64,000 nt of DNA from an uncultured archaeon A07HR60 (lineage in GTDB: Archaea > Halobacteriota > Halobacteria > Halobacteriales > Haloferacaceae): NCBI GenBank assembly GCA_000496235.1, contig KI543227.1, positions 45,084-109,083 on the forward strand, written 5' to 3'. Shown here in pieces: positions 1 through 64,000 of this stretch (positions are counted from its first letter, which is position 1; each line of letters opens with the position of its first letter). The translations under genes were made by a program, and so were the position numbers. The notes under the pieces are model-generated. The model saw nothing but the letters and a program-made list of their open reading frames with translations. It ran no database searches and was not told the DNA's origin.

Positions 1-2
1 TC

Positions 3-197
3 AGTGCTGCAGTCGCAGGCTGCACCGATAGTGGCAGTGGGGGGAGCGACTCAGACTCATCTACAGAATCCGATACCGAAACTCCGACAGAGACCACATC
101 TGAGACACCTACCGAAACACCGACCGAGACGCCAACCGAAACACCGACCCAGACGCCGACCGAAACACCCACCGAAACAGACGACGGATACTACTGA
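3..197 (+). CDS. Small lipoprotein, 3' part (5' end outside window)
   Basis: The frame beginning at base 3 is open to the TGA at 195-197 and has no start inside the window. It opens with SAAVAGC, which fits the end of a signal peptide and a lipobox whose Cys would be lipidated, so the protein is probably anchored on the outer face of the membrane. The mature part is only about 58 residues: a Ser/Gly/Asp linker followed by about seven T-E-T-P type units and the ending DDGYY. Such Thr/Pro/Glu-rich tethers are common in haloarchaeal surface lipoproteins. No catalytic domain follows, so the function is unknown; the protein may be only a short tether or a truncated remnant. Confidence 0.6.
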   Translation, partial: SAAVAGCTDSGSGGSDSDSSTESDTETPTETTSETPTETPTETPTETPTQTPTETPTETDDGYY

Positions 198-523
198 AGC
201 GAACATATTCTCACTATCACGCAGTCTTTGTATGCCTGATACTTGGGCTGCAACGTCAAATTCGAACTTGCTGGTGCGCCTGTGGTTCAGACCGGGAAGT
301 GACAATTAACTGTGAGTCCTCCGTAGTTTTGTCAGCGGCACTCAGTCCACAGCCGTGCACATGTCTTCTCTTGACTGACACTCGCCCGACAAACTTGTTC
401 GTGTGCGTGTTCGCTTCACTGGTGATGCCACGGGCCGATCGGGGCGGTGTCACACAGTCTCGCTGTGGCCGTTGTTCCGTCCATCTCGGGCTCTTTTTCA
501 GTCGGCCACTCTAGCGTCACTCC
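198..523. other. Intergenic, no gene seen
   Basis: The open frames here are short, overlap one another and lack the acidic, GC3-rich coding signature of the neighbours. I see no RNA gene or repeat. Confidence 0.5.
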
Positions 524-1204
524 ATGAGCGTTCGTGAGGAGTTCGACGCCTGGGCGTCCTCGGGAAAAGATCAGGGTATGGAGGACCGACACTGGCACAC
601 GGCGAAACACGCACTCAAGCGTATGCCCGTTGAGCAGGGCGACACGGTAGTTGATTTGGGGACTGGATCGGGGTACGCGCTCCGAGCGCTTCGAGACACG
701 CGCGATATCGGCCCGAGTATCGGTCTTGACGGCTCTCCTGCAATGGTCGCTAACGCGCGCGAATACACTGATGATAGTACTATCAGCTACGTAAGCGGCG
801 ATTTTCAGCATCTCCCGTTTCAGCCAGCCAGCGTCGATCATGCATGGTCGATGGAGGCGTTTTATTATGCTCGTGAGCCCGTGGCCCTGCTCAGGGAGAT
901 TCGACGGATCCTCCGTCCTGGGGGCACGTTTTCGTGTGCAGTGAATTTCTTCGAAGAAAGCACTCACACGCATGAGTGGCAGGATGGAATCAGTATCGAC
1001 ATGACACTCTGGACCCGCCAGCAGTATCGCGAAGCCTTTCGCAGTGCAGGTCTGTACGTCGCTGAACAGGACCGGATCCCCGACCGAGAAATTGATATCC
1101 CCGATGCTGCTGCGTTCCCGACCGACAGGTGGCCCTCCAGAGATGCCATGATTGATCGATATCGAGTCAACGGCACACTCCTGACGGTCGGCGTCGCTCC
1201 CTGA
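524..1204 (+). CDS. Class I SAM-dependent methyltransferase
   Basis: A 226-residue protein with a Methyltransf_11-type Rossmann core. Motif I is VVDLGTGSG at residues 42-50, followed by an acidic residue at the end of strand 2 (IGLDGSP) and a motif near YVSGDFQHLPF where the adenine would be bound. The later segment LREIRRILRPGG is the usual post-motif helix. The C-terminal part is short and does not identify the acceptor, so the substrate is unknown; UbiE-like small-molecule methyltransferases are the closest general type. The ATG at 524 gives a full-length family member and no earlier in-frame start is convincing. The gene stands alone. Confidence 0.85.
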   Translation: MSVREEFDAWASSGKDQGMEDRHWHTAKHALKRMPVEQGDTVVDLGTGSGYALRALRDTRDIGPSIGLDGSPAMVANAREYTDDSTISYVSGDFQHLPFQPASVDHAWSMEAFYYAREPVALLREIRRILRPGGTFSCAVNFFEESTHTHEWQDGISIDMTLWTRQQYREAFRSAGLYVAEQDRIPDREIDIPDAAAFPTDRWPSRDAMIDRYRVNGTLLTVGVAP

Positions 1205-1398
1205 CCGAGCGTCATCGAGATAACTGGCACTGCCGTGTGGTCTGGTTGTTCGACCTACTCTTCTGATGTCTCGCCACGTCCCGTTATGTGTCGTCATATC
1301 CTGCCTGGTCGACAAAATCACCCCACTGAGCGCAAAACGATGCAGACAGATGTGTCTCATTGGCTGGCCCCCGGTGTAACCGGTGTCTTGTCAGCTGA

Positions 1399-1746
1399 CC
1401 CACGAGTAAACTCGTGGGCTTCTTCGCACTCGTTCACGAGACGACGAGATGAGATTGTGTGAGCCCGACGAGCAAGTGGTATCGCGGGTGACACCCGTCC
1501 TGCTGGCCACGACCCCGAGAAGTATTCACTCTCGGCTGTCTGGTATGCAGGGTTGGACTGGACGTCGCTTGTCAGTGAATACAGAGATTCCTGAGTTGAG
1601 AGCCTGCTAACTGGGGCTCGTGCTTACCAACACTTCTGGCTGGAATCAAGCACTAACAGTAATCGTGGCATACCAGAGCCTAACACGTTCGACTGTGTTG
1701 GGTTTCCAATGGGAGGCGGGATTCATCCACCCCGTTCACGGGGTGG
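1399..1746 (+). mobile_element. IS200/IS605-like remnant without transposase (hairpin-bounded)
   Basis: Two perfect 8-bp-stem hairpins delimit this stretch. The left one (1399-1418, CCCACGAG / CTCGTGGG, loop TAAA) resembles the left-end palindrome of haloarchaeal IS200/IS605 and IS1341-type elements. The right one (1727-1746, CCACCCCG / CGGGGTGG, loop TTCA), preceded by a GGGAGGCGGGATTC segment, resembles the right end downstream of tnpB genes. The roughly 310 bases between them hold no tnpA or tnpB reading frame. This fits an internally deleted, MITE-like element that keeps the ends and perhaps the right-end guide RNA scaffold. Element boundaries and target site cannot be fixed without comparison to full elements. 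Confidence 0.5.
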
Positions 1747-2070
1747 GTTTCTCCCTTGTTATTTTATAAATCCGATATCGATTCTACCACGGCCCCGACT
1801 GAGTAACGGAACAATGTGATGCCATCTCCACACTCCGCGTCTCACCGCCCGTCGGTTTCTCTCAGTGCGCTGTTTGTTCCAACTGCGATGTCTCTCGGCA
1901 GTCTGCCAGAGTTGGTGCGGTCGGTTCTCGACTCGCGAGCAGGGGGGCTGTGTCCTGAGATACAGTTCTGCCGCCTGGCCCCGGCAGTTCAGTGCCGTCT
2001 TGACAGCCCTCAGTCCGGGTTGACCGCCGGAGCCGCGCCTCTCAAGTGACTGCATGAGTTAATTCTGTGT
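1747..2070. other. Intergenic upstream of uvrB, no gene seen
   Basis: AT-rich sequence immediately after the right hairpin (around 1758-1772) gives way to ordinary GC-rich DNA. The overlapping short frames on both strands look non-coding. The uvrB promoter must lie here but I could not identify a convincing TATA box. Confidence 0.4.
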
Positions 2071-4125
2071 ATGAGCGATACGGGGAGTCCGTTATCGGAA
2101 GACCGGCCGACAGTCGATCAACCTTTGACTGTCGATGCGCCGTTCGATCCGGCGGGCGACCAGCCAGATGCAATCGAGCAGCTGGTATCCGGCTACGAGC
2201 GCGGCTACGACGAACAGACTCTCCTCGGAGTGACCGGCTCCGGGAAGACCAACACCGTCTCGTGGGTGCTCGAACAGCTAGACAAGCCAACGCTGATCAT
2301 CGCCCACAACAAGACGCTGGCGGCCCAACTGTACGAAGAGTTCCGCGAACTCTGCCCAGACAACGCCGTCGAGTACTTCGTCAGTTACTACAATTACTAT
2401 CAGCCAGAAGCATACGTTGAGCAGACGGACACGTTTATCGATAAAGAACTCTCGATCAACGATGAAATCGACCGGCTTCGACACTCGGCGACGCGGTCGC
2501 TGTTGACGCGCGATGACGTGATCGTGGTGGCGTCAGTATCGGCCATCTACGGACTGGGTGACCCCACCAACTACGGCGGGATGGCGCTTGAGTTGTCGGT
2601 CGGTGATCAAGTCGGGCGTGATGAGTTGCTCGCAGAGCTGGTCGACCGAAACTACGAGCGCAACGATGTCGACTTCATGCAGGGCACCTTTCGGGTCCGA
2701 GGCGACACCGTCGAGGTGTTCCCCATGTACGGTCGCTACGCTGTGCGATTCGAATTTTGGGGCGACGAGATCGACCGGATCCTGAAGATCGACCCGCTAG
2801 AAGGAGAGGTGAAATCCGACGACCCGGCCGCGATGATCCACCCGGCTGAGCACTACTCATACGCGGATGATCAACTCGACAACGCCATCGACGAAATCGA
2901 GCAACTCAAAGACGAACGGGTGAGCTATTTCGAACGGCAGGGCGATCTGGTCGCGGCACAGCGAATCGAAGAACGGACTACATTCGATCTGGAGATGCTT
3001 CGCGAGACGGGCTATTGTTCTGGAATCGAAAATTACTCCGTTCACTTCTCGGACCGTCAGTCGGGCAACGCCCCGTACACCCTGCTGGATTACTTCCCCG
3101 ACGATTTCCTGACAGTGATCGATGAATCCCACCAGACGATCCCCCAGACAAAAGGCCAGTACGCAGGGGACAAATCGCGGAAGGACTCACTCGTGGGTAA
3201 TGGATTCCGACTCCCGACCGCCTACGACAATCGGCCGCTCACCTTCGAGGAGTTCCGAGAGAAAACAGACAAAACGCTGTACGTATCGGCGACACCGGGA
3301 GACTTCGAACGCGAACACTCCAGTCAGATCGTCGAGCAGATCGTCAGACCGACACACCTGGTCGACCCCGAGATTGAGGTGACCTCTGCGTCCGGTCAGG
3401 TAGAAGACCTCATGGACCGGATCGACAGTCGGATCGATCAAGACGAACGGACTCTGGTGACGACCCTGACAAAGCGGATGGCCGAAGACCTCACAGAGTA
3501 TCTTGAGGAGGCGGGCGTGGAAGTGGCGTACATGCACGACGAGACGGACACGTTGGAACGCCACGAGATCATCCGTGATCTGCGGCTGGGGAACATCGAC
3601 GTGCTCGTGGGGATCAATTTGCTCCGAGAGGGCCTCGACATTCCGGAAGTGTCGTTGGTGGCCATTCTGGACGCAGATCAGGAGGGGTTCCTCCGCTCGG
3701 AGACGACCCTGGTCCAGACGATGGGCCGAGCCGCCCGGAATATCAACGGGGAGGTCGTCTTGTATGCCGACGAGATGACTGACTCGATGCAGTCTGCTAT
3801 CGACGAAACGAGCCGTCGCCGGCAAATCCAGCGGGAGTACAACGAAGAACACGGCTTCGAACCCAAGACGATCGACAAACCGGTCAGCGATATGAATCTG
3901 CCCGGCTCACAGACCGATGCCACTTCGGTCGGTGGTGAAGACGTCACCACCGAACAAGAGGCACTGGAGCTGATCGAGCGACTCGAAGACCAGATGGACC
4001 AGGCGGCGGCGAACCTAGAGTTCGAGTTAGCTGCAGACATCCGCGATCGGGTCTCTGAACTCCGGCGCGAGTACGATGCCGACGGCGGCGACACGGGAAT
4101 CGTCCCGGAGACCGAAGAGTTCTGA
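2071..4125 (+). CDS. uvrB: Excinuclease ABC subunit B
   Basis: UvrB is the damage-verifying helicase-like subunit of bacterial-type nucleotide excision repair, widely acquired by haloarchaea. The 684-residue protein has Walker A GVTGSGKT (53-60), the aromatic beta-hairpin region [14 protein letters not shown] (about 111-124) that inserts into DNA at the lesion, the helicase motif [11 protein letters not shown], the C-terminal helicase motifs [13 protein letters not shown] and QTMGRAARN, and a C-terminal UVR coiled-coil (about 635-670) that contacts UvrC. All core parts are present and the length matches the family. uvrA and uvrC are not in the window. Confidence 0.97.
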
Positions 4126-4309
4126 TCACGAGTCCGAACTGTGATTTTGCCGCCCGCCGCTAGTGTGGGCTCAAAATTGGCTGCTGATTTGAACGTTCTC
4201 GCAGTTGGGTCTCGTGGCTCAGACTCAGTCGGTTCTCACACACCCGTATACCGGAGGTTGGTGGCCTAGTTCCGCGCTGTTTATGACTGGCCTGCGCAGA
4301 ATCAAACAT

Positions 4310-4918
4310 ATGTCGGAACCCGGCACACGGCTCGGCGGACTCACGCTGTGTGCAATTGGGGTCGTTATGACCGGGATCCCGCTCGTAATAGGCTTTGGCG
4401 GGCCCGTTACGGCTATTTCTTCCTTAACGAGTCAGACGATAGGCGCGCCCGGAGGCCCAGGTTTTGCCGCCGGTGTTGGTGAGTTAGTGACGCAGCTGTA
4501 TGCAGTGGTTGGTCGCCCGGCGCTGGTGGTGTTTGGAGTGGCCTTCGCGCTGACAGGCGGGGCCAAACTCCGCGGAAACACACTCTCAGCTCGTTTCTCG
4601 GCGCTGGTGCCCGTCCTAGCGGCTGGTATCGTCGCGCTATCGTTCGGACCGGCGGGACTATTGTCGCTGACGACACGAGCGATTCCACCTACAGTTCAAT
4701 CAGCCGTCGCCACCGTGGTCGTGGGTAGTGTCGTGATCCCGCTGGTCCTCGCCTCGCTCCAAGAGGACACCCTCGTGTTGATCGTTGCGTCGACGCTACT
4801 GCTCGCGGCCGGTGCGGTTGCACCTTCATCACCCGTCTCGTTGATTGTCGGCACAGCTTGCGGGGCGGGGGTCGTTGTGACCTTGTGGAATCTCGATACG
4901 AATACCTGGCAGCCATAA
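4310..4918 (+). CDS. Polytopic membrane protein of unknown function
   Basis: Starting at the ATG of MSEPGTRLGG gives 202 residues, with about six hydrophobic segments spread through the chain and Gly-rich, small-residue helices (for example LTLCAIGVVMTGIPLVIGFG and ALVVFGVAFALTGGAKL). A longer frame opens at 4205, but its extra N-terminal 35 residues do not look like coding sequence. No charged catalytic motif or transporter signature is visible. The gene is monocistronic, with an empty gap before the convergent SPFH gene. The function is unknown. Confidence 0.6.
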   Translation: MSEPGTRLGGLTLCAIGVVMTGIPLVIGFGGPVTAISSLTSQTIGAPGGPGFAAGVGELVTQLYAVVGRPALVVFGVAFALTGGAKLRGNTLSARFSALVPVLAAGIVALSFGPAGLLSLTTRAIPPTVQSAVATVVVGSVVIPLVLASLQEDTLVLIVASTLLLAAGAVAPSSPVSLIVGTACGAGVVVTLWNLDTNTWQP

Positions 4919-5043
4919 CGGACTGTCCAGCACAGCCAGCCTCGACGGTACTCAGCCATCCAAGTTCAGACTGAATCATAGCTGGCATCGACACGAACCC
5001 GTGAGTGTGGCGTGACCGCTCAGTTTCGTGTTGGACCTGGTGG

Positions 5044-6198
5044 TCAGTCGTTGTGGTCTTCCAACATTTCGACGTCCGGGCTCGCTTCACCACTCAGTTC
5101 GCTCATTCCGTCGAGCGCCTCGTCAATATCGTCGAGTCCGAGGAGTTGACTCGTTTCCTCGTCGAATTCTTTGGGCTCTAAGCCTTCGGCCTGCTGGACG
5201 TTGGAGCCACTGAGTTGGTTACCGTACCGGCCCACCAGCGAGGTGAGTTCCTGTGGGAGAACGAACGTCGTGGACTCACCTTGGCCAATCTCTTCGAGCG
5301 TCTCCATCCCGCGCTCGATGATGGCTCGCTCGCCCATCGATTCGGCGGATTTTGCCCGCAGGACCGTCGAGATGGCGTCACCCTGAGCTTCTAAGATCTG
5401 TGATTGTTTTTCTCCCTGCGCGCGGATGATGTTGGACTGCTTGTCTCCCTCTGCTTTCTCTACCGCCGAGCGACGTTCTCCCTCGGCCTCTAGAATCATC
5501 GCCCGCCGTCGCCGCTCGGCGGAGGTCTGTTCTTCCATTGCCTTTTGCACGTCTCGAGACGGCTGCACGGCGCGGACCTCGACGGCCTCGACACGGATTC
5601 CCCACTCGTCGGTAGGCGCGTCCAGTTCCTCACGGATCCGCGTATTGATTTTTTCACGATTCGACAGCGTCTCGTCCAACTCCATATCACCAAGGACGGC
5701 CCGGAGGGTCGTCTGAGCGAGGTTGGAGACGGCTTTCTCGTAGTTGTCAACCTCGAGAAACGCTTTCTTAGCGTTCATTACTCGCACGTACACGACGGCG
5801 TCTGCAGTGACCGGAGAGTTATCACGGGTGATTGCCTCCTGACTGGGGATATCGAGCGTTTGTGTTCGCATATCGAACGGGTGGGTGCGCGACACAAACG
5901 GGGGCACGATGTTCAGCCCGGGAGTCAGTGCCTTCCGGAACTCCCCGAAGATGGTCAGCGGGCGCTTCTCGTAGGCTTCGACCATCTCGACGGCACTGGA
6001 GACGGCGGCCACTCCCAACAGGACGGTGAGAAGCACCAACCCGACCGTGAAGTTTCCACTGAACAGCATCGTTCCCACGAGGATCGCGAGAATCACACCG
6101 ACAAACCGAATCCCAGAGTCGAACACCCGTTTGGTACCGCCGCTTCCAGGACGGACGAGTCGACCTACCAGCCGGCCGGTGCGGCGAAAGAGGCTCAT
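5044..6198 (-). CDS. SPFH-domain (stomatin/prohibitin-like) membrane scaffold protein
   Basis: Starting at MSLFRRTGRL the protein has 384 residues. Two N-terminal hydrophobic stretches (about residues 27-70) anchor it, followed by an SPFH domain beginning near FGEFRKALTPGLNIVPPFV and containing the typical RTQTLDIPSQEAITRDN segment. A long Ala/Glu/Arg-rich coiled coil with repeats such as AEGERRSAVEKAEGDKQ comes next, then an acidic tail. This is the stomatin/podocin arrangement, known to form large membrane rings that organise proteases and microdomains. The frame opens 23 codons earlier, but those residues are not family-like. It is transcribed with its back to hemB and may be the last gene of that minus-strand unit (126-bp gap). 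Confidence 0.9.
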   Translation of the reverse strand: MSLFRRTGRLVGRLVRPGSGGTKRVFDSGIRFVGVILAILVGTMLFSGNFTVGLVLLTVLLGVAAVSSAVEMVEAYEKRPLTIFGEFRKALTPGLNIVPPFVSRTHPFDMRTQTLDIPSQEAITRDNSPVTADAVVYVRVMNAKKAFLEVDNYEKAVSNLAQTTLRAVLGDMELDETLSNREKINTRIREELDAPTDEWGIRVEAVEVRAVQPSRDVQKAMEEQTSAERRRRAMILEAEGERRSAVEKAEGDKQSNIIRAQGEKQSQILEAQGDAISTVLRAKSAESMGERAIIERGMETLEEIGQGESTTFVLPQELTSLVGRYGNQLSGSNVQQAEGLEPKEFDEETSQLLGLDDIDEALDGMSELSGEASPDVEMLEDHND

Positions 6199-6324
6199 AC
6201 TGTGTACTACGGCTCCAGCGGCAAAACACCCTTTGGTGACGGATATGGGGGCGGAACTCACTCTCACCGGGTTAAATCACGCTTTCCAACAGGCCGAGAG
6301 AGAAATAGCCCCCATGGCCACTGC

Positions 6325-7311
6325 TCAGAGCCGGTTGGCGATGTCTTCGGCAAAGTACGTGAGAATCAGGTCTGCCCCGGCACGCTTGATACTCATCAGC
6401 GACTCCAGCGCCGTCGCTTCAAGATCGAGCCAGCCGTTGTCGGCTGCGGCGTGGACCATTGCGTATTCTCCGGAGACGTTGTACGCTGCAACAGGACGGT
6501 CGGTTTCGTCTCGGACCGCGGCGACGATATCCAGATACGCCAGCGCGGGCTTGACCATGAGCACGTCTGCGCCCTGTTCGACGTCGAGACGGACTTCTCG
6601 AAGGGCTTCGCGACTGTTGGCAGTGTCCATCTGGTAGTGGCGACGGTCACCGAACGCAGGGTCGCCGTCTGCGGCCTCGCGAAACGGCCCGTAGAAGGCC
6701 GACTCGTACTTGGCGGCGTAACTCATGACCGACACGTCTGGGAAGCCAGCGCCGTCCAGTGCCGTTCGAATCGCGCCGACCATCCCATCTGTCATCGATG
6801 ACGGCGCGACCATGTCGGCGCCGGCCTCGGCTTGTGCGACAGCTGTCTGTCCCAACAACTCCAGCGTCTCGTCGTTATCGACCGTCTGTGTGGGTTGGGT
6901 CCGGGCACCCTCCTCGAGGACACCACAGTGGCCGTGATTGGTGTACTCGCACAGACACACGTCGCCGATCACGTACGCATCGGTTTCGGCGGCCGCATTG
7001 CGGATCGCCCGCTGGACGACCCCGTCTGTGGCATACGCCTGTGAGCCGACAGCATCTTTCTGCTCGGGAATTCCGAACAGCATCACTGCCTCCACGCCCG
7101 TCTCGAGAACCTCCTCAATTCGAGCGACGGTCTGTGAGACAGGGACTCGCTCATGGCCCGGCATCGAGGGAATCGCGACACGTTCGTCCGTCGTCGCGTC
7201 GACGAACACGGGTGCGATGAGGTCGGATGCTGAGAGAGTTGTCTCTCGCACCAGCGACCTGATACCATCACTCCGAAGCCGCCGTGGCCTGTCTGCGAGG
7301 TTGTCTGTCAT
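6325..7311 (-). CDS. hemB: Delta-aminolevulinic acid dehydratase (porphobilinogen synthase)
   Basis: HemB condenses two 5-aminolevulinate molecules to porphobilinogen in haem and cobalamin synthesis. From MTDNLADRPR the protein is 328 residues, the normal family length. The two Schiff-base lysines are K201 in YAAKYESAFYGPF and K254 in LMVKPAL. A cysteine-rich metal site is seen at DVCLCEYTNHGHC (Cys 119, 121, 129), indicating a zinc-type enzyme. The frame extends upstream to 7449, but the added residues are not conserved in type. No other haem gene is adjacent; the SPFH gene lies 126 bp downstream on the same strand. Confidence 0.96.
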   Translation of the reverse strand: MTDNLADRPRRLRSDGIRSLVRETTLSASDLIAPVFVDATTDERVAIPSMPGHERVPVSQTVARIEEVLETGVEAVMLFGIPEQKDAVGSQAYATDGVVQRAIRNAAAETDAYVIGDVCLCEYTNHGHCGVLEEGARTQPTQTVDNDETLELLGQTAVAQAEAGADMVAPSSMTDGMVGAIRTALDGAGFPDVSVMSYAAKYESAFYGPFREAADGDPAFGDRRHYQMDTANSREALREVRLDVEQGADVLMVKPALAYLDIVAAVRDETDRPVAAYNVSGEYAMVHAAADNGWLDLEATALESLMSIKRAGADLILTYFAEDIANRL

Positions 7312-7487
7312 ACGGTTAGAAAGTGACCGCGAAATTAAACCGATTCGCTCTTGGCCGCCTCCTCTTCCGTCTGAGCGCACTGAGATGGCGCTCACGAGCA
7401 ATGTGGTGAGAGTCCGGCGAGTGCCCGGTGTTAGTGTAGAATCGTTCAATCAAAAAACAAATACTCACGCACCTGCGAGGATGACAA

Positions 7488-8015
7488 GTGACTAGCCCGC
7501 TTCAGTTAGAGACAGTGCCTGGCTGGCTGCAGTCCTGGCTTGACTCGGAGTGGACACTTCTCGTGTTGCTGTTCGTATTCGTCCTCGAAGGGGCGATGGT
7601 GATGTATTTCATGCCCAGCGAATTGGTAGTTCCCAGTGCACTGCTACTGATTGGCACCTCTCCCGCGGATATCGTGACCGTCATCGGGATTGCCGTCGTC
7701 GGCGCCACTACCGGCCAGTACGTGCTGTTCCTCGTCGCCCGTCGTGGTGGTCGCGAGTGGCTCCTCCAGCGACGCTGGTTTCGCGTCTCCCGGGACACTC
7801 TTTCGCGGTTCGACGGCTGGTTCGACCGGTGGGGGGCGTACGTGGTGCCGGTGAGCAACTCGTTGCTATTCACGAGAGGGATGCTTACGGTCCCCGCTGG
7901 CCTTTCCGAGATGGATATTCGAACGTTCGCGCTGTTGTCGGCGCTCGGGACGCTTTCGTTTCAGTCAATTCTCGCGGGGCTGTTCGTAGTGTTTGACTAT
8001 CTGGTGCTGGCGTGA
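7488..8015 (+). CDS. DedA/SNARE-associated family membrane protein
   Basis: A 175-residue protein from a GTG start. It carries the DedA signature region (FMPSELVVPSALLL, around residue 40) and the later RWGAYVVPVSNSLLFTRGM segment with a conserved Arg, flanked by hydrophobic helices. DedA proteins act in membrane lipid or undecaprenyl-phosphate recycling and proton-dependent processes in bacteria; the archaeal role is not settled. It is somewhat shorter than typical members (about 200). An ATG at 7481 is out of frame and closes after four codons, so GTG at 7488 is the likely start. Divergent from hemB. Confidence 0.8.
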   Translation: MTSPLQLETVPGWLQSWLDSEWTLLVLLFVFVLEGAMVMYFMPSELVVPSALLLIGTSPADIVTVIGIAVVGATTGQYVLFLVARRGGREWLLQRRWFRVSRDTLSRFDGWFDRWGAYVVPVSNSLLFTRGMLTVPAGLSEMDIRTFALLSALGTLSFQSILAGLFVVFDYLVLA

Positions 8016-8287
8016 GAGGGGGAAGTGAGAGACTCTCCCGGTGGCTTGGAGTCCGCGGCTGATGATCAGCCGGCTCACAGATAGATTCTCCTGCGTTTTG
8101 TCATGTGTGAGCGTGAAGCTGAATCCGACAGCGGCAGCCCCCGAGTTACTGAACTTCGTGGTTCGACCAGTGTTGAGCCATTCAGGCGGTAGCTCTGGTT
8201 GCAGCAGCCTAACATTCATACCACCCGTCATCTGACTTCATTCAATGAGCCAACAGATTCACTCGTCGGTTTTGGAGGTGTTGAACC

Positions 8288-11200
8288 GTGAGCGATACGA
8301 GTGATACTCAAGACAGTGGTGGCAGTGGCCAACTGTCTGGGAGCCCGCGGGAACTCGGTCGAGTCGTGCTGACAGTCGGCTGTGTCGCCGGCATCGTCCT
8401 CACAGCGATCTTACTACCATTGGTGAGCGTGGGCGGAGTCGGCGGGTCGGCGGCGGCAGGGCTGGTTCCTGCGTCCATGGCTCCAGGTGATGCTGACTTG
8501 GGGTCGGGAGCAGGAGAGCTCCCCCGGGGGTGATTCTGTTGCGCAGGCGTATCAAACCGCGAAAGCAACGAGCGGTGGCGGAAGCCTTGGTGCATTGAAT
8601 CCGGGGGCGAAAACAGGCGTCGGTGGGTCACTTGCCGGGGAAAACGAGTCAAACCCATTCTCTCAGCTTGGCACAGATGTCCACTTTGTCGTTGAGTCCT
8701 CGCGACCGACGTACTGGCGGACTGGTGTGTACGACAGGTACACTGGCTCAGGCTGGGAACAGACGGGCGAGTTCGAAGCGTACGAGGAACCCGTTGCAGA
8801 GCCAGCACTGCCTGGTCAAGAGATCGCGTACGAGACAACACTCCGCAAAGAGGCGCGAGCGGTGCCCACGGGCTGGCAGCCGCTCGGTGTCGACTTTTCA
8901 CTCCAAGATCCATCACTGCAAACGCTATCAGGCGCCGTGATGACCGATCAACCGCTTCAGGCGGGCACTCAGTTCAGCGCTGTTTCGGTTGTGCCAGCGC
9001 GAGACCCGGCGCTGCTCCAGTCTACTACCCGCGATTACCAGCCCGAAATCGAGCGCCGTTATACACAACTGCCTGATTCCACCGCCAGCGCCATCGGGCC
9101 AACAGTCGAGAACGTGACAGCTGACGCTGACACCCCGTATGCCACAGCTGTCGCCATCGAGAACTGGCTCGAATCGACGAAAGAGTACTCGCTCAGTGTC
9201 GAACAATCACCCGATGACGATGTCGCTACTCAGTTCGTCACAGAACTCGACCGTGGATACTGTGAGTACTTTGCTACTTCGATGGTGGCGATGCTCCGTG
9301 AAGATGGGATTCCCGCGAGATATGCCGTGGGCTACTCCAGCGGGGAGAAGACAGGTGAAAACGAATACACGGTCCGTGGAATGAACGCTCATGCGTGGGT
9401 AGAAGTCTACTTTGAAGACGTTGGCTGGGTGCAATTTGACCCGACACCAGGATCCGCCCGCACCCAAGCAGAATCGAACGCTATTGACGAACAATACACC
9501 GTGAGCGAGTCTGGGAGCCCCGGCGAGACGACGACGTCTGGCGGGGCAACTCCTCCCGAAACGGCAGGCGATACATCGCCATCGTCACCCACTCCCGAGT
9601 CGTCCGAATCCACCCCTTCGGACGCGGGTGAGACGAGCACAGACGGCTCCGACAGTTCGTCATCGGAGAGATCGGAGTCAGAGCAACCAACTACAGAGAG
9701 GGATGGAACACAGGGCTCAAGCTCAGAGCAATCAGACACAGAAAACGCTGATTCGTCGGGATCAAACACGGAGCGTACTGACTCAACACAATCAAGCAAA
9801 GAGGGAAATGAGTCCCAAGAGTCACAGCAAGACCAGTCTGACTCAGAGAACGCTGATCCAACAGAATCAGACCCAGCAGAAAATGACACACCGCCGTTGA
9901 ACGTCACACTGAATCAGTCAGCTGTTCCCGGCACCACTGTGACGGTGATAATCCTCCGTGGTGAGGAGCCGGTCACTGACGCGACAGTGCTGTTTAATGG
10001 CCAATTGCAGGGGCAAACGGACAACCAGGGCGAAGTGGTAGGGACCGTGCCGTACACGAAAGTGCTGAATATCACCGTCCAGGAGACGGGGGTTCAGTCA
10101 ATGGCCGCCCAGTCGGGAGTTGTACCACTACGCGACAGCCACCGCCAATACTCCATCTCGGCGCCAGTGTTCGACGCTGAGAACAGATCTATCGAAACTG
10201 AGGGAGAATTGAGTATCTCGCTGACAGGGGAGCAACGCACGGCGGGTCAAACTGTGCTCACGGCGACCGTCGGCAGTGTCCCAGTCCGTGATGCCCGAGT
10301 GACCCGCAGAAACCAAACCATCGGGCGCACGGGTGACACTGGACAACTCGAACTGGTACACCCTGATGACCCAGGGGCTGTTACGTACACGGTTCGCCGC
10401 GGAGAGTTTGTCGCGAATACCACTATCCAACTCGACACGCTCACTCTGAATACCTCCAGTCAGTGGCCAGTGCCAGTTCCCCTTGCACCGACACAAGCAA
10501 CCCTGACACTCGGCGATGAGCCCGTCACGAACGCTACTGTGGCCGGCGGGCGAGAGCGTGTCCAGACCGGGCCTGACGGAACTGCGCAGTTCAGACTCCC
10601 ACTTGCCGAGACTGCCACCCTCACTGCGACTGAGCAAAGCCAACGGGCAACAGCCACGATAGCTAACCTCTACCGAAACGCAGCAATCGTCGGAGGCGCA
10701 CTGTTGGTTGCACTCTCCGGTTTGGTCATGATGCTCCGCCGAGCCGGGATCGGGCCACAAACCGTGGTGACCGCGCTGACTGCTACGGTTAGATACGTCG
10801 TCGGAATCATCACCGGAATCGTTCTCGGGGCCACCACACTCGTGACAACTGCCTGGTCACGGCTCCTCGCAACACTACACGCACTCCGAGAGCGCCGGCT
10901 AAGCGTCCCCGAATTGCTGGCCATGATCGGTGACTGGCTGAGCAATCTTCAGACCACAGTCTGGGAGTGGCTTGAGTCTCTGGCTGAACGGGGTCGCAGT
11001 GTTCTCCAAGGGATATTCGACACCCCGGCTGACACCGATACCGATGAGCCGCAATCAGAAACAGAGGCGGCCAGATTGACCGTTCGAAAGGCGTGGCAAG
11101 TCCTGCTCGATAACACGAGTATCCGACGGCCGGCCGTCCGAACGCCGGGGGAAGTGGCACGTCACGCTATAAGCACTGACCGACTCCCAGATGATGCGGT

Positions 11201-11351
11201 CACGACACTCCGAGATATCTACCGCGCAGTGGAGTACGGTCGACTCGACCCGGAGACCCGACTTGATCGCGTCGAGTCCTCTGCATCGCAATTGCAATCA
11301 GCTGCGGAGGCAGATACACCTACAGATTCCGACGACGAGGAGACCGAATGA
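8288..11351 (+). CDS. Membrane-anchored transglutaminase-like protein, frame interrupted near 8525
   Basis: A GTG start at 8288 with a good GGAGGTG ribosome site opens a frame with one hydrophobic segment (GRVVLTVGCVAGIVLTAILL) that stops at 8533. The rest continues in the next frame, so the intact gene needs one base fewer in the C5G5 run at 8521-8530; it would then encode about 1,020 residues. The transglutaminase core has the triad Cys (GYCEYFATSM, codon at 9261), His (NAHAWVEVYF) and Asp (FDPTPG). A long Ser/Glu/Thr-rich linker (about 9500-9900), two Ig-like or carboxypeptidase-regulatory-like domains, a second membrane region and a C-terminal DUF4129 domain follow. Such proteins are partners of MoxR/DUF58 systems. 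Homopolymer sequencing error is the simplest explanation of the break. Confidence 0.85.
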
Positions 11352-11941
11352 CCCTCTCAACAATCGAGCGTATGGGCGGCGGAATCGCCTTGCTAGCCGT
11401 CATAGTAGCCGGAGTCACGACGCTCCGGCCGCTGTTAGTCCCAGACACGGCACCTGTTCAGACTGTGTTCCGGACTCTGTCGAGCCTTGAGCCACGTATT
11501 GTCGGGCTTGCAGTAGCAGCTGTCACAGGAATATTGTTACTGACACTTCTACTCTTCAGCCGCCCTACGAAAGCGACCGACGAAACATTCCGGCGACTGC
11601 GTGACGCGCCACCCGAAACTGTCACCGTAACTGGCGTCGACCAGGCGGGCACCGAATTTGATGCGGACATCAGCGCCGGTCGGTCGAACAAACGCGACCA
11701 GCTTCGAAAGATAGCGGTGGCCGAAGTCGCATTCGACAACGGAGAGACGGCTGCCGAAGATGTCGTCGCGACCGGGAAGTGGACGGAGAACCGGCCAGCA
11801 GCGCTGTTTGTCGGAGATGAAGTTGAGCCGACTCTGTTCGAGCGCCTCCGCACGTGGCTCGACCCCGAGTCTGAACACCAACGGCGGATGCTAGCCACGA
11901 TCGAGGCTATCGAAACCAAGGCTGAGGAGGGGCAGCGATGA
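11348..11941 (+). CDS. Small membrane protein of the transglutaminase/DUF58 operon
   Basis: A 197-residue protein whose ATG overlaps the previous stop by four bases. Two hydrophobic segments lie near the N-terminus (residues about 9-30 and 52-72), followed by a cytosolic acidic domain. It is of the small two-helix type often found between transglutaminase and DUF58 genes in haloarchaea. There is no catalytic motif. Its position and translational coupling suggest it belongs to the same membrane complex; the biochemical role is unknown. Confidence 0.75.
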   Translation: MTLSTIERMGGGIALLAVIVAGVTTLRPLLVPDTAPVQTVFRTLSSLEPRIVGLAVAAVTGILLLTLLLFSRPTKATDETFRRLRDAPPETVTVTGVDQAGTEFDADISAGRSNKRDQLRKIAVAEVAFDNGETAAEDVVATGKWTENRPAALFVGDEVEPTLFERLRTWLDPESEHQRRMLATIEAIETKAEEGQR

Positions 11942-13203
11942 CCCAACGTATCGCGGTCGGGGGAGTTCTGTTTCTTGTCGCTATCGGAGCGTTGTTCAGT
12001 TCGCCGACAGCCGTGTGGCTCGCTCTCGCTCCTGGCGTCTACCTCCTGGCCGCCGGACTCAGCCGTGTGCCATCGGGTGCAGAACTGGCACTCGAGAGGA
12101 CCGTTGACCCCGCCACGGCTCGGCCAGGAGAGCCTGTCGACGTCACGCTCACCGTCGATAATCGGAGTGAATCCAACATTGCTGACCTACGCGTCGTCGA
12201 CCCCGTGCCAGACGAACTGAGTGTGACCGACGGGTCACCGAGGCTGGCTACCCCACTCACTGCCGGTGACACAGCCACACTGAATTACTCGGTCGTCGCA
12301 ACCAGAGGCGAGTACGACTATGAGGAGGTGACCCTCCGCGCTCGGTCTGCGTTCGGCACTGACTCCGAAGACCTCCTGATTTCGGCCAGTGGTGATACAG
12401 CCATTGAGTGCAGTGGCGCAGCAGAGGCTCCAGTTGGGGACACGCCACAGTTGAAAGCAGGCACACAAGTGACAGACAAACCAGGAGAAGGGGTGGAATT
12501 CCGGTCAGTTCGTGAGTACCGCTACGGCGATGATGTCAGTCGTATCGACTGGCGCAAGTACGCCAAGACCGGCGACCTTGCCACCGTCCAGTACCGTGTA
12601 GAACGGGCCCTGCGGTACCTCATCCTCGTGGACGCCCGTGAAGCAACTCACCTCGTCCCCGAGCCCGGCTATCCGTCGGGCACGGAAGCGTCTGGATACG
12701 CTGGTCAACTGCTGTACGACGCACTCGATGACGCTGGCCACAGTGTCTCCGTCGCCGCCGCCGGTGTCTCGTGGACTGACGGCGCAAGTCAGGCTGGTCT
12801 CGCCTGGGTCGACGAGTCGGGGCCAGCGAACCCAACGGACCTGTTTGAGACGATCAGCGAAACGGATCACTGGACGAGTCAAACTAAGATGTCACCCCAG
12901 TCGACGTCGAAGCGACTTCGTGCTCTGATGCGCCCTGATACACACGTCTTACTGGTCTCACCCTTGCCTGATGACTGGGCAGTGTCAGTGGCTCAAGCAT
13001 TGCGAGCGAACGGCTTCCGGACCACAGCAATCTCGCCCGAACTCGCGAGTGATCAGACTCCCGGTGCCCGAGTGAGCAAATTGGAGCGGAATCAACGATT
13101 CCAGACACTCTCACGCCTCGATATCGAAACTGTCCGCTGGCCGCGTGACCAACCCCTACGGGCAAGTCTCGCTCGCTCACTATCGGAGGTGCTTGGGCAA
13201 TGA
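11938..13203 (+). CDS. DUF58 domain protein
   Basis: The 421-residue protein starts with two membrane segments (residues about 5-42), followed by a beta-sandwich of CARDB/DUF11 type (RPGEPVDVTLTVDN). The DUF58 signature comes next (VREYRYGDDVSRIDWRKYAKT, about residues 188-208), leading into a vWA-like fold (YLILVDARE). DUF58 proteins accompany MoxR AAA ATPases and transglutaminases and are thought to act in assembling or maturing envelope or extracellular complexes. The gene overlaps both neighbours by four bases. A second DUF58 gene occurs at 53.4-54.8 kb. Confidence 0.9.
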   Translation: MTQRIAVGGVLFLVAIGALFSSPTAVWLALAPGVYLLAAGLSRVPSGAELALERTVDPATARPGEPVDVTLTVDNRSESNIADLRVVDPVPDELSVTDGSPRLATPLTAGDTATLNYSVVATRGEYDYEEVTLRARSAFGTDSEDLLISASGDTAIECSGAAEAPVGDTPQLKAGTQVTDKPGEGVEFRSVREYRYGDDVSRIDWRKYAKTGDLATVQYRVERALRYLILVDAREATHLVPEPGYPSGTEASGYAGQLLYDALDDAGHSVSVAAAGVSWTDGASQAGLAWVDESGPANPTDLFETISETDHWTSQTKMSPQSTSKRLRALMRPDTHVLLVSPLPDDWAVSVAQALRANGFRTTAISPELASDQTPGARVSKLERNQRFQTLSRLDIETVRWPRDQPLRASLARSLSEVLGQ

Positions 13204-14855
13204 GCAGTAGTGATACTGGCGCGTGGCAACCGCCCCGAATCGCTCACGTCCTCATTGTTGTGACCACTCTGGCCGCGGTCGCGAGCCTCGCTGTGGCTGC
13301 CGATGTCGTTTTCACCACGGCTATCGGTGGAGCCGGTGCCGCTGCTGCAGCGGCGGCGTTCTGGCTGCTTCATCGTGACCGTTATCGGCCAGCTGCGCTT
13401 GCTGGCGCGAGTGTCCTGTTGTTGCCTGTCTGTGCCGCCGTCGTGACTGCGACAGTCGCGACAGTCCTGCTCCGCTATACCATCATCTTCCCCGTCGAGT
13501 CGCTCAGTGACATCCCCGCTCCAGCACTCAAAATCGTTGCGACGATGCTACTCGTGGATTGTCTTGCAATCGCCACATTCGGCGCTCTGTCTCGAGGCCG
13601 GATTCTGGATGAAGCGAGCGTTCTGGCCGCCGTGAAACTCCTTGCGAAACTGACCGTGGCACCCCTCATTACTGGAGTCACTCTCGGCGTGCTCACTGTA
13701 CTCAATTCTCCTCAGGTCCCACCGACAGTTGACCTACTCCGAGCCTTCACACGTGGGCTCGACGCTATCTGGAGTGTTCTTGTGACCCCACCCGCTCCGA
13801 CAGGCAGACTGTCAGCCGTGACCACGTGGGGCCCGATTGAACAAACCGCTCTGCCGAGCTTCTTGTTCCTCCTCGCACTCGGGATGTTTGGGGTGAGACT
13901 CGTGTTGTCGTCACTACCCATTCTTGCCCTTCTCGAGGCAGGTCTTGATACTGACCACTCACGGTTCGCCGAGAGGCTCAATACGGTCGAGTCGAAGTTG
14001 GCGTCAACTGCCCCACTGATCGGGATTCTTGGGCTCCCTATCGGTGCCGGGATTCCGGTTGGCCTCACAGCGGCCCCTGTTGACCCGACGATTGCCGCAC
14101 CGGTGTACGCCCTCGCCACGACTGAGTGGCTCCGAGTCAGCTTCCTGGCCATGTTTGGCGTCGGAGTGACCTGCACAGTCACCGTCTCCCTACTACGCCG
14201 GCTCGTGAGACGATCCAATGCCAAGATGGTCGGGGACTACGCCCCAATTGCAGCCGGCGCTGGAGTCGTTCTCATCGCGTATACAGTCGCCCCAACACTC
14301 CTCCCGGCGATTGTCTCCCAAGTCGCGTCACTGCTGTCGGACCTTGGCCCACTGTTCTCAGAGCTTGCGAATGGGGTGATCGACTTCTATGGACCAGGAT
14401 TGATTCTGACGACTCTCACAGTCGGTCTCCTCATTGCGACAGCCTCACTTCTGTTTGGCCTGGCGACTGCATTCGCGGTTGGCCTGTTAGACGCCGACAC
14501 AGCAGGAACGACTCTCACTGGTGTTGGCCTAGTCGGGAGCGCTGGATTCGGCACTGTTCTGGACGTGTCACTCCCGGTGCTTGCTCTCATCATTGTAGCC
14601 GGACTCGCAGTCGGCGATCTCGGTCGGTACAGCAATGGCTTGGGACTCGAAATGGGGCGGTCCGCATCAAGCGGGAAGGCATTACTCGGCCGAGTCGGCT
14701 TTCTGACCGCAGTCAGTGTCCTCGCCGTGGGAGTCACCGTCGGCACCCATGCGCAGTTCGCTGGTGAATTCGCGACCCCGGTACCGGCGACAGTGCCGCT
14801 AGTAGGTGCTGTCTCCGGGACACTCCTGCTCGCACTCCTCTTGTGGCTGCGTTAG
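13200..14855 (+). CDS. Large polytopic membrane protein of the DUF58 operon
   Basis: 551 residues, mostly hydrophobic, with roughly 12-14 predicted membrane helices and few charged loops. The start overlaps the DUF58 stop by four bases. I recognise no transporter or enzyme motif; it resembles the multi-spanning proteins that close haloarchaeal transglutaminase-DUF58 operons. Its TAG stop at 14853-14855 overlaps the stop of the convergent MoxR gene. Confidence 0.75.
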   Translation: MSSSDTGAWQPPRIAHVLIVVTTLAAVASLAVAADVVFTTAIGGAGAAAAAAAFWLLHRDRYRPAALAGASVLLLPVCAAVVTATVATVLLRYTIIFPVESLSDIPAPALKIVATMLLVDCLAIATFGALSRGRILDEASVLAAVKLLAKLTVAPLITGVTLGVLTVLNSPQVPPTVDLLRAFTRGLDAIWSVLVTPPAPTGRLSAVTTWGPIEQTALPSFLFLLALGMFGVRLVLSSLPILALLEAGLDTDHSRFAERLNTVESKLASTAPLIGILGLPIGAGIPVGLTAAPVDPTIAAPVYALATTEWLRVSFLAMFGVGVTCTVTVSLLRRLVRRSNAKMVGDYAPIAAGAGVVLIAYTVAPTLLPAIVSQVASLLSDLGPLFSELANGVIDFYGPGLILTTLTVGLLIATASLLFGLATAFAVGLLDADTAGTTLTGVGLVGSAGFGTVLDVSLPVLALIIVAGLAVGDLGRYSNGLGLEMGRSASSGKALLGRVGFLTAVSVLAVGVTVGTHAQFAGEFATPVPATVPLVGAVSGTLLLALLLWLR

Positions 14856-15805
14856 TTTACTGGTGGAACTGTCACGTCCTCGAGAATATCTGTGATAATA
14901 CTGCTGGGGTCGACGTTTTCCACACGCGCTTCAGTTGTGAGGACCAGCCGGTGATTGAACACAGGCTCTGCGATCCGCTTGATATCGTCCGGAACCACAT
15001 ACGTACGTCCATTCAACAGCGCAATTGCCCGCGTCGCCTCGAACGCCCGCTGAATCCCACGCGGGGACACACCGACATCCACCGCCCGTTTGTCCCGGGT
15101 TTTCCTGGCTAATGAGACGATATAATCACGGAGTCGCGGTTCCACCTCTATTTCCTCGATTGTCTCACGTAACTGGTTGAGTTTATCATGATTCAATACT
15201 GCACTGGCAGCCGGTGTCGAGCTGTTCCGATCGGCCCGCATATCGAGAATCTCGCGCTCGCCGGCGCGGTCGGGATAGCCCATCGACGTTTTAAACATGA
15301 ATCTGTCTCGTTGAGCTTCCGGGAGCCGGAACGTTCCCTCCTGTTCGACGGGGTTTTGCGTCGCGATGACAAAAAACGGATCTGGGAGATCGTACGTGTC
15401 GCTCCCGACGGTGACCTGCTTTTCGCCCATCGCCTCGAGTAGAGCTGCCTGTGTTTTCGGCGGGGCACGGTTGATCTCGTCTGCAAGCACGACATTCGCG
15501 AAGATAGGCCCCTTCTGAAAGGAGAACTCCCCTGTCGATTCATTATAGATAGTCGATCCAGTGATATCCGACGGCAGCAGGTCCGGCGTAAACTGGACCC
15601 GGCGGAACGAGACTCCCAGCGCGTCGGCGAAGCTGTTTGCTGTGAGCGTCTTTCCCGTTCCCGGGACATCCTCCATGAGAACGTGGCCGCCGGCGATAGC
15701 ACCCGCCATCACCGTCTCAAGAAACTGCTCCGAGGTGATGACCGCTGACCCAACCTCCGTTAGCACTGCTCGGCCACTCTCCGCTGCCGTATCGGCTTCC
15801 ATCAT
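14852..15805 (-). CDS. MoxR-family AAA+ ATPase
   Basis: From MMEADTAAES the protein has 317 residues. It shows Walker A EDVPGTGKT (45-53), the MoxR-typical FTPDLLPSDITGS, Walker B VLADEINRAPPKTQ, sensor 1 ATQNP and arginine-finger region FRLPEAQRDRFMF. MoxR ATPases act as chaperone-like partners of vWA/DUF58 proteins. Here the gene lies opposite to the DUF58 operon and runs into it with overlapping stop codons, unlike the co-directional order in the 52-58 kb cluster. The gene is probably transcribed alone from about 15.85 kb. Confidence 0.92.
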   Translation of the reverse strand: MMEADTAAESGRAVLTEVGSAVITSEQFLETVMAGAIAGGHVLMEDVPGTGKTLTANSFADALGVSFRRVQFTPDLLPSDITGSTIYNESTGEFSFQKGPIFANVVLADEINRAPPKTQAALLEAMGEKQVTVGSDTYDLPDPFFVIATQNPVEQEGTFRLPEAQRDRFMFKTSMGYPDRAGEREILDMRADRNSSTPAASAVLNHDKLNQLRETIEEIEVEPRLRDYIVSLARKTRDKRAVDVGVSPRGIQRAFEATRAIALLNGRTYVVPDDIKRIAEPVFNHRLVLTTEARVENVDPSSIITDILEDVTVPPVN

Positions 15806-16031
15806 GTCACTAACAACTCGGTAGCTGATTAAATGCACTGGCTACACATCTCGATTCCAGACATCACATACTCCACGCCACACAGACTGATCGAATCTCC
15901 TGCGGGGGACTCACTCGTGACGTGTGTCACAGTTTCTCTGCTGGGGCCGCCATTACACGGCCGCCGGTACCGCTGGGGCGAACGGCAATCATGAGAAACG
16001 CCTTTCCCCAAGCGGGTCCCCCAGTCATCTA

Positions 16032-18428
16032 ATGGCAAGCATCCGCGGGTCCGACCCTCCCTGGAAGGTAACAGAGGTGATCCCAGAGTTCGCAGATGCT
16101 TTCGGGTTCGAGCAGTTCAATCGAATGCAATGTGAGGCGCTACCGGGGATCCTGGATACCGACGCGAATGTGGTCGCGTCGGCGCCGACAGCGTCCGGCA
16201 AGACGGCACTGGCAGAGTTGGCGATCTGCCGAACGCTACAGGCCGGTGGGACTGCTCTGTTTATCGCCCCGATGCGGGCGCTCACCAACGAGAAAGAAAG
16301 CGAGTGGGACCGCTTTGAGCAGCTGGGCTACTCGGTGTACGTGGTGACCGGTGAGCGCGATCTCAATCCACGGCGAGCCGGGCGGGCAGATATCCTCGTC
16401 ATGACACCCGAGAAAGCCGACTCGGCGACCCGAAAACACGAGTCTGCCCGTTACAGCTTCGTCACGGACGTGGATTCGGTCCTGATCGACGAGGTTCATC
16501 TTCTCGACTCGGACCGCCGAGGTGGCGTGCTGGAGGTGGTAGTGTCACGACTGCGGCGGCTGTGTGGCCCCCGGATCGTGGCCCTGTCGGCAACCATGAA
16601 AAACGTCGACGACGTAGCCGAGTGGCTCGACGCACCCCCTGAGACCACGTTTGACTTTGGTGACAACCACCGGCCCGTGAAACTGGAAACGGGCGTGAAA
16701 ACCTACTCTCACGGCGAAAATTCCTTTGCAGATAAGTATCGCCGCCTCTATCGTGCCCTCGATCTCGCAGAACCTCACATCCGAGATGACGGCCAGGCAC
16801 TGGTGTTCGTCTCTTCCCGACAGGACACCGTCCACGCGGCCAAAAAGACGCGAGACGAGTTGGCTGAACGCGACGTTCCTATGGGCGCCCGTGGCGATTA
16901 CGAGCTCCATACGGCCGCAGAGTCGCTCACAAACGACGAACTCCGCCGGTCGGTGCCCGACGGTGTCGGCTTCCACCACGCCGGTCTTGCGAAAGATGAC
17001 CGTGACCAGGTCGAAGAGTGGTTTCGTCAGGGGAAAATCGAGTTGCTGTTTTCGACGTCGACGCTGGCATGGGGGGTGAACCTGCCAGCCCGGTGTGTGG
17101 TCATTCGGGACACCAAGTATCACGACCCGCTGGAAGGTGAAACCGATATTTCGCCACTCGACGTGCTACAGATGCTCGGCCGCGCCGGCCGCCCAGAGTA
17201 CGACGATATCGGCTACGGTAGGGTGGTCTGTGACCGCTCAGACGCCGACCGGTACCGGCGCCTCCTTCGGGAAGGGAAAGCAATCGAGTCACGCCTCCCG
17301 GAGAACCTCCCGGCTCACCTCAACGCCGAGATTGCCATGGGGACGCTGCAAGACATTGACGACGTGATGGAGTGGCTTGAGACAACCTTCTACAACGTCC
17401 GCGCCCGGTCAGAGCCCGACCAGTACCGCTTCGAGAGCACCGACGGCGTCCAGCAGGGGCTCCGCAGTCAGGTCCAGCGCGTTCTTGAATCACTCATTGA
17501 GGACGGGTTCGTCGCCACCGACGACCTCGGCGTCGAACCGACGCAACTCGGCCGGCTAGCGTCGAAATACTACCTCCGCTTGGAAACGGCGGGTCGGTTC
17601 AGTGCGCTCGCTAGCACCGACACACTCGACGTGGACACACTGTTAGAGGCCGTCGCCGGCGCTGCCGAGTTCGACTCTGTGTCGGCTCGGTCGGCTGAAG
17701 CAGACGCTGTCGACCGGGTGCTGAGAGGCCACGAGACAACGCTTGATGGCGGTCACCGGAAAGTGCTAGCTATCCTTCTGGCCGCCACCGACGGAACGAC
17801 TCCGCCGGACCTCCGCTCGGACGCCTGGGTGATCAAGCAGAACGCGCTGCGACTGCTGGCCGCACTGGGTGAGTTTCTCGAGCAGTTCGCAGGATTCCGA
17901 GCAGCTAACCTGGCGTCTCGAGTGGAGTCTCGTGTGGAACACGGCGTCGCTCGGGCAGCAGTCCCGCTGACAGCTATCGATGGCGTTGGTGACGCTCGGG
18001 CCGAACGACTCGCAGGGGCCGGATTCAAGTCTCCAGCTGCCGTCGCGTCGGCGACCCCGTCGCAACTGACAGCCGCAGGAATCGGCGACGGAGTCGCCGA
18101 CCGGATCACTTCCGCAGCCGCGGAACTGCCCCGAATCGGGGTCGAGTGGGGCCCGTTCCCAGAGACGATTGGCCGTAGAGACAATACCGTTCGAAAAGTG
18201 ACAGTCGTGAATCGTGGTGGCGGTGCCCGCGCCGGCATTCGCGTGACAGTCAACGGGGTGGAAATGAATCAAAAAACCCTCTATCTCGACGGGGAAACGA
18301 CCGTTCCGGTGGGTGTGTTCGGGTCTCCGGAGGCACAGTCGCTGGAGTACGTCATCGAAGTAGTGTTTCCAAACCTCCAGATCATGCCTTCCCGAGATAG
18401 CCGTACTGTTACCGTCGACGGCTCCTGA
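16032..18428 (+). CDS. Ski2-like DNA helicase, Hel308 type, with C-terminal beta-sandwich
   Basis: From MASIRGSDPP the protein is 798 residues. It has Walker A APTASGKTAL (51-60), the DEVH box LIDEVHLLDS (151-160), motif III SATMKN, motif V WGVNLPARCV and motif VI MLGRAGRPEYD. A winged-helix and ratchet region follows, then a helix-hairpin-helix (IDGVGDARAERLAGAGF). Hel308 enzymes unwind lagging strands at stalled forks. After the HhH there are about 90 extra residues (from PRIGVEWGPF) rich in beta strands, recalling the FN3-like domain after the HhH in Sec63/Brr2 units, so this may be the haloarchaeal paralogue rather than canonical Hel308. The upstream frame to 15924 lacks coding character. 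Confidence 0.88.
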   Translation: MASIRGSDPPWKVTEVIPEFADAFGFEQFNRMQCEALPGILDTDANVVASAPTASGKTALAELAICRTLQAGGTALFIAPMRALTNEKESEWDRFEQLGYSVYVVTGERDLNPRRAGRADILVMTPEKADSATRKHESARYSFVTDVDSVLIDEVHLLDSDRRGGVLEVVVSRLRRLCGPRIVALSATMKNVDDVAEWLDAPPETTFDFGDNHRPVKLETGVKTYSHGENSFADKYRRLYRALDLAEPHIRDDGQALVFVSSRQDTVHAAKKTRDELAERDVPMGARGDYELHTAAESLTNDELRRSVPDGVGFHHAGLAKDDRDQVEEWFRQGKIELLFSTSTLAWGVNLPARCVVIRDTKYHDPLEGETDISPLDVLQMLGRAGRPEYDDIGYGRVVCDRSDADRYRRLLREGKAIESRLPENLPAHLNAEIAMGTLQDIDDVMEWLETTFYNVRARSEPDQYRFESTDGVQQGLRSQVQRVLESLIEDGFVATDDLGVEPTQLGRLASKYYLRLETAGRFSALASTDTLDVDTLLEAVAGAAEFDSVSARSAEADAVDRVLRGHETTLDGGHRKVLAILLAATDGTTPPDLRSDAWVIKQNALRLLAALGEFLEQFAGFRAANLASRVESRVEHGVARAAVPLTAIDGVGDARAERLAGAGFKSPAAVASATPSQLTAAGIGDGVADRITSAAAELPRIGVEWGPFPETIGRRDNTVRKVTVVNRGGGARAGIRVTVNGVEMNQKTLYLDGETTVPVGVFGSPEAQSLEYVIEVVFPNLQIMPSRDSRTVTVDGS

Positions 18429-18533
18429 GAAGCCGCATCCTCGTCGCCGTCATTGTCACCGCCACCGCTATCGCCGGCACTCGCCCGGCAAGTGTCTTAC
18501 AGATACCTGGCCAAGCCCCGGTCACCGGTCACT

Positions 18534-18565
18534 AATCTGTGATTGCCGCTTTTCGGTCACAGATT
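18534..18565. repeat. Inverted repeat (9-bp stem) between hel308 and endA
   Basis: AATCTGTGA at 18534-18542 is perfectly complementary to TCACAGATT at 18557-18565 with a 14-base loop containing a short T-run. It lies 105 bp after the helicase stop and 108 bp before the endA start. It could be a terminator-like hairpin or an operator. Confidence 0.5.
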
Positions 18566-18673
18566 CTCGTCTGCACATCTCTCGCGTTCATTTGTCTCGA
18601 ATCTGTGCTCCAGTCGACAGTTCGACGGGACCGAACGCACAGGTTTTACCCCAGAGAGTTCCCGATTCGATAC

Positions 18674-19837
18674 GTGCCACTCGACGGCGAGTTACGAGGC
18701 GAGACGGTTCGAGTCGCGGGAGACGCCCGTCAGCGGTTTCATGATTCGCGCGGTTACGGTCGGTCGCTAGGCGGCAACGAGATCGCACTCTCGCGAGTTG
18801 AGGCTGCCCATTTGTTGTTCCGTGGTGATCTCGGCTCGATCACGGCGGCCGGTGACAAACTGGATTTCCCGGCATTTTTCGGTCGGTCGGCAGCCGTTGG
18901 CGGTCGGTTTGCCGCACGATTTCTCGTGTACACGGACCTCAGAGACCGCGGATTCTATCTGTCGCCTGCTAAGGAGGGGTGGTCGGGGACTGCGCCAGAG
19001 GATCATACGAGTCACGACATCGACTTCACAGTGTATGAACGCGGTGCCGACCCCGGCGGTGCTGTGGCGTATCGAGTCTGTGTGCTCGGGGAACGCGAAT
19101 CAATCGCCGCGTCGGGGCTGGCCGGTCTCACGCTTGCCATCGTCGACGAGGAAAGCGACATTTCCTATTTCTCAGCGACACGTCCTGAGCTGACCGGCGA
19201 GACACCATTCGAGCCACCAGCTGATCTGTCCGGGCTCCTTCTCGAGGATCGGGTTGTCGTCTGGGATACCCCGCCAGCGTTGTACGAACACGGCTTTTAC
19301 GGCCGCCCAATCTCTTCACGAGGCGATTCTTTCGGCGGTGCTGTTCAACTGTCGCTCGTGGAGGCTGCCTCGCTTATCGGTGCCGGCCAACTCTCCCTTT
19401 CCGGCACCGTGAATGGGGCTGAGACGGATGCTCTCGGTGAGAATGGTGCCTCCGACATCGATACGGAGCCTCCAACGGGTGATGCCGGCCACGCTGTCAC
19501 TGACCCTCGGGCAGCGGTAGTTGCCCGCGGCCGAGCAGTCGAAGGCGAACGGTTTGACCGCCGACTCCGCGTGTACGAGCGGCTGCGAGGCGCCGATTTG
19601 GTGCCGAAAACGGGCTACAAGTTCGGCGCTGACTTCCGAACCTACCGTGATATCGACCACGTCGATAACCTGCCTCACTCTGAACACCTGATTCGCGTTG
19701 TCGAGTCTGACCACGTCTTCGACCCTCGCGATCTGGCGTTAGATGTCCGGCTCGCCGGCGGGGTCCGCAAGCGGATGCTGTTCGGGCTCGCTGGCGAGTC
19801 GGTTTCGTTTGTGGAAGTCGGACGGCTGACACCGTGA
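18674..19837 (+). CDS. endA: tRNA-splicing endonuclease (archaeal EndA)
   Basis: EndA cuts bulge-helix-bulge (BHB) motifs in pre-tRNA introns and in the processing stems of archaeal pre-rRNA. The protein has two related halves, each with an N-terminal small domain (LRGETVRVAGDARQRF and LEDRVVVWDTPPALYE) and a catalytic-fold domain, as expected for the dimer-forming long haloarchaeal form. The catalytic region holds the Tyr/His/Lys set around TGYKFGADFRTY, HSEHLIRVVE and VRKRMLFG. The GTG at 18674 gives an N-terminus in register with the family; the open frame begins earlier at 18539 without similarity. It is followed closely by trpS. Two substrates of this enzyme are visible in the rRNA operon of this window. 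Confidence 0.88.
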   Translation: MPLDGELRGETVRVAGDARQRFHDSRGYGRSLGGNEIALSRVEAAHLLFRGDLGSITAAGDKLDFPAFFGRSAAVGGRFAARFLVYTDLRDRGFYLSPAKEGWSGTAPEDHTSHDIDFTVYERGADPGGAVAYRVCVLGERESIAASGLAGLTLAIVDEESDISYFSATRPELTGETPFEPPADLSGLLLEDRVVVWDTPPALYEHGFYGRPISSRGDSFGGAVQLSLVEAASLIGAGQLSLSGTVNGAETDALGENGASDIDTEPPTGDAGHAVTDPRAAVVARGRAVEGERFDRRLRVYERLRGADLVPKTGYKFGADFRTYRDIDHVDNLPHSEHLIRVVESDHVFDPRDLALDVRLAGGVRKRMLFGLAGESVSFVEVGRLTP

Positions 19838-19912
19838 GCCCCGCCGTTGTGGCCCGGTGAGGACCGGCGAAGAGACGAACGGTTTTTACAATCGACCGAC
19901 GGACCGTACGAT

Positions 19913-21697
19913 ATGTCAGAAGACGCCCACACCGGGGGAGACACCGATCCGGCTGTCGCCGATGGCGGCGCGAAGAGAGCTGACGATGTCGCTCTCGACC
20001 CGTGGGGGTCCTCGTCTGTGGCCGATTATCGGAAGCTGTTCGAGGACTTCGGCATCGAAGAGTTCGACGAGGTATTGCCGGGAGTCTCGTCGCCTCACTA
20101 CCTGATGCGGCGGGGTGTGATATTCGGTCACCGCGATTACGGACGGGTGGCCGAGGCGATGCGGACGGGTGACCCGTTCGCCGCGCTTTCTGGGTTCATG
20201 CCGACGGGAGACCCGCATATCGGGCACAAACTCGTCTTTGACGAGCTGATTTGGCATCAACAGCAAGGTGGTGACGTCTACCCGCTGATCGCTGATCTTG
20301 AGGCCCACTCCGCCCGAGGGATGACCTGGCAAGAAATCGATACGCACGCCCGCGATTACCTGCTCTCGCTCCTCGCGCTCGGATTCGACCCTGACGAGGG
20401 GGACGCCACGATCTACCGGCAATCTGAACGCCGCGAAGTCCAGGATCTCGGCTTCGAACTCGGCTCGGAGGCCAACTTCTCTGAGATGGAAGCGCTGTAC
20501 GGCTTCAGCGGTGAGACAAATATCTCTCACCTGCAGAGTGTCATTACCCAGATGGCCGATATCCTCTATCCGCAGGTGGACGGCGAGCCGAAGCCGACGG
20601 TCATCCCGGTGGGGCCCGACCAAGACCCCCACGTCCGGCTCGCTCGGGATCTCGCAGCTCGCACCCGGTATTTCGGCGTCACTGAGGCGTTCGCTTCGTT
20701 CGAGGTGACCGACAGCGAGCGGGAAGTCCTCCGGTGGGCACACGACAGTCTCCGGGCGGCACTCGACAGTCAGGGAATCGACGGCTCCGCGCTGCGCTGT
20801 GATCTGACTGCCCGGTTCCTCCGGGCGTTTCCGGATCCGGACTCAGAACAGGCCGCTGCTGATCGTGAGCCGCACGGCTCCGCCGGAGCACCCGACACTG
20901 GGGGGATACTCGATCCTGAACTGTTTCGCGATGCCGCTGGCGAGTTCACACTCCCTGACGAATACGGGTCCGAACCGTTCGATGATCTGCTGGCCGTCGA
21001 CAGCTTCCCGCCGGCGGCCGCGTGGGAGTCTTCGGCGGAGTCACTCGTTGGAAAACTCGAGAACGCGGGCAAAGAGCCGCTTCGGCGCCGTATTCGGGTC
21101 CTCGACCGCAACGCCACCGACGAGGCATTCACCGCTCTAATCGAGGCTGTCGATGGAGAGAAACGTGTCTTCGAAGCCCACATCGACTCGTTTGACCTGG
21201 ACCGACAGGAGACGGCAGAACTTGCCCGGCAGGTCGAACTCGATCACGGCGGCTTTGGCTTCCAGCCACCGTCGTCGATCTATCACCGGTTCATGACTGG
21301 CCTGACGGGCGGCAAAATGTCGTCTTCGGTGCCAGCAAGCCACATCTCGCTCCTAGACGACCCCGAAGAGGGGTACGACAAAGTGATGGACGCGACTACT
21401 GGGGGTCGCGAGACGGCCGCAAAACAGCGCGAACTCGGTGGTCGCGCGGATGAGTGTCCCGTCTACGAGTTGTACGCGTACCTGCTCTCGGCTGACGACG
21501 ACGAATTCGCCAAGCGCGTCTACGACGAGTGTACGAGTGGTGAACTCCTGTGCGGAGACTGCAAGCAACAGGCAGCCGAACTGATGAAGTCGTTCCTGGC
21601 AGACCACCAGGAGAAACGGGCCGAAGCTGAGGAACTGCTCGCTGACCTGGAGATCGATCTCAATCTCAATCTCGATCTCGACAGTACCAGCCGCTGA
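19913..21697 (+). CDS. trpS: Tryptophanyl-tRNA synthetase
   Basis: Class I synthetase charging tRNA-Trp. From MSEDAHTGGD it has 594 residues. The HIGH motif is GDPHIGHKL (HIGH at 102-105) and the KMSKS motif is GGKMSSS (around residue 468). The archaeal/eukaryal-type segment GPDQDPHVRLARDLAAR is present. A long variable stretch, about 160 residues with a Ser/Ala/Glu-rich part, separates the two catalytic motifs, as in other haloarchaeal TrpRS. The gene lies 75 bp after endA; in haloarchaea pre-tRNA-Trp carries an intron removed by EndA, so the pairing is functionally sensible. Confidence 0.95.
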   Translation: MSEDAHTGGDTDPAVADGGAKRADDVALDPWGSSSVADYRKLFEDFGIEEFDEVLPGVSSPHYLMRRGVIFGHRDYGRVAEAMRTGDPFAALSGFMPTGDPHIGHKLVFDELIWHQQQGGDVYPLIADLEAHSARGMTWQEIDTHARDYLLSLLALGFDPDEGDATIYRQSERREVQDLGFELGSEANFSEMEALYGFSGETNISHLQSVITQMADILYPQVDGEPKPTVIPVGPDQDPHVRLARDLAARTRYFGVTEAFASFEVTDSEREVLRWAHDSLRAALDSQGIDGSALRCDLTARFLRAFPDPDSEQAAADREPHGSAGAPDTGGILDPELFRDAAGEFTLPDEYGSEPFDDLLAVDSFPPAAAWESSAESLVGKLENAGKEPLRRRIRVLDRNATDEAFTALIEAVDGEKRVFEAHIDSFDLDRQETAELARQVELDHGGFGFQPPSSIYHRFMTGLTGGKMSSSVPASHISLLDDPEEGYDKVMDATTGGRETAAKQRELGGRADECPVYELYAYLLSADDDEFAKRVYDECTSGELLCGDCKQQAAELMKSFLADHQEKRAEAEELLADLEIDLNLNLDLDSTSR

Positions 21698-21897
21698 TAC
21701 GAGGACAGTTCCAGACTACCGAGCGACGATAGACGGTAGTCACCGTCAGTCGAATCCCGCCGGTCTCGAATTGTGCTGGTGTGGCTGGGCTGGTGTCGTT
21801 CCTGCCGATGGATGCTTTTCCGGCTCGACCTGTCTGGTGTCGTGCTGTGCCGGAATCCCTAACTACCGACCGGACGCTCATTATAATAATAGAATCT

Positions 21898-23390
21898 ATG
21901 CGCCTTCCGCAACGACAACTCGCGGTGCTGGAAGCCGCGAGCCCGATGGACGAATCGACGATCGAGGAGTTAGCAGACGCGACCGGGCTGAAACCTGAGA
22001 CAGTCACTGGCGCTGTGTTCGACCTCAGCGAGCGCGGATTCGTGACGGTGAGTGAGACTGTCACGGCCGAGATGAGCCTCTCTGAGGAGGGCGAACACTA
22101 CCTCTCGGAAGGGCTGCCGGAGGTGCGATTGTATCGGGCAGCTCGCGAACACGACGGTACCATCGCGATTGGTGAGGCGGTCGGCGCGGCGCTCGAGGGT
22201 GACGAGGTCGATATAGCCCTCGCCAACTTCGCCCGGAAAGAGTACGGAGACGTAGAGAGCGGCGAGGTAACGGCAGATACGGAAGTAGACCCAGCAGCCG
22301 ACTCAGAGGCGGAGACGCTCGCCCAGGTCGCCGGCGGTGAGCAGGTGGACGAGACGTCACCGCGGGAGCAACTCGTGTCGCGCGGGTTGGTTGACCGGGA
22401 AGAGCAGACCATCCGGGCGATTACGCTGACAGAGGAGGCAGTGACGGCACTTGTAGAGGGAATCGAGGCTGCAGACACTGTCGACCGACTCACGCCGGAG
22501 TTGCTCACCAGTGGCGACTGGAAAGACGCAGAGTTTGCCGAGTACAACGTCACAGCCGATACCCAAACGTCTGAGGGAGGTCGCAAGCACATTTTACGGC
22601 GACGACAGACCGGGTGAAAGACGTGCTCGTGGGGATGGGCTTCAGCGAGATGGACGGCCCTCACGCAGACGCCGACTTCTGGATTCACGACTGTTTGTTC
22701 ATGCCGCAAGACCACCCTGCTCGGACCCACTGGGACCGGTTCGAGTTGGACGTGGACCCGATCCAGGACCTGCCAGCCGATCTTGCCGATCGGGTTGAAT
22801 CAGCCCACCGAGAGGGATGGGGAGACGATGGGGACGGCTACGATAGCCCATGGGACCGGGATTTCGCAGAAGCAATCGCGCTCCGTGGCCACACCACCTC
22901 GCTGTCGATGCGGCACCTATCGGGGCAGGCTCGCGGCGAACTGGAGCCGCCCCAGCGCTGGTTCAGCGTCGAGAAAGTGTACCGGAACGACACGCTGGAC
23001 CCGACACATCTGCTGGAATTTTTCCAGATCGAAGGGTGGGTCATGGCTGAGAACCTCTCAGTCCGCGACCTGATGGGCACGTTCGAGGAGTTTTACCGAC
23101 AGTTCGGCATTACTGATATCGAATTCAAACCTCACTACAATCCATACACCGAGCCGAGTTTCGAGCTATTCGGCGAACACCCCGAAACGGGGGAGTTGAT
23201 CGAGATCGGCAACTCGGGTCTGTTCCGCGACGAAGTACTCCGGCCGTTGGGTGTGGACTGTGACGTGATGGCATGGGGGCTGGCGCTGGAGCGACTGCTC
23301 ATGTTAATGTATGGATTCGACGATATCCGGGATGTCCACGGGACTTTGTGTGATCTGGAGCTGCTCCGAGAGACGGAGGTGGTCCGATAA
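21898..23390 (+). CDS. pheS: Phenylalanyl-tRNA synthetase alpha subunit, split or frameshifted at 22592-22617
   Basis: The first frame, from ATG 21898 (MRLPQRQLAVLE), carries the N-terminal winged-helix repeats and stops at 22617. The second frame opens with GTG at 22614 (GTGA overlap) and carries the class II catalytic core: motif 2 FSVEKVYRNDTLDPTHL, phenylalanine-pocket FEFFGEHP-like region, and motif 3 GLALERLLMLMYG, ending at 23390. The second frame upstream of its GTG reads FTATTDR, in register with the GRKH end of the first frame. A single missing base in the T-run 22592-22595 would therefore restore one 497-residue PheS of normal length. PheS is essential, so this is either sequence error, a recoding site, or a truly two-chain subunit. 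pheT follows with a 1-base overlap. Confidence 0.88.
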
Positions 23391-25126
23391 TGCCGGTCGT
23401 CGACGTGAATATGGACGAACTCCGAACGCTCACGGGCCACGACAAATCCGCCGCCGAATTCAAACACGACCTCTTCCAGCTCGGCTTGGAATTCGAGGGG
23501 GAGACGGCCGACGGTGAACTGCAGTTTGAGTTTGGTCCCGACCGGCTCGACAGACTGTCGGTGGAGGGAATCGCTCGCTCGCTGCGGTACCAGTACGGCG
23601 ATTCCAGAGGGGTAGCAATCCCCTCGCGGAACGACCCCGAATGGACGATTGAGGTCGACGAATCAGTCCCTGACCAGCGCCCGTACGTCACTGGCGTTGT
23701 CGCTAGAGGGGTTGACCTGGACACAGCGGCGTTAGAGTCGCTCATTCAGCTCCAGGAGAAGCTCCACGCCACGATGGGCCGTGATCGGGCAAAAGGCGCG
23801 ATCGGAATCCACGATTTGGCGATGCTGAAAGGGGCCGCTTACAGTGACGGTGGCGGTAAATCCGTCACCTACCAGGGGGTCAACCCCGAGGGCGACACGT
23901 TTGTTCCACTGGAGGCTGACGCCGAGCTCACCCCCGCAGCCGTGCTCGAAACCCACGAGACCGGCCGGAAATACGCTGAATTAGTCTCGCAGTACGACCG
24001 ATACCCCGCCATCTACGACGATATTGGCCTCTTTTCATTCCCGCCTGTCATCAACGGGGCGCGGACGGAGGTGACGACTGGCTCCCGAGAGCTGTTCATC
24101 GAGATGACCGGCACCAGACAGTCTACGATCGACGGGATGCTGAACGTGGTCTGTTATGCGCTTGCGGCCCGTGGTGCGACCCTGGAGGAGGTTACGGTGG
24201 TGTATGACGACGACACCACCACTGCGACCCGAAATGACGAACTGGTCCGTCCAGACTTCACCACTGACGCCAAACACGTCACCCACGGCCGGATCGAGTC
24301 GGTTCTTGGCGTCTCGCTAGAGACAGACGAGGTGGTAGATCTGTTCGAACGCTCCGGACTGGACGCTACCTACGGGCTCGGCGAAGAGGTAACCTACGAG
24401 GTGGAAATCCCGCCGTATCGAGTCGACGTGCTCCACCCGCTGGATTTGATCGACGATGTCGGTCGAGCCTACGGGTTCAACGAGCTCGAGGCAACGTATC
24501 CGGATGTCGGTACGGTGGGCGGTCGTCACGAACGCTCACGAGTTGAAGATGCCGCCCGGTCACAGCTGATCGGGCTCGGATTCGAGGACCTGCTCAACTT
24601 CCACATGATAAGCGCCGAACACAACTATGAGCGGATGCGGCTCGATCCTGACGACGGTGCAGACGTGGTTGGCGGCGGTGAAGCCGTCGACATCACGGAG
24701 CCGTACAGTGACGCGTATACGCAACTACGTAGCTGGGCGCTCCCCTCCTTGATGGCGGTGCTGGAGCGCAATACTCATCGTGCGTACCCACAGGATCTCG
24801 CGGAAATCGGGCTGGCCGCACAAACGGCCGACTCTCCGACAACCAATGTGGCCGAACACCAGACGGTTGCAGCCGTTATGGCCCGCTACGACGCCACCTA
24901 CGAAGACGCCAAAGCACGACTCCAGGCTCTCTGCCGGGACTTCGACGTGACACTCGAAACCCCACCCACCGAGCACCCGTCTTTCATCCCCGGACGCGTT
25001 GCATCAGTCGCCATCGACGGAGTCGACGTCGGCGTAATTGGGGAGATCCACCCAGCAGTTCTCGTTGAACACGATCTCGAACTGCCGGTTGCAGCGTTCG
25101 AATTTCGTCTGTCGGCACTGGAGTGA
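23390..25126 (+). CDS. pheT: Phenylalanyl-tRNA synthetase beta subunit
   Basis: A 578-residue archaeal-type beta subunit that pairs with PheS as an (alpha-beta)2 enzyme. It begins MPVVDVNMDELRTL, and has the B3/B4 editing region with KGAIGIHDLAMLKG and GTRQSTIDGMLNVVCYAL. The B5 domain is seen at IPPYRVDVLHPLDLIDDVGRAYG, and the catalytic-like domain at LGFEDLLNFHMIS to the C-terminal GEIHPAVL. The ATG overlaps the pheS TAA by one base (TAATG), so the two are translationally coupled. A short T-run at 25140-25144, just after the stop, may act as a terminator. Confidence 0.95.
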   Translation: MPVVDVNMDELRTLTGHDKSAAEFKHDLFQLGLEFEGETADGELQFEFGPDRLDRLSVEGIARSLRYQYGDSRGVAIPSRNDPEWTIEVDESVPDQRPYVTGVVARGVDLDTAALESLIQLQEKLHATMGRDRAKGAIGIHDLAMLKGAAYSDGGGKSVTYQGVNPEGDTFVPLEADAELTPAAVLETHETGRKYAELVSQYDRYPAIYDDIGLFSFPPVINGARTEVTTGSRELFIEMTGTRQSTIDGMLNVVCYALAARGATLEEVTVVYDDDTTTATRNDELVRPDFTTDAKHVTHGRIESVLGVSLETDEVVDLFERSGLDATYGLGEEVTYEVEIPPYRVDVLHPLDLIDDVGRAYGFNELEATYPDVGTVGGRHERSRVEDAARSQLIGLGFEDLLNFHMISAEHNYERMRLDPDDGADVVGGGEAVDITEPYSDAYTQLRSWALPSLMAVLERNTHRAYPQDLAEIGLAAQTADSPTTNVAEHQTVAAVMARYDATYEDAKARLQALCRDFDVTLETPPTEHPSFIPGRVASVAIDGVDVGVIGEIHPAVLVEHDLELPVAAFEFRLSALE

Positions 25127-25484
25127 GCGGCCTGTCGGCTTTTTGAATCTTAGACGATTGACCCTGGGATTCGTTCGTCACTCTCGCTCTCTGGATACAC
25201 ACCCAGCGAGAGGTGGAGACCACCCCGGCGGCCAGAAATTTCACACTCAGGCTTCTATAACGGGGACCGGCTCCGTTGGTACACTCGGGTGACATCATCA
25301 ACTCGACAACAGATTGTTACCCGCCTTCCAGCGCTGAGATGTGAGACTTTCAGGCCGAATCTCGGTGCGGCATATCTGCCGACCCAGTCGATGTCGGTGG
25401 TGAGGTTCGACAGCCACTGGCGTTGTCAGTCACGTGCTGACCGAGCCGTTTAACATTAGAGCCACAATATTTCAGACCATAGTA
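25127..25484. other. Intergenic between pheT and valS
   Basis: A T-run (25140-25144) after pheT could end transcription. A TTTAAC element at about 25450-25455, some 30 bp before the valS ATG, is a plausible TATA box for a leaderless or short-leader transcript. No structured leader such as a T-box is apparent and no gene is seen. Confidence 0.4.
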
Positions 25485-28235
25485 ATGCCTCGTGGAGAAT
25501 ACGACCCAGAAACTGCCGAGCCGAAGTGGCAGCGACGGTGGGTCGAAAACGAGACCTACGCGTACGACGACGTCGAGAACCCTGACACAGCCTTCTCGAT
25601 TGACACCCCACCACCGACGGTATCCGGTGACCTCCACATGGGTCACCTGTACCAGTTCACACTCCAGGACTTCGTCGCCCGATTTCACCGGATGTACGAC
25701 GACGACGTCTTCTTTCCGTTCGGCTACGATGATAACGGGATCGCGTCTGAGCGACTCGCCGAGCGCGAGTTAGACATTCGCCACGGAGACTTCGATCGCG
25801 ATGTCTTCCAGGAGAAATGCCGGGGTGTCTGTGACGACTACGAGGAGTCGTTCACAGACGATGTCCAGAGTCTCGCGATCTCGGTCGACTGGGATCACAC
25901 GTATCAGACGATTGAACCGCGTGTCCAGCGAATCTCGCAGCTGTCGTTTTTAGACCTGTATGAACAGGGGCGAGAGTATCGTGAGCGAGCGCCGGCAATC
26001 TGGTGTCCTGACTGTGAGACGGCTATCTCGCAGGTGGAGACAGAAGACGCCGAGCAGGCGGCTCACTTCAACGATATTGCCTTCCAGGTGGCTGACGCAG
26101 CGACGGATGAGTCGGTGCCTGATGAGTTCGTCATTTCGACGACGCGGCCGGAGTTGCTTCCCGCCTGTGTGGCTGTGTTCGTCCACCCCGACGACGACGA
26201 GAACGCACCGCTCGTGGGCCAGCAGGCCCGTGTGCCACTGTTCGACCACGAGGTGCCGATCCTGGCGGATGAGCGGGTCGACCGTGAGACCGGCTCTGGG
26301 ATCGTTATGTCGTGTACGTTCGGCGATCAGACCGATATCGAGTGGTATCAGGCCCACGATCTCAATCTCCGTGTCGCGATCGACGAAGCCGGCCAGATGA
26401 CCGAACAGGCGGGGCCCTACGAGGGGCTGTCCGCCGAGGAAGCTGGTCAGGCGATCGTCGACGATCTCGAAGCCGCTGGCCCGCTGCGTGATCGACGCGA
26501 CATCAGCCACTCGGTCAACGTTCACGAACGTTGTGGGACTGGCATCGAGTTCCTCGTCACCGAGCAGTGGTACGTGGAGATGCTGGACAAGCGCGAGGAG
26601 TATCTTGAGGCGGGCCGCCAGATGGACTGGTATCCCGAGAAAATGTTCACCCGATACGAACACTGGATTGATGGGCTCCAGTGGGACTGGTGTATCTCCC
26701 GACAACGCTCCTCGGGGATCCCGTTTCCCGTGTGGTACTGTGAAGAGTGTGATGCAGAACTGTTCGCAGCCCGTGACCAGTTGCCGGTTGACCCGCTGTC
26801 CGCGAGCCCGCCCGTCGACGCGTGTCCAGAGTGTGGCCACGAGGAGTTCGTCGCCGAGGATGACGTGTTCGACACGTGGGCGACGTCGTCGCTGACACCG
26901 CTCATCAACGCAGGCTGGGACTGGGATCCGGAAGCTGACGCCGACCCCAGTACTGCTGGCCCGACCGCCACAGATGGTGGGACCGCCACATCATCTGGCC
27001 CTGATTCAGACTCGGGTTCGGGCGATCGTCCGGCAGGACCGACGCGGGGTGCATTTACTATGGACTACCCCGAACTGTACCCCGCGAGCATGCGGCCCCA
27101 GGGACACGATATTATCTCGTTCTGGCTGTTCCACACTATCGTCAAATGCTACGAGCATACCGGCGAGGTGCCATTCGACTCGGTCATGATCAATGGAATG
27201 GTCCTCGACGAGAGCCGTGAAGCGATGTCGAAGTCGAAAGGGAACATCGTCGCTCCAGAAGAAGTTCTTCAGGAGTATCCCGTCGACGCCGCCCGGTTTT
27301 GGGCTGCCGGGTCGGCAGTTGGGGATGACCTGCCTTACCAGGAAAAGGGGCTGCGTGCCGGTGAAAAACTCCTCCGGAAACTGTGGAACGCCTCGAAACT
27401 GGTTGAGAACCTGTCGGAGGCGGGCGATGGTGAGCATGGCGGTGGCGAGCCACCCGCAGCGCTGGCAGATCTTGACCGCTGGCTGCTGGCAGAGTTAGAT
27501 GCCGAAGTCGAGCGGCAGACATCGCTCCTCCAGGAGCGATCCTTCTCGAAGGCCCGCGATAGCCTCCGGTCGTTCTTTTGGGGGACGTTCTGTGACGATT
27601 ACTTGGAAATTGCAAAACAGCGAGACGACGCTTCCGCGGCTTACACTCTCCGGACGGCTCACGAACGGTTTCTTCGGTTGTTTGCCCCACTGTTGGCACA
27701 CATCTCTGAGGAACTCTGGACGGAGATGTACGCCGACGACGATACCGAGACCGAGAGTGTTCACCGCCAGGACTGGCCAGTCCCCCTGGGGATCGAAGCC
27801 AACAGAGAAGCCGGGTCGACTGCGATGTCGGTCGTCGGTGCCCTCCGCAAATTCAAGAGCGACAATCAACTGCCCCTGAACGCCGCTCTGACACAGGTGG
27901 CCGTCTACGACGATGTCGGCGGATTCGAAGACGATATCACGAGTGCAATGCACGTCGGACAACTTGACGTGCTACCGGAGACCGAACCACCCGTCGAGTC
28001 AGTGATTACCGGAATCAATCTGGATTACGCAACCATCGGCCCGAAATACGGCGGCCAAGTGTCCGATATCGACACGGCCATTGAAACCGGATCGTACGAT
28101 CTCGACGGCGATCAACTCCACGCTGGGCCGGCTACCCTCGAAGCCGAAGAGTTCACTATCCAACGTGAACGGCAGTACACTGGCGACGGAACACTGGTCG
28201 ATGCGGACGACGCGATTGTTATCGTAGAGGAGTGA
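25485..28235 (+). CDS. valS: Valyl-tRNA synthetase
   Basis: Class I synthetase of 916 residues from MPRGEYDPET. HIGH-type motif PPPTVSGDLHMGHL, editing-domain region STTRPELLPACVAVFVHP, zinc-binding pairs (WCPDCETAI and YCEECDAEL with CPECGHEEF), and KMSKS motif EAMSKSKGN are all present, followed by the anticodon-binding domain. A low-complexity Asp/Ser/Thr/Gly segment (about 26935-27050, roughly 38 residues) is inserted in the catalytic domain between the zinc region and TMDYPELYPASMRPQG. The frame opens at 25434, but the ATG at 25485 fits the family. Confidence 0.96.
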   Translation: MPRGEYDPETAEPKWQRRWVENETYAYDDVENPDTAFSIDTPPPTVSGDLHMGHLYQFTLQDFVARFHRMYDDDVFFPFGYDDNGIASERLAERELDIRHGDFDRDVFQEKCRGVCDDYEESFTDDVQSLAISVDWDHTYQTIEPRVQRISQLSFLDLYEQGREYRERAPAIWCPDCETAISQVETEDAEQAAHFNDIAFQVADAATDESVPDEFVISTTRPELLPACVAVFVHPDDDENAPLVGQQARVPLFDHEVPILADERVDRETGSGIVMSCTFGDQTDIEWYQAHDLNLRVAIDEAGQMTEQAGPYEGLSAEEAGQAIVDDLEAAGPLRDRRDISHSVNVHERCGTGIEFLVTEQWYVEMLDKREEYLEAGRQMDWYPEKMFTRYEHWIDGLQWDWCISRQRSSGIPFPVWYCEECDAELFAARDQLPVDPLSASPPVDACPECGHEEFVAEDDVFDTWATSSLTPLINAGWDWDPEADADPSTAGPTATDGGTATSSGPDSDSGSGDRPAGPTRGAFTMDYPELYPASMRPQGHDIISFWLFHTIVKCYEHTGEVPFDSVMINGMVLDESREAMSKSKGNIVAPEEVLQEYPVDAARFWAAGSAVGDDLPYQEKGLRAGEKLLRKLWNASKLVENLSEAGDGEHGGGEPPAALADLDRWLLAELDAEVERQTSLLQERSFSKARDSLRSFFWGTFCDDYLEIAKQRDDASAAYTLRTAHERFLRLFAPLLAHISEELWTEMYADDDTETESVHRQDWPVPLGIEANREAGSTAMSVVGALRKFKSDNQLPLNAALTQVAVYDDVGGFEDDITSAMHVGQLDVLPETEPPVESVITGINLDYATIGPKYGGQVSDIDTAIETGSYDLDGDQLHAGPATLEAEEFTIQRERQYTGDGTLVDADDAIVIVEE

Positions 28236-28706
28236 CCGTCGTCGGGGGTGATATCTAATAGATGGCCCCCACTGGCCATATGATCGCCTCGACTACGTGA
28301 AGCGGATATCCGCAAGCTCAAGACTCCTGACTACCCGTCGTTGCCGGCCGGAACGCCCACAGAACAAACGCTCGCGGAATGAACACTCCGATACTTGCCC
28401 GCGGGTGGCCTGGCGATCATCGCGATTCACATCTGTATCTGTGTTCGTGTTCGTATTCGTATCTGTATCTGCAGGAGGTGGAACGACTCGCTCGGATAGT
28501 GGCAGCACCAGACTCACCAGTATTACTACTGTTTGAACACAGTATCATATCGACTAGACACGGATAGTCAGTCTCAGCTTGCAATTCGGATACCGATTCT
28601 GGGTGGTGGACACTCAACACGCCATCGGCGGTGATCCACTTTCCTCGACGGGCACAACCGCTCCGTCTCCGAGCGACTCGAGCGTCGGACCGTGTTACGG
28701 GTTCGT
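28236..28706. other. Intergenic with imperfect hexamer repeats
   Basis: Around 28430-28475 the plus strand shows imperfect tandem hexamers of TGTATC / TGTTCG / TATTCG type. On the minus strand these would read as Asp-Thr/Asn-Thr pairs inside a 74-residue frame (28293-28517) that I do not consider a convincing gene. Nothing else is recognised. Confidence 0.4.
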
Positions 28707-29765
28707 TCAGTCTAGGTCTGCTCCCACGGCGTCGGTGATGGAATCGAATCCATCGCGGTCGAGTAGATCGATCAGTCCCCGGTTGATCTGTCTGGCTACA
28801 CCGGGTCCCTCGTAGATGAACGCTGTGTACAGCTGGACGAGATCTGCCCCCGCTCTGATTTTGGCGTAGGCTCCCTCTGCGTCGGCCACTCCTCCAACAC
28901 CGATTATCGGGACATCCACTCGCCGGGCGACGAACTCGGTCAGGCCCGTGGCTGTTCCCTCGATTGGGGCTCCCGAGAGACCACCTCGTTCAGCTTGTTG
29001 TGGATTCTCGAGATCACCTGGGCGAGCGGTCGTGGTATTTGAGGCGACGACTCCGTCGAGACCAAGTTCCGTGACTACCTGTAGCGCATCTTCGATGGCC
29101 GGCCGTTGGAGATCCGGGGATAACTTCACCAACAGTGGGCCCGCACCCGCTGACTGGAGTTGGCCGAGAATTTCTTCAAGTGCCTCGCGGTTCTGCAGTG
29201 AACGGAGCCCTGGTGTATTGGGACTAGACACGTTGACGACGAAATAATCACCCGCGTCGGCGACCTGTTCGTAGGTGTACTGGTAGTCTGCCGCTGCCTC
29301 TTCTAACGGCGTCGATTTTGACTTTCCAATGTTGACACCCACGGGAATGTCCGGATCGGGCTCGTTGTCGAGCCGCGCTCCGACTGTATCGGCTCCCTCG
29401 TTATTGAACCCCAGCCGATTGATCAGCGCATTGTCTTCCGGGAGTCGGAACAATCGCGGCTGCGGATTTCCAGGCTGTGCCTCGGCAGTAACCCCGCCAA
29501 CTTCGACATGACCGAACCCAAGTGAACCCAGCACACGCGGAATTTTTGCGTTCTTGTCGAATCCTGCTGCCACTCCAACGGGATTAGGGAACTGGTGTCC
29601 GAACGTCTCCGTGGTGAGACGATCGTTATCGACCCGGTATCGGCGGTTGAGCACGCCCGTGAGCGGTGTGTCTTGAACTGTCCGCAGTGCGCGCGTGCCC
29701 GCGTGATGGGCCGTCTCTGGTGGGAGCGCGAATAACGCCGGCTTGCAGAGATCGTATACGTTCAT
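28707..29765 (-). CDS. pyrD: Dihydroorotate dehydrogenase, class 2
   Basis: PyrD oxidises dihydroorotate to orotate in pyrimidine synthesis; class 2 enzymes are membrane-associated and quinone-dependent. The 352-residue protein from MNVYDLCKPA has the class 2 N-terminal helices (LFALPPETAHHAG), the FMN-barrel start NPVGVAAGFDKNA, the catalytic Ser in NVSSPNTPGLRSLQ, and the phosphate-binding GVGGVADAEGAYAKIRAGA near the end. A GTG two codons upstream (29771) is an alternative start. Monocistronic, with a long empty region upstream. Confidence 0.96.
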   Translation of the reverse strand: MNVYDLCKPALFALPPETAHHAGTRALRTVQDTPLTGVLNRRYRVDNDRLTTETFGHQFPNPVGVAAGFDKNAKIPRVLGSLGFGHVEVGGVTAEAQPGNPQPRLFRLPEDNALINRLGFNNEGADTVGARLDNEPDPDIPVGVNIGKSKSTPLEEAAADYQYTYEQVADAGDYFVVNVSSPNTPGLRSLQNREALEEILGQLQSAGAGPLLVKLSPDLQRPAIEDALQVVTELGLDGVVASNTTTARPGDLENPQQAERGGLSGAPIEGTATGLTEFVARRVDVPIIGVGGVADAEGAYAKIRAGADLVQLYTAFIYEGPGVARQINRGLIDLLDRDGFDSITDAVGADLD

Positions 29766-30424
29766 ACTCACTCATAAGGGGGACAGACTCAAGAATCCGC
29801 CGAACTAGCCCAATAGTCAGCACGGCTCATTCCGATAGCCTCAGCGAGCACCTCCTGATAGCCTGAACAAACTTGGGAAGCGCACGTGTCTCACGAATAA
29901 CCTCGATCGGATCACAGTTGATTCTTGTTCGGGTTCATCTCATATTATGTCGCATTCATCCCAGCGCTGATGCGTGAGGCTTTCTACGCGCCCACCCGCA
30001 ACCAGTGACGAATGATAAAAACAGACCGTTCGATTCAGGCCGATGAAATTACATCTAGGTGGTCTCTCTGCTTCCCGCTCAATCAATTCACGATGACGAA
30101 GACCTGGCCGTTTAGCATGCTGAAACATCGTGTTTGCATCGCTCAATCTTATCACCACTCGCCGTTCGGGTCTCTCACTATCGAGAGAAGTGAACACAGA
30201 GCATATCTTCTGGTCAGTTGGTTCAGATCCAACAGCCTGTGGCCAACCGGCTTCCGGCCAGTGTGACATGTACGTGTCAGTCAGTTGCGCGCGCTACCTG
30301 AAACGCACTCAAAGTATGTGCATTTGCGTGTTAAAGCCCGCCTACTGGGGGTCTTGTCTCAATTTCTCAACTATCCGAGATATTCTAGTATATAAATGTC
30401 CGGGTCAGATTGCTGATTTTCCCG
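29766..30424. other. Long AT-richer intergenic region, no gene seen
   Basis: About 660 bases between pyrD and the MC1 gene. Base composition is visibly more AT-rich than the coding regions. A second TATA-like sequence (TATATAAAT, about 30390) sits 80 bp upstream of the MC1 gene. An open frame starting at 30130 runs into the MC1 gene but its upstream part has no coding character. Confidence 0.4.
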
Positions 30425-30466
30425 ATATATTTATAGTAGATTGTGTGTTGGCCACTCACGGAGGGA
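30425..30466 (+). promoter_or_regulatory. Promoter and ribosome site of the MC1 gene
   Basis: ATATATTTATA at 30425-30435 is a strong archaeal TATA box; transcription would start near 30457. GGAGGGA at 30460-30466 is a clear Shine-Dalgarno sequence five bases before the ATG at 30472. It decides the short start and suggests high expression. Confidence 0.7.
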
Positions 30467-30471
30467 CAATC

Positions 30472-30780
30472 ATGGTACGAGAAGACGGTAAACGGAACTT
30501 TGCACTTCGAGAGGGCCAGGGCGATGAAAACAGCGTATTTTCGGGCAATACGCCGCGTCAAGCGGCACTCAAGGCGGCACGCCGACTCAGCCCCGCCTCG
30601 TCGGAACGATCTGCTAACAAAACGGAACTCCGACTCCGTGAGAAGGGCACCGATAAAGTCCATATCTACGAGGGATGGGCGTGGGAAGAAGATGCACCCG
30701 ACAATAGCCCGGACTGGATGCCTGAGGAGATTACCGAAGCGAACGTCTCCAAACAGGGCATTAATCACCTCGAGGAGTGA
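30472..30780 (+). CDS. Non-histone chromosomal protein, MC1 family
   Basis: A 102-residue protein whose whole length matches MC1, the small DNA-bending chromatin protein of methanogens and haloarchaea. Diagnostic segments are NFALREGQGDENSVFSGNTP, PRQAALKAARRLSP, ELRLREKGTDKVHIYEGW and DWMPEEITEANVSK. MC1 is a monomer that binds and sharply kinks DNA and binds four-way junctions. The haloarchaeal form is less basic than the methanogen one, as seen here. Its strong promoter and ribosome site fit an abundant nucleoid protein. Alone between pyrD and the rRNA operon. Confidence 0.92.
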   Translation: MVREDGKRNFALREGQGDENSVFSGNTPRQAALKAARRLSPASSERSANKTELRLREKGTDKVHIYEGWAWEEDAPDNSPDWMPEEITEANVSKQGINHLEE

Positions 30781-31426
30781 CGCACGCGCGTTTCAGCCGC
30801 TCAATCTGTCCTTTTCGACGCATATAATCCCCGGCTAGTCACAACTGTAATTGCGCGGCTACCACGCGACGGGACCGACCGTGATAGCGGGGAATGACCG
30901 TCTGCCCTCCTACCGCGCAACACTGCATCTTCTCTGTCCCTGACTCACGAGGCTACGATTCTACGCCCGCCCAGTCAGCGTTGCCACCACGAGTCACTGC
31001 CACGGTCGTATCGACTGCTGTCGGACAAACCGGTATACTCGAACAAAAGCGGAGCTCGCCTAATTTATCTCGTGAATTATGGTGATGGTTTTCTACTGGC
31101 CACTAACCGATTTGACTCAGAACTGACTCTGCGCGACGACTGTTCGACAGTTTCCGGACACCTCTCGCCGACTTCTCGCTACCCGAACTGGTGACGTGTC
31201 TGACGCCAAGTCCCGTAGCATTTGCATCGGCCATCTCGCAAATAACTGTGAGTGTAGGGTGTTCACGACGTGCCGGCTCGTAATATCGTCTGGTCCCCGT
31301 GGCGGTTGTGTGTCAAAACCGACACACATGCCAAAATGTAGATCCGGTAACCTGGGGAACGCTCACGAACGTAACTCAGCGACTCGAGTGTTGTTGCATG
31401 AAACCGCCACCCACGACGGGGATAGA
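30781..31426. other. Region upstream of the rRNA promoters, no gene seen
   Basis: No coding frame is convincing. A T-run in GTCCTTTTCG (about 30808-30817) could terminate the MC1 transcript. AT-rich stretches at about 31060-31085 may hold further upstream rRNA promoters. Confidence 0.4.
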
Positions 31427-31439
31427 CCGATGGGATTAT
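31427..31439 (+). promoter_or_regulatory. Candidate rRNA promoter element, upstream copy
   Basis: CCGATGGGATTAT here is nearly repeated as CCGATGGGTTTAT at 31615-31627. Tandem promoters sharing a short conserved block with a TTAT TATA core are typical upstream of haloarchaeal rRNA operons. Inferred from the repetition and position. Confidence 0.5.
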
Positions 31440-31488
31440 CCGTGTGACAGTATTTTGTTGTGTTGTGAAAGCCCCAGACGGGGGCGCT

Positions 31489-31513
31489 CCGGGTGAGCAA
31501 ACTGCTCACTCGG
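31489..31513 (+). repeat. Hairpin in the rRNA leader region
   Basis: CCGGGTGAGCA (31489-31499) pairs with TGCTCACTCGG (31503-31513) around a 3-base loop, with one G-U pair. It lies between the two candidate promoter copies. No T-run follows, so it is not an obvious terminator. Confidence 0.6.
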
Positions 31514-31614
31514 GCACGAACCAACGTCTGTATCATGCAGTCGGTTGGTGGTGACACATCAGTGCAAACATGACCCAATCCACTGGGACAATGATTGCAC
31601 GAGGTGAGTGAGGT

Positions 31615-31627
31615 CCGATGGGTTTAT
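31615..31627 (+). promoter_or_regulatory. Candidate rRNA promoter element, proximal copy
   Basis: CCGATGGGTTTAT, the second copy of the block at 31427; TTTATGT resembles rRNA TATA boxes of haloarchaea. The expected transcript start near 31650 would leave both halves of the pre-16S processing stem in the transcript. The same bases also form a perfect hairpin (31616-31636). Confidence 0.55.
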
Positions 31628-31709
31628 GTCCCATCGAGCGCCTACACTTATATCCGCGAAGATGAGGATTCCACCCCTCCGGTACGCCGGCAAGATGGAA
31701 TCTGATGTG

Positions 31710-31739
31710 AGCCTCGATGATTCGGTGTCACTCGGCACG
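31710..31739 (+). other. Pre-16S processing stem, 5' half of bulge-helix-bulge
   Basis: Positions 31710-31724 pair with 33485-33499 (14 of 15), GTGT 31725-31728 pairs with GCAC 33478-33481, and TCGGCACG 31732-31739 pairs with 33470-33477. This leaves a three-base bulge CAC (31729-31731). That is the archaeal BHB geometry: two 3-base bulges on opposite strands separated by 4 bp. EndA should cut inside the bulge, about 115 bases before the mature 16S end. Confidence 0.85.
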
Positions 31740-31844
31740 TCCGAATGACGCCGAACTCGGACCACGCAATGGTGATCTGTGTCTGTTCAAGACACTTGAT
31801 CTCGCCAAACCCCCTCCAACCGGGAATCAGGTTGGGAGGTTATC

Positions 31845-33315
<1,471 letters not shown>

Positions 33316-33469
33316 ACAGACCGAGACTCACTCACACCCACGACCGCCGTGAGCGTGAGTGAGCTCACATCTGCAGACTGACGTGACACTCCGTCGCGTC
33401 AGCCTGCAGTGCGATGCAGTGCGGTGCAATACGATGCGATTTGGCGTGTGTCCGTGTTCGCCGATTGGT

Positions 33470-33499
33470 CGTGCCGGGCACTTTCGAACCATCGAGGCT
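33470..33499 (+). other. Pre-16S processing stem, 3' half of bulge-helix-bulge
   Basis: Complement of 31710-31739. CGTGCCGG (33470-33477), GCAC (33478-33481), a three-base bulge TTT (33482-33484), then 33485-33499. One A-C mismatch (31720 with 33489) interrupts the outer helix. The cut here would release the 16S precursor about 168 bases beyond the mature 3' end. Confidence 0.85.
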
Positions 33500-33527
33500 T
33501 ACACTGCGGCTCCACTTACGTGGAATT

Positions 33528-33586
33528 TGGTCCGATACTCGACGGGAGTCCCATCATTGGGTCCGGTTCGACTCCGGATGGACCGA
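33528..33586 (+). pseudogene. tRNA-like relic in the 16S-23S spacer
   Basis: A perfect T-arm (TCCGG TTCGACT CCGGA, 33562-33578) with canonical TTCGA loop is followed by TGGACCG and A. A seven-pair acceptor stem forms with TGGTCCG at 33528-33534 (two G-U pairs). A 4-bp D-like arm (ACTC/GAGT, 33537-33549) is present. The anticodon arm is shrunk to 3 bp with a 4-base loop, and the total is 59 bases instead of about 73. It lies between the 16S and 23S processing cuts, where most haloarchaea carry tRNA-Ala. It has no usable anticodon loop, so I call it a degenerate tRNA. Confidence 0.6.
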
Positions 33587-33699
33587 TCTACGGCCACCGT
33601 TAGGTGGCTTGACGAATCTATGCACCATCCCGGGTAACCGTGGTTGGGAAGGGACGAACGCGCACTGCCTGCACTACAGGCGCGTGATGAGACCGTGTA

Positions 33700-33729
33700 T
33701 ACGTGCGATCCAGGCGTCCACTGGACCCG
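33700..33729 (+). other. Pre-23S processing stem, 5' half of bulge-helix-bulge
   Basis: TACGTGCGATCCAG (33700-33713) pairs perfectly with 36687-36700, GCGT (33714-33717) pairs with GCGT (36680-36683, two G-U), and CTGGACCCG (33721-33729) pairs perfectly with 36671-36679. This leaves a three-base bulge CCA (33718-33720). The outer helix resumes with GACCGTG (33691-33697) and CACGGTC (36708-36714). Canonical BHB for EndA. Confidence 0.9.
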
Positions 33730-33750
33730 TTTTCCGGGTCCGATCATATT

Positions 33751-36655
<2,905 letters not shown>

Positions 36656-36670
36656 GGATCGACCCGGAAA

Positions 36671-36700
36671 CGGGTCCAGGCGTTATCTGGATCGCACGTA
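36671..36700 (+). other. Pre-23S processing stem, 3' half of bulge-helix-bulge
   Basis: CGGGTCCAG (36671-36679), GCGT (36680-36683), three-base bulge TAT (36684-36686), CTGGATCGCACGTA (36687-36700). Partner of 33700-33729; the expected EndA cut lies about 30 bases after the mature 23S end. Confidence 0.9.
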
Positions 36701-36782
36701 TTGACTTCACGGTCAGTTGCGCGAGTGCAGGCGCGCTCGTCACCGATACCGGCGTCCGACGGTTCGACTCCGTCGATCGGCA

Positions 36783-36904
36783 TAAAGGCGGCCAGAGCGG
36801 CGGGGACACACCCGTACCCATCCCGAACACGGAAGTTAAGCCCGCCAGCGTTCCGGCCAGTACTGGAGTGCGCGAGCCTCTGGGATCACCGGATCGCCGC
36901 CTCT
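36783..36904 (+). rRNA. rrf: 5S ribosomal RNA
   Basis: About 122 bases beginning near TAAAGGCGGCCAGAGCGG and ending GGATCGCCGCCTCT, with the conserved CCCATCCCGAACACGGAAGT loop and terminal helix GGCGGC/GCCGCC. It follows the 23S gene by about 130 bases as in other haloarchaeal rRNA operons. Confidence 0.95.
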
Positions 36905-36922
36905 CATTCATACTTCATTTCA

Positions 36923-36956
36923 TTTTTTCGCCGAGCGACAGCAGCATCGCTCGGCG
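36923..36956 (+). terminator. T-run plus hairpin after 5S rRNA
   Basis: Six consecutive T (36923-36928) follow the 5S gene, immediately before a perfect 10-bp hairpin (36929-36938 with 36947-36956, CGCCGAGCGA/TCGCTCGGCG). Archaeal RNA polymerase stops at T-runs, so this probably ends much of the rRNA transcript. The following 280 bases (36957-37235) show no gene. Confidence 0.6.
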
Positions 36957-37235
36957 TTCTGTATCCAGACGTGAGTACTGACCGTCACGGTACACGACCT
37001 AACACTGATATCAGCTTGTATGCCGACTGTCGACTGACTAGTCTACCCAACTCAGCGTTTCTGTGTTCAGGGGGATCACACACGTTAGCTGAATGGACAT
37101 TCTGTGTCGGTAAGTCGTAGGGTGACCCTCCGCGCCTGAGTGTTACTGATCACTAACGGACGTACGTACTGACGATTATGGGGTTCTGGCGGGGACCGCT
37201 ACACTTATTCGCATTACTAGACTAATCGCGATTGC

Positions 37236-37311
37236 GCCAAGGTGGCAGAGCCCGGTCATATGCGGTGGCCTGCAGAGCCGCTCTACGCCGGTTCGAATCC
37301 GGCCCTTGGCT
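37236..37311 (+). tRNA. tRNA-Cys (GCA)
   Basis: A 76-base cloverleaf: acceptor GCCAAGG/CCTTGGC, D-arm with a large loop, anticodon loop CTGCAGA with anticodon GCA at 37272-37274, T-arm with GGTTCGAATCC, and discriminator U73 as required for cysteine. No intron; CCA is not encoded. tRNA-Cys after 5S rRNA is the usual haloarchaeal operon end, but the T-run after 5S suggests it may have its own promoter. Confidence 0.95.
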
Positions 37312-37592
37312 TTCGACGTCCGTGGCGACTCCGTTTTGCTCAGCGGCTGACGCCGCGTCTGTGAGGCCAAGAGCGTCCTGCGTACGTCGGCACTTGCAGA
37401 CACAGACCACATATAAGTCAGATCCGCAGTGTCCACGGGAATGCAGCTGTGGATACTGAACTGAATACCGTAGACGATTCCATGAGGACGGCACTTTCTT
37501 AAATCGGATTCATCCTGCGGCGACGGACGCCGGGATTATCGAATCTCGATACTGCGAGTGGCTCGGCCTGAGTGGTTCTCAGTGGCTTTCAC

Positions 37593-38813
37593 TCAGGCAG
37601 GGGATTCGGTCTCGGTGACCTCGCGAGCGATCTCCATCATCTGGTCTGCTGCCTTGTCCCAGGTGTACTGTTGTGCTTGAACTCGCCCACGGTTGGTCAG
37701 TGTGTCAGATAACTCGTCATCTGTCAGCACCGTCTCGATCCCCTCGCGAATCGCCGAAATGTCGTGGGGATCGACCAACATCGCGGCGTCTCCACACACT
37801 TCCGGTAACGCGGTGGTGTTACTCGTCACTACCGGTGTCCCCATCGCCATCGCCTCCAGCGGCGGGATCCCGAATCCCTCGTACAATGACGGAAACGCGA
37901 AACAGGCTGCGTTCTCGTACAGTGTTCGGAGTTCGGCATCGGAGACGAAGCCGACCGAGGTGAGTGCCGCATCACGCTCATCTGCCGCGTCTACATCGAT
38001 CTGCTGAAAAATCCGCTTTGGGGACGGGCCGGCCATCACCAACTCGTGAGGGAGTGTCGTGTCCCGTTTGAGCTGTGCGAATGCTTCGATCAGCCCTCCA
38101 ATGTTTTTGCGCGGATTGATCGATCCCACGAAGAGCACGTACTGTTCTGGGAGGTCTGTCTCACGGATATTCGACCCTGCGTGGCGCGTTTCCGCTGTGA
38201 CTGGCGAATTGGCCCCCATCGACTGTTGGTCGCCTTGGACTGACTGGGGGGTTTCGACCGTGGCCCCCGTCTGTGCGGCGTCGAGATACGGCTTGCTCAA
38301 CCCGTTGTGCATGACGCGGACATCGCCCGATTCGACGGGCAAGGACTCCACGATCTCGGTTTTTGAAAACTCAGCGTTAGTCGTGACAATATCCGCAACT
38401 GACACCACTCTTGGGACGGTCGTTTGTCGATACAGACGGTGTAAGCCAGCTGACCGGCCCTGGATCGCGCCTGTTTCGTGGAGCCAGACGACGGTCGGAT
38501 ACGGTGTCTCGTGGAGTGGGCCATTCCCATTCGGTGCGAGGAGCACGTCAACACCGCTCAGTGATGCCCGCCGAGGGAGAATGGCTCGCTCCCACGCCAC
38601 TCCGTACAGTTGCGAATCGACGACATATCCCGTCGAATCAAGCGGGAGATTGGGAAACTGCTGTTTCACGCTCGGATGGCCGAAGAGGACGATTTCGGTA
38701 TCCGCGCGCGCAGAGAGTGCATGAACCAGTTGGGTTGGCGCTTGAACCGCTCCACCCGGCTCGTCGACGGTGAATGTTCTTGTATTGATACCAATTCGAA
38801 TAGTCTCTCCCAT
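37593..38813 (-). CDS. Glycosyltransferase family 4
   Basis: 406 residues with the GT-B fold. The N-terminal domain starts GINTRTFTVDEPGGAVQAP, and the C-terminal nucleotide-sugar domain has QYVLFVGSINPRKNIGG and the E-x7-E motif EGFGIPPLEAMAMGTPVV. It transfers a sugar from an activated donor, probably to a lipid carrier or glycan on the cytosolic face; the sugar cannot be told. A linker of about 30 polar residues (QSVQGDQQSMGANSP) separates the two domains. It stands alone between tRNA-Cys and the NUDIX gene. Confidence 0.9.
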   Translation of the reverse strand: MGETIRIGINTRTFTVDEPGGAVQAPTQLVHALSARADTEIVLFGHPSVKQQFPNLPLDSTGYVVDSQLYGVAWERAILPRRASLSGVDVLLAPNGNGPLHETPYPTVVWLHETGAIQGRSAGLHRLYRQTTVPRVVSVADIVTTNAEFSKTEIVESLPVESGDVRVMHNGLSKPYLDAAQTGATVETPQSVQGDQQSMGANSPVTAETRHAGSNIRETDLPEQYVLFVGSINPRKNIGGLIEAFAQLKRDTTLPHELVMAGPSPKRIFQQIDVDAADERDAALTSVGFVSDAELRTLYENAACFAFPSLYEGFGIPPLEAMAMGTPVVTSNTTALPEVCGDAAMLVDPHDISAIREGIETVLTDDELSDTLTNRGRVQAQQYTWDKAADQMMEIAREVTETESPA

Positions 38814-38984
38814 ACATTCTCTTCACCGTCTGGTAACCACACCTCGTCTCAACATTGAGGTACCCCGCTTCATCTACCCCGACGTTACCACGTTCGCGGA
38901 CAACCTTTGCCAGCGTGTCCTGCATGTCACGGTGTGACTAGCCAGCCCCGCTCTTCGCGCAGGCCCGGTCAATGACCGGCAAAC

Positions 38985-39404
38985 TCACTTAGGAGCCGCT
39001 GGGCTCGTTGTCTGTCGCACAGCCTCGGCGAGAGGATCGAGCATCAGCTCGGGAACGGCGGCTGGACGGTGCCATTCGACACCGACGATCCCTTCTCTCT
39101 CGTCTGGGGCCGGCTCTCCGTGGAGTCTGACGGCGAACAGCTCGTACTCCGTCGTCGCGTCGATACTCTGGTGCGTGTACGAACAAGAGCCGAGACAGTT
39201 TCCGACTGTCCCGGCACAACCGAGTTCTTCGCTTAGCTCGCGTTTCACCGCGTCGTGAGTTGACTCGCCGGGTTCGATACCGCCCCCCGGGAGCGAATAG
39301 TAAATCGACCCGTCACTCCGCCGCTCACGGGTGACCAGCACCTCACTACCGCGCTGGATGAACGCCTTCGCACCGTCTCGGTGTGAACTCCTCGTGATGG
39401 ACAT
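38985..39404 (-). CDS. NUDIX hydrolase
   Basis: A 139-residue protein from MSITRSSHRD. The NUDIX box GGGIEPGESTHDAVKREL followed by SEELGC matches GX5EX7REUXEEXGU, so it should hydrolyse a nucleoside diphosphate linked to another moiety with Mg2+. The substrate cannot be predicted. The frame extends upstream to 39443 without conservation. It shares orientation with the glycosyltransferase 170 bp downstream and could act on sugar nucleotides, but that is inference. Confidence 0.88.
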   Translation of the reverse strand: MSITRSSHRDGAKAFIQRGSEVLVTRERRSDGSIYYSLPGGGIEPGESTHDAVKRELSEELGCAGTVGNCLGSCSYTHQSIDATTEYELFAVRLHGEPAPDEREGIVGVEWHRPAAVPELMLDPLAEAVRQTTSPAAPK

Positions 39405-39514
39405 ATTCGTTGTACGTCCACTAATGACAAGGCAAACACACAACCCAGATCACACACGATGGGATATGCTCAGGGTGACTGGTTGGCCGGGCCCAAACCG
39501 TTCCCGGCGAGCAT

Positions 39515-39782
39515 TCACCTGTCCGGCAATTCGACCGTGGCAGCGACCACAGTCTCAGTGTCGCCGGCAGCGGTCGGTGGTGTCACTCGGTCTGACGCGG
39601 GTACGACGGCAACGAGATAGCCGTCATCTGGTGGTTTCTTGAGGAGCGTCGCCAGCGGCGCATAGACAAAATTCTGTAGTAGAACGTGGCAGGTCGGTCG
39701 ATGCTCTCGACAGCGTCGCGTCTTTCCCCTGACGCACGACCGTGGGAGTCACTGTCGCGCCAGTCTGTTCAATTCGAGCGAT
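39515..39782 (-). pseudogene. Possible decayed gene, coding-like in two frames
   Basis: On the minus strand, one frame (39624-39782) reads IARIEQTGATVTPTVVRQG and another (ending at the TGA 39515-39517, from about 39709) reads LKKPPDDGYLVAVVPASD and AGDTETVVAATVELPDR. Both have the acidic, Ala/Val-rich look of haloarchaeal protein, and together they suggest one protein broken by a frameshift. No start codon fits either piece. Unrecognised family. It could also be chance in GC-rich DNA. Confidence 0.3.
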
Positions 39783-39999
39783 CTACGAGCCAGCCTCCCG
39801 GACTCCACCGAGCTGGATGTGGATGTGGATTCGCGCGGGAGCGAACGAGTCAGGAATCAACTACGTTGACATATTCGAAGAATCGGTCGATTGGCGGCCG
39901 CCATGTTGGCACGACGAGAGTGAGGTCGGTGTCTTCTGGCACGGTGAAGACGCGTGGAGTGCACTGAGAGAAGCCGTCAGCGGGGTGAGTGGCGGGTAA
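39742..39999 (+). CDS. Possible small hypothetical protein
   Basis: An 85-residue frame with GTG start. The second half (GINYVDIFEESVDWRPPCW, then HDESEVGVFWHGEDAW) is acidic, Trp-rich and has GC-rich third positions, so it may be real coding sequence; the first half is less convincing. It overlaps the decayed minus-strand frames and ends 27 bases before the stop of the convergent GT2 gene. No family is recognised. It may be a remnant whose true N-terminus is lost. Confidence 0.3.
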   Translation: MGVTVAPVCSIRAIYEPASRTPPSWMWMWIRAGANESGINYVDIFEESVDWRPPCWHDESEVGVFWHGEDAWSALREAVSGVSGG

Positions 40000-40026
40000 T
40001 AGGTTGTGGCTGCAGCAGCGAGACGA

Positions 40027-40899
40027 TCAGGCGAAGAGGCCGGCTATCATCCGGACAGCGGCGGCATTTCGCCCCCACTCGCCGAACATGAACCGGACAT
40101 GGCGCCAGCCATCGCGGAAACTCTCCAGTTCTGCTTCCCCGACACGGGGGTGATACGTGATCGGAACCTCCTCAACCTGGAGATCCTCGCGAGCGGCGTT
40201 GATCAGCATCTCTGACGCGAATTCCATCCCCGTCGTCTCCGGGTCAATATCAGCGAGTGCGTCGCTCGTGAACACGCGGAAGCCGGAGTGAGCATCCGAG
40301 AATTCAGCGTCGAACAGCGTGTTCAGCAGTCGCGTGAGCATCGGATTGCCGACGTACTGGTGGAGCGGTGGCATCGCCTCGGGTCGGATCTCTCCGTCCA
40401 ATCGGGAGCCGATCACCATGTCGGCATTCGTCTCCAGCATCGTCCGAATGAGTTTCGGCAGTTCCGAGAAGTCGTACGTGGTGTCGGCGTCACCCATGAC
40501 GATGATATCGCCGCGTGCCTGCGTGAAGCCGTCTAGATAGGCGGCCCCGTAGCCACTGCGGTCGGGTTCGGTGACGATAGCGCCGTGATTCCGGGCAATA
40601 TCAGGTGTCCTGTCGGTCGAGGAGTCGGCCACGATTATCTCACCAGAGACGTCCAGCTCTTGCAGTGCTCCGATGACCGCTTTTAGTACCTCTGCGATAC
40701 CGTCCTCCTCGTTGAGCGTCGGGATGACGATCGAAAGGGTTGGGTCGAACGATGATGCTGGGCCACAGAGTGTGAACTGATTAGTTTCAGATTCGAGGGC
40801 GTCCGTACCAGACTCGTGGGCGGCCTCGAGAGTTGGAGCTTCAGTGCTGATATCTTGGGTTGATTCTGTCTGCTGACGCGGTGTCTGCTGCCGTGACAT
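40027..40899 (-). CDS. Glycosyltransferase family 2, dolichol-phosphate-mannose-synthase-like
   Basis: 290 residues. After an about 50-residue polar N-terminal extension the GT-A domain starts LSIVIPTLNEEDGIAEVLKA. The nucleotide-sugar aspartates lie in VADSSTDRTPDIA and the DxD motif is IVMGDADTTYDF. The DPM1-like HSGFRVFTSDAL and a C-terminal RHVRFMFGEW segment follow. Such enzymes load a hexose on dolichol phosphate for archaeal N-glycosylation or glycolipids. No transmembrane anchor is obvious at the C-terminus. Donor and acceptor are not deducible. Convergent with the doubtful ORF at 39742. Confidence 0.9.
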   Translation of the reverse strand: MSRQQTPRQQTESTQDISTEAPTLEAAHESGTDALESETNQFTLCGPASSFDPTLSIVIPTLNEEDGIAEVLKAVIGALQELDVSGEIIVADSSTDRTPDIARNHGAIVTEPDRSGYGAAYLDGFTQARGDIIVMGDADTTYDFSELPKLIRTMLETNADMVIGSRLDGEIRPEAMPPLHQYVGNPMLTRLLNTLFDAEFSDAHSGFRVFTSDALADIDPETTGMEFASEMLINAAREDLQVEEVPITYHPRVGEAELESFRDGWRHVRFMFGEWGRNAAAVRMIAGLFA

Positions 40900-40983
40900 A
40901 CACGAATATACACGGGTGATACATGTGTTTTGACAGTAGCCTCGACATCACCCGGACCGGTGGGGTAAAGACCACCGACGCAC

Positions 40984-43311
40984 TCACGCGGCGGGAAAAC
41001 AGAGATGAACAGTAGTGCCGTCGCCCGGGGCAGACTCGATCCACATCGCTCCATCGTGGTGATCGACAATCCGCCGACACAGTGTCAGCCCCATGCCGGT
41101 GCCGTCCTCTTCGGTCTGGCCGAGACGCTCGAACACCTCGAACGCTCGCGAAGCGGCATCTGTATCGATTCCGATACCGTTGTCTGCGACACACACGTGA
41201 TGCCACGGACCGTCACTATCGAGTGACACTCGCTCTGGCGTGTCGAGGGTCGCCACCGGGTCTCCCGGCGTCACAGAAATGTGGGGGTGAGACGAGTGGT
41301 TGTACTTCAGTCCGTTATCGATGAGATTTTGGAACAACTCGATAAGCAGCTGCTCGTCACCCTCGACCGTCGGGAGAGGATCAGTGGTGATGGTGGCACC
41401 ACTATCGTCGATACGGACCGTGAGGTTGAGTTCAGCTTTCTCTACGACCTCGTCGAGTGCCGCGGGTTCGAATTCACCGCCGGAAGAATCGATCCGGGAA
41501 TACTGCAGTAACGCGTTGATCATCGACTGCATCCGCTCTGCGGCACCGACGGCGTCTTCGATGAGTGTCACCGCCTGCGCGTCGAGTGTCTCACCGTCTT
41601 CGTAGAGGTCGTCCAGAAGCGTGAGGTAGTTGCTGACCGATCGGAGTGGCTCTTTGAGGTCGTGTGAGGCCGCGTGGGCGAACTGCTCCAGGTCCCGGTT
41701 CGACTGTTGGAGCTGTCTGCGCGTCTGACGGAGGTCGGCTTCCCGATTACGACACTCAAGTTCGAAGCCGAGCCACTGTGTCAGCAGACTCAGGAACCGC
41801 GACTCCTCCTGCGTGAACGGTTTTTCACGCGGCTTATTATCTGTGAAACAGAGTGTCCCGTACACTTCTCCATCGACGATGACGCGCCCGCCCAGATAAC
41901 ACGACAGCCCGAATCTATCGTCTGCAGGATCTCCGTCCCACGTTTCTCGAGCATTCGTCATTCCGACAGGTTCTGGCTGTTCGATCGTTTCCCGACAGTA
42001 CGTCTCCGCGAGTGGCACCTCTGTCTGTGTGTCGAACTGAACATCACTGCCCGACGAGACTTCGAATTCGAAGCCGCCAACAGCAGGGTCGGTGTCGGTA
42101 TCGATCGCCGAAAAGAATCCGGCCTCCATCCCGATCCGCCGCCGTCCAATCTCGATCACTTTCTGCACTTGCTGTTTGAATCCGCCCTTCGTCTGAGGGG
42201 AGATACCGAGCAAATCTCCGATCGCCGTCTCTCGGCGGACCCGCTCTGTCACGTCACGATACACCCACGAGTGTGCGCCGCCGCCCGGAAGCTCGTACGG
42301 GACGTAATCACGTGCAACCGTCCGTGAGCCGGTGAGCGCGAGTTCTTGACCCTTTTCGACGTGCCGATCTCGAGCGAGTTGGTTCGTTCTGGCGACGAAC
42401 TGTTCTGGCTCCGCGAAGCTGTCTTTCAGCCGGTCGATCATGTCATCGGACTCCGCCCCCACGAGCGTCTCGGGTGGCGCATCTATCTCGAATAACTCGA
42501 GCAGGCGCTGATTCACCGCGAGAACATTACGGTTCGAGTCCTCGACGAGCACTCCCGTTGGGAGGCTGTCGAGGACCGTCTGCAGGACGGGATTCGTCTG
42601 TTCGTGCTGGACCCGGGTCTCCCGGAGCTTCTGTTCGGCCGTCCGCTGGGCATCTCGCTTCTCGCCGGGTGAAGGGTAGTTTCCATCTGTCGCCTCCTCT
42701 AGTTTGTCGACACTGATGCCGTGAGCGGCTGCGGCGGCTTCCTTCGCCAGTGTGTAAGTGCCCTCGCTGTCTGTGACACTCAACTCGCGTGGGATAGTAT
42801 CGAAGACGGTTCGGAGCGTCTCGTGGGGCCGTCCGGCACTGGTATCAGTCCATCTCGCGCAGCACACGTCTGCGAGCGTCTCGTTCAGCGGTTCGAGTGC
42901 AGCGATCATCTCGGCGTGAAGCGGTCCGTCGTCACTGACGATGACGAGGACACCGAAATCTGGCAAGTCGAACACGTGGTAGTGGGCTGGCCCGTGGGTG
43001 GCCGTGATCGGCAGTCGCTCACGGAACGCAGTCTCGTCTGCGGCGCCGTCGTGAGTGAGGTCACCTGTCGCTGCCTCAACCACATCGGTAGCTGTTGGGT
43101 CCGTCGAGACACTCTCTACAAGTTGATACACCGGCACTGTCGGCTCACTGTCCCGTCTGAAGATGCCACCTGCCGCACACTCGAGCTGGCGTAGATACGC
43201 GGACAGCGCCGCTTGTGTGGCCTCGGAGAGTGTCTCCCCCCGGCCGATCGAAACTGCAATGTGGTAAAGACGCTGAGCGCGCTCTGGGGATGGGCGTGAT
43301 GACTCGCTCAT
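40984..43311 (-). CDS. Multi-domain sensor histidine kinase (GAF/PAS/GAF-HisKA-HATPase)
   Basis: 775 residues without membrane helices, so a cytosolic sensor. An N-terminal GAF-like domain (about 1-155) is followed by two PAS-like segments (LRTVFDTIPRELSVTDSEGT and LDSLPTGVLVEDSNRNVLAV), a GAF domain (GFFSAIDTDTD to YGTLCFTDNKPREKPF) and a coiled linker. The phosphoacceptor helix is FAHAASHDLKEPLRSVSNY, and the ATPase domain has N-box LFQNLIDNGLKYN, G1 VADNGIGID and G2 GTGMGLTLC. It is intact and should autophosphorylate. No response regulator is adjacent; receivers lie 6-8 kb away at 49-52 kb. Confidence 0.92.
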   Translation of the reverse strand: MSESSRPSPERAQRLYHIAVSIGRGETLSEATQAALSAYLRQLECAAGGIFRRDSEPTVPVYQLVESVSTDPTATDVVEAATGDLTHDGAADETAFRERLPITATHGPAHYHVFDLPDFGVLVIVSDDGPLHAEMIAALEPLNETLADVCCARWTDTSAGRPHETLRTVFDTIPRELSVTDSEGTYTLAKEAAAAAHGISVDKLEEATDGNYPSPGEKRDAQRTAEQKLRETRVQHEQTNPVLQTVLDSLPTGVLVEDSNRNVLAVNQRLLELFEIDAPPETLVGAESDDMIDRLKDSFAEPEQFVARTNQLARDRHVEKGQELALTGSRTVARDYVPYELPGGGAHSWVYRDVTERVRRETAIGDLLGISPQTKGGFKQQVQKVIEIGRRRIGMEAGFFSAIDTDTDPAVGGFEFEVSSGSDVQFDTQTEVPLAETYCRETIEQPEPVGMTNARETWDGDPADDRFGLSCYLGGRVIVDGEVYGTLCFTDNKPREKPFTQEESRFLSLLTQWLGFELECRNREADLRQTRRQLQQSNRDLEQFAHAASHDLKEPLRSVSNYLTLLDDLYEDGETLDAQAVTLIEDAVGAAERMQSMINALLQYSRIDSSGGEFEPAALDEVVEKAELNLTVRIDDSGATITTDPLPTVEGDEQLLIELFQNLIDNGLKYNHSSHPHISVTPGDPVATLDTPERVSLDSDGPWHHVCVADNGIGIDTDAASRAFEVFERLGQTEEDGTGMGLTLCRRIVDHHDGAMWIESAPGDGTTVHLCFPAA

Positions 43312-43495
43312 ACCGGAGCGCGTCCTTCGTCGGCAATTGGGTTGGCGTCACTCGCCGCTGGTCGCGTGGGTCTGTCCCGTGACGAGAGCGTCGCTGGGTG
43401 GTGTTCCCGTTGCATAGTAGTCGCGTGAGTATCATTTTGGGCGGGAGACATTTGAGGCCAGCGGGAACTCACCGACGCGCCCTCGCTGCATCTCG

Positions 43496-43535
43496 TCTGA
43501 TCTGGTCTGATCTGGTCTGGTCTGGTCTAGTCTCA
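43496..43535. repeat. Pentanucleotide repeat tract touching the glycosyltransferase stop codon
   Basis: Eight consecutive 5-base units on the plus strand: TCTGA, TCTGG, TCTGA, TCTGG, TCTGG, TCTGG, TCTAG, TCTCA. The last unit contains the complement of the TGA stop of the gene at 43533. A repeat number change would leave the coding part intact unless the last unit is lost. The rest of 43312-43495 shows no gene. Confidence 0.85.
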
Positions 43536-44732
43536 TCTCGTCGCCGCGTTCTCGGCGCTCGAGCGATTCGGCTCCGACCGGTGTCGTGCCGGGGAATCCT
43601 GTAAGACCGTCTGGTACATCTCGAGTGTTCGGTCGGCGATGCGATCCCAGTCGAACTGTGCGGCACGTTGCTCTGGGATCGTGTCCATCTCGGTTCCCGA
43701 CAGCGCCGTTTTGAGAGCGCCCGTCACCGCTCCCACCGCCGGCGCGACGACCAGTCCCGCGTCTCCAATGACTTCCGAGGCTGCACTCCGGGGGTGATCG
43801 GCCCCGATCACCGTACAGCCCGCTGCTAGCGCCTCGATATACGTGATCCCGAAGCCTTCCCGCTCGGACGGCGAACAGAACACGTCAGCAGCGTGCATAT
43901 GTCCTAGCACGTCTTCGTCGGCGGGGAGGAAGCCGAGAAAGTCGATCCGGTCACGACAGCCCGTCTGCTCTGCGAGCCGTTCGAGTGTGTCTCGGTCAGG
44001 GCCATCTCCGATGATTCCCATGCTGATATCGGGGTTCGTCCGTGCGACACGAGCGAATGCTCGGATCGCTACGTCGAGGTTCTTTTCGGGAATGAGTCGC
44101 CCGGCGTACAGCACGTCGTATCCGTCGGCCGCAGCCTCAACCGTCTGTATGTCGTCCACGTCGATTCCGTTCGGGATAACGTGGGTGTGTTCCCGGTCCT
44201 GCCCGATCTGTGTGAGCCGCCGGGCGGTCAGCTCCGAAACGGCGACCGGATGCTGGTCGACTCGCGCCGTGAATCGCTCGACTAATTTACCGACCGGCGA
44301 GAGGGTCTCGAGGTACTCTTGCCAGTACTCCATCCAGACCTCGTGCCAGGTCGTCACCAGCGGTGCCGTATCGGCAGGGACTGTCGCTTTGGCGACCGCC
44401 GCCCCGAGCACGGGAAAGTACGGGAATACCGACGCGTGCACGATATCGTGGTCAGTGAACGCCTGGCGTAGCGCCGGGACGGATCGCAGGCCAAAGTCGA
44501 CTGCCTCTGCGATCGAACGGCGGTCACCGGCGTACAACTCGCTCTCTGGGGCGATGGCGTGATAGCTGACGTTCTCACGCTGGATCTGGCTGGGCCCGTC
44601 CCAGTAGTGGCGACCGTACTGGGTGACAGAGTGACCATCCGCGGCGAGTCGGCGGGCGATCTCGTAAATCCGCTTTTCTGCGCCACCCGTCACCTCTGGG
44701 TAGACCACGTTGGAGACGAATGCGATGTCCAT
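43533..44732 (-). CDS. Glycosyltransferase family 4
   Basis: About 399 residues from ATG 44732 (MDIAFVSNVVYPEVTGGAEK); a GTG at 44741 would give three more residues and a GTGA overlap with the upstream stop. The N-terminal acceptor domain has the GGAEKRIYEIARRLAADGH motif, and the C-terminal domain has DVLYAGRLIPEKNLDVAIRA and the E-x7-E motif SEREGFGITYIEALAAGCTV. It is the last gene of a minus-strand operon with sulfatase-like enzyme, repeat protein and flippase, so it probably builds the exported glycan. The acidic/Arg-rich C-terminal tail ends at a pentanucleotide repeat. Confidence 0.9.
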   Translation of the reverse strand: MDIAFVSNVVYPEVTGGAEKRIYEIARRLAADGHSVTQYGRHYWDGPSQIQRENVSYHAIAPESELYAGDRRSIAEAVDFGLRSVPALRQAFTDHDIVHASVFPYFPVLGAAVAKATVPADTAPLVTTWHEVWMEYWQEYLETLSPVGKLVERFTARVDQHPVAVSELTARRLTQIGQDREHTHVIPNGIDVDDIQTVEAAADGYDVLYAGRLIPEKNLDVAIRAFARVARTNPDISMGIIGDGPDRDTLERLAEQTGCRDRIDFLGFLPADEDVLGHMHAADVFCSPSEREGFGITYIEALAAGCTVIGADHPRSAASEVIGDAGLVVAPAVGAVTGALKTALSGTEMDTIPEQRAAQFDWDRIADRTLEMYQTVLQDSPARHRSEPNRSSAENAATR

Positions 44733-44737
44733 CTGTC

Positions 44738-46165
44738 TCACTCCGTGTAGCCGAGTGCCTGCAGTCGGTGACTCACGCGTTCTTCTACACCATCTGCCGT
44801 CGTCTGCTCGCCGCCGGCCGGGTCCGGTTCACCCCCCTCAACCGGGTATCCGTCGGCCTCGATGTGGTCGGTGAGCAACGAGGTCCCCGCGGGGTCTTCC
44901 TCGGCGTCGACTTCCAGGTCGCCGGTGGCCGTATTCACCTGCGCGTGGGCAGTCCCACCGGCCCGGTAGCTGGCATACCGGCGTATCGCATCGTCTTCAC
45001 CCTCGCCACGGGCCTGCGCGAACACGACACGGTCAGGATCGGGTTGGTGGGCCGTGTCCGCGAGCGACGTGCCGGGACCACGGTAGTCGACATCGAACGC
45101 CTCCGCGATGGTCGGGGCGATGTCGAGCGTGCTGACGGGTGAGTCGACCGTCGGGCGGCTACTCACTCCCGCGCCAGTGGCGATGAGCGGGACGTGTGTG
45201 AGCACGTCTGGCAGAAAACGTGGGTGCTCGTAGTAGCCCGGTTCGCCGAACGCCTCGCCGTGGTCGGCAGTGAGCAGAAGGAGCGTCTCGTCTCTGATCC
45301 CGAGTTGGGTGAGTTCCTCGAGCAATCTGGCGATGCTCGTGTCGAGGGACGCTATCTCGGCGGCGTAGAGGTCATCCAGGAGTTGTCGGTCTCGCTGTGA
45401 GATCGAGCCTGGCTCTCGTCTCGCCCGTTCGTACAACTGTGTCGGATCCAGGTCGCCGTCCGCGTTCTCGAGATAACGGCTCTGGAACAACGCCGATGGC
45501 TCGTACGGCCCGTGAACGTCCATGTAATGAAGCCAGGTGAACGTCGGTCTTCCTCCCGCAACGGCCTGTGAGCGGAGGAATTCGACACCCCGTTTAGTGA
45601 TCGTCTCGGCCGGTGCGTAGTGTCGATCGCGAAGTTTGTCGATTGCTCGCTGCGCGAGCGCCGTCAGCGGGTGTCCGCCCGCGATCATGTCGTCGTCGAA
45701 GTGGTCGAACCCATCGCCGTAGCCGAACCCTTCCGAGACGAACGGGTTAGAGTGGATACCGGCCGAGCGAACCGGCGTCCCCTGCAGCGATGTGGCGATG
45801 GTCGGGCTGTCCAGCCGGTAATTATCGGTGGTGGCGGCACTCGGGTACTGTCCAGAAAGGAGTGCTGGGACGGCTTCGCGAGTGTGAGAACTCGGGCTAT
45901 GCGCCCGGCCAAACCGGATACCAGCTGTTGCGAGTCGGTCGATAGTCGGTGACAGGTCGCGGCTCGAGCCGTGACAGCCGAGATAGTCGGCGCGAAGCGC
46001 GTCGATCGATAGTAGGATAACGTGCGTCGCCGCGGCGGGATCAAAAGTCGGCCCACGGCAATGGTCGTCGGGAGAACGTTCGGTCTCGGGTGCGCGGGTT
46101 GACTGTGCGTCCTCAGCCGGCCGGACTCTCCCGGCATCTGTACCTATGTCTGAGTGACTGGTCAC
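44738..46165 (-). CDS. Alkaline-phosphatase-superfamily (sulfatase-like) enzyme
   Basis: 475 residues, no signal peptide visible. The fold starts VILLSIDALRADYLGCHG with metal-binding Asp. The nucleophile region is SPSSHTREAVPALLSGQYPS, where a Ser or Thr would serve instead of the C/S-x-P-x-R needed for formylglycine, and the second metal site is LLTADHGEAFGEPGYYEHP. This is the type of haloarchaeal sulfatase-like enzyme found in glycan clusters, acting on phospho- or sulfo-groups (for example phosphoglycerol or phosphoethanolamine transfer). It lies 72 bp after the repeat protein gene and just before the GT4 gene in the same orientation. Confidence 0.85.
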   Translation of the reverse strand: MTSHSDIGTDAGRVRPAEDAQSTRAPETERSPDDHCRGPTFDPAAATHVILLSIDALRADYLGCHGSSRDLSPTIDRLATAGIRFGRAHSPSSHTREAVPALLSGQYPSAATTDNYRLDSPTIATSLQGTPVRSAGIHSNPFVSEGFGYGDGFDHFDDDMIAGGHPLTALAQRAIDKLRDRHYAPAETITKRGVEFLRSQAVAGGRPTFTWLHYMDVHGPYEPSALFQSRYLENADGDLDPTQLYERARREPGSISQRDRQLLDDLYAAEIASLDTSIARLLEELTQLGIRDETLLLLTADHGEAFGEPGYYEHPRFLPDVLTHVPLIATGAGVSSRPTVDSPVSTLDIAPTIAEAFDVDYRGPGTSLADTAHQPDPDRVVFAQARGEGEDDAIRRYASYRAGGTAHAQVNTATGDLEVDAEEDPAGTSLLTDHIEADGYPVEGGEPDPAGGEQTTADGVEERVSHRLQALGYTE

Positions 46166-46237
46166 GTCAATAGGGACAGCTGCGACATGTACGGGTGACC
46201 GTGAAGCTGTGAGTAACCCAGGAGTGTAACTCAGGAG

Positions 46238-47377
46238 TTACGACTTCGAATCCCGAGCCGAGAGGAGTGTTTCTGCGGTTTCGACACACTTCATCGCGGT
46301 CGCTTCCGCCACGGGGTCCGGGCTAAACGCGGCCTGTTCGTAACAGACGCGAAGCTGGTTGAGCGGCAGGGCCGTTGCAGCTGCGTCGGCGGTCGACTCC
46401 CAGGATCTCAGGAGACCGTCGTATCTGCGGACCCGCTCGTCGTGATCAGTCGCGTTCGCGAGTGCCTGGACGGCGAGGATGACAGCCTGGTCAGGTGACC
46501 CGTCGCTAAGCGCGGCTCGTGCGTCTGTGAGCTGTCTCGGCTCGGCTGTGGTCGCGTCGGCCGACGCGGCCGCGGCCATCGTCTCACCGCCGTCACTGGC
46601 TCGTGGCTGGGCGCGAGAGCGAACGATCCTGGGCTGAAGTGTGGCTGGGTACGCGCCCGTCTCCGGCCGCGGCTCCGAGCTGGGAAAGCGGCGGTACAGA
46701 GCCGCCGCGATAAGCCCGACCGTTGTTAAAGCGAACAGTGCAACGACGAGTGGCCACCACCACTGGCCCGTCGACGCCTGTTCATCGATGGTGACGTTGA
46801 CCACTGGTCGCTGTGTATCGGATGGCTCGCTGCTAGCGTCAGTTGCCTCACCTGCGCTAGCTGTCGTCTCATTCCCTTCTGGAACACTAGCTGTCGTCTC
46901 ATTCCCTTCTGGAACACTAGCTGTCGTCTCATTCCCTTCTGGAACACTAGCTGTCGTCTCATCGCGGCTGCCACTCACACCCGCCGCGACGGTCGTGTTA
47001 GACTCTGCTGTGTCGGTCGTGTTCGGAACGGTGGGCTCTGAGGAGTCGTTCTGCTGGGTAGCCGGCGTCTCCTCGATCACAACTGTCTCCGACTGTGTAA
47101 CCTCCACGGGCTTGGGACAACCGAAGATCGAACACCACAGCTGGTCTAAGACTGGCCTGTCACCGCCGATATTTATAATACCGTCGTCGGTCGCACTGGC
47201 ATTTTCGGTCTCACCGTCGATTTGCGCGGTCGGGAGAGCCGTCACAGTGCCGCTGGCTGCAGCGACTACCAGGACCGCGAGACACAGCGTCACGAGTGAC
47301 ATTCGCAATCGCCGGCGAGACAGCCCGGGCCAAGCGGCGCTCGTTAGATCCTCGTTGTCTAGCGTGTCAGTGTTCAT
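46238..47377 (-). CDS. Secreted/membrane protein with Thr-rich repeats, one TM helix and DUF4129-like tail
   Basis: 379 residues from MNTDTLDNED, whose ATG overlaps the flippase stop (ATGA). A hydrophobic segment (RMSLVTLCLAVLVVAAASGT) acts as signal or first helix. The extracellular part holds many N-x-T/S sequons and three exact copies of a ten-residue unit ETTASVPEGN, each creating a new sequon. A TM helix (WWWPLVVALFALTTVGLIAA) and a cytosolic domain of about 100 residues like DUF4129 (ARAALSDGSPDQAVILAVQA) follow. It probably is a glycosylated envelope protein served by the same operon. The open frame upstream to 47794 is antisense-type noise within the flippase gene. Confidence 0.7.
   Translation of the reverse strand: MNTDTLDNEDLTSAAWPGLSRRRLRMSLVTLCLAVLVVAAASGTVTALPTAQIDGETENASATDDGIINIGGDRPVLDQLWCSIFGCPKPVEVTQSETVVIEETPATQQNDSSEPTVPNTTDTAESNTTVAAGVSGSRDETTASVPEGNETTASVPEGNETTASVPEGNETTASAGEATDASSEPSDTQRPVVNVTIDEQASTGQWWWPLVVALFALTTVGLIAAALYRRFPSSEPRPETGAYPATLQPRIVRSRAQPRASDGGETMAAAASADATTAEPRQLTDARAALSDGSPDQAVILAVQALANATDHDERVRRYDGLLRSWESTADAAATALPLNQLRVCYEQAAFSPDPVAEATAMKCVETAETLLSARDSKS
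46861..46962. repeat. Three exact 30-bp tandem repeats plus a partial fourth
   Basis: Copies at 46861-46890, 46891-46920 and 46921-46950 are identical, followed by 12 matching bases. The length is a multiple of three, so changes in copy number keep the reading frame and add or remove an ETTASVPEGN unit with one N-glycosylation sequon. Identity of copies indicates recent expansion. Confidence 0.95.
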
Positions 47378-48915
47378 GAGGTCGGTGAGTCCGCGGTCTG
47401 GTTCCGGACGAGCCACAGCAGCTTGATCCCTGTTCGTTGTTCGAGCTGGCGGAATGCCCGTCGCTCCACCGGAGACAGATCTCCCGCGAGTAACAACGAG
47501 ACCACCGCGCTCAGCCCGACCACACACCCCGCGAAGGCCACTGTGACGACCCCATCGGCACTGCCGGTCAGAGTTCGCACGCCGAGCGCCGTCACTCCGG
47601 TGAACAGGACGATCCACGTCGTCGCTCTCGAGAACGGGTGGATACCGACCGCCCGGTAGATGGCGGCCACCTCGAGTCCGTTGTACACGGCGTATCCGAC
47701 CGCGGTGCCGATAGCTGCCCCGACGATCCCGAACCGTGGGATCGCCCAGAGATTCACGAGCACGTCGACAAGAACACCAACGGCCGCCGCCCACAGTTCC
47801 ACCCGCGGCCGGTCGATAGCCTTCACTGTGTCACCGTCCAATCCGGTCAGTGCCCGCACGAATAAGCCACCCGTGAGCACGGCCAGTGCGGGGGCTGCCG
47901 GGCTGTACGCTGGGCCGAGCAACAGCCGTACGATCGAGTCCGCATAGCAGACGAAAATTAGCGCCAGTGGGAGTGTCGCCGTGACGATCCACTTCGTCGA
48001 GCTCGTGAACAGCTCTCCCAGATTGTCGATCCGGCTCTCGCTGAACTGCCGAGTCGCGAGGGGGAGGAACGCAAAACTGAACGCCGAAAGGACGAATGTC
48101 GTGGACTGTCGAAGAGGCTGAATCGCCCGATAGTACCCCACCTCAGTGGACGTGGCGAAGACCCCGATCATCAGCACATCCAGTGTCGAGAGGAACAGAA
48201 ACAACGACGCCGAGGCAGCGAGCGGCCAGGCTTGGCCCCACACTGTCCGGAGCGACTCACCGGCGGGAACACTGACGATCGGGCCAGAGCGGTCACGCTG
48301 GCGGAATCCCAGATAGCCAGCCCCGAAAATGAGGATCCCAGCAGGGTAGCTCAACCAGTACGCGGCGGCCCCGAGCAGCTCTGCGCCGACTGCGACTGTG
48401 GCGCCGAGGACACCGATACCGAGGACTCGTGGCGCGAAGTGCCGCACGAGTACTGCGGCTCTCGAGTCGGTGTCGGCACGGATCGCCCCGTATGCCACCT
48501 CTCCGAGCGGGTACAGGAGGCCAAACGGGAGCAGCCACGGCACGAAGTTGGCGAGCGCGGGGTCACCCAGGATAGCGGCGACCTGATGACGGCCGAGATA
48601 GCCGCCTGCGACGACCAGCCCACCGACGCCGCTGGCGATTACCAGCCCACTGCCGACGACCTCTCCGTCAGCACCCGCAGCGCGGTCGTTGAGCGTGCGT
48701 GTCACGGCGTCGCCGATGCCGTTCCCCAACAACATCCCAACCGCGTACACGACCGTGTACGCGAGAGCGACCGTCCCGTACAGATCGGGCGCGAGTGAGC
48801 GAGCCAGATACGTCTCGGCGACGAGCGCGAGCGCACTGCCGACGACAATGCCGACGAGAATTGTCGATGCGCTGCCGCCCAGCGAGGCAGACTGTTCTTC
48901 GGTGCCGCCTTCCAT
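47374..48915 (-). CDS. Polysaccharide/lipid-linked oligosaccharide flippase (Wzx/PST type)
   Basis: 513 residues with about 14 membrane helices and the MOP-superfamily N-terminus (ALVAETYLARSLAPDLYGTVALAYTV, here split over helices 1-2). A characteristic LYGTVA motif, the central SASLFLFLSTLDVLMIG and the second-half YGTAVGYAVYNGLE-like segment are seen. Such proteins flip lipid-linked glycans across the membrane. First gene of a four-gene minus-strand operon with the sequon-rich protein, sulfatase-like enzyme and GT4. Divergent from the regulator gene at 49113, so the 197-bp gap must contain both promoters. Confidence 0.88.
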   Translation of the reverse strand: MEGGTEEQSASLGGSASTILVGIVVGSALALVAETYLARSLAPDLYGTVALAYTVVYAVGMLLGNGIGDAVTRTLNDRAAGADGEVVGSGLVIASGVGGLVVAGGYLGRHQVAAILGDPALANFVPWLLPFGLLYPLGEVAYGAIRADTDSRAAVLVRHFAPRVLGIGVLGATVAVGAELLGAAAYWLSYPAGILIFGAGYLGFRQRDRSGPIVSVPAGESLRTVWGQAWPLAASASLFLFLSTLDVLMIGVFATSTEVGYYRAIQPLRQSTTFVLSAFSFAFLPLATRQFSESRIDNLGELFTSSTKWIVTATLPLALIFVCYADSIVRLLLGPAYSPAAPALAVLTGGLFVRALTGLDGDTVKAIDRPRVELWAAAVGVLVDVLVNLWAIPRFGIVGAAIGTAVGYAVYNGLEVAAIYRAVGIHPFSRATTWIVLFTGVTALGVRTLTGSADGVVTVAFAGCVVGLSAVVSLLLAGDLSPVERRAFRQLEQRTGIKLLWLVRNQTADSPTS

Positions 48916-49101
48916 TCATATCAGTATACCCTGGGCACAAACACACATATGCCACTACTTCGAGGTAACCGGACCATCCGAGGACAACCTCACCTGTACA
49001 GATTATGTCGGGGGGCCATCTATTGGAATACAGCAAGACGGTTATCTTCACACACATATGTCTACATCACCAACACGCGTCAAATGCGATTGATCGCCGA
49101 C

Positions 49102-49132
49102 ACACTCGAATCATGAGCGAACACTCGAATCA
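49102..49132. repeat. 12-bp direct repeat across a regulator start codon
   Basis: ACACTCGAATCA occurs at 49102-49113 and again at 49121-49132, 19 bp apart, flanking and including the ATG at 49113. A direct repeat at the start of an HxlR-type regulator gene could be an autoregulatory site, though part of it is coding. Confidence 0.6.
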
Positions 49133-50021
49133 CAATCTAGCTGACTCCGTCGCGCTCGAGCTGCTCGGTACGAAGTGGAAACCGCGGATCATCGTCACGG
49201 TGTCCGAGACTGGGGCCATAGGGTTCGGCAGCCTGCAGAGCCGACTCGATAACATCTCGAACAAGGTACTCTCGAACAACCTGGATGATCTCGTCGAGCG
49301 TGACGTGCTCAACAAGGAAGTGCTGCAAGAGTCGCCACGCCGCGTCGAATTCACTCTCACTCCTGCCGGTGAGGACCTGTACACGATTATCGAGGCGACT
49401 GCTGACTGGGACGACCAGTACGTCGAGGGCTACGGGCTCCCGCGTGTGCTAATCGTCGACAACGACCCTCGGCAGGTCGAACTGCTCAACGCCTGGCTCA
49501 GCACCGAGTACGATGTCGTCACTGCGACCGACGGTGAATCAGCCCGTACGGCGCTCGATGACACCATTCAGGCCGCCATTCTGAACCGACATCTCCCCGA
49601 TACGACCGGCGAGGCGATTATCGAGGAGGCTCGTGCCGTCGGAATCTCTCCTCCGACCGCGTTTCTGAGTGCGGTAGATGTCTCGGTGTCTGCGGCTGAA
49701 CTCCCCGCGGATCTGCTCCTCACGAAGCCAACGACACAGGAGGAACTTCTCGGAGCAGTGAAACTTCTCGACCGGATGAACGACTTCTCCGACCTTCGCC
49801 GGAAGATACGCGCGCGAGAACACCGACTCAAGTACGTTCGAGAGACTCAGGGGCCGGCTGTCAAGACGACCGCAGAGTACGAACAGGCTGAAGTGACCCT
49901 CGAAGAGATGCGAGACGAGTGGCAAGATCAACTTGAGCAGGATGAGGCCTGGCGAAAGTTTTCGAACGCTGACTCGATAGAGGAACTACTCGGTCAAGTA
50001 CCATCCGCCCCGGATGACTGA
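49113..50021 (+). CDS. HxlR winged-helix / pseudo-receiver / HalX fusion regulator
   Basis: 302 residues from MSEHSNHNLA. Residues about 8-100 are an HxlR-type winged helix (ALELLGTKWKPRIIVTV, FGSLQSRLDNISNKVLSNNL, PRRVEFTLTPAGEDL). Residues about 110-220 are a receiver: acidic pocket VLIVDNDP and conserved Lys LLTKP are kept, but the phosphoacceptor position reads AILNRHLP, Asn for Asp. The C-terminal 75 residues are a HalX-type coiled helix. HalX normally follows a plain receiver; a DNA-binding HxlR domain in front is unusual and would give this haloarchaeal architecture a clear output. It lies 6 bp before a stand-alone receiver gene and divergent from the flippase operon. Confidence 0.85.
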   Translation: MSEHSNHNLADSVALELLGTKWKPRIIVTVSETGAIGFGSLQSRLDNISNKVLSNNLDDLVERDVLNKEVLQESPRRVEFTLTPAGEDLYTIIEATADWDDQYVEGYGLPRVLIVDNDPRQVELLNAWLSTEYDVVTATDGESARTALDDTIQAAILNRHLPDTTGEAIIEEARAVGISPPTAFLSAVDVSVSAAELPADLLLTKPTTQEELLGAVKLLDRMNDFSDLRRKIRAREHRLKYVRETQGPAVKTTAEYEQAEVTLEEMRDEWQDQLEQDEAWRKFSNADSIEELLGQVPSAPDD

Positions 50022-50027
50022 CCGACC

Positions 50028-50465
50028 GTGACCCCGACCCCTTGCGAGAGTTCGATCGCCCAGCCCTGTGAGATCTCGTATATCGAGGACAACGACGCCG
50101 ACGCAGTGATGATCGAGACGGCGATACGGCAGAGTGGGTGTTCTCGGAATCCGACGCGATTCGCCGGGTCCGAAGAATTTCTCAGCCACCTCGACGGAAT
50201 ACGGCGGCCTGCCCCGTGGCATCATGGTGCCCTCTTGATCGACATTAATCTCCCGTCTGGGTCGGGGTTCGACATCCTCGAGCGAGTTCGGCAACAGTAT
50301 GGCCCCGGCGAGTTGCCTGTCGCTATATTCAGTGGTGGGGCCCGCGAAGCAGAAGTCACCCATGCCTACGAACTCGGGGCGAATGTGTACATCCACAAAC
50401 CGATGGCGTATCCCGAGTACCGGCGCCGCATCACCGGACTGTGCGGCTTCTTCTCTCGGCTGTAG
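50028..50465 (+). CDS. Single-domain response regulator
   Basis: 145 residues from a GTG six bases after the previous stop. The receiver is intact: YIEDNDADAVMIE acidic pocket, phosphoacceptor Asp in LLIDINLPSGSG, SGG switch residues and HKPMAYPEY Lys. The insert before the phospho-Asp strand (IRRPAPWHHGA) is of the Rcp1/CheY-like type used as a shuttle between histidine kinases. Probably cotranscribed with the upstream HxlR-receiver-HalX gene, so it may relay phosphate where that protein cannot. Confidence 0.88.
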   Translation: MTPTPCESSIAQPCEISYIEDNDADAVMIETAIRQSGCSRNPTRFAGSEEFLSHLDGIRRPAPWHHGALLIDINLPSGSGFDILERVRQQYGPGELPVAIFSGGAREAEVTHAYELGANVYIHKPMAYPEYRRRITGLCGFFSRL

Positions 50466-50956
50466 ACTACCCCCGAGAGTGGCTGAGTGAGCGTCCCGGC
50501 CACCCACCGCGGCCCCGATGACGGGCCTCAGCCTATCTGCTCGGGGCCACACTCTGCCGTCGGGAGCCGGTCTCAGGTGCGGAAATCAGCCTGCGTCCCG
50601 CTGGCACGAGATGCCTCCGTGACTCGACTCCAGAGAGTATTTGTGGGTCATCCGGTTGCAGCGGTCCGTCGCCGTCGGCCCCCCTGTGAATCGTGGAGGG
50701 GCCAGGGGCGAGACGGGTCCTCTCGCCTGATCGCGAGACGCCCAGCGAAAATCACCGTGCCAGAGGCTCGCACTGTCCCGACCGGGGAGATACAACCCCC
50801 CGCGTATTAGTAAATGTTCACCTTCTGACCGGGCAGGGTAGGGGTATTGGTGCCCCTGAAGTAGCCGCCTGCTGTGGGTTTTAATCGAAGGTGAATACTG
50901 AAGCAATTCAGCGCCCAAGTAACCATATCGACAGCGGTGGTACATAGATCCAACTC
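50466..50956. other. Intergenic with a separated inverted repeat
   Basis: No gene is convincing. TGTTCACCTTC (50815-50825) and GAAGGTGAATA (50887-50897) form an 10-of-11 inverted repeat about 60 bases apart, the second arm beginning just after TTTTAATC (50879-50886), a possible TATA box for the gene at 50957. This could be an operator pair. Confidence 0.45.
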
Positions 50957-52108
50957 GTGGCCCCATCACCGACCGAGAGGCGAGTCCTACTAGTAGAGGA
51001 CAGTGATAGCGATGCGCAACTGTACGCGACGATGATGCAGGAACTCCAGGCAGACACCGTCAATAATCCGACTGTGACCCCGACAGACGTCGACCGAGTC
51101 TCATCGCTGGAATCTGGCCTTTCCCACCTTACTGGCACGAAGACGACGTATGACGTGGTTTTGTTGGATCTAAATCTCCCCGATTCTGCCGGGCTCGAGA
51201 CACTTGACAGTGTCACTGAGATTAACTCTTCCGTGGCGATTGTAGTTTTGACTGGTGTTGGTGACCAGCAACTCGGCCGAGACGCGGTTGACAAGGGAGC
51301 CCAGGATTTCCTGATCAAAGCACAGGTCACCCCGCGGGTGCTGGATAAGGCGATTTCGTATGCTCAGACGCGGAAAGCCCAGACAGATGCGATTCAACAG
51401 CAGCGAAACGAGTTGCAGGTGCTCAACTGGGTAATCCGGCACGAGATCCGCAATGATGCCGCGATTATCTTGGGGTGGGCAAACGAACTGATGCCCGACT
51501 CCGCGAGTGAGCGGCGCTCGCTAAACCGGATCGAGGACGCAAGCGACCACATCGTGAAATTGACCAAATCTGTTGGAGGGCTTGTCAACACGCTTGAAGA
51601 TGACAAAGCAGAGCTGAACGCCATTGAAATGACCTCGGTGTTAGAGGCCGAAGCGACACGATTGCAGGAAACCCACGATTCGGTGACCATCACGGTCGCC
51701 GACGGATCCCCCGAGAGCGTCTCGGTGAGAGCAAACGAGTTCCTCGGGACTGTGTTCCGGAACGTGTTATCGAGCGCAATCGAGCGGAACGCCGCTGACG
51801 GCCAGCACATAGAAATTAGCGTCCAGCCCCCGACGAGGACCGAGAGTGAATCCACGATCGACCCCGTCTCCACTGATGGCGGTGATTCCGACACGTACGT
51901 GTGGGTCAGCGTCAAAGACGACGGGGAGGTGATTGACCATCTTACGAGCGAGAGTCTCACGACCACATTAGACACCAGAGAGGCAGACGAGACACATATT
52001 GGCCTGTATTTCGTCAACCGGTTCATGACCCAATACGGGGGTGAAGTCCGGCTCGAAGACGACGCGCCCGATGGAAAGATCATAAGACTCGGCTTCGTCC
52101 CGGCATGA
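50957..52108 (+). CDS. Receiver-histidine kinase hybrid (REC-HisKA-HATPase)
   Basis: 383 residues from GTG 50957. An N-terminal receiver (VLLVEDSDSDAQL, phospho-Asp VLLDLNLPDSAG, Thr VLTGVG, Lys LIKA) is followed by a helix with the phosphoacceptor His (NWVIRHEIRNDAAII). A HATPase follows with N-box VFRNVLSSAIERNA, while the G1 box reads VKDDGEVID rather than DxGxG and the G2 region is short (THIGLYFVNRFM). The order REC-kinase with no sensor is common in haloarchaea. The degenerate G1 box makes catalytic activity uncertain. Separate promoter from the two regulators upstream. Confidence 0.82.
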   Translation: MAPSPTERRVLLVEDSDSDAQLYATMMQELQADTVNNPTVTPTDVDRVSSLESGLSHLTGTKTTYDVVLLDLNLPDSAGLETLDSVTEINSSVAIVVLTGVGDQQLGRDAVDKGAQDFLIKAQVTPRVLDKAISYAQTRKAQTDAIQQQRNELQVLNWVIRHEIRNDAAIILGWANELMPDSASERRSLNRIEDASDHIVKLTKSVGGLVNTLEDDKAELNAIEMTSVLEAEATRLQETHDSVTITVADGSPESVSVRANEFLGTVFRNVLSSAIERNAADGQHIEISVQPPTRTESESTIDPVSTDGGDSDTYVWVSVKDDGEVIDHLTSESLTTTLDTREADETHIGLYFVNRFMTQYGGEVRLEDDAPDGKIIRLGFVPA

Positions 52109-52232
52109 CCCCTCAGTTCCGGTGTCTCTCTGATCTGTTCCCCGACCCGTCTGCGTTTCCGTTCGCGTCTCCGTCTACCCCTGCATCTGCACAGTGACAC
52201 GACTCGCTTCCCCTCTCCTGTCCGGGACGTTC

Positions 52233-52994
52233 TCATCGCTCACGCGACAGAATCTGGAGAACGACGACCCGCCCTGGACCGTCGCTGTCGGCCAATCTCG
52301 CCTGGACCGGACGCTCAACCATCGCGGCCACGGCCGCACCCAGTAGCGACACTACAATTGCGCCATCTGCAGACGTTTGCTTTGCTCGGGGTTCTTTCAA
52401 GCGAATATCGATAGTCGTCGAAGCCGCCTCCGCGCGGCGCTCTTCGATGTCCCACTCAGAGACCAGTTCTCTTTGTCTGCAGAGCTCAAGCGCTTCCTCG
52501 ATAGCCTGGGGTGTCTGTGTTTGCGGGAGTGACCCGGTTGTCTGCTCGATTATCTTCCACCCGACTGTTGGGACAGCGACGCCAGCGCTCTCGTGGTCCT
52601 GAAACGTCTCGGCGGCCAGCGGATTCGGCGGCGCGGTATCGTCTTGCGCTGCAGACGGGTACCAACAGCGAACATTCCCTGTCTCCGTCAGCGTGTACCA
52701 CCCGTTGTCGTCGAGACGGAGTTCCCGTTTGATGCTATCCACGAGGTCTCTCCGCGCAGCTACCACTACGTCTCGGTTGGACGGGGGCTGATTCCTCATC
52801 GCGTAGTCGAACGAGATCAGCAGGAGACAGACTGAAACTACGGCAATCAGGAGCTCGCGTTGGTCGGTGAGAACAACAGCAAGGACCGCCGACACAATCG
52901 AGATCAGGCCGAGTGCGGCTTGTAGCGGTGAGATCGACCACCTCGATCGTGATTGAACAGATCCGTCAGACTGACCCTCGGTCTCCTCGCTCAT
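52233..52994 (-). CDS. Unknown membrane-associated protein, last gene of MoxR operon B
   Basis: 253 residues from MSEETEGQSD. Two closely spaced hydrophobic segments (about residues 22-60: LQAALGLISIVSAVLAVVL and LLIAVVSVCLLLISF) are followed by a cytosolic domain of mixed alpha/beta character. That domain includes GWYTLTETGNVRCWYPSAAQ and a C-terminal segment with VVSLLGAAVAAMVERPVQAR. I recognise no family. Its start overlaps the upstream stop by four bases (52991-52994), so it belongs to the operon. The frame extends to 53132 but lies within the upstream gene. Confidence 0.7.
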   Translation of the reverse strand: MSEETEGQSDGSVQSRSRWSISPLQAALGLISIVSAVLAVVLTDQRELLIAVVSVCLLLISFDYAMRNQPPSNRDVVVAARRDLVDSIKRELRLDDNGWYTLTETGNVRCWYPSAAQDDTAPPNPLAAETFQDHESAGVAVPTVGWKIIEQTTGSLPQTQTPQAIEEALELCRQRELVSEWDIEERRAEAASTTIDIRLKEPRAKQTSADGAIVVSLLGAAVAAMVERPVQARLADSDGPGRVVVLQILSRER

Positions 52995-53437
52995 ACTGGC
53001 ACCGTGTACCAGTACACGGCGACGGTAGCGCCGAGTAGCGTCATCGCGACACCAATCATGGCGGGCCAGACGGTTCCCGTGGTCCCGACGATAACCGCGA
53101 TGGGAACTGCGATCACTATCGATCCAATCCACAGATACTGTTTCGTTCGAGAGAAGCCGACCTTCGAAGCGACGGGCGGTGCCAAAACGACAACAATCCC
53201 TCCGGCCACGGACAGTGGCGACGAGCTGGTATTCACGAGCACGATAATCCCGGTCAGAAGCCCCACAGTCAGTGGGGTCGGCAGGCGTCGGGTTCCGGCA
53301 GCCAACACGGCTCCGATGGCAAGCCCGCCGACCCCGAACCCGACGACTGCGATAGTAGTCACCAGAACCACGACGCCGGTGACCGGAGATCGCTGGTGGA
53401 TCTGGGCGAGTAACCGCCGATACTGTGCGCGGTTCAT
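52991..53437 (-). CDS. Small polytopic membrane protein of MoxR operon B
   Basis: 148 residues with about five hydrophobic segments and few charges (GVVVLVTTIAVVGFGVGGLA, SVAGGIVVVLAPPV, WIGSIVIAVPIAVIVG, IGVAMTLLGATVAVYWY). Start overlaps the end of the DUF58 frame and its stop overlaps the next gene, each by four bases. No motif is known; presumably a subunit or partner of the DUF58/DUF1616 membrane assembly. Confidence 0.7.
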   Translation of the reverse strand: MNRAQYRRLLAQIHQRSPVTGVVVLVTTIAVVGFGVGGLAIGAVLAAGTRRLPTPLTVGLLTGIIVLVNTSSSPLSVAGGIVVVLAPPVASKVGFSRTKQYLWIGSIVIAVPIAVIVGTTGTVWPAMIGVAMTLLGATVAVYWYTVPV

Positions 53438-54841
53438 GAGGACCTGTCCTGATGGCTCAGCTTGTACTCTGGAGATTGCCGCCCGTCGCCGCGCCCGAAA
53501 TCACGAGGATGCAGCGGTCGCTCAGTCACCGACACCTCGGCGCCGGGTTCGACTGCCGTCTGCAGAGCCGCTGTAGGGTCGCTTGCGTCAGGTGTGGTCA
53601 ACACCGAAATCTGGAGTCCGTCAGGATGTGATTCCGCCTCGATTCCGCTGGCGGTCCGCCTCGTCGTTCGAGTCCCGGTCACGAGCGAGACAGACGGTGT
53701 CCCCCCACGCCAAGCGACGAGCCCGTCGGAGAGCTACCCTCAACGAATTCTTCTCGCCATTCGCCTGCTTGTGAAATGTCGTCACCATCTCGCCGATCTC
53801 TGTTCGTTGCCGTATGGGCTGTGTTGCGCCAGCCCCGTTCGGTGGCCCCGACGGCTCGCCCTGGCTGTCGGAGCCGGCTCGTGCGACGCGCAGTATCTGA
53901 TCGAGCGTCATCTCCGGGTCCCGACCAGAGGAGTTGGTGTCGAACCAGGGCTCTCCCGATGGACGGACGACCCCAATGACGGTGTGAGTGGAGCTGCTGG
54001 CGTGGCCAAGATGCTCGCGACAGACGGTCACCCCAGCCTGCCATGCCGACCGTGAGAGGCTCGGCAAATCAAGAACCACCACCTTGGTGGGTGTGCGTTC
54101 GCGCGCGAACTCCCGGACATAGAGTGTATTCCGCCGTGCGGACGCCTTCCAGTCCACGTGCGAGAACGGGTCGCCGGTGACGTACTCTCTGAGCCCGTCG
54201 TATTCGGTGCTCGATGCGTCCGATTCGGATTCACCATCACCGTTAGCCCCGGAATCGGAATCAGAGTCGGGTTCGCGTCCGGGTTGCTCGAAGCTTGTGA
54301 CGTCTGCTCCGTGTCTACTCTGTTCTGCCCGGTCGAATTCATCGAGCGGAATCTCCGTATCGACCGTCGTGAGATCTGCCGAACAGACAGACTCTGGACT
54401 ATCTACACGCCCGCTGAGCCCGACCACAAGCTGACTGTCCCCAGATGCGGGTGTAAATTGGAGCTCTGTCGGGGGCGTCGCCGTCACGGTCTCACTATTG
54501 GTCTCTGTCTGGACAGACAGGACCGCATCGATTGGATCCAGTGACTCTGAATCCCCGGACAGGCTGATACGAAGGGGGGACTCGGCAGTGGCTCCCCCTG
54601 ATACGGGCGTGATATCAATCTCGGTATCTGTCGTGAACTCCCGGAGGCGGAGGGTAACCGTGTACAGTTCGCCGAGCAGGAACAGACCGAGTGACCCGGC
54701 ACCTGCGAGCACGATAGCGTTATTCGAGAGCCCGCTCAACAGGAGCGCTGCCGCCGCCGCTCCAGCGACCAGATATCCCTGCCGGTGAATATCGAGCCTG
54801 AGCTGCGACGGGCGGGCAGCGAGTGTCACACGCGGATTCAC
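53434..54841 (-). CDS. DUF58 domain protein of operon B, C-terminus in a shifted frame
   Basis: The first frame (54841 to 53621) has two N-terminal membrane helices, an extracellular-type beta domain with an acidic Ser/Asp-rich insert, and the DUF58 signature GLREYVTGDPFSHVDWKAS followed by VVVLDLPSLSR. It stops after TVCLARDRDSNDEAD. A second frame (53682 to 53434) continues with DGLQISVLTTPDASDPTAAL, the expected last strand and helix of the vWA-like fold, and its stop overlaps the next ATG by four bases like every junction in the operon. Removing one base between 53621 and 53682 gives one 468-residue protein. Whether the break is real or technical is not decidable here. Confidence 0.82.
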
Positions 54842-55809
54842 TGGCGTTCACCGTCACTGTCGGGCTGGACTGTGACAATGAGTCGCACCTCCCGGTACGG
54901 CTCCGGGAGGCTCGCCGGAGACTCTGGCACATCCGCGGTTGAGGACCGATAGAGTCGCATCGTGAACCGTACCTCGCCGGGTGCCTGTGGAGCCGAGAGA
55001 GTCGGTCGGAGCTGCGCGGATTCGCCGTCGGGGAGTCTGACAGTCTCGGTGTTCAATACCACCGGCTCGCTGTTCTCCCCCTCACGCGTCACGACTAGCG
55101 TGTAATCCGTAGCGGTCTGTTCTTCATTGCGGATCCCCACGACCACTGATGTCGTCTCTCTGGGCTCGAGTATCTCTGGGTACCTATCGGCACTGAGTTG
55201 ATCACGCTCAGTCTCGGTGAGTAGACTGAGTTCCGTGTAACTCTGCTGTGGGGGCGATATCGTCATCAGGCCGATAAACAACACTGCCGCGATGGCGACC
55301 AGCAGCCACTGCTGTCGCGCGTCAGTGTCCACGGCATCCGATAGTGCCGGCCGCGGCAGCCGGGCAGTCACCCGCTGCGTCGATCCTGATGCATTGTTTG
55401 CCCTCAAACGAGTCGACTCCCGAGAGGTGTTGAGTGCCAGAAGTAACGACCCGCCGAGGACCGCCCCTGTCGACACCACAAGAACGGTGAGAACCTGGTC
55501 GAAGGTGATTCTGCCCGTGAGTTCGTTTAGCGCGAGCCCCACCAGCCCGACAATCGCCGGCGACGCGCCGATAGACAACGCCAACCGGGTTCGTCGTGGG
55601 ACTGTCTGCTCTGTGTGGCCGCGCATACTCGAGAAAATGAGCGTCTGGAGGGCGTACCCCGGAATGAAAAACACGAATAACGCGCCTGCGGCAAGACGCA
55701 ACACTGACGCCTGAAGAACCGGCTGGACTGTGATGAGAGCTGCGAGCCCCGTCACCACGAGGGCGGCGGCTCGCCAGTACATCTGCTCACGCGGTCCGTG
55801 CATTCTCAC
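54838..55809 (-). CDS. DUF1616 membrane protein
   Basis: 323 residues from GTG 55809, or 321 from ATG 55803. The N-terminal half has four membrane helices with the DUF1616 signature LRLAAGALFVFFIPGYAL and LALSIGASPAIVGLVGLALN. A fifth helix (WLLVAIAAVLFIGLMTI) leads to an extracellular beta-sandwich of about 130 residues (YTLVVTREGENSEPVVL) of the kind that binds surface polymers or partners. Role unknown; DUF1616 genes occur in archaeal MoxR/DUF58 clusters. Overlaps its neighbours by four bases. Confidence 0.8.
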   Translation of the reverse strand: MRMHGPREQMYWRAAALVVTGLAALITVQPVLQASVLRLAAGALFVFFIPGYALQTLIFSSMRGHTEQTVPRRTRLALSIGASPAIVGLVGLALNELTGRITFDQVLTVLVVSTGAVLGGSLLLALNTSRESTRLRANNASGSTQRVTARLPRPALSDAVDTDARQQWLLVAIAAVLFIGLMTISPPQQSYTELSLLTETERDQLSADRYPEILEPRETTSVVVGIRNEEQTATDYTLVVTREGENSEPVVLNTETVRLPDGESAQLRPTLSAPQAPGEVRFTMRLYRSSTADVPESPASLPEPYREVRLIVTVQPDSDGERQ

Positions 55810-56843
55810 CTCCCACCGTCGGTCGCCGGTCGTGAATCAGCCGGTGATGTCGACGGGGCTGCGGGGGCTCCCGTCACCTCCAGCGTTTCGTCGAGTACAC
55901 TCCGTGCCGCCGCGATGTCACCCGGCTGGGCCTGATCGATCGCGATCCGGTGACAAAGCCCGTCGACGGCCACCTCACTCACGTCTTCGGGAAGGACGTA
56001 CGTCCGCTGCTCGAGTGCGGCGTTGACTTTCGCGGCTCGTTGCAGCTCGATAAGGGCACGCGGCGAAGGGGTGTTCGAGACACGCCCGTCTGTCTCGAGC
56101 GCTCGATGAATCTCGACGACGTACTGTCTGATGGGGGGAGAAACGTGGACCGCATCGATGAGTCGCCGGGCGCTGCGCACCGCTTGAGGCGACAGTCCTG
56201 GATTGGAGCTCCCTTCACGTCGGCTCTCGTCTGCCGAGTTACGCTGGCCGGCTGTAGTGAGGATTTCTTGAAGCGCGTCCGTCCCGGTCGGTGTCGACAC
56301 CGTGATATGGAACATGAAGCGGTCGAGTTGAGAGTCGGGTAGCTGGTAGGTACCGGCCATCTCCAGCGGATTCCGCGTTGCAATCATGAAAAACGGGCTC
56401 GGCAGGGTGTACGTCTCACCGTCGGTCGAGACACGACCCTCCTCCATCGCCTCGAGAAGTGCGGCCTGGGCTTTGGGCATCGCGCGGTTGATCTCGTCTG
56501 CAATGATGACGTGACTGAAGATAGGCCCCCGGCGAAATTCGAAGTTCCCAGCTTGCTGATCGTAGATCTGTGTGCCAGTGATGTCGGCGGGGAGAACGTC
56601 GGGTGTGAGTTGGACTCGGTTCGTCGGCAGTCCTGCCGCGGTAGCGACTCGGCCGGCAATTGTCGTTTTGGCAACACCCGCCGGCCCCTCGAGCAGCACG
56701 TGTCCGCCGGCGAGGAGTGCTATCGTCAGCTGCCTGACGACAGCCGTCTGGCCGACGATCGTCTCACCGACGGCTGCCTGAACTTGTTCGTGGAGCGTGG
56801 CTGGGGAGACAACAGGCGAATTTCGAGGGTGCTCGTCGGACAT
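55806..56843 (-). CDS. MoxR-family AAA+ ATPase of operon B
   Basis: 345 residues. Walker A LLEGPAGVAKTTIA, MoxR segment LTPDVLPADITGTQ, Walker B IIADEINRAMPKAQAAL, sensor 1 IATRNPLEMAGTYQLP, and the C-terminal lid helices with SPRALIELQRAAKVNA are all present. It differs from the MoxR at 14.9-15.8 kb in the P-loop (GPAGVAKT instead of DVPGTGKT) and in a longer linker. First gene of a five-gene chain with DUF1616, DUF58 and two membrane proteins, so here ATPase and DUF58 are produced together. Confidence 0.92.
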   Translation of the reverse strand: MSDEHPRNSPVVSPATLHEQVQAAVGETIVGQTAVVRQLTIALLAGGHVLLEGPAGVAKTTIAGRVATAAGLPTNRVQLTPDVLPADITGTQIYDQQAGNFEFRRGPIFSHVIIADEINRAMPKAQAALLEAMEEGRVSTDGETYTLPSPFFMIATRNPLEMAGTYQLPDSQLDRFMFHITVSTPTGTDALQEILTTAGQRNSADESRREGSSNPGLSPQAVRSARRLIDAVHVSPPIRQYVVEIHRALETDGRVSNTPSPRALIELQRAAKVNAALEQRTYVLPEDVSEVAVDGLCHRIAIDQAQPGDIAAARSVLDETLEVTGAPAAPSTSPADSRPATDGGR

Positions 56844-56857
56844 TGAATTGTGACAAC

Positions 56858-56869
56858 TATAGTTATAGC
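56858..56869 (-). promoter_or_regulatory. TATA-like element upstream of MoxR (operon B)
   Basis: On the minus strand CTATAACTATAG ends 15 bases before the ATG at 56843. Its spacing fits a leaderless or nearly leaderless transcript, common in haloarchaea, and suggests the MoxR gene starts a transcript distinct from DUF4350. The element is also partly palindromic. Confidence 0.5.
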
Positions 56870-56915
56870 CCGTGTGGGAACGTATAACCGGTCACTCGGC
56901 GGTAGTCATCTGCGG

Positions 56916-57860
56916 TTACTTCCAGGTGATGCGTAGTGTCTGATCGGTCGACTGTGAGCTTCTCGCGCGTCGGTACAGCATAACACAGAGCCAGACACCG
57001 ATTGCTCCAGCAGCACAAAATAACGGAACTCCGAGAACTGTCCCCAGAGGTGTCTTGAGCGCGAGACGGAGCCGTGAAACGGGGGCAAATCTCGCCGTCT
57101 GCGGATACACGATCAAGGCGCCGTCGGACGTCAGCGCGCCTGCGAGCCGCCGGGTTTGTCTAACCTGCCACTGGCCGTTCGTGAGCACACTCGCGTCACC
57201 CACGAGGATGACTCGGCCAGCGCCGACCGATTCGCTTACGACGACCGGATAGTTACCCCGAGGTTCGGCCGCGTCGATCCGGCCATCGGCGTTGAGATCC
57301 CGCGCTGCTCGTGGTGTCTGCGCCAAAACGGTTCGAGACGTGTCGTCCCGGTCAGCCGCGACACCGAGGGGCTTCGCGACATTGACCTGAACACCGGTGA
57401 ATTTGAGACCTGCCGTTTCGCTGCCAATCACGCTGAACTGGGCTGGTGGCCTCGACTGAGACTGAGTTGCAGTCGCACGCAGAAAGCCGGCTCCGACCCG
57501 ACTCGTGAGGCCGAGCGCTTCGAGAAGCCGATTCGACTGCTCGTCTTCGGTGAGAAAAACGACAGTCCCGCCGTCGTCGAGATAGCCCTGGAGTGCGTCG
57601 ACATCGGCCGTGTCTACGGCACTCCCACCGCCGAAAATAATCACTGTTTCGGGTGTTGTTTCTCTGTCGAGAGCAGCGTAGGAGACGGCGACAGCCCCGT
57701 CAGTCGCCTCGACAAGCCGGCTCGTGCCCTGTTCGCCGTGATTGTACGGGTCGAGTGGGGCGTCAGTCGTGGTCACTGCCCCGACGAGGATGACGACGAG
57801 CACACAACACACTCCAACGGCGAGAAGAGCAACTTGCAGCTCAGTGCGATAGTGGTTCAC
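56916..57860 (-). CDS. DUF4350 domain membrane protein
   Basis: 314 residues. One N-terminal helix (QVALLAVGVCCVLVVILVGA) is followed by an extracellular Rossmann-like domain typical of DUF4350 (TVIIFGGGSAVDTADVDALQ, YLDDGGTVVFLTEDEQSN, GAGRVILVGDASVLTNGQW). A C-terminal membrane helix (VLGVPLFCAAGAIGVWLCVM) ends the chain. It belongs to the group of proteins encoded beside MoxR/DUF58. The upstream small membrane gene overlaps by four bases; MoxR follows after 72 bp. Confidence 0.82.
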   Translation of the reverse strand: MNHYRTELQVALLAVGVCCVLVVILVGAVTTTDAPLDPYNHGEQGTSRLVEATDGAVAVSYAALDRETTPETVIIFGGGSAVDTADVDALQGYLDDGGTVVFLTEDEQSNRLLEALGLTSRVGAGFLRATATQSQSRPPAQFSVIGSETAGLKFTGVQVNVAKPLGVAADRDDTSRTVLAQTPRAARDLNADGRIDAAEPRGNYPVVVSESVGAGRVILVGDASVLTNGQWQVRQTRRLAGALTSDGALIVYPQTARFAPVSRLRLALKTPLGTVLGVPLFCAAGAIGVWLCVMLYRRARSSQSTDQTLRITWK

Positions 57861-58237
57861 GCTATCACCCCGGACTCACGGACGACTCGAGCGACCTCGA
57901 CGAACAACACGAGAGCGACGATAACTCCGGCTGCCTGGATCACCCGCCAGACCCGCCGCTGCCATCCAGCCACGGCCGCAGACGGGAGCAGTGCCTCTGT
58001 CACTATCGCGCTCACCACGTACACCACCAATATGTACACTGAGTACGATTCAACTCCCCCCGCAGTTAGCGTGACTATCGCGAGACTCGTCGCAAGCAAC
58101 TGAGCGAGCAAGAATGACTCTCTTGACGCGGTGTATCGCTCGTGCTGTAATATTGAGGCCACGTCTACACGGGTAGACGGCACCGCCGGTCCCAACCGGT
58201 GGGTTTCTTTGATGTAACCCGAACCGATGAACTTCAA
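57857..58237 (-). CDS. Small membrane protein, first gene of the DUF4350 pair
   Basis: 126 residues with three hydrophobic segments (LLAQLLATSLAIVTLTAGG, SVYILVVYVVSAIVTEALL, VIQAAGVIVALVLFVEVAR). The N-terminal 30 residues contain HERYTASRESF, a short conserved-looking amphipathic stretch. Its stop overlaps the DUF4350 start by four bases. The N-terminal start (ATG 58237) is not certain. Function unknown, presumably a partner in the same complex. Confidence 0.65.
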   Translation of the reverse strand: MKFIGSGYIKETHRLGPAVPSTRVDVASILQHERYTASRESFLLAQLLATSLAIVTLTAGGVESYSVYILVVYVVSAIVTEALLPSAAVAGWQRRVWRVIQAAGVIVALVLFVEVARVVRESGVIA

Positions 58238-58630
58238 CCGACGGCCATGGTATGACCCCGGCTATCCAACAGTTGGTATGCGCGGTCAAACGTCTCGACC
58301 CTCCGATATCAGTGGATTCTTCGGTGATACGGCGAGCGCGATCAGCCAACATGGACCGACTGGGCTCGCGGAGCCAGCCCGTGGTGTCTATCATAACCTG
58401 TCCCAACGGGGCTCTCGGATTGGTTTCGCCGGCAAGTCAACGTACGATATTGGCCGGGAAGCGCTGGTTGGTCTCGATAGTCGTCGATACGACCGATTTA
58501 TGCCGTCGATGACCGACCGTGACACCGAGTTCGACCTGATCACTCATGACTCACTCATGACAACTCAGCCCCGGCGACTGAATCCGCGTTCAAGACCCGA
58601 CTGGAGCCATTCGGGTATCGGTGACTGCCG
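58238..58630. other. Intergenic with an 11-bp tandem repeat
   Basis: TCACTCATGAC occurs twice in tandem at 58540-58550 and 58551-58561, about 70 bp before the glycosyltransferase start. A TTTATG element (58498-58503) lies 37 bp upstream of it and may be a TATA box. The repeat could be an operator or a small slippage product. No gene is seen. Confidence 0.5.
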
Positions 58631-59983
58631 ATGAGCGAACGACACCCGGACGCCAGCGCGGCAGCGTTCGACGGTCACCACGTCTGTATGATCACGAATC
58701 TCTATCCGCCCGAGACGATCGGCGGGGCCGAAATTCACGTCAGGACAATCGCCGAGGGGCTCGTCGACCGCAACTACGAGGTATCGGTCATCACGACGGC
58801 CAGCAGAACAGATGCCCGAACCGGCGATGGCCGCTTCCGCGAGGAGCAAAACGGCGTTACGGTCCATCGGTTCGCGCCGTGGAATCTCTACACGCCCTAC
58901 GAGTATCGCGACCAACCCCGATGGAAGAAGCCGGTGATGCATCTCATCGATCTCTGGAACCCGCAGGTTGGGCGAACGGTTGATGAGCTGCTCACCGAGC
59001 TTGACCCTGACCTGGTCCACACACACGACTTTGGCGGTCTCTCGCCTGCAATCTTCCGGGCAGCGGCCACACACGCCCCGATCGTCCACACACTCCACGA
59101 TTATCGGCTACTTCACGTCGACCCTGGCATGTTCGTCGGGGGCAAACAACGGGAACTCAGCGGCCTAATGTGGCCGTTTCGAGCATACAATCGGCGGACC
59201 GTCGAACCGTACCTCGACCGGGTGTTGGCTCCCTCGGAGTTTATGATCGACGAGCACGAGTCCGCCGGGTTCTTCACGGACGTGCCGACGGCCGTCCTCA
59301 GACTCGGTGTGGAAATCGACGACCGCGCGACACCAGGGGCGGTGGCTGAACCGCCGCGGCTTCTCTATGTCGGGCAGGTGGCTCACCACAAGGGTGTGGA
59401 CCTTCTGCTGGAGGCAGTGAAATCCCTCGAAATGGACGTTCGGGTGGATATCGTCGGGCGAGGGGAGGCCCGAGAAGAGCTGGAAGCCCAGGCGGCGGGA
59501 GACGAACAGGTGCGATTTCACGGCTTCGTGAGCGAGGCCACACTCGACGAGTTCTACCGGGAGGCAACGGCCACCATCGTCCCGTCCCGGTGGAAGGAAA
59601 ACTCCCCGATGGTAATTTACGAGTCTCTGTCCCGCGCGACGCCGGTCGTCGGGAGCGACATGGGTGGGATTCCAGAACTCATCGAGACACCAGAGGCAGA
59701 CGCGCCGACCACCGGACGTGTCGTCCCGAATGAGGATCCGACGGCACTGGCTGCCGCACTTGAGTCCGTTTGTTCGACTGCCCCGAGTGCCGAGAGCCGG
59801 GCCGCCTACCAGCGAGCGACCGATTACACCCTCGAAACCCACCTCGACGGACTACTTGCACACTACGCTGCTGCGGCTGGTGAGACTGCAGGAGGAGCCG
59901 AGTCGAGCAGCGGTAGTGAGAACAGAACAGAACAGAACGGCTGCAGACCAACTCGACACCGGTTACCGAGTGATGCATGCTGA
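58631..59983 (+). CDS. Glycosyltransferase family 4
   Basis: 450 residues with the GT-B fold: N-terminal domain MITNLYPPETIGGAEIHVRT and VHTHDFGGLSPAIFRAA, C-terminal domain RLLYVGQVAHHKGVDLLLEA and a modified E-x7-E region with PSRWKENSPMVIYESLSRA. Donor and acceptor sugars cannot be assigned. The last 50 residues after YTLETHLDGLLAHYAAAAG are low-complexity and include a pentanucleotide repeat, with an odd Cys/Arg-rich end (RPTRHRLPSDAC). The stop overlaps the next gene by 11 bases. Confidence 0.9.
   Translation: MSERHPDASAAAFDGHHVCMITNLYPPETIGGAEIHVRTIAEGLVDRNYEVSVITTASRTDARTGDGRFREEQNGVTVHRFAPWNLYTPYEYRDQPRWKKPVMHLIDLWNPQVGRTVDELLTELDPDLVHTHDFGGLSPAIFRAAATHAPIVHTLHDYRLLHVDPGMFVGGKQRELSGLMWPFRAYNRRTVEPYLDRVLAPSEFMIDEHESAGFFTDVPTAVLRLGVEIDDRATPGAVAEPPRLLYVGQVAHHKGVDLLLEAVKSLEMDVRVDIVGRGEAREELEAQAAGDEQVRFHGFVSEATLDEFYREATATIVPSRWKENSPMVIYESLSRATPVVGSDMGGIPELIETPEADAPTTGRVVPNEDPTALAAALESVCSTAPSAESRAAYQRATDYTLETHLDGLLAHYAAAAGETAGGAESSSGSENRTEQNGCRPTRHRLPSDAC
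59919..59938 (+). repeat. Pentanucleotide repeat (AGAAC)4 inside a glycosyltransferase gene
   Basis: Four exact AGAAC units, 43 bases before the stop of the gene at 58631. A change of one unit shifts the reading frame of the C-terminal tail and alters the overlap with the following membrane protein gene at 59973. Confidence 0.9.
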
Positions 59984-61772
59984 GCGACCGCTTGAGTCGC
60001 AGCCTGAGGCCCCGTCACGCGGCGCTGTCGCTGTGTATCTCGGGCTGTATCTTCTGACCACCGTTGTCGCCTTTCGTGCCGGCTCGCTTGTGCCGGCCCC
60101 GACCGGGTACCTCCTGTTGATGGCTCTATTTATTATGCCGGTTATCTTAGCCGAGCGAGACGGTCTCCCTGCGCTGTGGGAGGCATTTTTCCTGTTCGCC
60201 ACACCGCTGTTACCGATGCTCATCGTCATCGACCCGTTCGAAGCCGGGCTGTTCGGCTACGATGCATACTCGTTTACCATCCCGGCACTCGATTACTTCC
60301 GGAACGGGGTTTCTATCGGCGAGTTCGTCAGTGACGACGGCGACTGGCCGGCATTTTACGCGGTCGCGCTGGTGTTGCAGCAGCTCACCGGTGTCGATAC
60401 CGTGGTGCTCTCGAAGTATTTGCCCCTGTTCGTCGTCGCCGTCCCGTATGTCGCGTACGCCGGTATCGAACAGTTCGCGACCAGACGAATCGCTTTCCAC
60501 ACCGGTATGGTGGTCGCATCCACGCGGACGCTCCTACTGTTCGAGGTGAAATTCGTGGACGAAACGATCGCTGTTCTGTTGTTTTTCACCGCGATCGTGT
60601 ATCTCGCGCTCACCGCGGGCACCCGACGAGCGGTCGTTGGGTTTGCCGTGGTGGTGACTGCACTCGTATTAACACATCATGCGACATCTTCGTTCTTCGG
60701 GATACTGATGGCCGGTCTGATTGGCGGGCTCCTTCTCGCGCGCGCCCCACTCCCAGACCTGCTCGCTCGTCGGGTGGTCCCTCAGCGAGGAACGCCGATC
60801 GGTGTTCGCATCACTGGGGCCGTTCTGGTGGCCGCTGGTGTGGCGGCCGTGTTTCTGTTCCTCGCCCCACAACTCACGACGGGGTTGATAGAGACTGCCT
60901 TTGAAGCACTGTTCGGGAGCCGAGAGACCACCTCAGCGGTCCAATCTGGGAGTGGCGGGGGACTCTTCTCGATTAGCGGAGTCCCGCCGCGACAACTCGT
61001 TTCTCGGGCGGCGCTCCCTCTCTTCGCACTGATGGCCGGAGTGGCGGCACTGGGAATTCTGACCCGGTATAAGACGGCCTACTGGGAATTCGGGTGGACT
61101 GCCGCGGCCGGGGTTTTCGCCGTGCTGTATCTCCTCTCGGTCGTCGGCGGGCGGGTCGTCCCGCTTGGCCCGATCCGGATTCTTCTTTTCCTGGTAGCGA
61201 CCCTCACACCAGTGACGCTGAGCGTCGTGTCACGAGTTCGGAGTCCTGCCCGACTGCGTAATCAACTCGCTCAGATCAGTCCGGACGGGCGAGACGTGCG
61301 CGTCATGCGAGGCGTTGTTGCGGTTCTCATCGTGAGTCTGCTGATTATGACGCAGGTGGCTGCGTTCGACCCACATATTCTCTACACGAATCCAGACAAG
61401 ACAGTAATCGGGGAGGGACACCACACAAGCGCCCAGTTCGGGGCAAGCCAGTGGACAGAGCAGCACTACTCGGGTGGGGCCGTCGGTGCTGAACGGAGTC
61501 TGTGGGTTGCACATGACAATAGTTACCGAAATCCGCTCCACGGAGAGGGTGCGTGTGAGACGCTTCTAACCGCGTGGCGGCCAGGAACCGGTGACGCTCG
61601 GCCAGAAAACGTGTCGATTGTGTTCGACAGCACGGATATCTCGCTGACCCGCTCGGCCGGAGATGCCTACATCCCAGGGGCCTCCTCGAATACGCAACTT
61701 ACCCCCAACGACAACGCCGGATCACCAAAATGTGGAACGTTCGTCCGGTCGAAGTTCATGAATAGCGATTAA
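59973..61772 (+). CDS. Large polytopic membrane protein, possibly GT-C-like
   Basis: 599 residues from ATG 59973 (MHAERPLESQ); a GTG one codon earlier is possible. About 12-13 membrane helices occupy the first 470 residues, with an extracellular loop DPFEAGLFGYDAYSFTIPAL after helix 4 containing the acidic residues expected of GT-C glycosyltransferases. The C-terminal 130 residues are extracellular. The order GT4 then polytopic protein, with an 11-base overlap, suggests joint action in glycan transfer across the membrane. I cannot confirm a GT-C family. The frame runs upstream to 59664 within the GT4 gene and is rejected there. Confidence 0.65.
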   Translation: MHAERPLESQPEAPSRGAVAVYLGLYLLTTVVAFRAGSLVPAPTGYLLLMALFIMPVILAERDGLPALWEAFFLFATPLLPMLIVIDPFEAGLFGYDAYSFTIPALDYFRNGVSIGEFVSDDGDWPAFYAVALVLQQLTGVDTVVLSKYLPLFVVAVPYVAYAGIEQFATRRIAFHTGMVVASTRTLLLFEVKFVDETIAVLLFFTAIVYLALTAGTRRAVVGFAVVVTALVLTHHATSSFFGILMAGLIGGLLLARAPLPDLLARRVVPQRGTPIGVRITGAVLVAAGVAAVFLFLAPQLTTGLIETAFEALFGSRETTSAVQSGSGGGLFSISGVPPRQLVSRAALPLFALMAGVAALGILTRYKTAYWEFGWTAAAGVFAVLYLLSVVGGRVVPLGPIRILLFLVATLTPVTLSVVSRVRSPARLRNQLAQISPDGRDVRVMRGVVAVLIVSLLIMTQVAAFDPHILYTNPDKTVIGEGHHTSAQFGASQWTEQHYSGGAVGAERSLWVAHDNSYRNPLHGEGACETLLTAWRPGTGDARPENVSIVFDSTDISLTRSAGDAYIPGASSNTQLTPNDNAGSPKCGTFVRSKFMNSD

Positions 61773-61861
61773 AAGGGACTGCCCACAGCGGACGCCGAGA
61801 CGGACCGCCGATCAGGTTGGGTCAGGGCGGAGCGGTCACGTACCACTCCAGCAGGAGGGGG

Positions 61862-62449
61862 CTACTCGAACCGGTCGCCTGGCCAGCGCCCGGTCAGCAA
61901 TCCGAACCCGGGTCGACCGTCGGCATACCAGAGCAAGACCACACCGAGACCGACTCCGAGACTGACGGCCGTCTCGGGCCCGACTCCTGTGAGTGCCGCC
62001 GCGGGACCCGGTTGAGTGAGTGACTCGACGAGCATCACCCAGTGGTCGGCGAAACTATCGGCCGGATAGTCGGGCGGATTGACGACTGGCCAGAAGAGAA
62101 ACCGGAGTTCCGTCACCGCGCCGCGGACCATCGGACCATACGCGTCACCGAGTGGGTGTGTCAGATAGCCGACGACGACGGCCGCGCCGAATCTGTGGTG
62201 ATCCGTCTGAGAAGCGACCACGGACGCGGTCACACAGACTGGAATCGCCACGAACAGCGAATGCGCGAGTGAGCGGCCCTCCGGCAGGACGGCTGCCTGG
62301 TACGCGAGCGGTTTGTCGATGAGATCGGGCGCCTGTGTAACGACGATCAACAGAAGAACGGCCGTCTTCTCCGGCGGCCGTCCCCATACGACACGAGTGA
62401 ATACCGAGTAACAGAGATATCCGAGCGCAAGATGTCCCCACGGCCACAT
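61862..62449 (-). CDS. Membrane-bound metal-dependent hydrolase, YdjM/DUF457 type
   Basis: 195 residues from MWPWGHLALG. It has the family pattern of His/Asp residues between helices: GHLALGYLCYSV, TQAPDLIDKPLAY, GRSLAHSLFVAI and YLTHPLGDAYGP, plus a C-terminal pair of helices. This family is integral to the membrane and thought to be a metal-dependent hydrolase of lipid-like substrates; in YdjM it is a DNA-damage-induced protein. The frame continues to 62707, but the added N-terminal 86 residues have no family match. Confidence 0.8.
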   Translation of the reverse strand: MWPWGHLALGYLCYSVFTRVVWGRPPEKTAVLLLIVVTQAPDLIDKPLAYQAAVLPEGRSLAHSLFVAIPVCVTASVVASQTDHHRFGAAVVVGYLTHPLGDAYGPMVRGAVTELRFLFWPVVNPPDYPADSFADHWVMLVESLTQPGPAAALTGVGPETAVSLGVGLGVVLLWYADGRPGFGLLTGRWPGDRFE

Positions 62450-63251
62450 CAGTACTGGCTCATCTGATCCTTGCCGGCTTGCAGACAACTCATACAGTCT
62501 GTTAGATTGAATGATATGTGAACTGCCGGTTCTGACCGAACCGATGCCGGGGTGACCGTGCCACCCACCCGATGCCAGACTGACCACCAGGGACGACCGC
62601 TTGGCAGTCGGTGATCCGAGAGTATTCCGCGGATGGCACGCCGAACCCGGTCGCAACTCCGGGACCGAACTGCGTCCCATTAATTTGGGCCCGCATAGTT
62701 GGCACACCTGACTATCGCCGGGTCTGTCGGCTCACACATGGAATTGGGATCAGCCCCACACTGGCCCAGTTGATGACACCGGTGTCTGTCTCGGCGAGAC
62801 ACAGTGTCGTCATCGGAGTGCCCACGCTGGCGAGGTCGTCGACCACCGCCCCCGAGACGGAGCCGATAAAGAAGGCGTGAGACCTGTCGGCGGATTGTGC
62901 TCGTTTCTCACGGCTGATGCCGGAGCTTTCGCCTCGACTCTCTGTGATCGACAAGTGATCCCGGTGACAGGTCACGAGGTCAGGCCCCGAGACGTCCTGT
63001 CTTCCCGTCACACCGTGCAGAGTCCACGAGTCGGTCGACGACCCGTGTAGGATTGGCATTTGTCACCCGGTCTCGAGCTGGTCCACAGTCGGACCGTAGG
63101 TGTCCGAGCGGTCGGGTTCCCGAGCGAACATCTTGAGTTGATCCGCCTGGCGTCTGTTTTTGGGTTTGTCTTCTTTTTCGTCTTCAGTTCCGGTTCTGTC
63201 TTCGAATTTGTGGCGTCTGCCCCCCGAATCCCCGAGGAGTTCACAAGACCG
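62450..63251. other. Intergenic, no convincing gene
   Basis: Frames of 90-115 residues occur on both strands (62611-62880 plus, 62712-63059 minus) but overlap each other and have no recognisable sequence. A T-rich plus-strand tract (about 63149-63190) is A-rich on the side of the phosphate permease and so does not look like its terminator. Confidence 0.4.
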
Positions 63252-64000
63252 TCACCCGAGCAGCGAGAACAGGAGATACGCCCCGACGACTGCCATCACC
63301 GGAGTCGCCACCCACAGGGTGACGATCCGGGCGGTGGCTGCGGGATCGAACAGCCGTTCGGCAGACAACGCCTCTTGTTTCGCTGGCTGCTCGCCAACGC
63401 TGGGGACCTCATCCGAGGAAGCTTGTTGTGCATCGGTGTCCGGGGCCTCCCCTTCGGCGAGGTCCCCGACCGTCGGACTCGCGGCATCTGTGGAGCCATC
63501 ACCGAGAGAGTCTGCGATGGACTCTGTCATGCCGTCTGGATTCGCCTCACCCACTGGCGGGGGTGTAGCGATTTCGGCGAGTGTCTGTGCGCGACTCGCT
63601 CGCCCCCACCCAAGCCCGATGATACAACTGGTCGTACTCACCGCGAGACTGGCCGGGATGCCCAGCCACGACAGGATTGTAATAATAGTCGCTCCGACCG
63701 TCGAGACGATCAGTGCTGCGAGAATCGGGAGGTCGGTGATATCGTTTCCGACAGTCGCCAGCGTCCGACGGGCGATGGTGAACCCGCCGAGACTGATCGC
63801 TCCAACCGCGAGCAGGACCGCCGGATCGGGTTCAACCGCCCCGTTACCAACCAGCGGGGCGACGGCGTTGGCGGCGTTTGAGGCGCCGGCGCTGAACCCC
63901 ATATAACAGCCGATCGTGACGACGGCCGCCGATCCGGCGAGATCCCGTGACGAGATCTCCCCGCTGATCGATAATTGGGGTAGTCGTCCCCGTGTATCGA
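63252..64000 (-). CDS. PiT-family inorganic phosphate permease, C-terminal part (cut by window end)
   Basis: The frame is open to the window edge; an internal ATG at 63902 is not the true start, because in-frame residues upstream (SSRDLAGSAAVVTIGCYMGF) belong to the family. The second PiT signature is GASNAANAVAPLVGNGA, followed by DITDLPILAALIVSTVGATI and STTSCIIGLGWGRASR. A long acidic cytosolic loop (about 95 residues, rich in Asp/Glu/Ser) precedes the last membrane helix (ARIVTLWVATPVMAVVGAYL). PiT carriers move phosphate with H+ or Na+. The N-terminal half is outside the window. Confidence 0.88.
   Translation of the reverse strand, partial: DTRGRLPQLSISGEISSRDLAGSAAVVTIGCYMGFSAGASNAANAVAPLVGNGAVEPDPAVLLAVGAISLGGFTIARRTLATVGNDITDLPILAALIVSTVGATIITILSWLGIPASLAVSTTSCIIGLGWGRASRAQTLAEIATPPPVGEANPDGMTESIADSLGDGSTDAASPTVGDLAEGEAPDTDAQQASSDEVPSVGEQPAKQEALSAERLFDPAATARIVTLWVATPVMAVVGAYLLFSLLG

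Follow-up and report, generated by a model that had tools for sequence, protein, structure and literature searches.

A haloarchaeal HxlR-receiver regulator with asparagine at the phosphoacceptor position beside a REC-kinase with a degraded ATP-binding domain

What controls a DNA-binding response regulator whose receiver has no aspartate to take up phosphate? The question is raised by the gene at 49113-50021 of the window (the whole stretch of 64,000 nucleotides of haloarchaeal DNA analyzed here, taken from a 14-contig draft genome of 2.9 Mb that is 82% complete), which an earlier note had read as an unusual three-domain protein that may form a relay with its two neighbors.

Domain composition of the regulator

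The regulator gene and its parts are as follows.

49113..50021, + strand: HxlR-REC-HalX(-like) regulator, 302 aa (intact ORF, translation, Pfam HxlR and Response_reg, homologues)
49161..49427, + strand: HxlR winged helix-turn-helix, residues 17-105 (PF01638, E=2.7e-18, 66 bits, cut-off 20.8)
49446..49760, + strand: receiver without phospho-Asp, residues 112-216 (PF00072 Response_reg, E=2e-9, 38 bits, cut-off 30.2; alignment)
49761..50018, + strand: HalX-like helical tail, residues 217-302, under Pfam detection (PF08663 in homologues, hhalign, helical hairpin)

The start at 49113 is supported by the congener, Haloferacaceae archaeon LUM.70 (a MAG, 62% complete; locus L070), because the upstream extension of the congener gene has diverged and has no upstream ATG. 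The two regulators are 93% identical, and that of the congener keeps the phospho-Asp. Beyond HxlR and Response_reg, no Pfam domain scores above its cut-off in the protein; the nearest solved structure to the N-terminus is HxlR itself (7bzd, E=2.5e-13), and those nearest to the middle part are OmpR-type receivers. Pfam HalX does not match the C-terminal 85 residues at E<=1, nor does PF08663 find a match in the whole window genome at E<=10. Seven of nine homologues with the same architecture do match PF08663 (best 1.1e-14), and a profile-profile comparison (hhalign) of the tail with REC-HalX tails gives P of about 1.5e-4 at a probability of only about 50%. The tail is named for these two resemblances and is best called a diverged HalX tail, an assignment that remains tentative. 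The AlphaFold model of the regulator is poor (two sequences, mean pLDDT 41) and is confident only for the helical hairpin of the tail. Hence, of the three domains that the note had placed in one chain, the first two stand on their Pfam matches and the third becomes HalX-like, by resemblance to homologues and profiles only.

The view that this architecture is unusual has to be given up. HxlR-REC-HalX is given as a typical haloarchaeal architecture in Table 2 of Galperin et al. 2018 (PMC5847659), where HalX and REC-HalX are also among the haloarchaeal architectures and many HalX domains escape Pfam, and we collected 86 relatives, some of which share a genome with another; the earlier note had itself named such a prior description as grounds for dropping its view. 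The architecture was thus rejected as a novelty. The regulator is patchily distributed, being present in 13 of the 171 genomes of the window's family (E<=1e-35). A search of genome contigs with the regulator protein alone matched only the congener and a distant Clostridium receiver, and the viral contigs searched held no relatives.

The receiver active site and the recency of its changes

Four features of the receiver bear on its chemistry, each placed by alignment with homologues.

49458..49463, + strand: acidic pair Asp116-Asn117 (Asp-Asp in the congener, L235 and L222)
49584..49586, + strand: Asn158 (AAC) at the phosphoacceptor position (GAC, Asp, in the congener)
49668..49670, + strand: Ser186, the conserved receiver Ser/Thr
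49725..49727, + strand: Lys205, the conserved receiver Lys

The alignment puts Asn158 at the phosphoacceptor position, as had been claimed from the sequence, and with the Pfam HxlR match this bears out the joining of a non-phosphorylatable receiver to a DNA-binding domain. The claim that the rest of the pocket is retained holds for Lys205 but fails for the acidic pair: Asp116, Ser186 and Lys205 are kept, and the second acid, in the pair that takes the place of CheY Asp12/Asp13, is Asn117. Asn occurs at this position also in L135, L143 and L234, which retain the phospho-Asp. Lacking both the phospho-Asp and one of two pocket acids, the window receiver falls outside the canonical response regulators and within the Asp-less receivers, or pseudo-receivers, since it has a receiver fold by sequence and no Asp at the phospho-site. 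Asp-less receivers account for up to 10% of archaeal REC sequences; Halobacteria are one of the two classes richest in them, and Asn, at 16%, ranks second among the residues that replace the phospho-Asp (PMC4395418). The phospho-Asp is retained in 78 of the 86 relatives, the remaining eight having Ala (five), Asn, Ser or Glu; this loss rate matches the archaeal figure of PMC4395418, and Asn158 was rejected as a feature of a clade. On the architecture and the Asn alone, the finding is ordinary.

The syntenic regulators of L235 and L222, from another haloarchaeal family, are 67-69% identical to that of the window. Because these two and the congener all have Asp at both places, D117N and D158N arose recently in the window lineage. 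In this comparison of one genome per species, with Asn158 known from a single genome of the window species, Asn158 appears as a recent species-level change and not as a property of the architecture. The receivers of window and congener differ at eight amino acids, and the five active-site positions account for three of these differences (P=0.002); two of the three receiver changes derived in the window lineage, D117N and D158N, are at such positions (P=0.005). The dN/dS ratio is 0.20 for the gene and 0.14, 0.25 (receiver) and 0.21 for its three parts; synonymous changes dominate, and the regulator is therefore still maintained under constraint.

Two explanations would remove the substitution as a biological fact. 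The Asn codons might stem from a mistake of assembly or consensus calling, or from a minority variant, the draft genome being of metagenome type; in favor of this, the analysis rests on the assembly (14 contigs, 82% complete), and both changes are G-to-A. Two separate active-site changes in a gene under purifying selection, beside an independently degraded kinase, are nevertheless hard to produce by error, and we consider this explanation very improbable. Deamidation would convert Asn158 to Asp in the cell and leave the receiver phosphorylated. Asn followed by Arg is not a fast deamidation site, and the residue after Asn158 is Arg, not Gly; one of the two Mg-binding acids is, in addition, also amidated. 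Although the occurrence of Asn117 in relatives with a phospho-Asp speaks for deamidation, as does the Asn-to-Asp reversion observed at the phospho-site of a receiver domain (PMC4395418), we give this explanation hardly any weight.

Neighboring genes and gene pairs across haloarchaea

Downstream of the regulator lie two further two-component genes.

50028..50465, + strand: single receiver, 145 aa, with phospho-Asp, Ser and Lys present (Pfam, syntenic homologues)
50957..52108, + strand: REC-histidine kinase, 383 aa, with a degraded ATP-binding domain (Pfam, motif alignment, faster-diverging catalytic domain)
51440..51442, + strand: His162, the phospho-His of the REC-kinase, kept (motif alignment)
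51773..51775, + strand: N-box with Ser273 for the ATP/Mg-binding Asn (motif alignment)
51917..51931, + strand: G1 box DDGEV for DxGxG (DNGPG in the sister proteins; motif alignment)

The single receiver is intact, as the earlier note described it, with syntenic homologues that are 91% identical in L070, 60% in L158 and L235 and 54% in L222; the REC-kinase is present but has lost residues of its ATP site. Its G2 reads ETH against GTG in L158 and L235, and its catalytic domain is 50% and 43% identical to those of the sister proteins, which share 70% with one another, against 69-73% for the receiver and DHp parts. The product of 50957-52108 would thus count as a pseudo-histidine kinase, a HisKA/HATPase protein without residues needed for kinase activity. 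The congener locus retains everything except the REC-kinase: similarity ends just past the single receiver (window 50772 = L070 11653), and beyond the break, at L070 12270, is an aldehyde ferredoxin oxidoreductase-like ORF. Its absence from this locus, in a genome that is 62% complete, suggests that the REC-kinase is dispensable in the congener.

That the three genes work together gains from the same order of regulator, single receiver and REC-kinase in a different family. As a conventional phosphorelay of three proteins, the proposal finds no such support, given the loss of key ATP-site residues from the kinase and of the Asp from the regulator. In L235 and L222 the trio is conserved in order and the phosphotransfer residues of regulator and kinase are intact, so the ancestor may have had a relay; in the window, however, there is no Asp on which the regulator could take up phosphate, and neither the N-box Asn nor the G1 motif is left in the REC-kinase, which makes a working relay improbable there.

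On the other side of the regulator lie further genes of a polysaccharide-type island, in which gene functions are assigned by sequence resemblance and context, Pfam having covered part of the genes.

40027..40899, - strand: family-2-type glycosyltransferase-like island gene (syntenic in L235, 76%)
40984..43311, - strand: multi-sensor PAS-GAF histidine kinase with all catalytic motifs intact, the likely partner kinase (Pfam, motifs, homologues)
43533..46165, - strand: glycosyltransferase-like and sulfatase-like island genes (ORFs; syntenic in L235, 75% and 64%)
47374..48915, - strand: flippase-like membrane protein, divergent from the regulator, candidate target (ORF, synteny)
48916..49112, no strand assigned: flippase/regulator intergenic region, candidate operator/promoter (upstream operator search)

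The sensor kinase lies 6 kb from the regulator on the opposite strand, and its homologues adjoin the module in L171, L179 and L181 and occur within the L235 island. The flippase-like protein is 71-73% identical in L235 and L222, in the same divergent arrangement. The operator search upstream of the regulator (48916-49112) returned only an imperfect palindrome, absent from the congener, and no clear conserved palindrome. In L235 (genome G324, another family) the entire arrangement is syntenic at 40-76% identity, running from glycosyltransferase, sensor kinase, glycosyltransferase, sulfatase and membrane ORF to flippase and then, divergently, to regulator, single receiver and REC-kinase; a further clade likewise has a glycosyltransferase next to the regulator/kinase pair. 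The island with its two-component genes, of about 12 kb, is syntenic across haloarchaeal families (window 40027-52108, L235 3108-16125), and this synteny, despite the patchy distribution of the regulator, suggests that the island may have been transferred horizontally.

Two observations concern the same part of the window. A complete rRNA operon (16S, 23S, 5S) with a tRNA, at 31845-37311, lies right beside the island. Within the minus-strand ORF 46238-47794, positions 46857-46962 form a perfect 30-bp tandem repeat of 3.5 copies that encodes repeated SVPEGNETTA; the congener homologue has fewer copies, and hence the copy number varies.

Kinase genes accompany these regulators widely: at 59 of 63 haloarchaeal loci the distance from the HxlR-REC-HalX gene to a histidine kinase gene is at most 3.5 kb (within 1 kb at 57), and 43 of those 59 have REC-kinases like that of the window. 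Our pair survey covered REC-kinases paired with HxlR-REC-HalX genes, and among its 61 pairs both partners are intact in 23, both are broken in 31, the kinase alone is broken in six and the receiver alone in one. The motif calls are based on alignment columns, and a few sequences with long branches (L130, L193) may be misplaced. The receiver of the REC-kinase itself retains Asp and Lys in all 61. Where a broken regulator receiver has a second kinase close by, at 15 loci, this second kinase has intact H, N and G motifs. In one large clade the phospho-His is replaced by Thr, Gln or another residue, and the receiver Thr/Ser is mostly Val.

The kinases of this large clade beside HxlR-REC-HalX genes read RTDIRND or RQDIRND for RHDIRND (L160, L161, L163, L164, L167, L168, L172, L177, L178, L180, L184, L189 and others) and retain the N-box Asn and the fused receiver as well as, for the most part, the G1 box; in bacterial HisKA domains, the rate of a missing His is 0.9% (PMC12632262). 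HATPase_c matches number just six over the 2.9 Mb of the window genome, and the polysaccharide-type island accounts for two of these. With no HalX above cut-off, this is an apparently small two-component repertoire for a haloarchaeon, in a draft that is 82% complete.

In a naive count, loss in the receiver and loss in the kinase are very strongly coupled (Fisher P=2.7e-8, first 44 pairs). The tree shows no more than four changes in receiver state and five in kinase state. Kinase loss accompanies three of the four receiver losses, namely those of an old clade, of the window and of L190/L226/L227; L182 goes against the pattern, its receiver being broken next to an intact kinase. About three joint losses are too few for significance, and tests of independent pairs on the tree, with 4-5 changes, found the joint loss not significant. 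The coupling is therefore suggestive, a lead and not a result.

The main rival to a functional reading is plain decay of the cassette under relaxed selection, in which the kinase ATP site was lost and the receiver phospho-site then drifted, leaving a constitutive DNA-binding protein without signal input. Decay is consistent with the loss of catalytic residues from both kinase and receiver on the window's own branch, with the loss of the kinase gene at the congener locus, and with the excess of kinase-only over receiver-only losses (six pairs against one), which fits a kinase-first order. Against it, every reading frame is intact, the gene as a whole has a dN/dS of 0.20 and its receiver part one of 0.25, the receiver and DHp parts of the kinase are still 69-73% conserved, and two of the three receiver changes derived in the window fall on active-site positions. 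We regard decay as possible but, on balance, rather unlikely.

Proposed mode of action and comparison with known systems

The reading that we prefer, and to which we give an even chance, is that the regulator serves a two-component cassette of a surface-polysaccharide-type island as its DNA-binding output protein and has become, in the window species, a phosphate-independent pseudo-receiver. Its ancestors would have been ordinary phosphorylatable response regulators with a REC-histidine kinase and a multi-sensor histidine kinase as partners. In the window species, D158N has removed the phospho-Asp of the receiver and D117N one Mg-binding acid, and the neighboring REC-kinase has lost its ATP-site motifs; with these losses, the regulator most likely acts without phosphorylation. 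It may be fixed in one DNA-binding state or switched by partner binding; the most plausible partners are the single receiver (50028-50465), which is intact, and the REC-pseudokinase, in which the fused receiver could still take phosphate from the intact kinase at 40984-43311. The domains, the substitutions and their recency, the conserved neighbors and the intact or broken motifs are read from sequence; we infer control by protein contact, and the divergent flippase and island genes are predicted targets, as DNA binding itself is predicted.

More tentatively still, haloarchaea may have a widespread pseudo-two-component module, in which a REC-pseudokinase with a phosphorylatable receiver and a dead kinase core stands beside an HxlR-pseudoreceiver-HalX protein, an intact sensor kinase phosphorylates the receiver of the pseudokinase, and the signal reaches the DNA-binding protein by contact; the window would be a recent, independent conversion. 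Dozens of pairs with both partners broken suggest that some haloarchaea run two-component signaling without passing phosphate to the DNA-binding protein.

The architecture and the Asp-less receivers are known; the new part is the gene context. HxlR-REC-HalX proteins now have a partner kinase that recurs across loci and, for some clades, a setting in a polysaccharide island, neither of which we found stated in the census PMC5847659. One gene pair forms a natural series from fully competent (23) through loss in the kinase only (6) to loss in both (31). One of its conversions is very recent, the Asp-bearing counterpart in the same genus being 93% identical, and the series makes direct tests with near-isogenic proteins possible.

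For the pseudokinase, the nearest known systems are pseudo-histidine kinases such as DivL. They are alike in being kinase-like two-component proteins without part of the kinase chemistry; the window pseudokinase differs in its N-terminal receiver and in having a pseudo-receiver as genomic partner, and its function is predicted only. PMC4211667 provides a precedent for a kinase-like protein that reads the phosphorylation state of a response regulator. With the HxlR-REC-HalX regulators of PMC5847659, the window protein shares domain order and lineage, with REC and HxlR above the Pfam cut-offs, but it has Asn for the phospho-Asp and for one pocket acid, and a tail too diverged for Pfam. LtrR-type HTH-REC proteins and FilR1 (wHTH-DUF1724-REC; PMC5847659) likewise carry an archaeal DNA-binding domain N-terminal to the receiver; they are without a HalX tail and are presented as ordinary two-component response regulators. 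Asp-less receivers such as RitR, with Asn53 (PMC4395418, PMC12632262), share with the window protein the Asn at the phospho-site, the kept Lys and a fused DNA-binding domain, whereas the window protein is set apart by a different, N-terminal DNA-binding domain, by a very recent loss, and by the degraded kinase that adjoins it.
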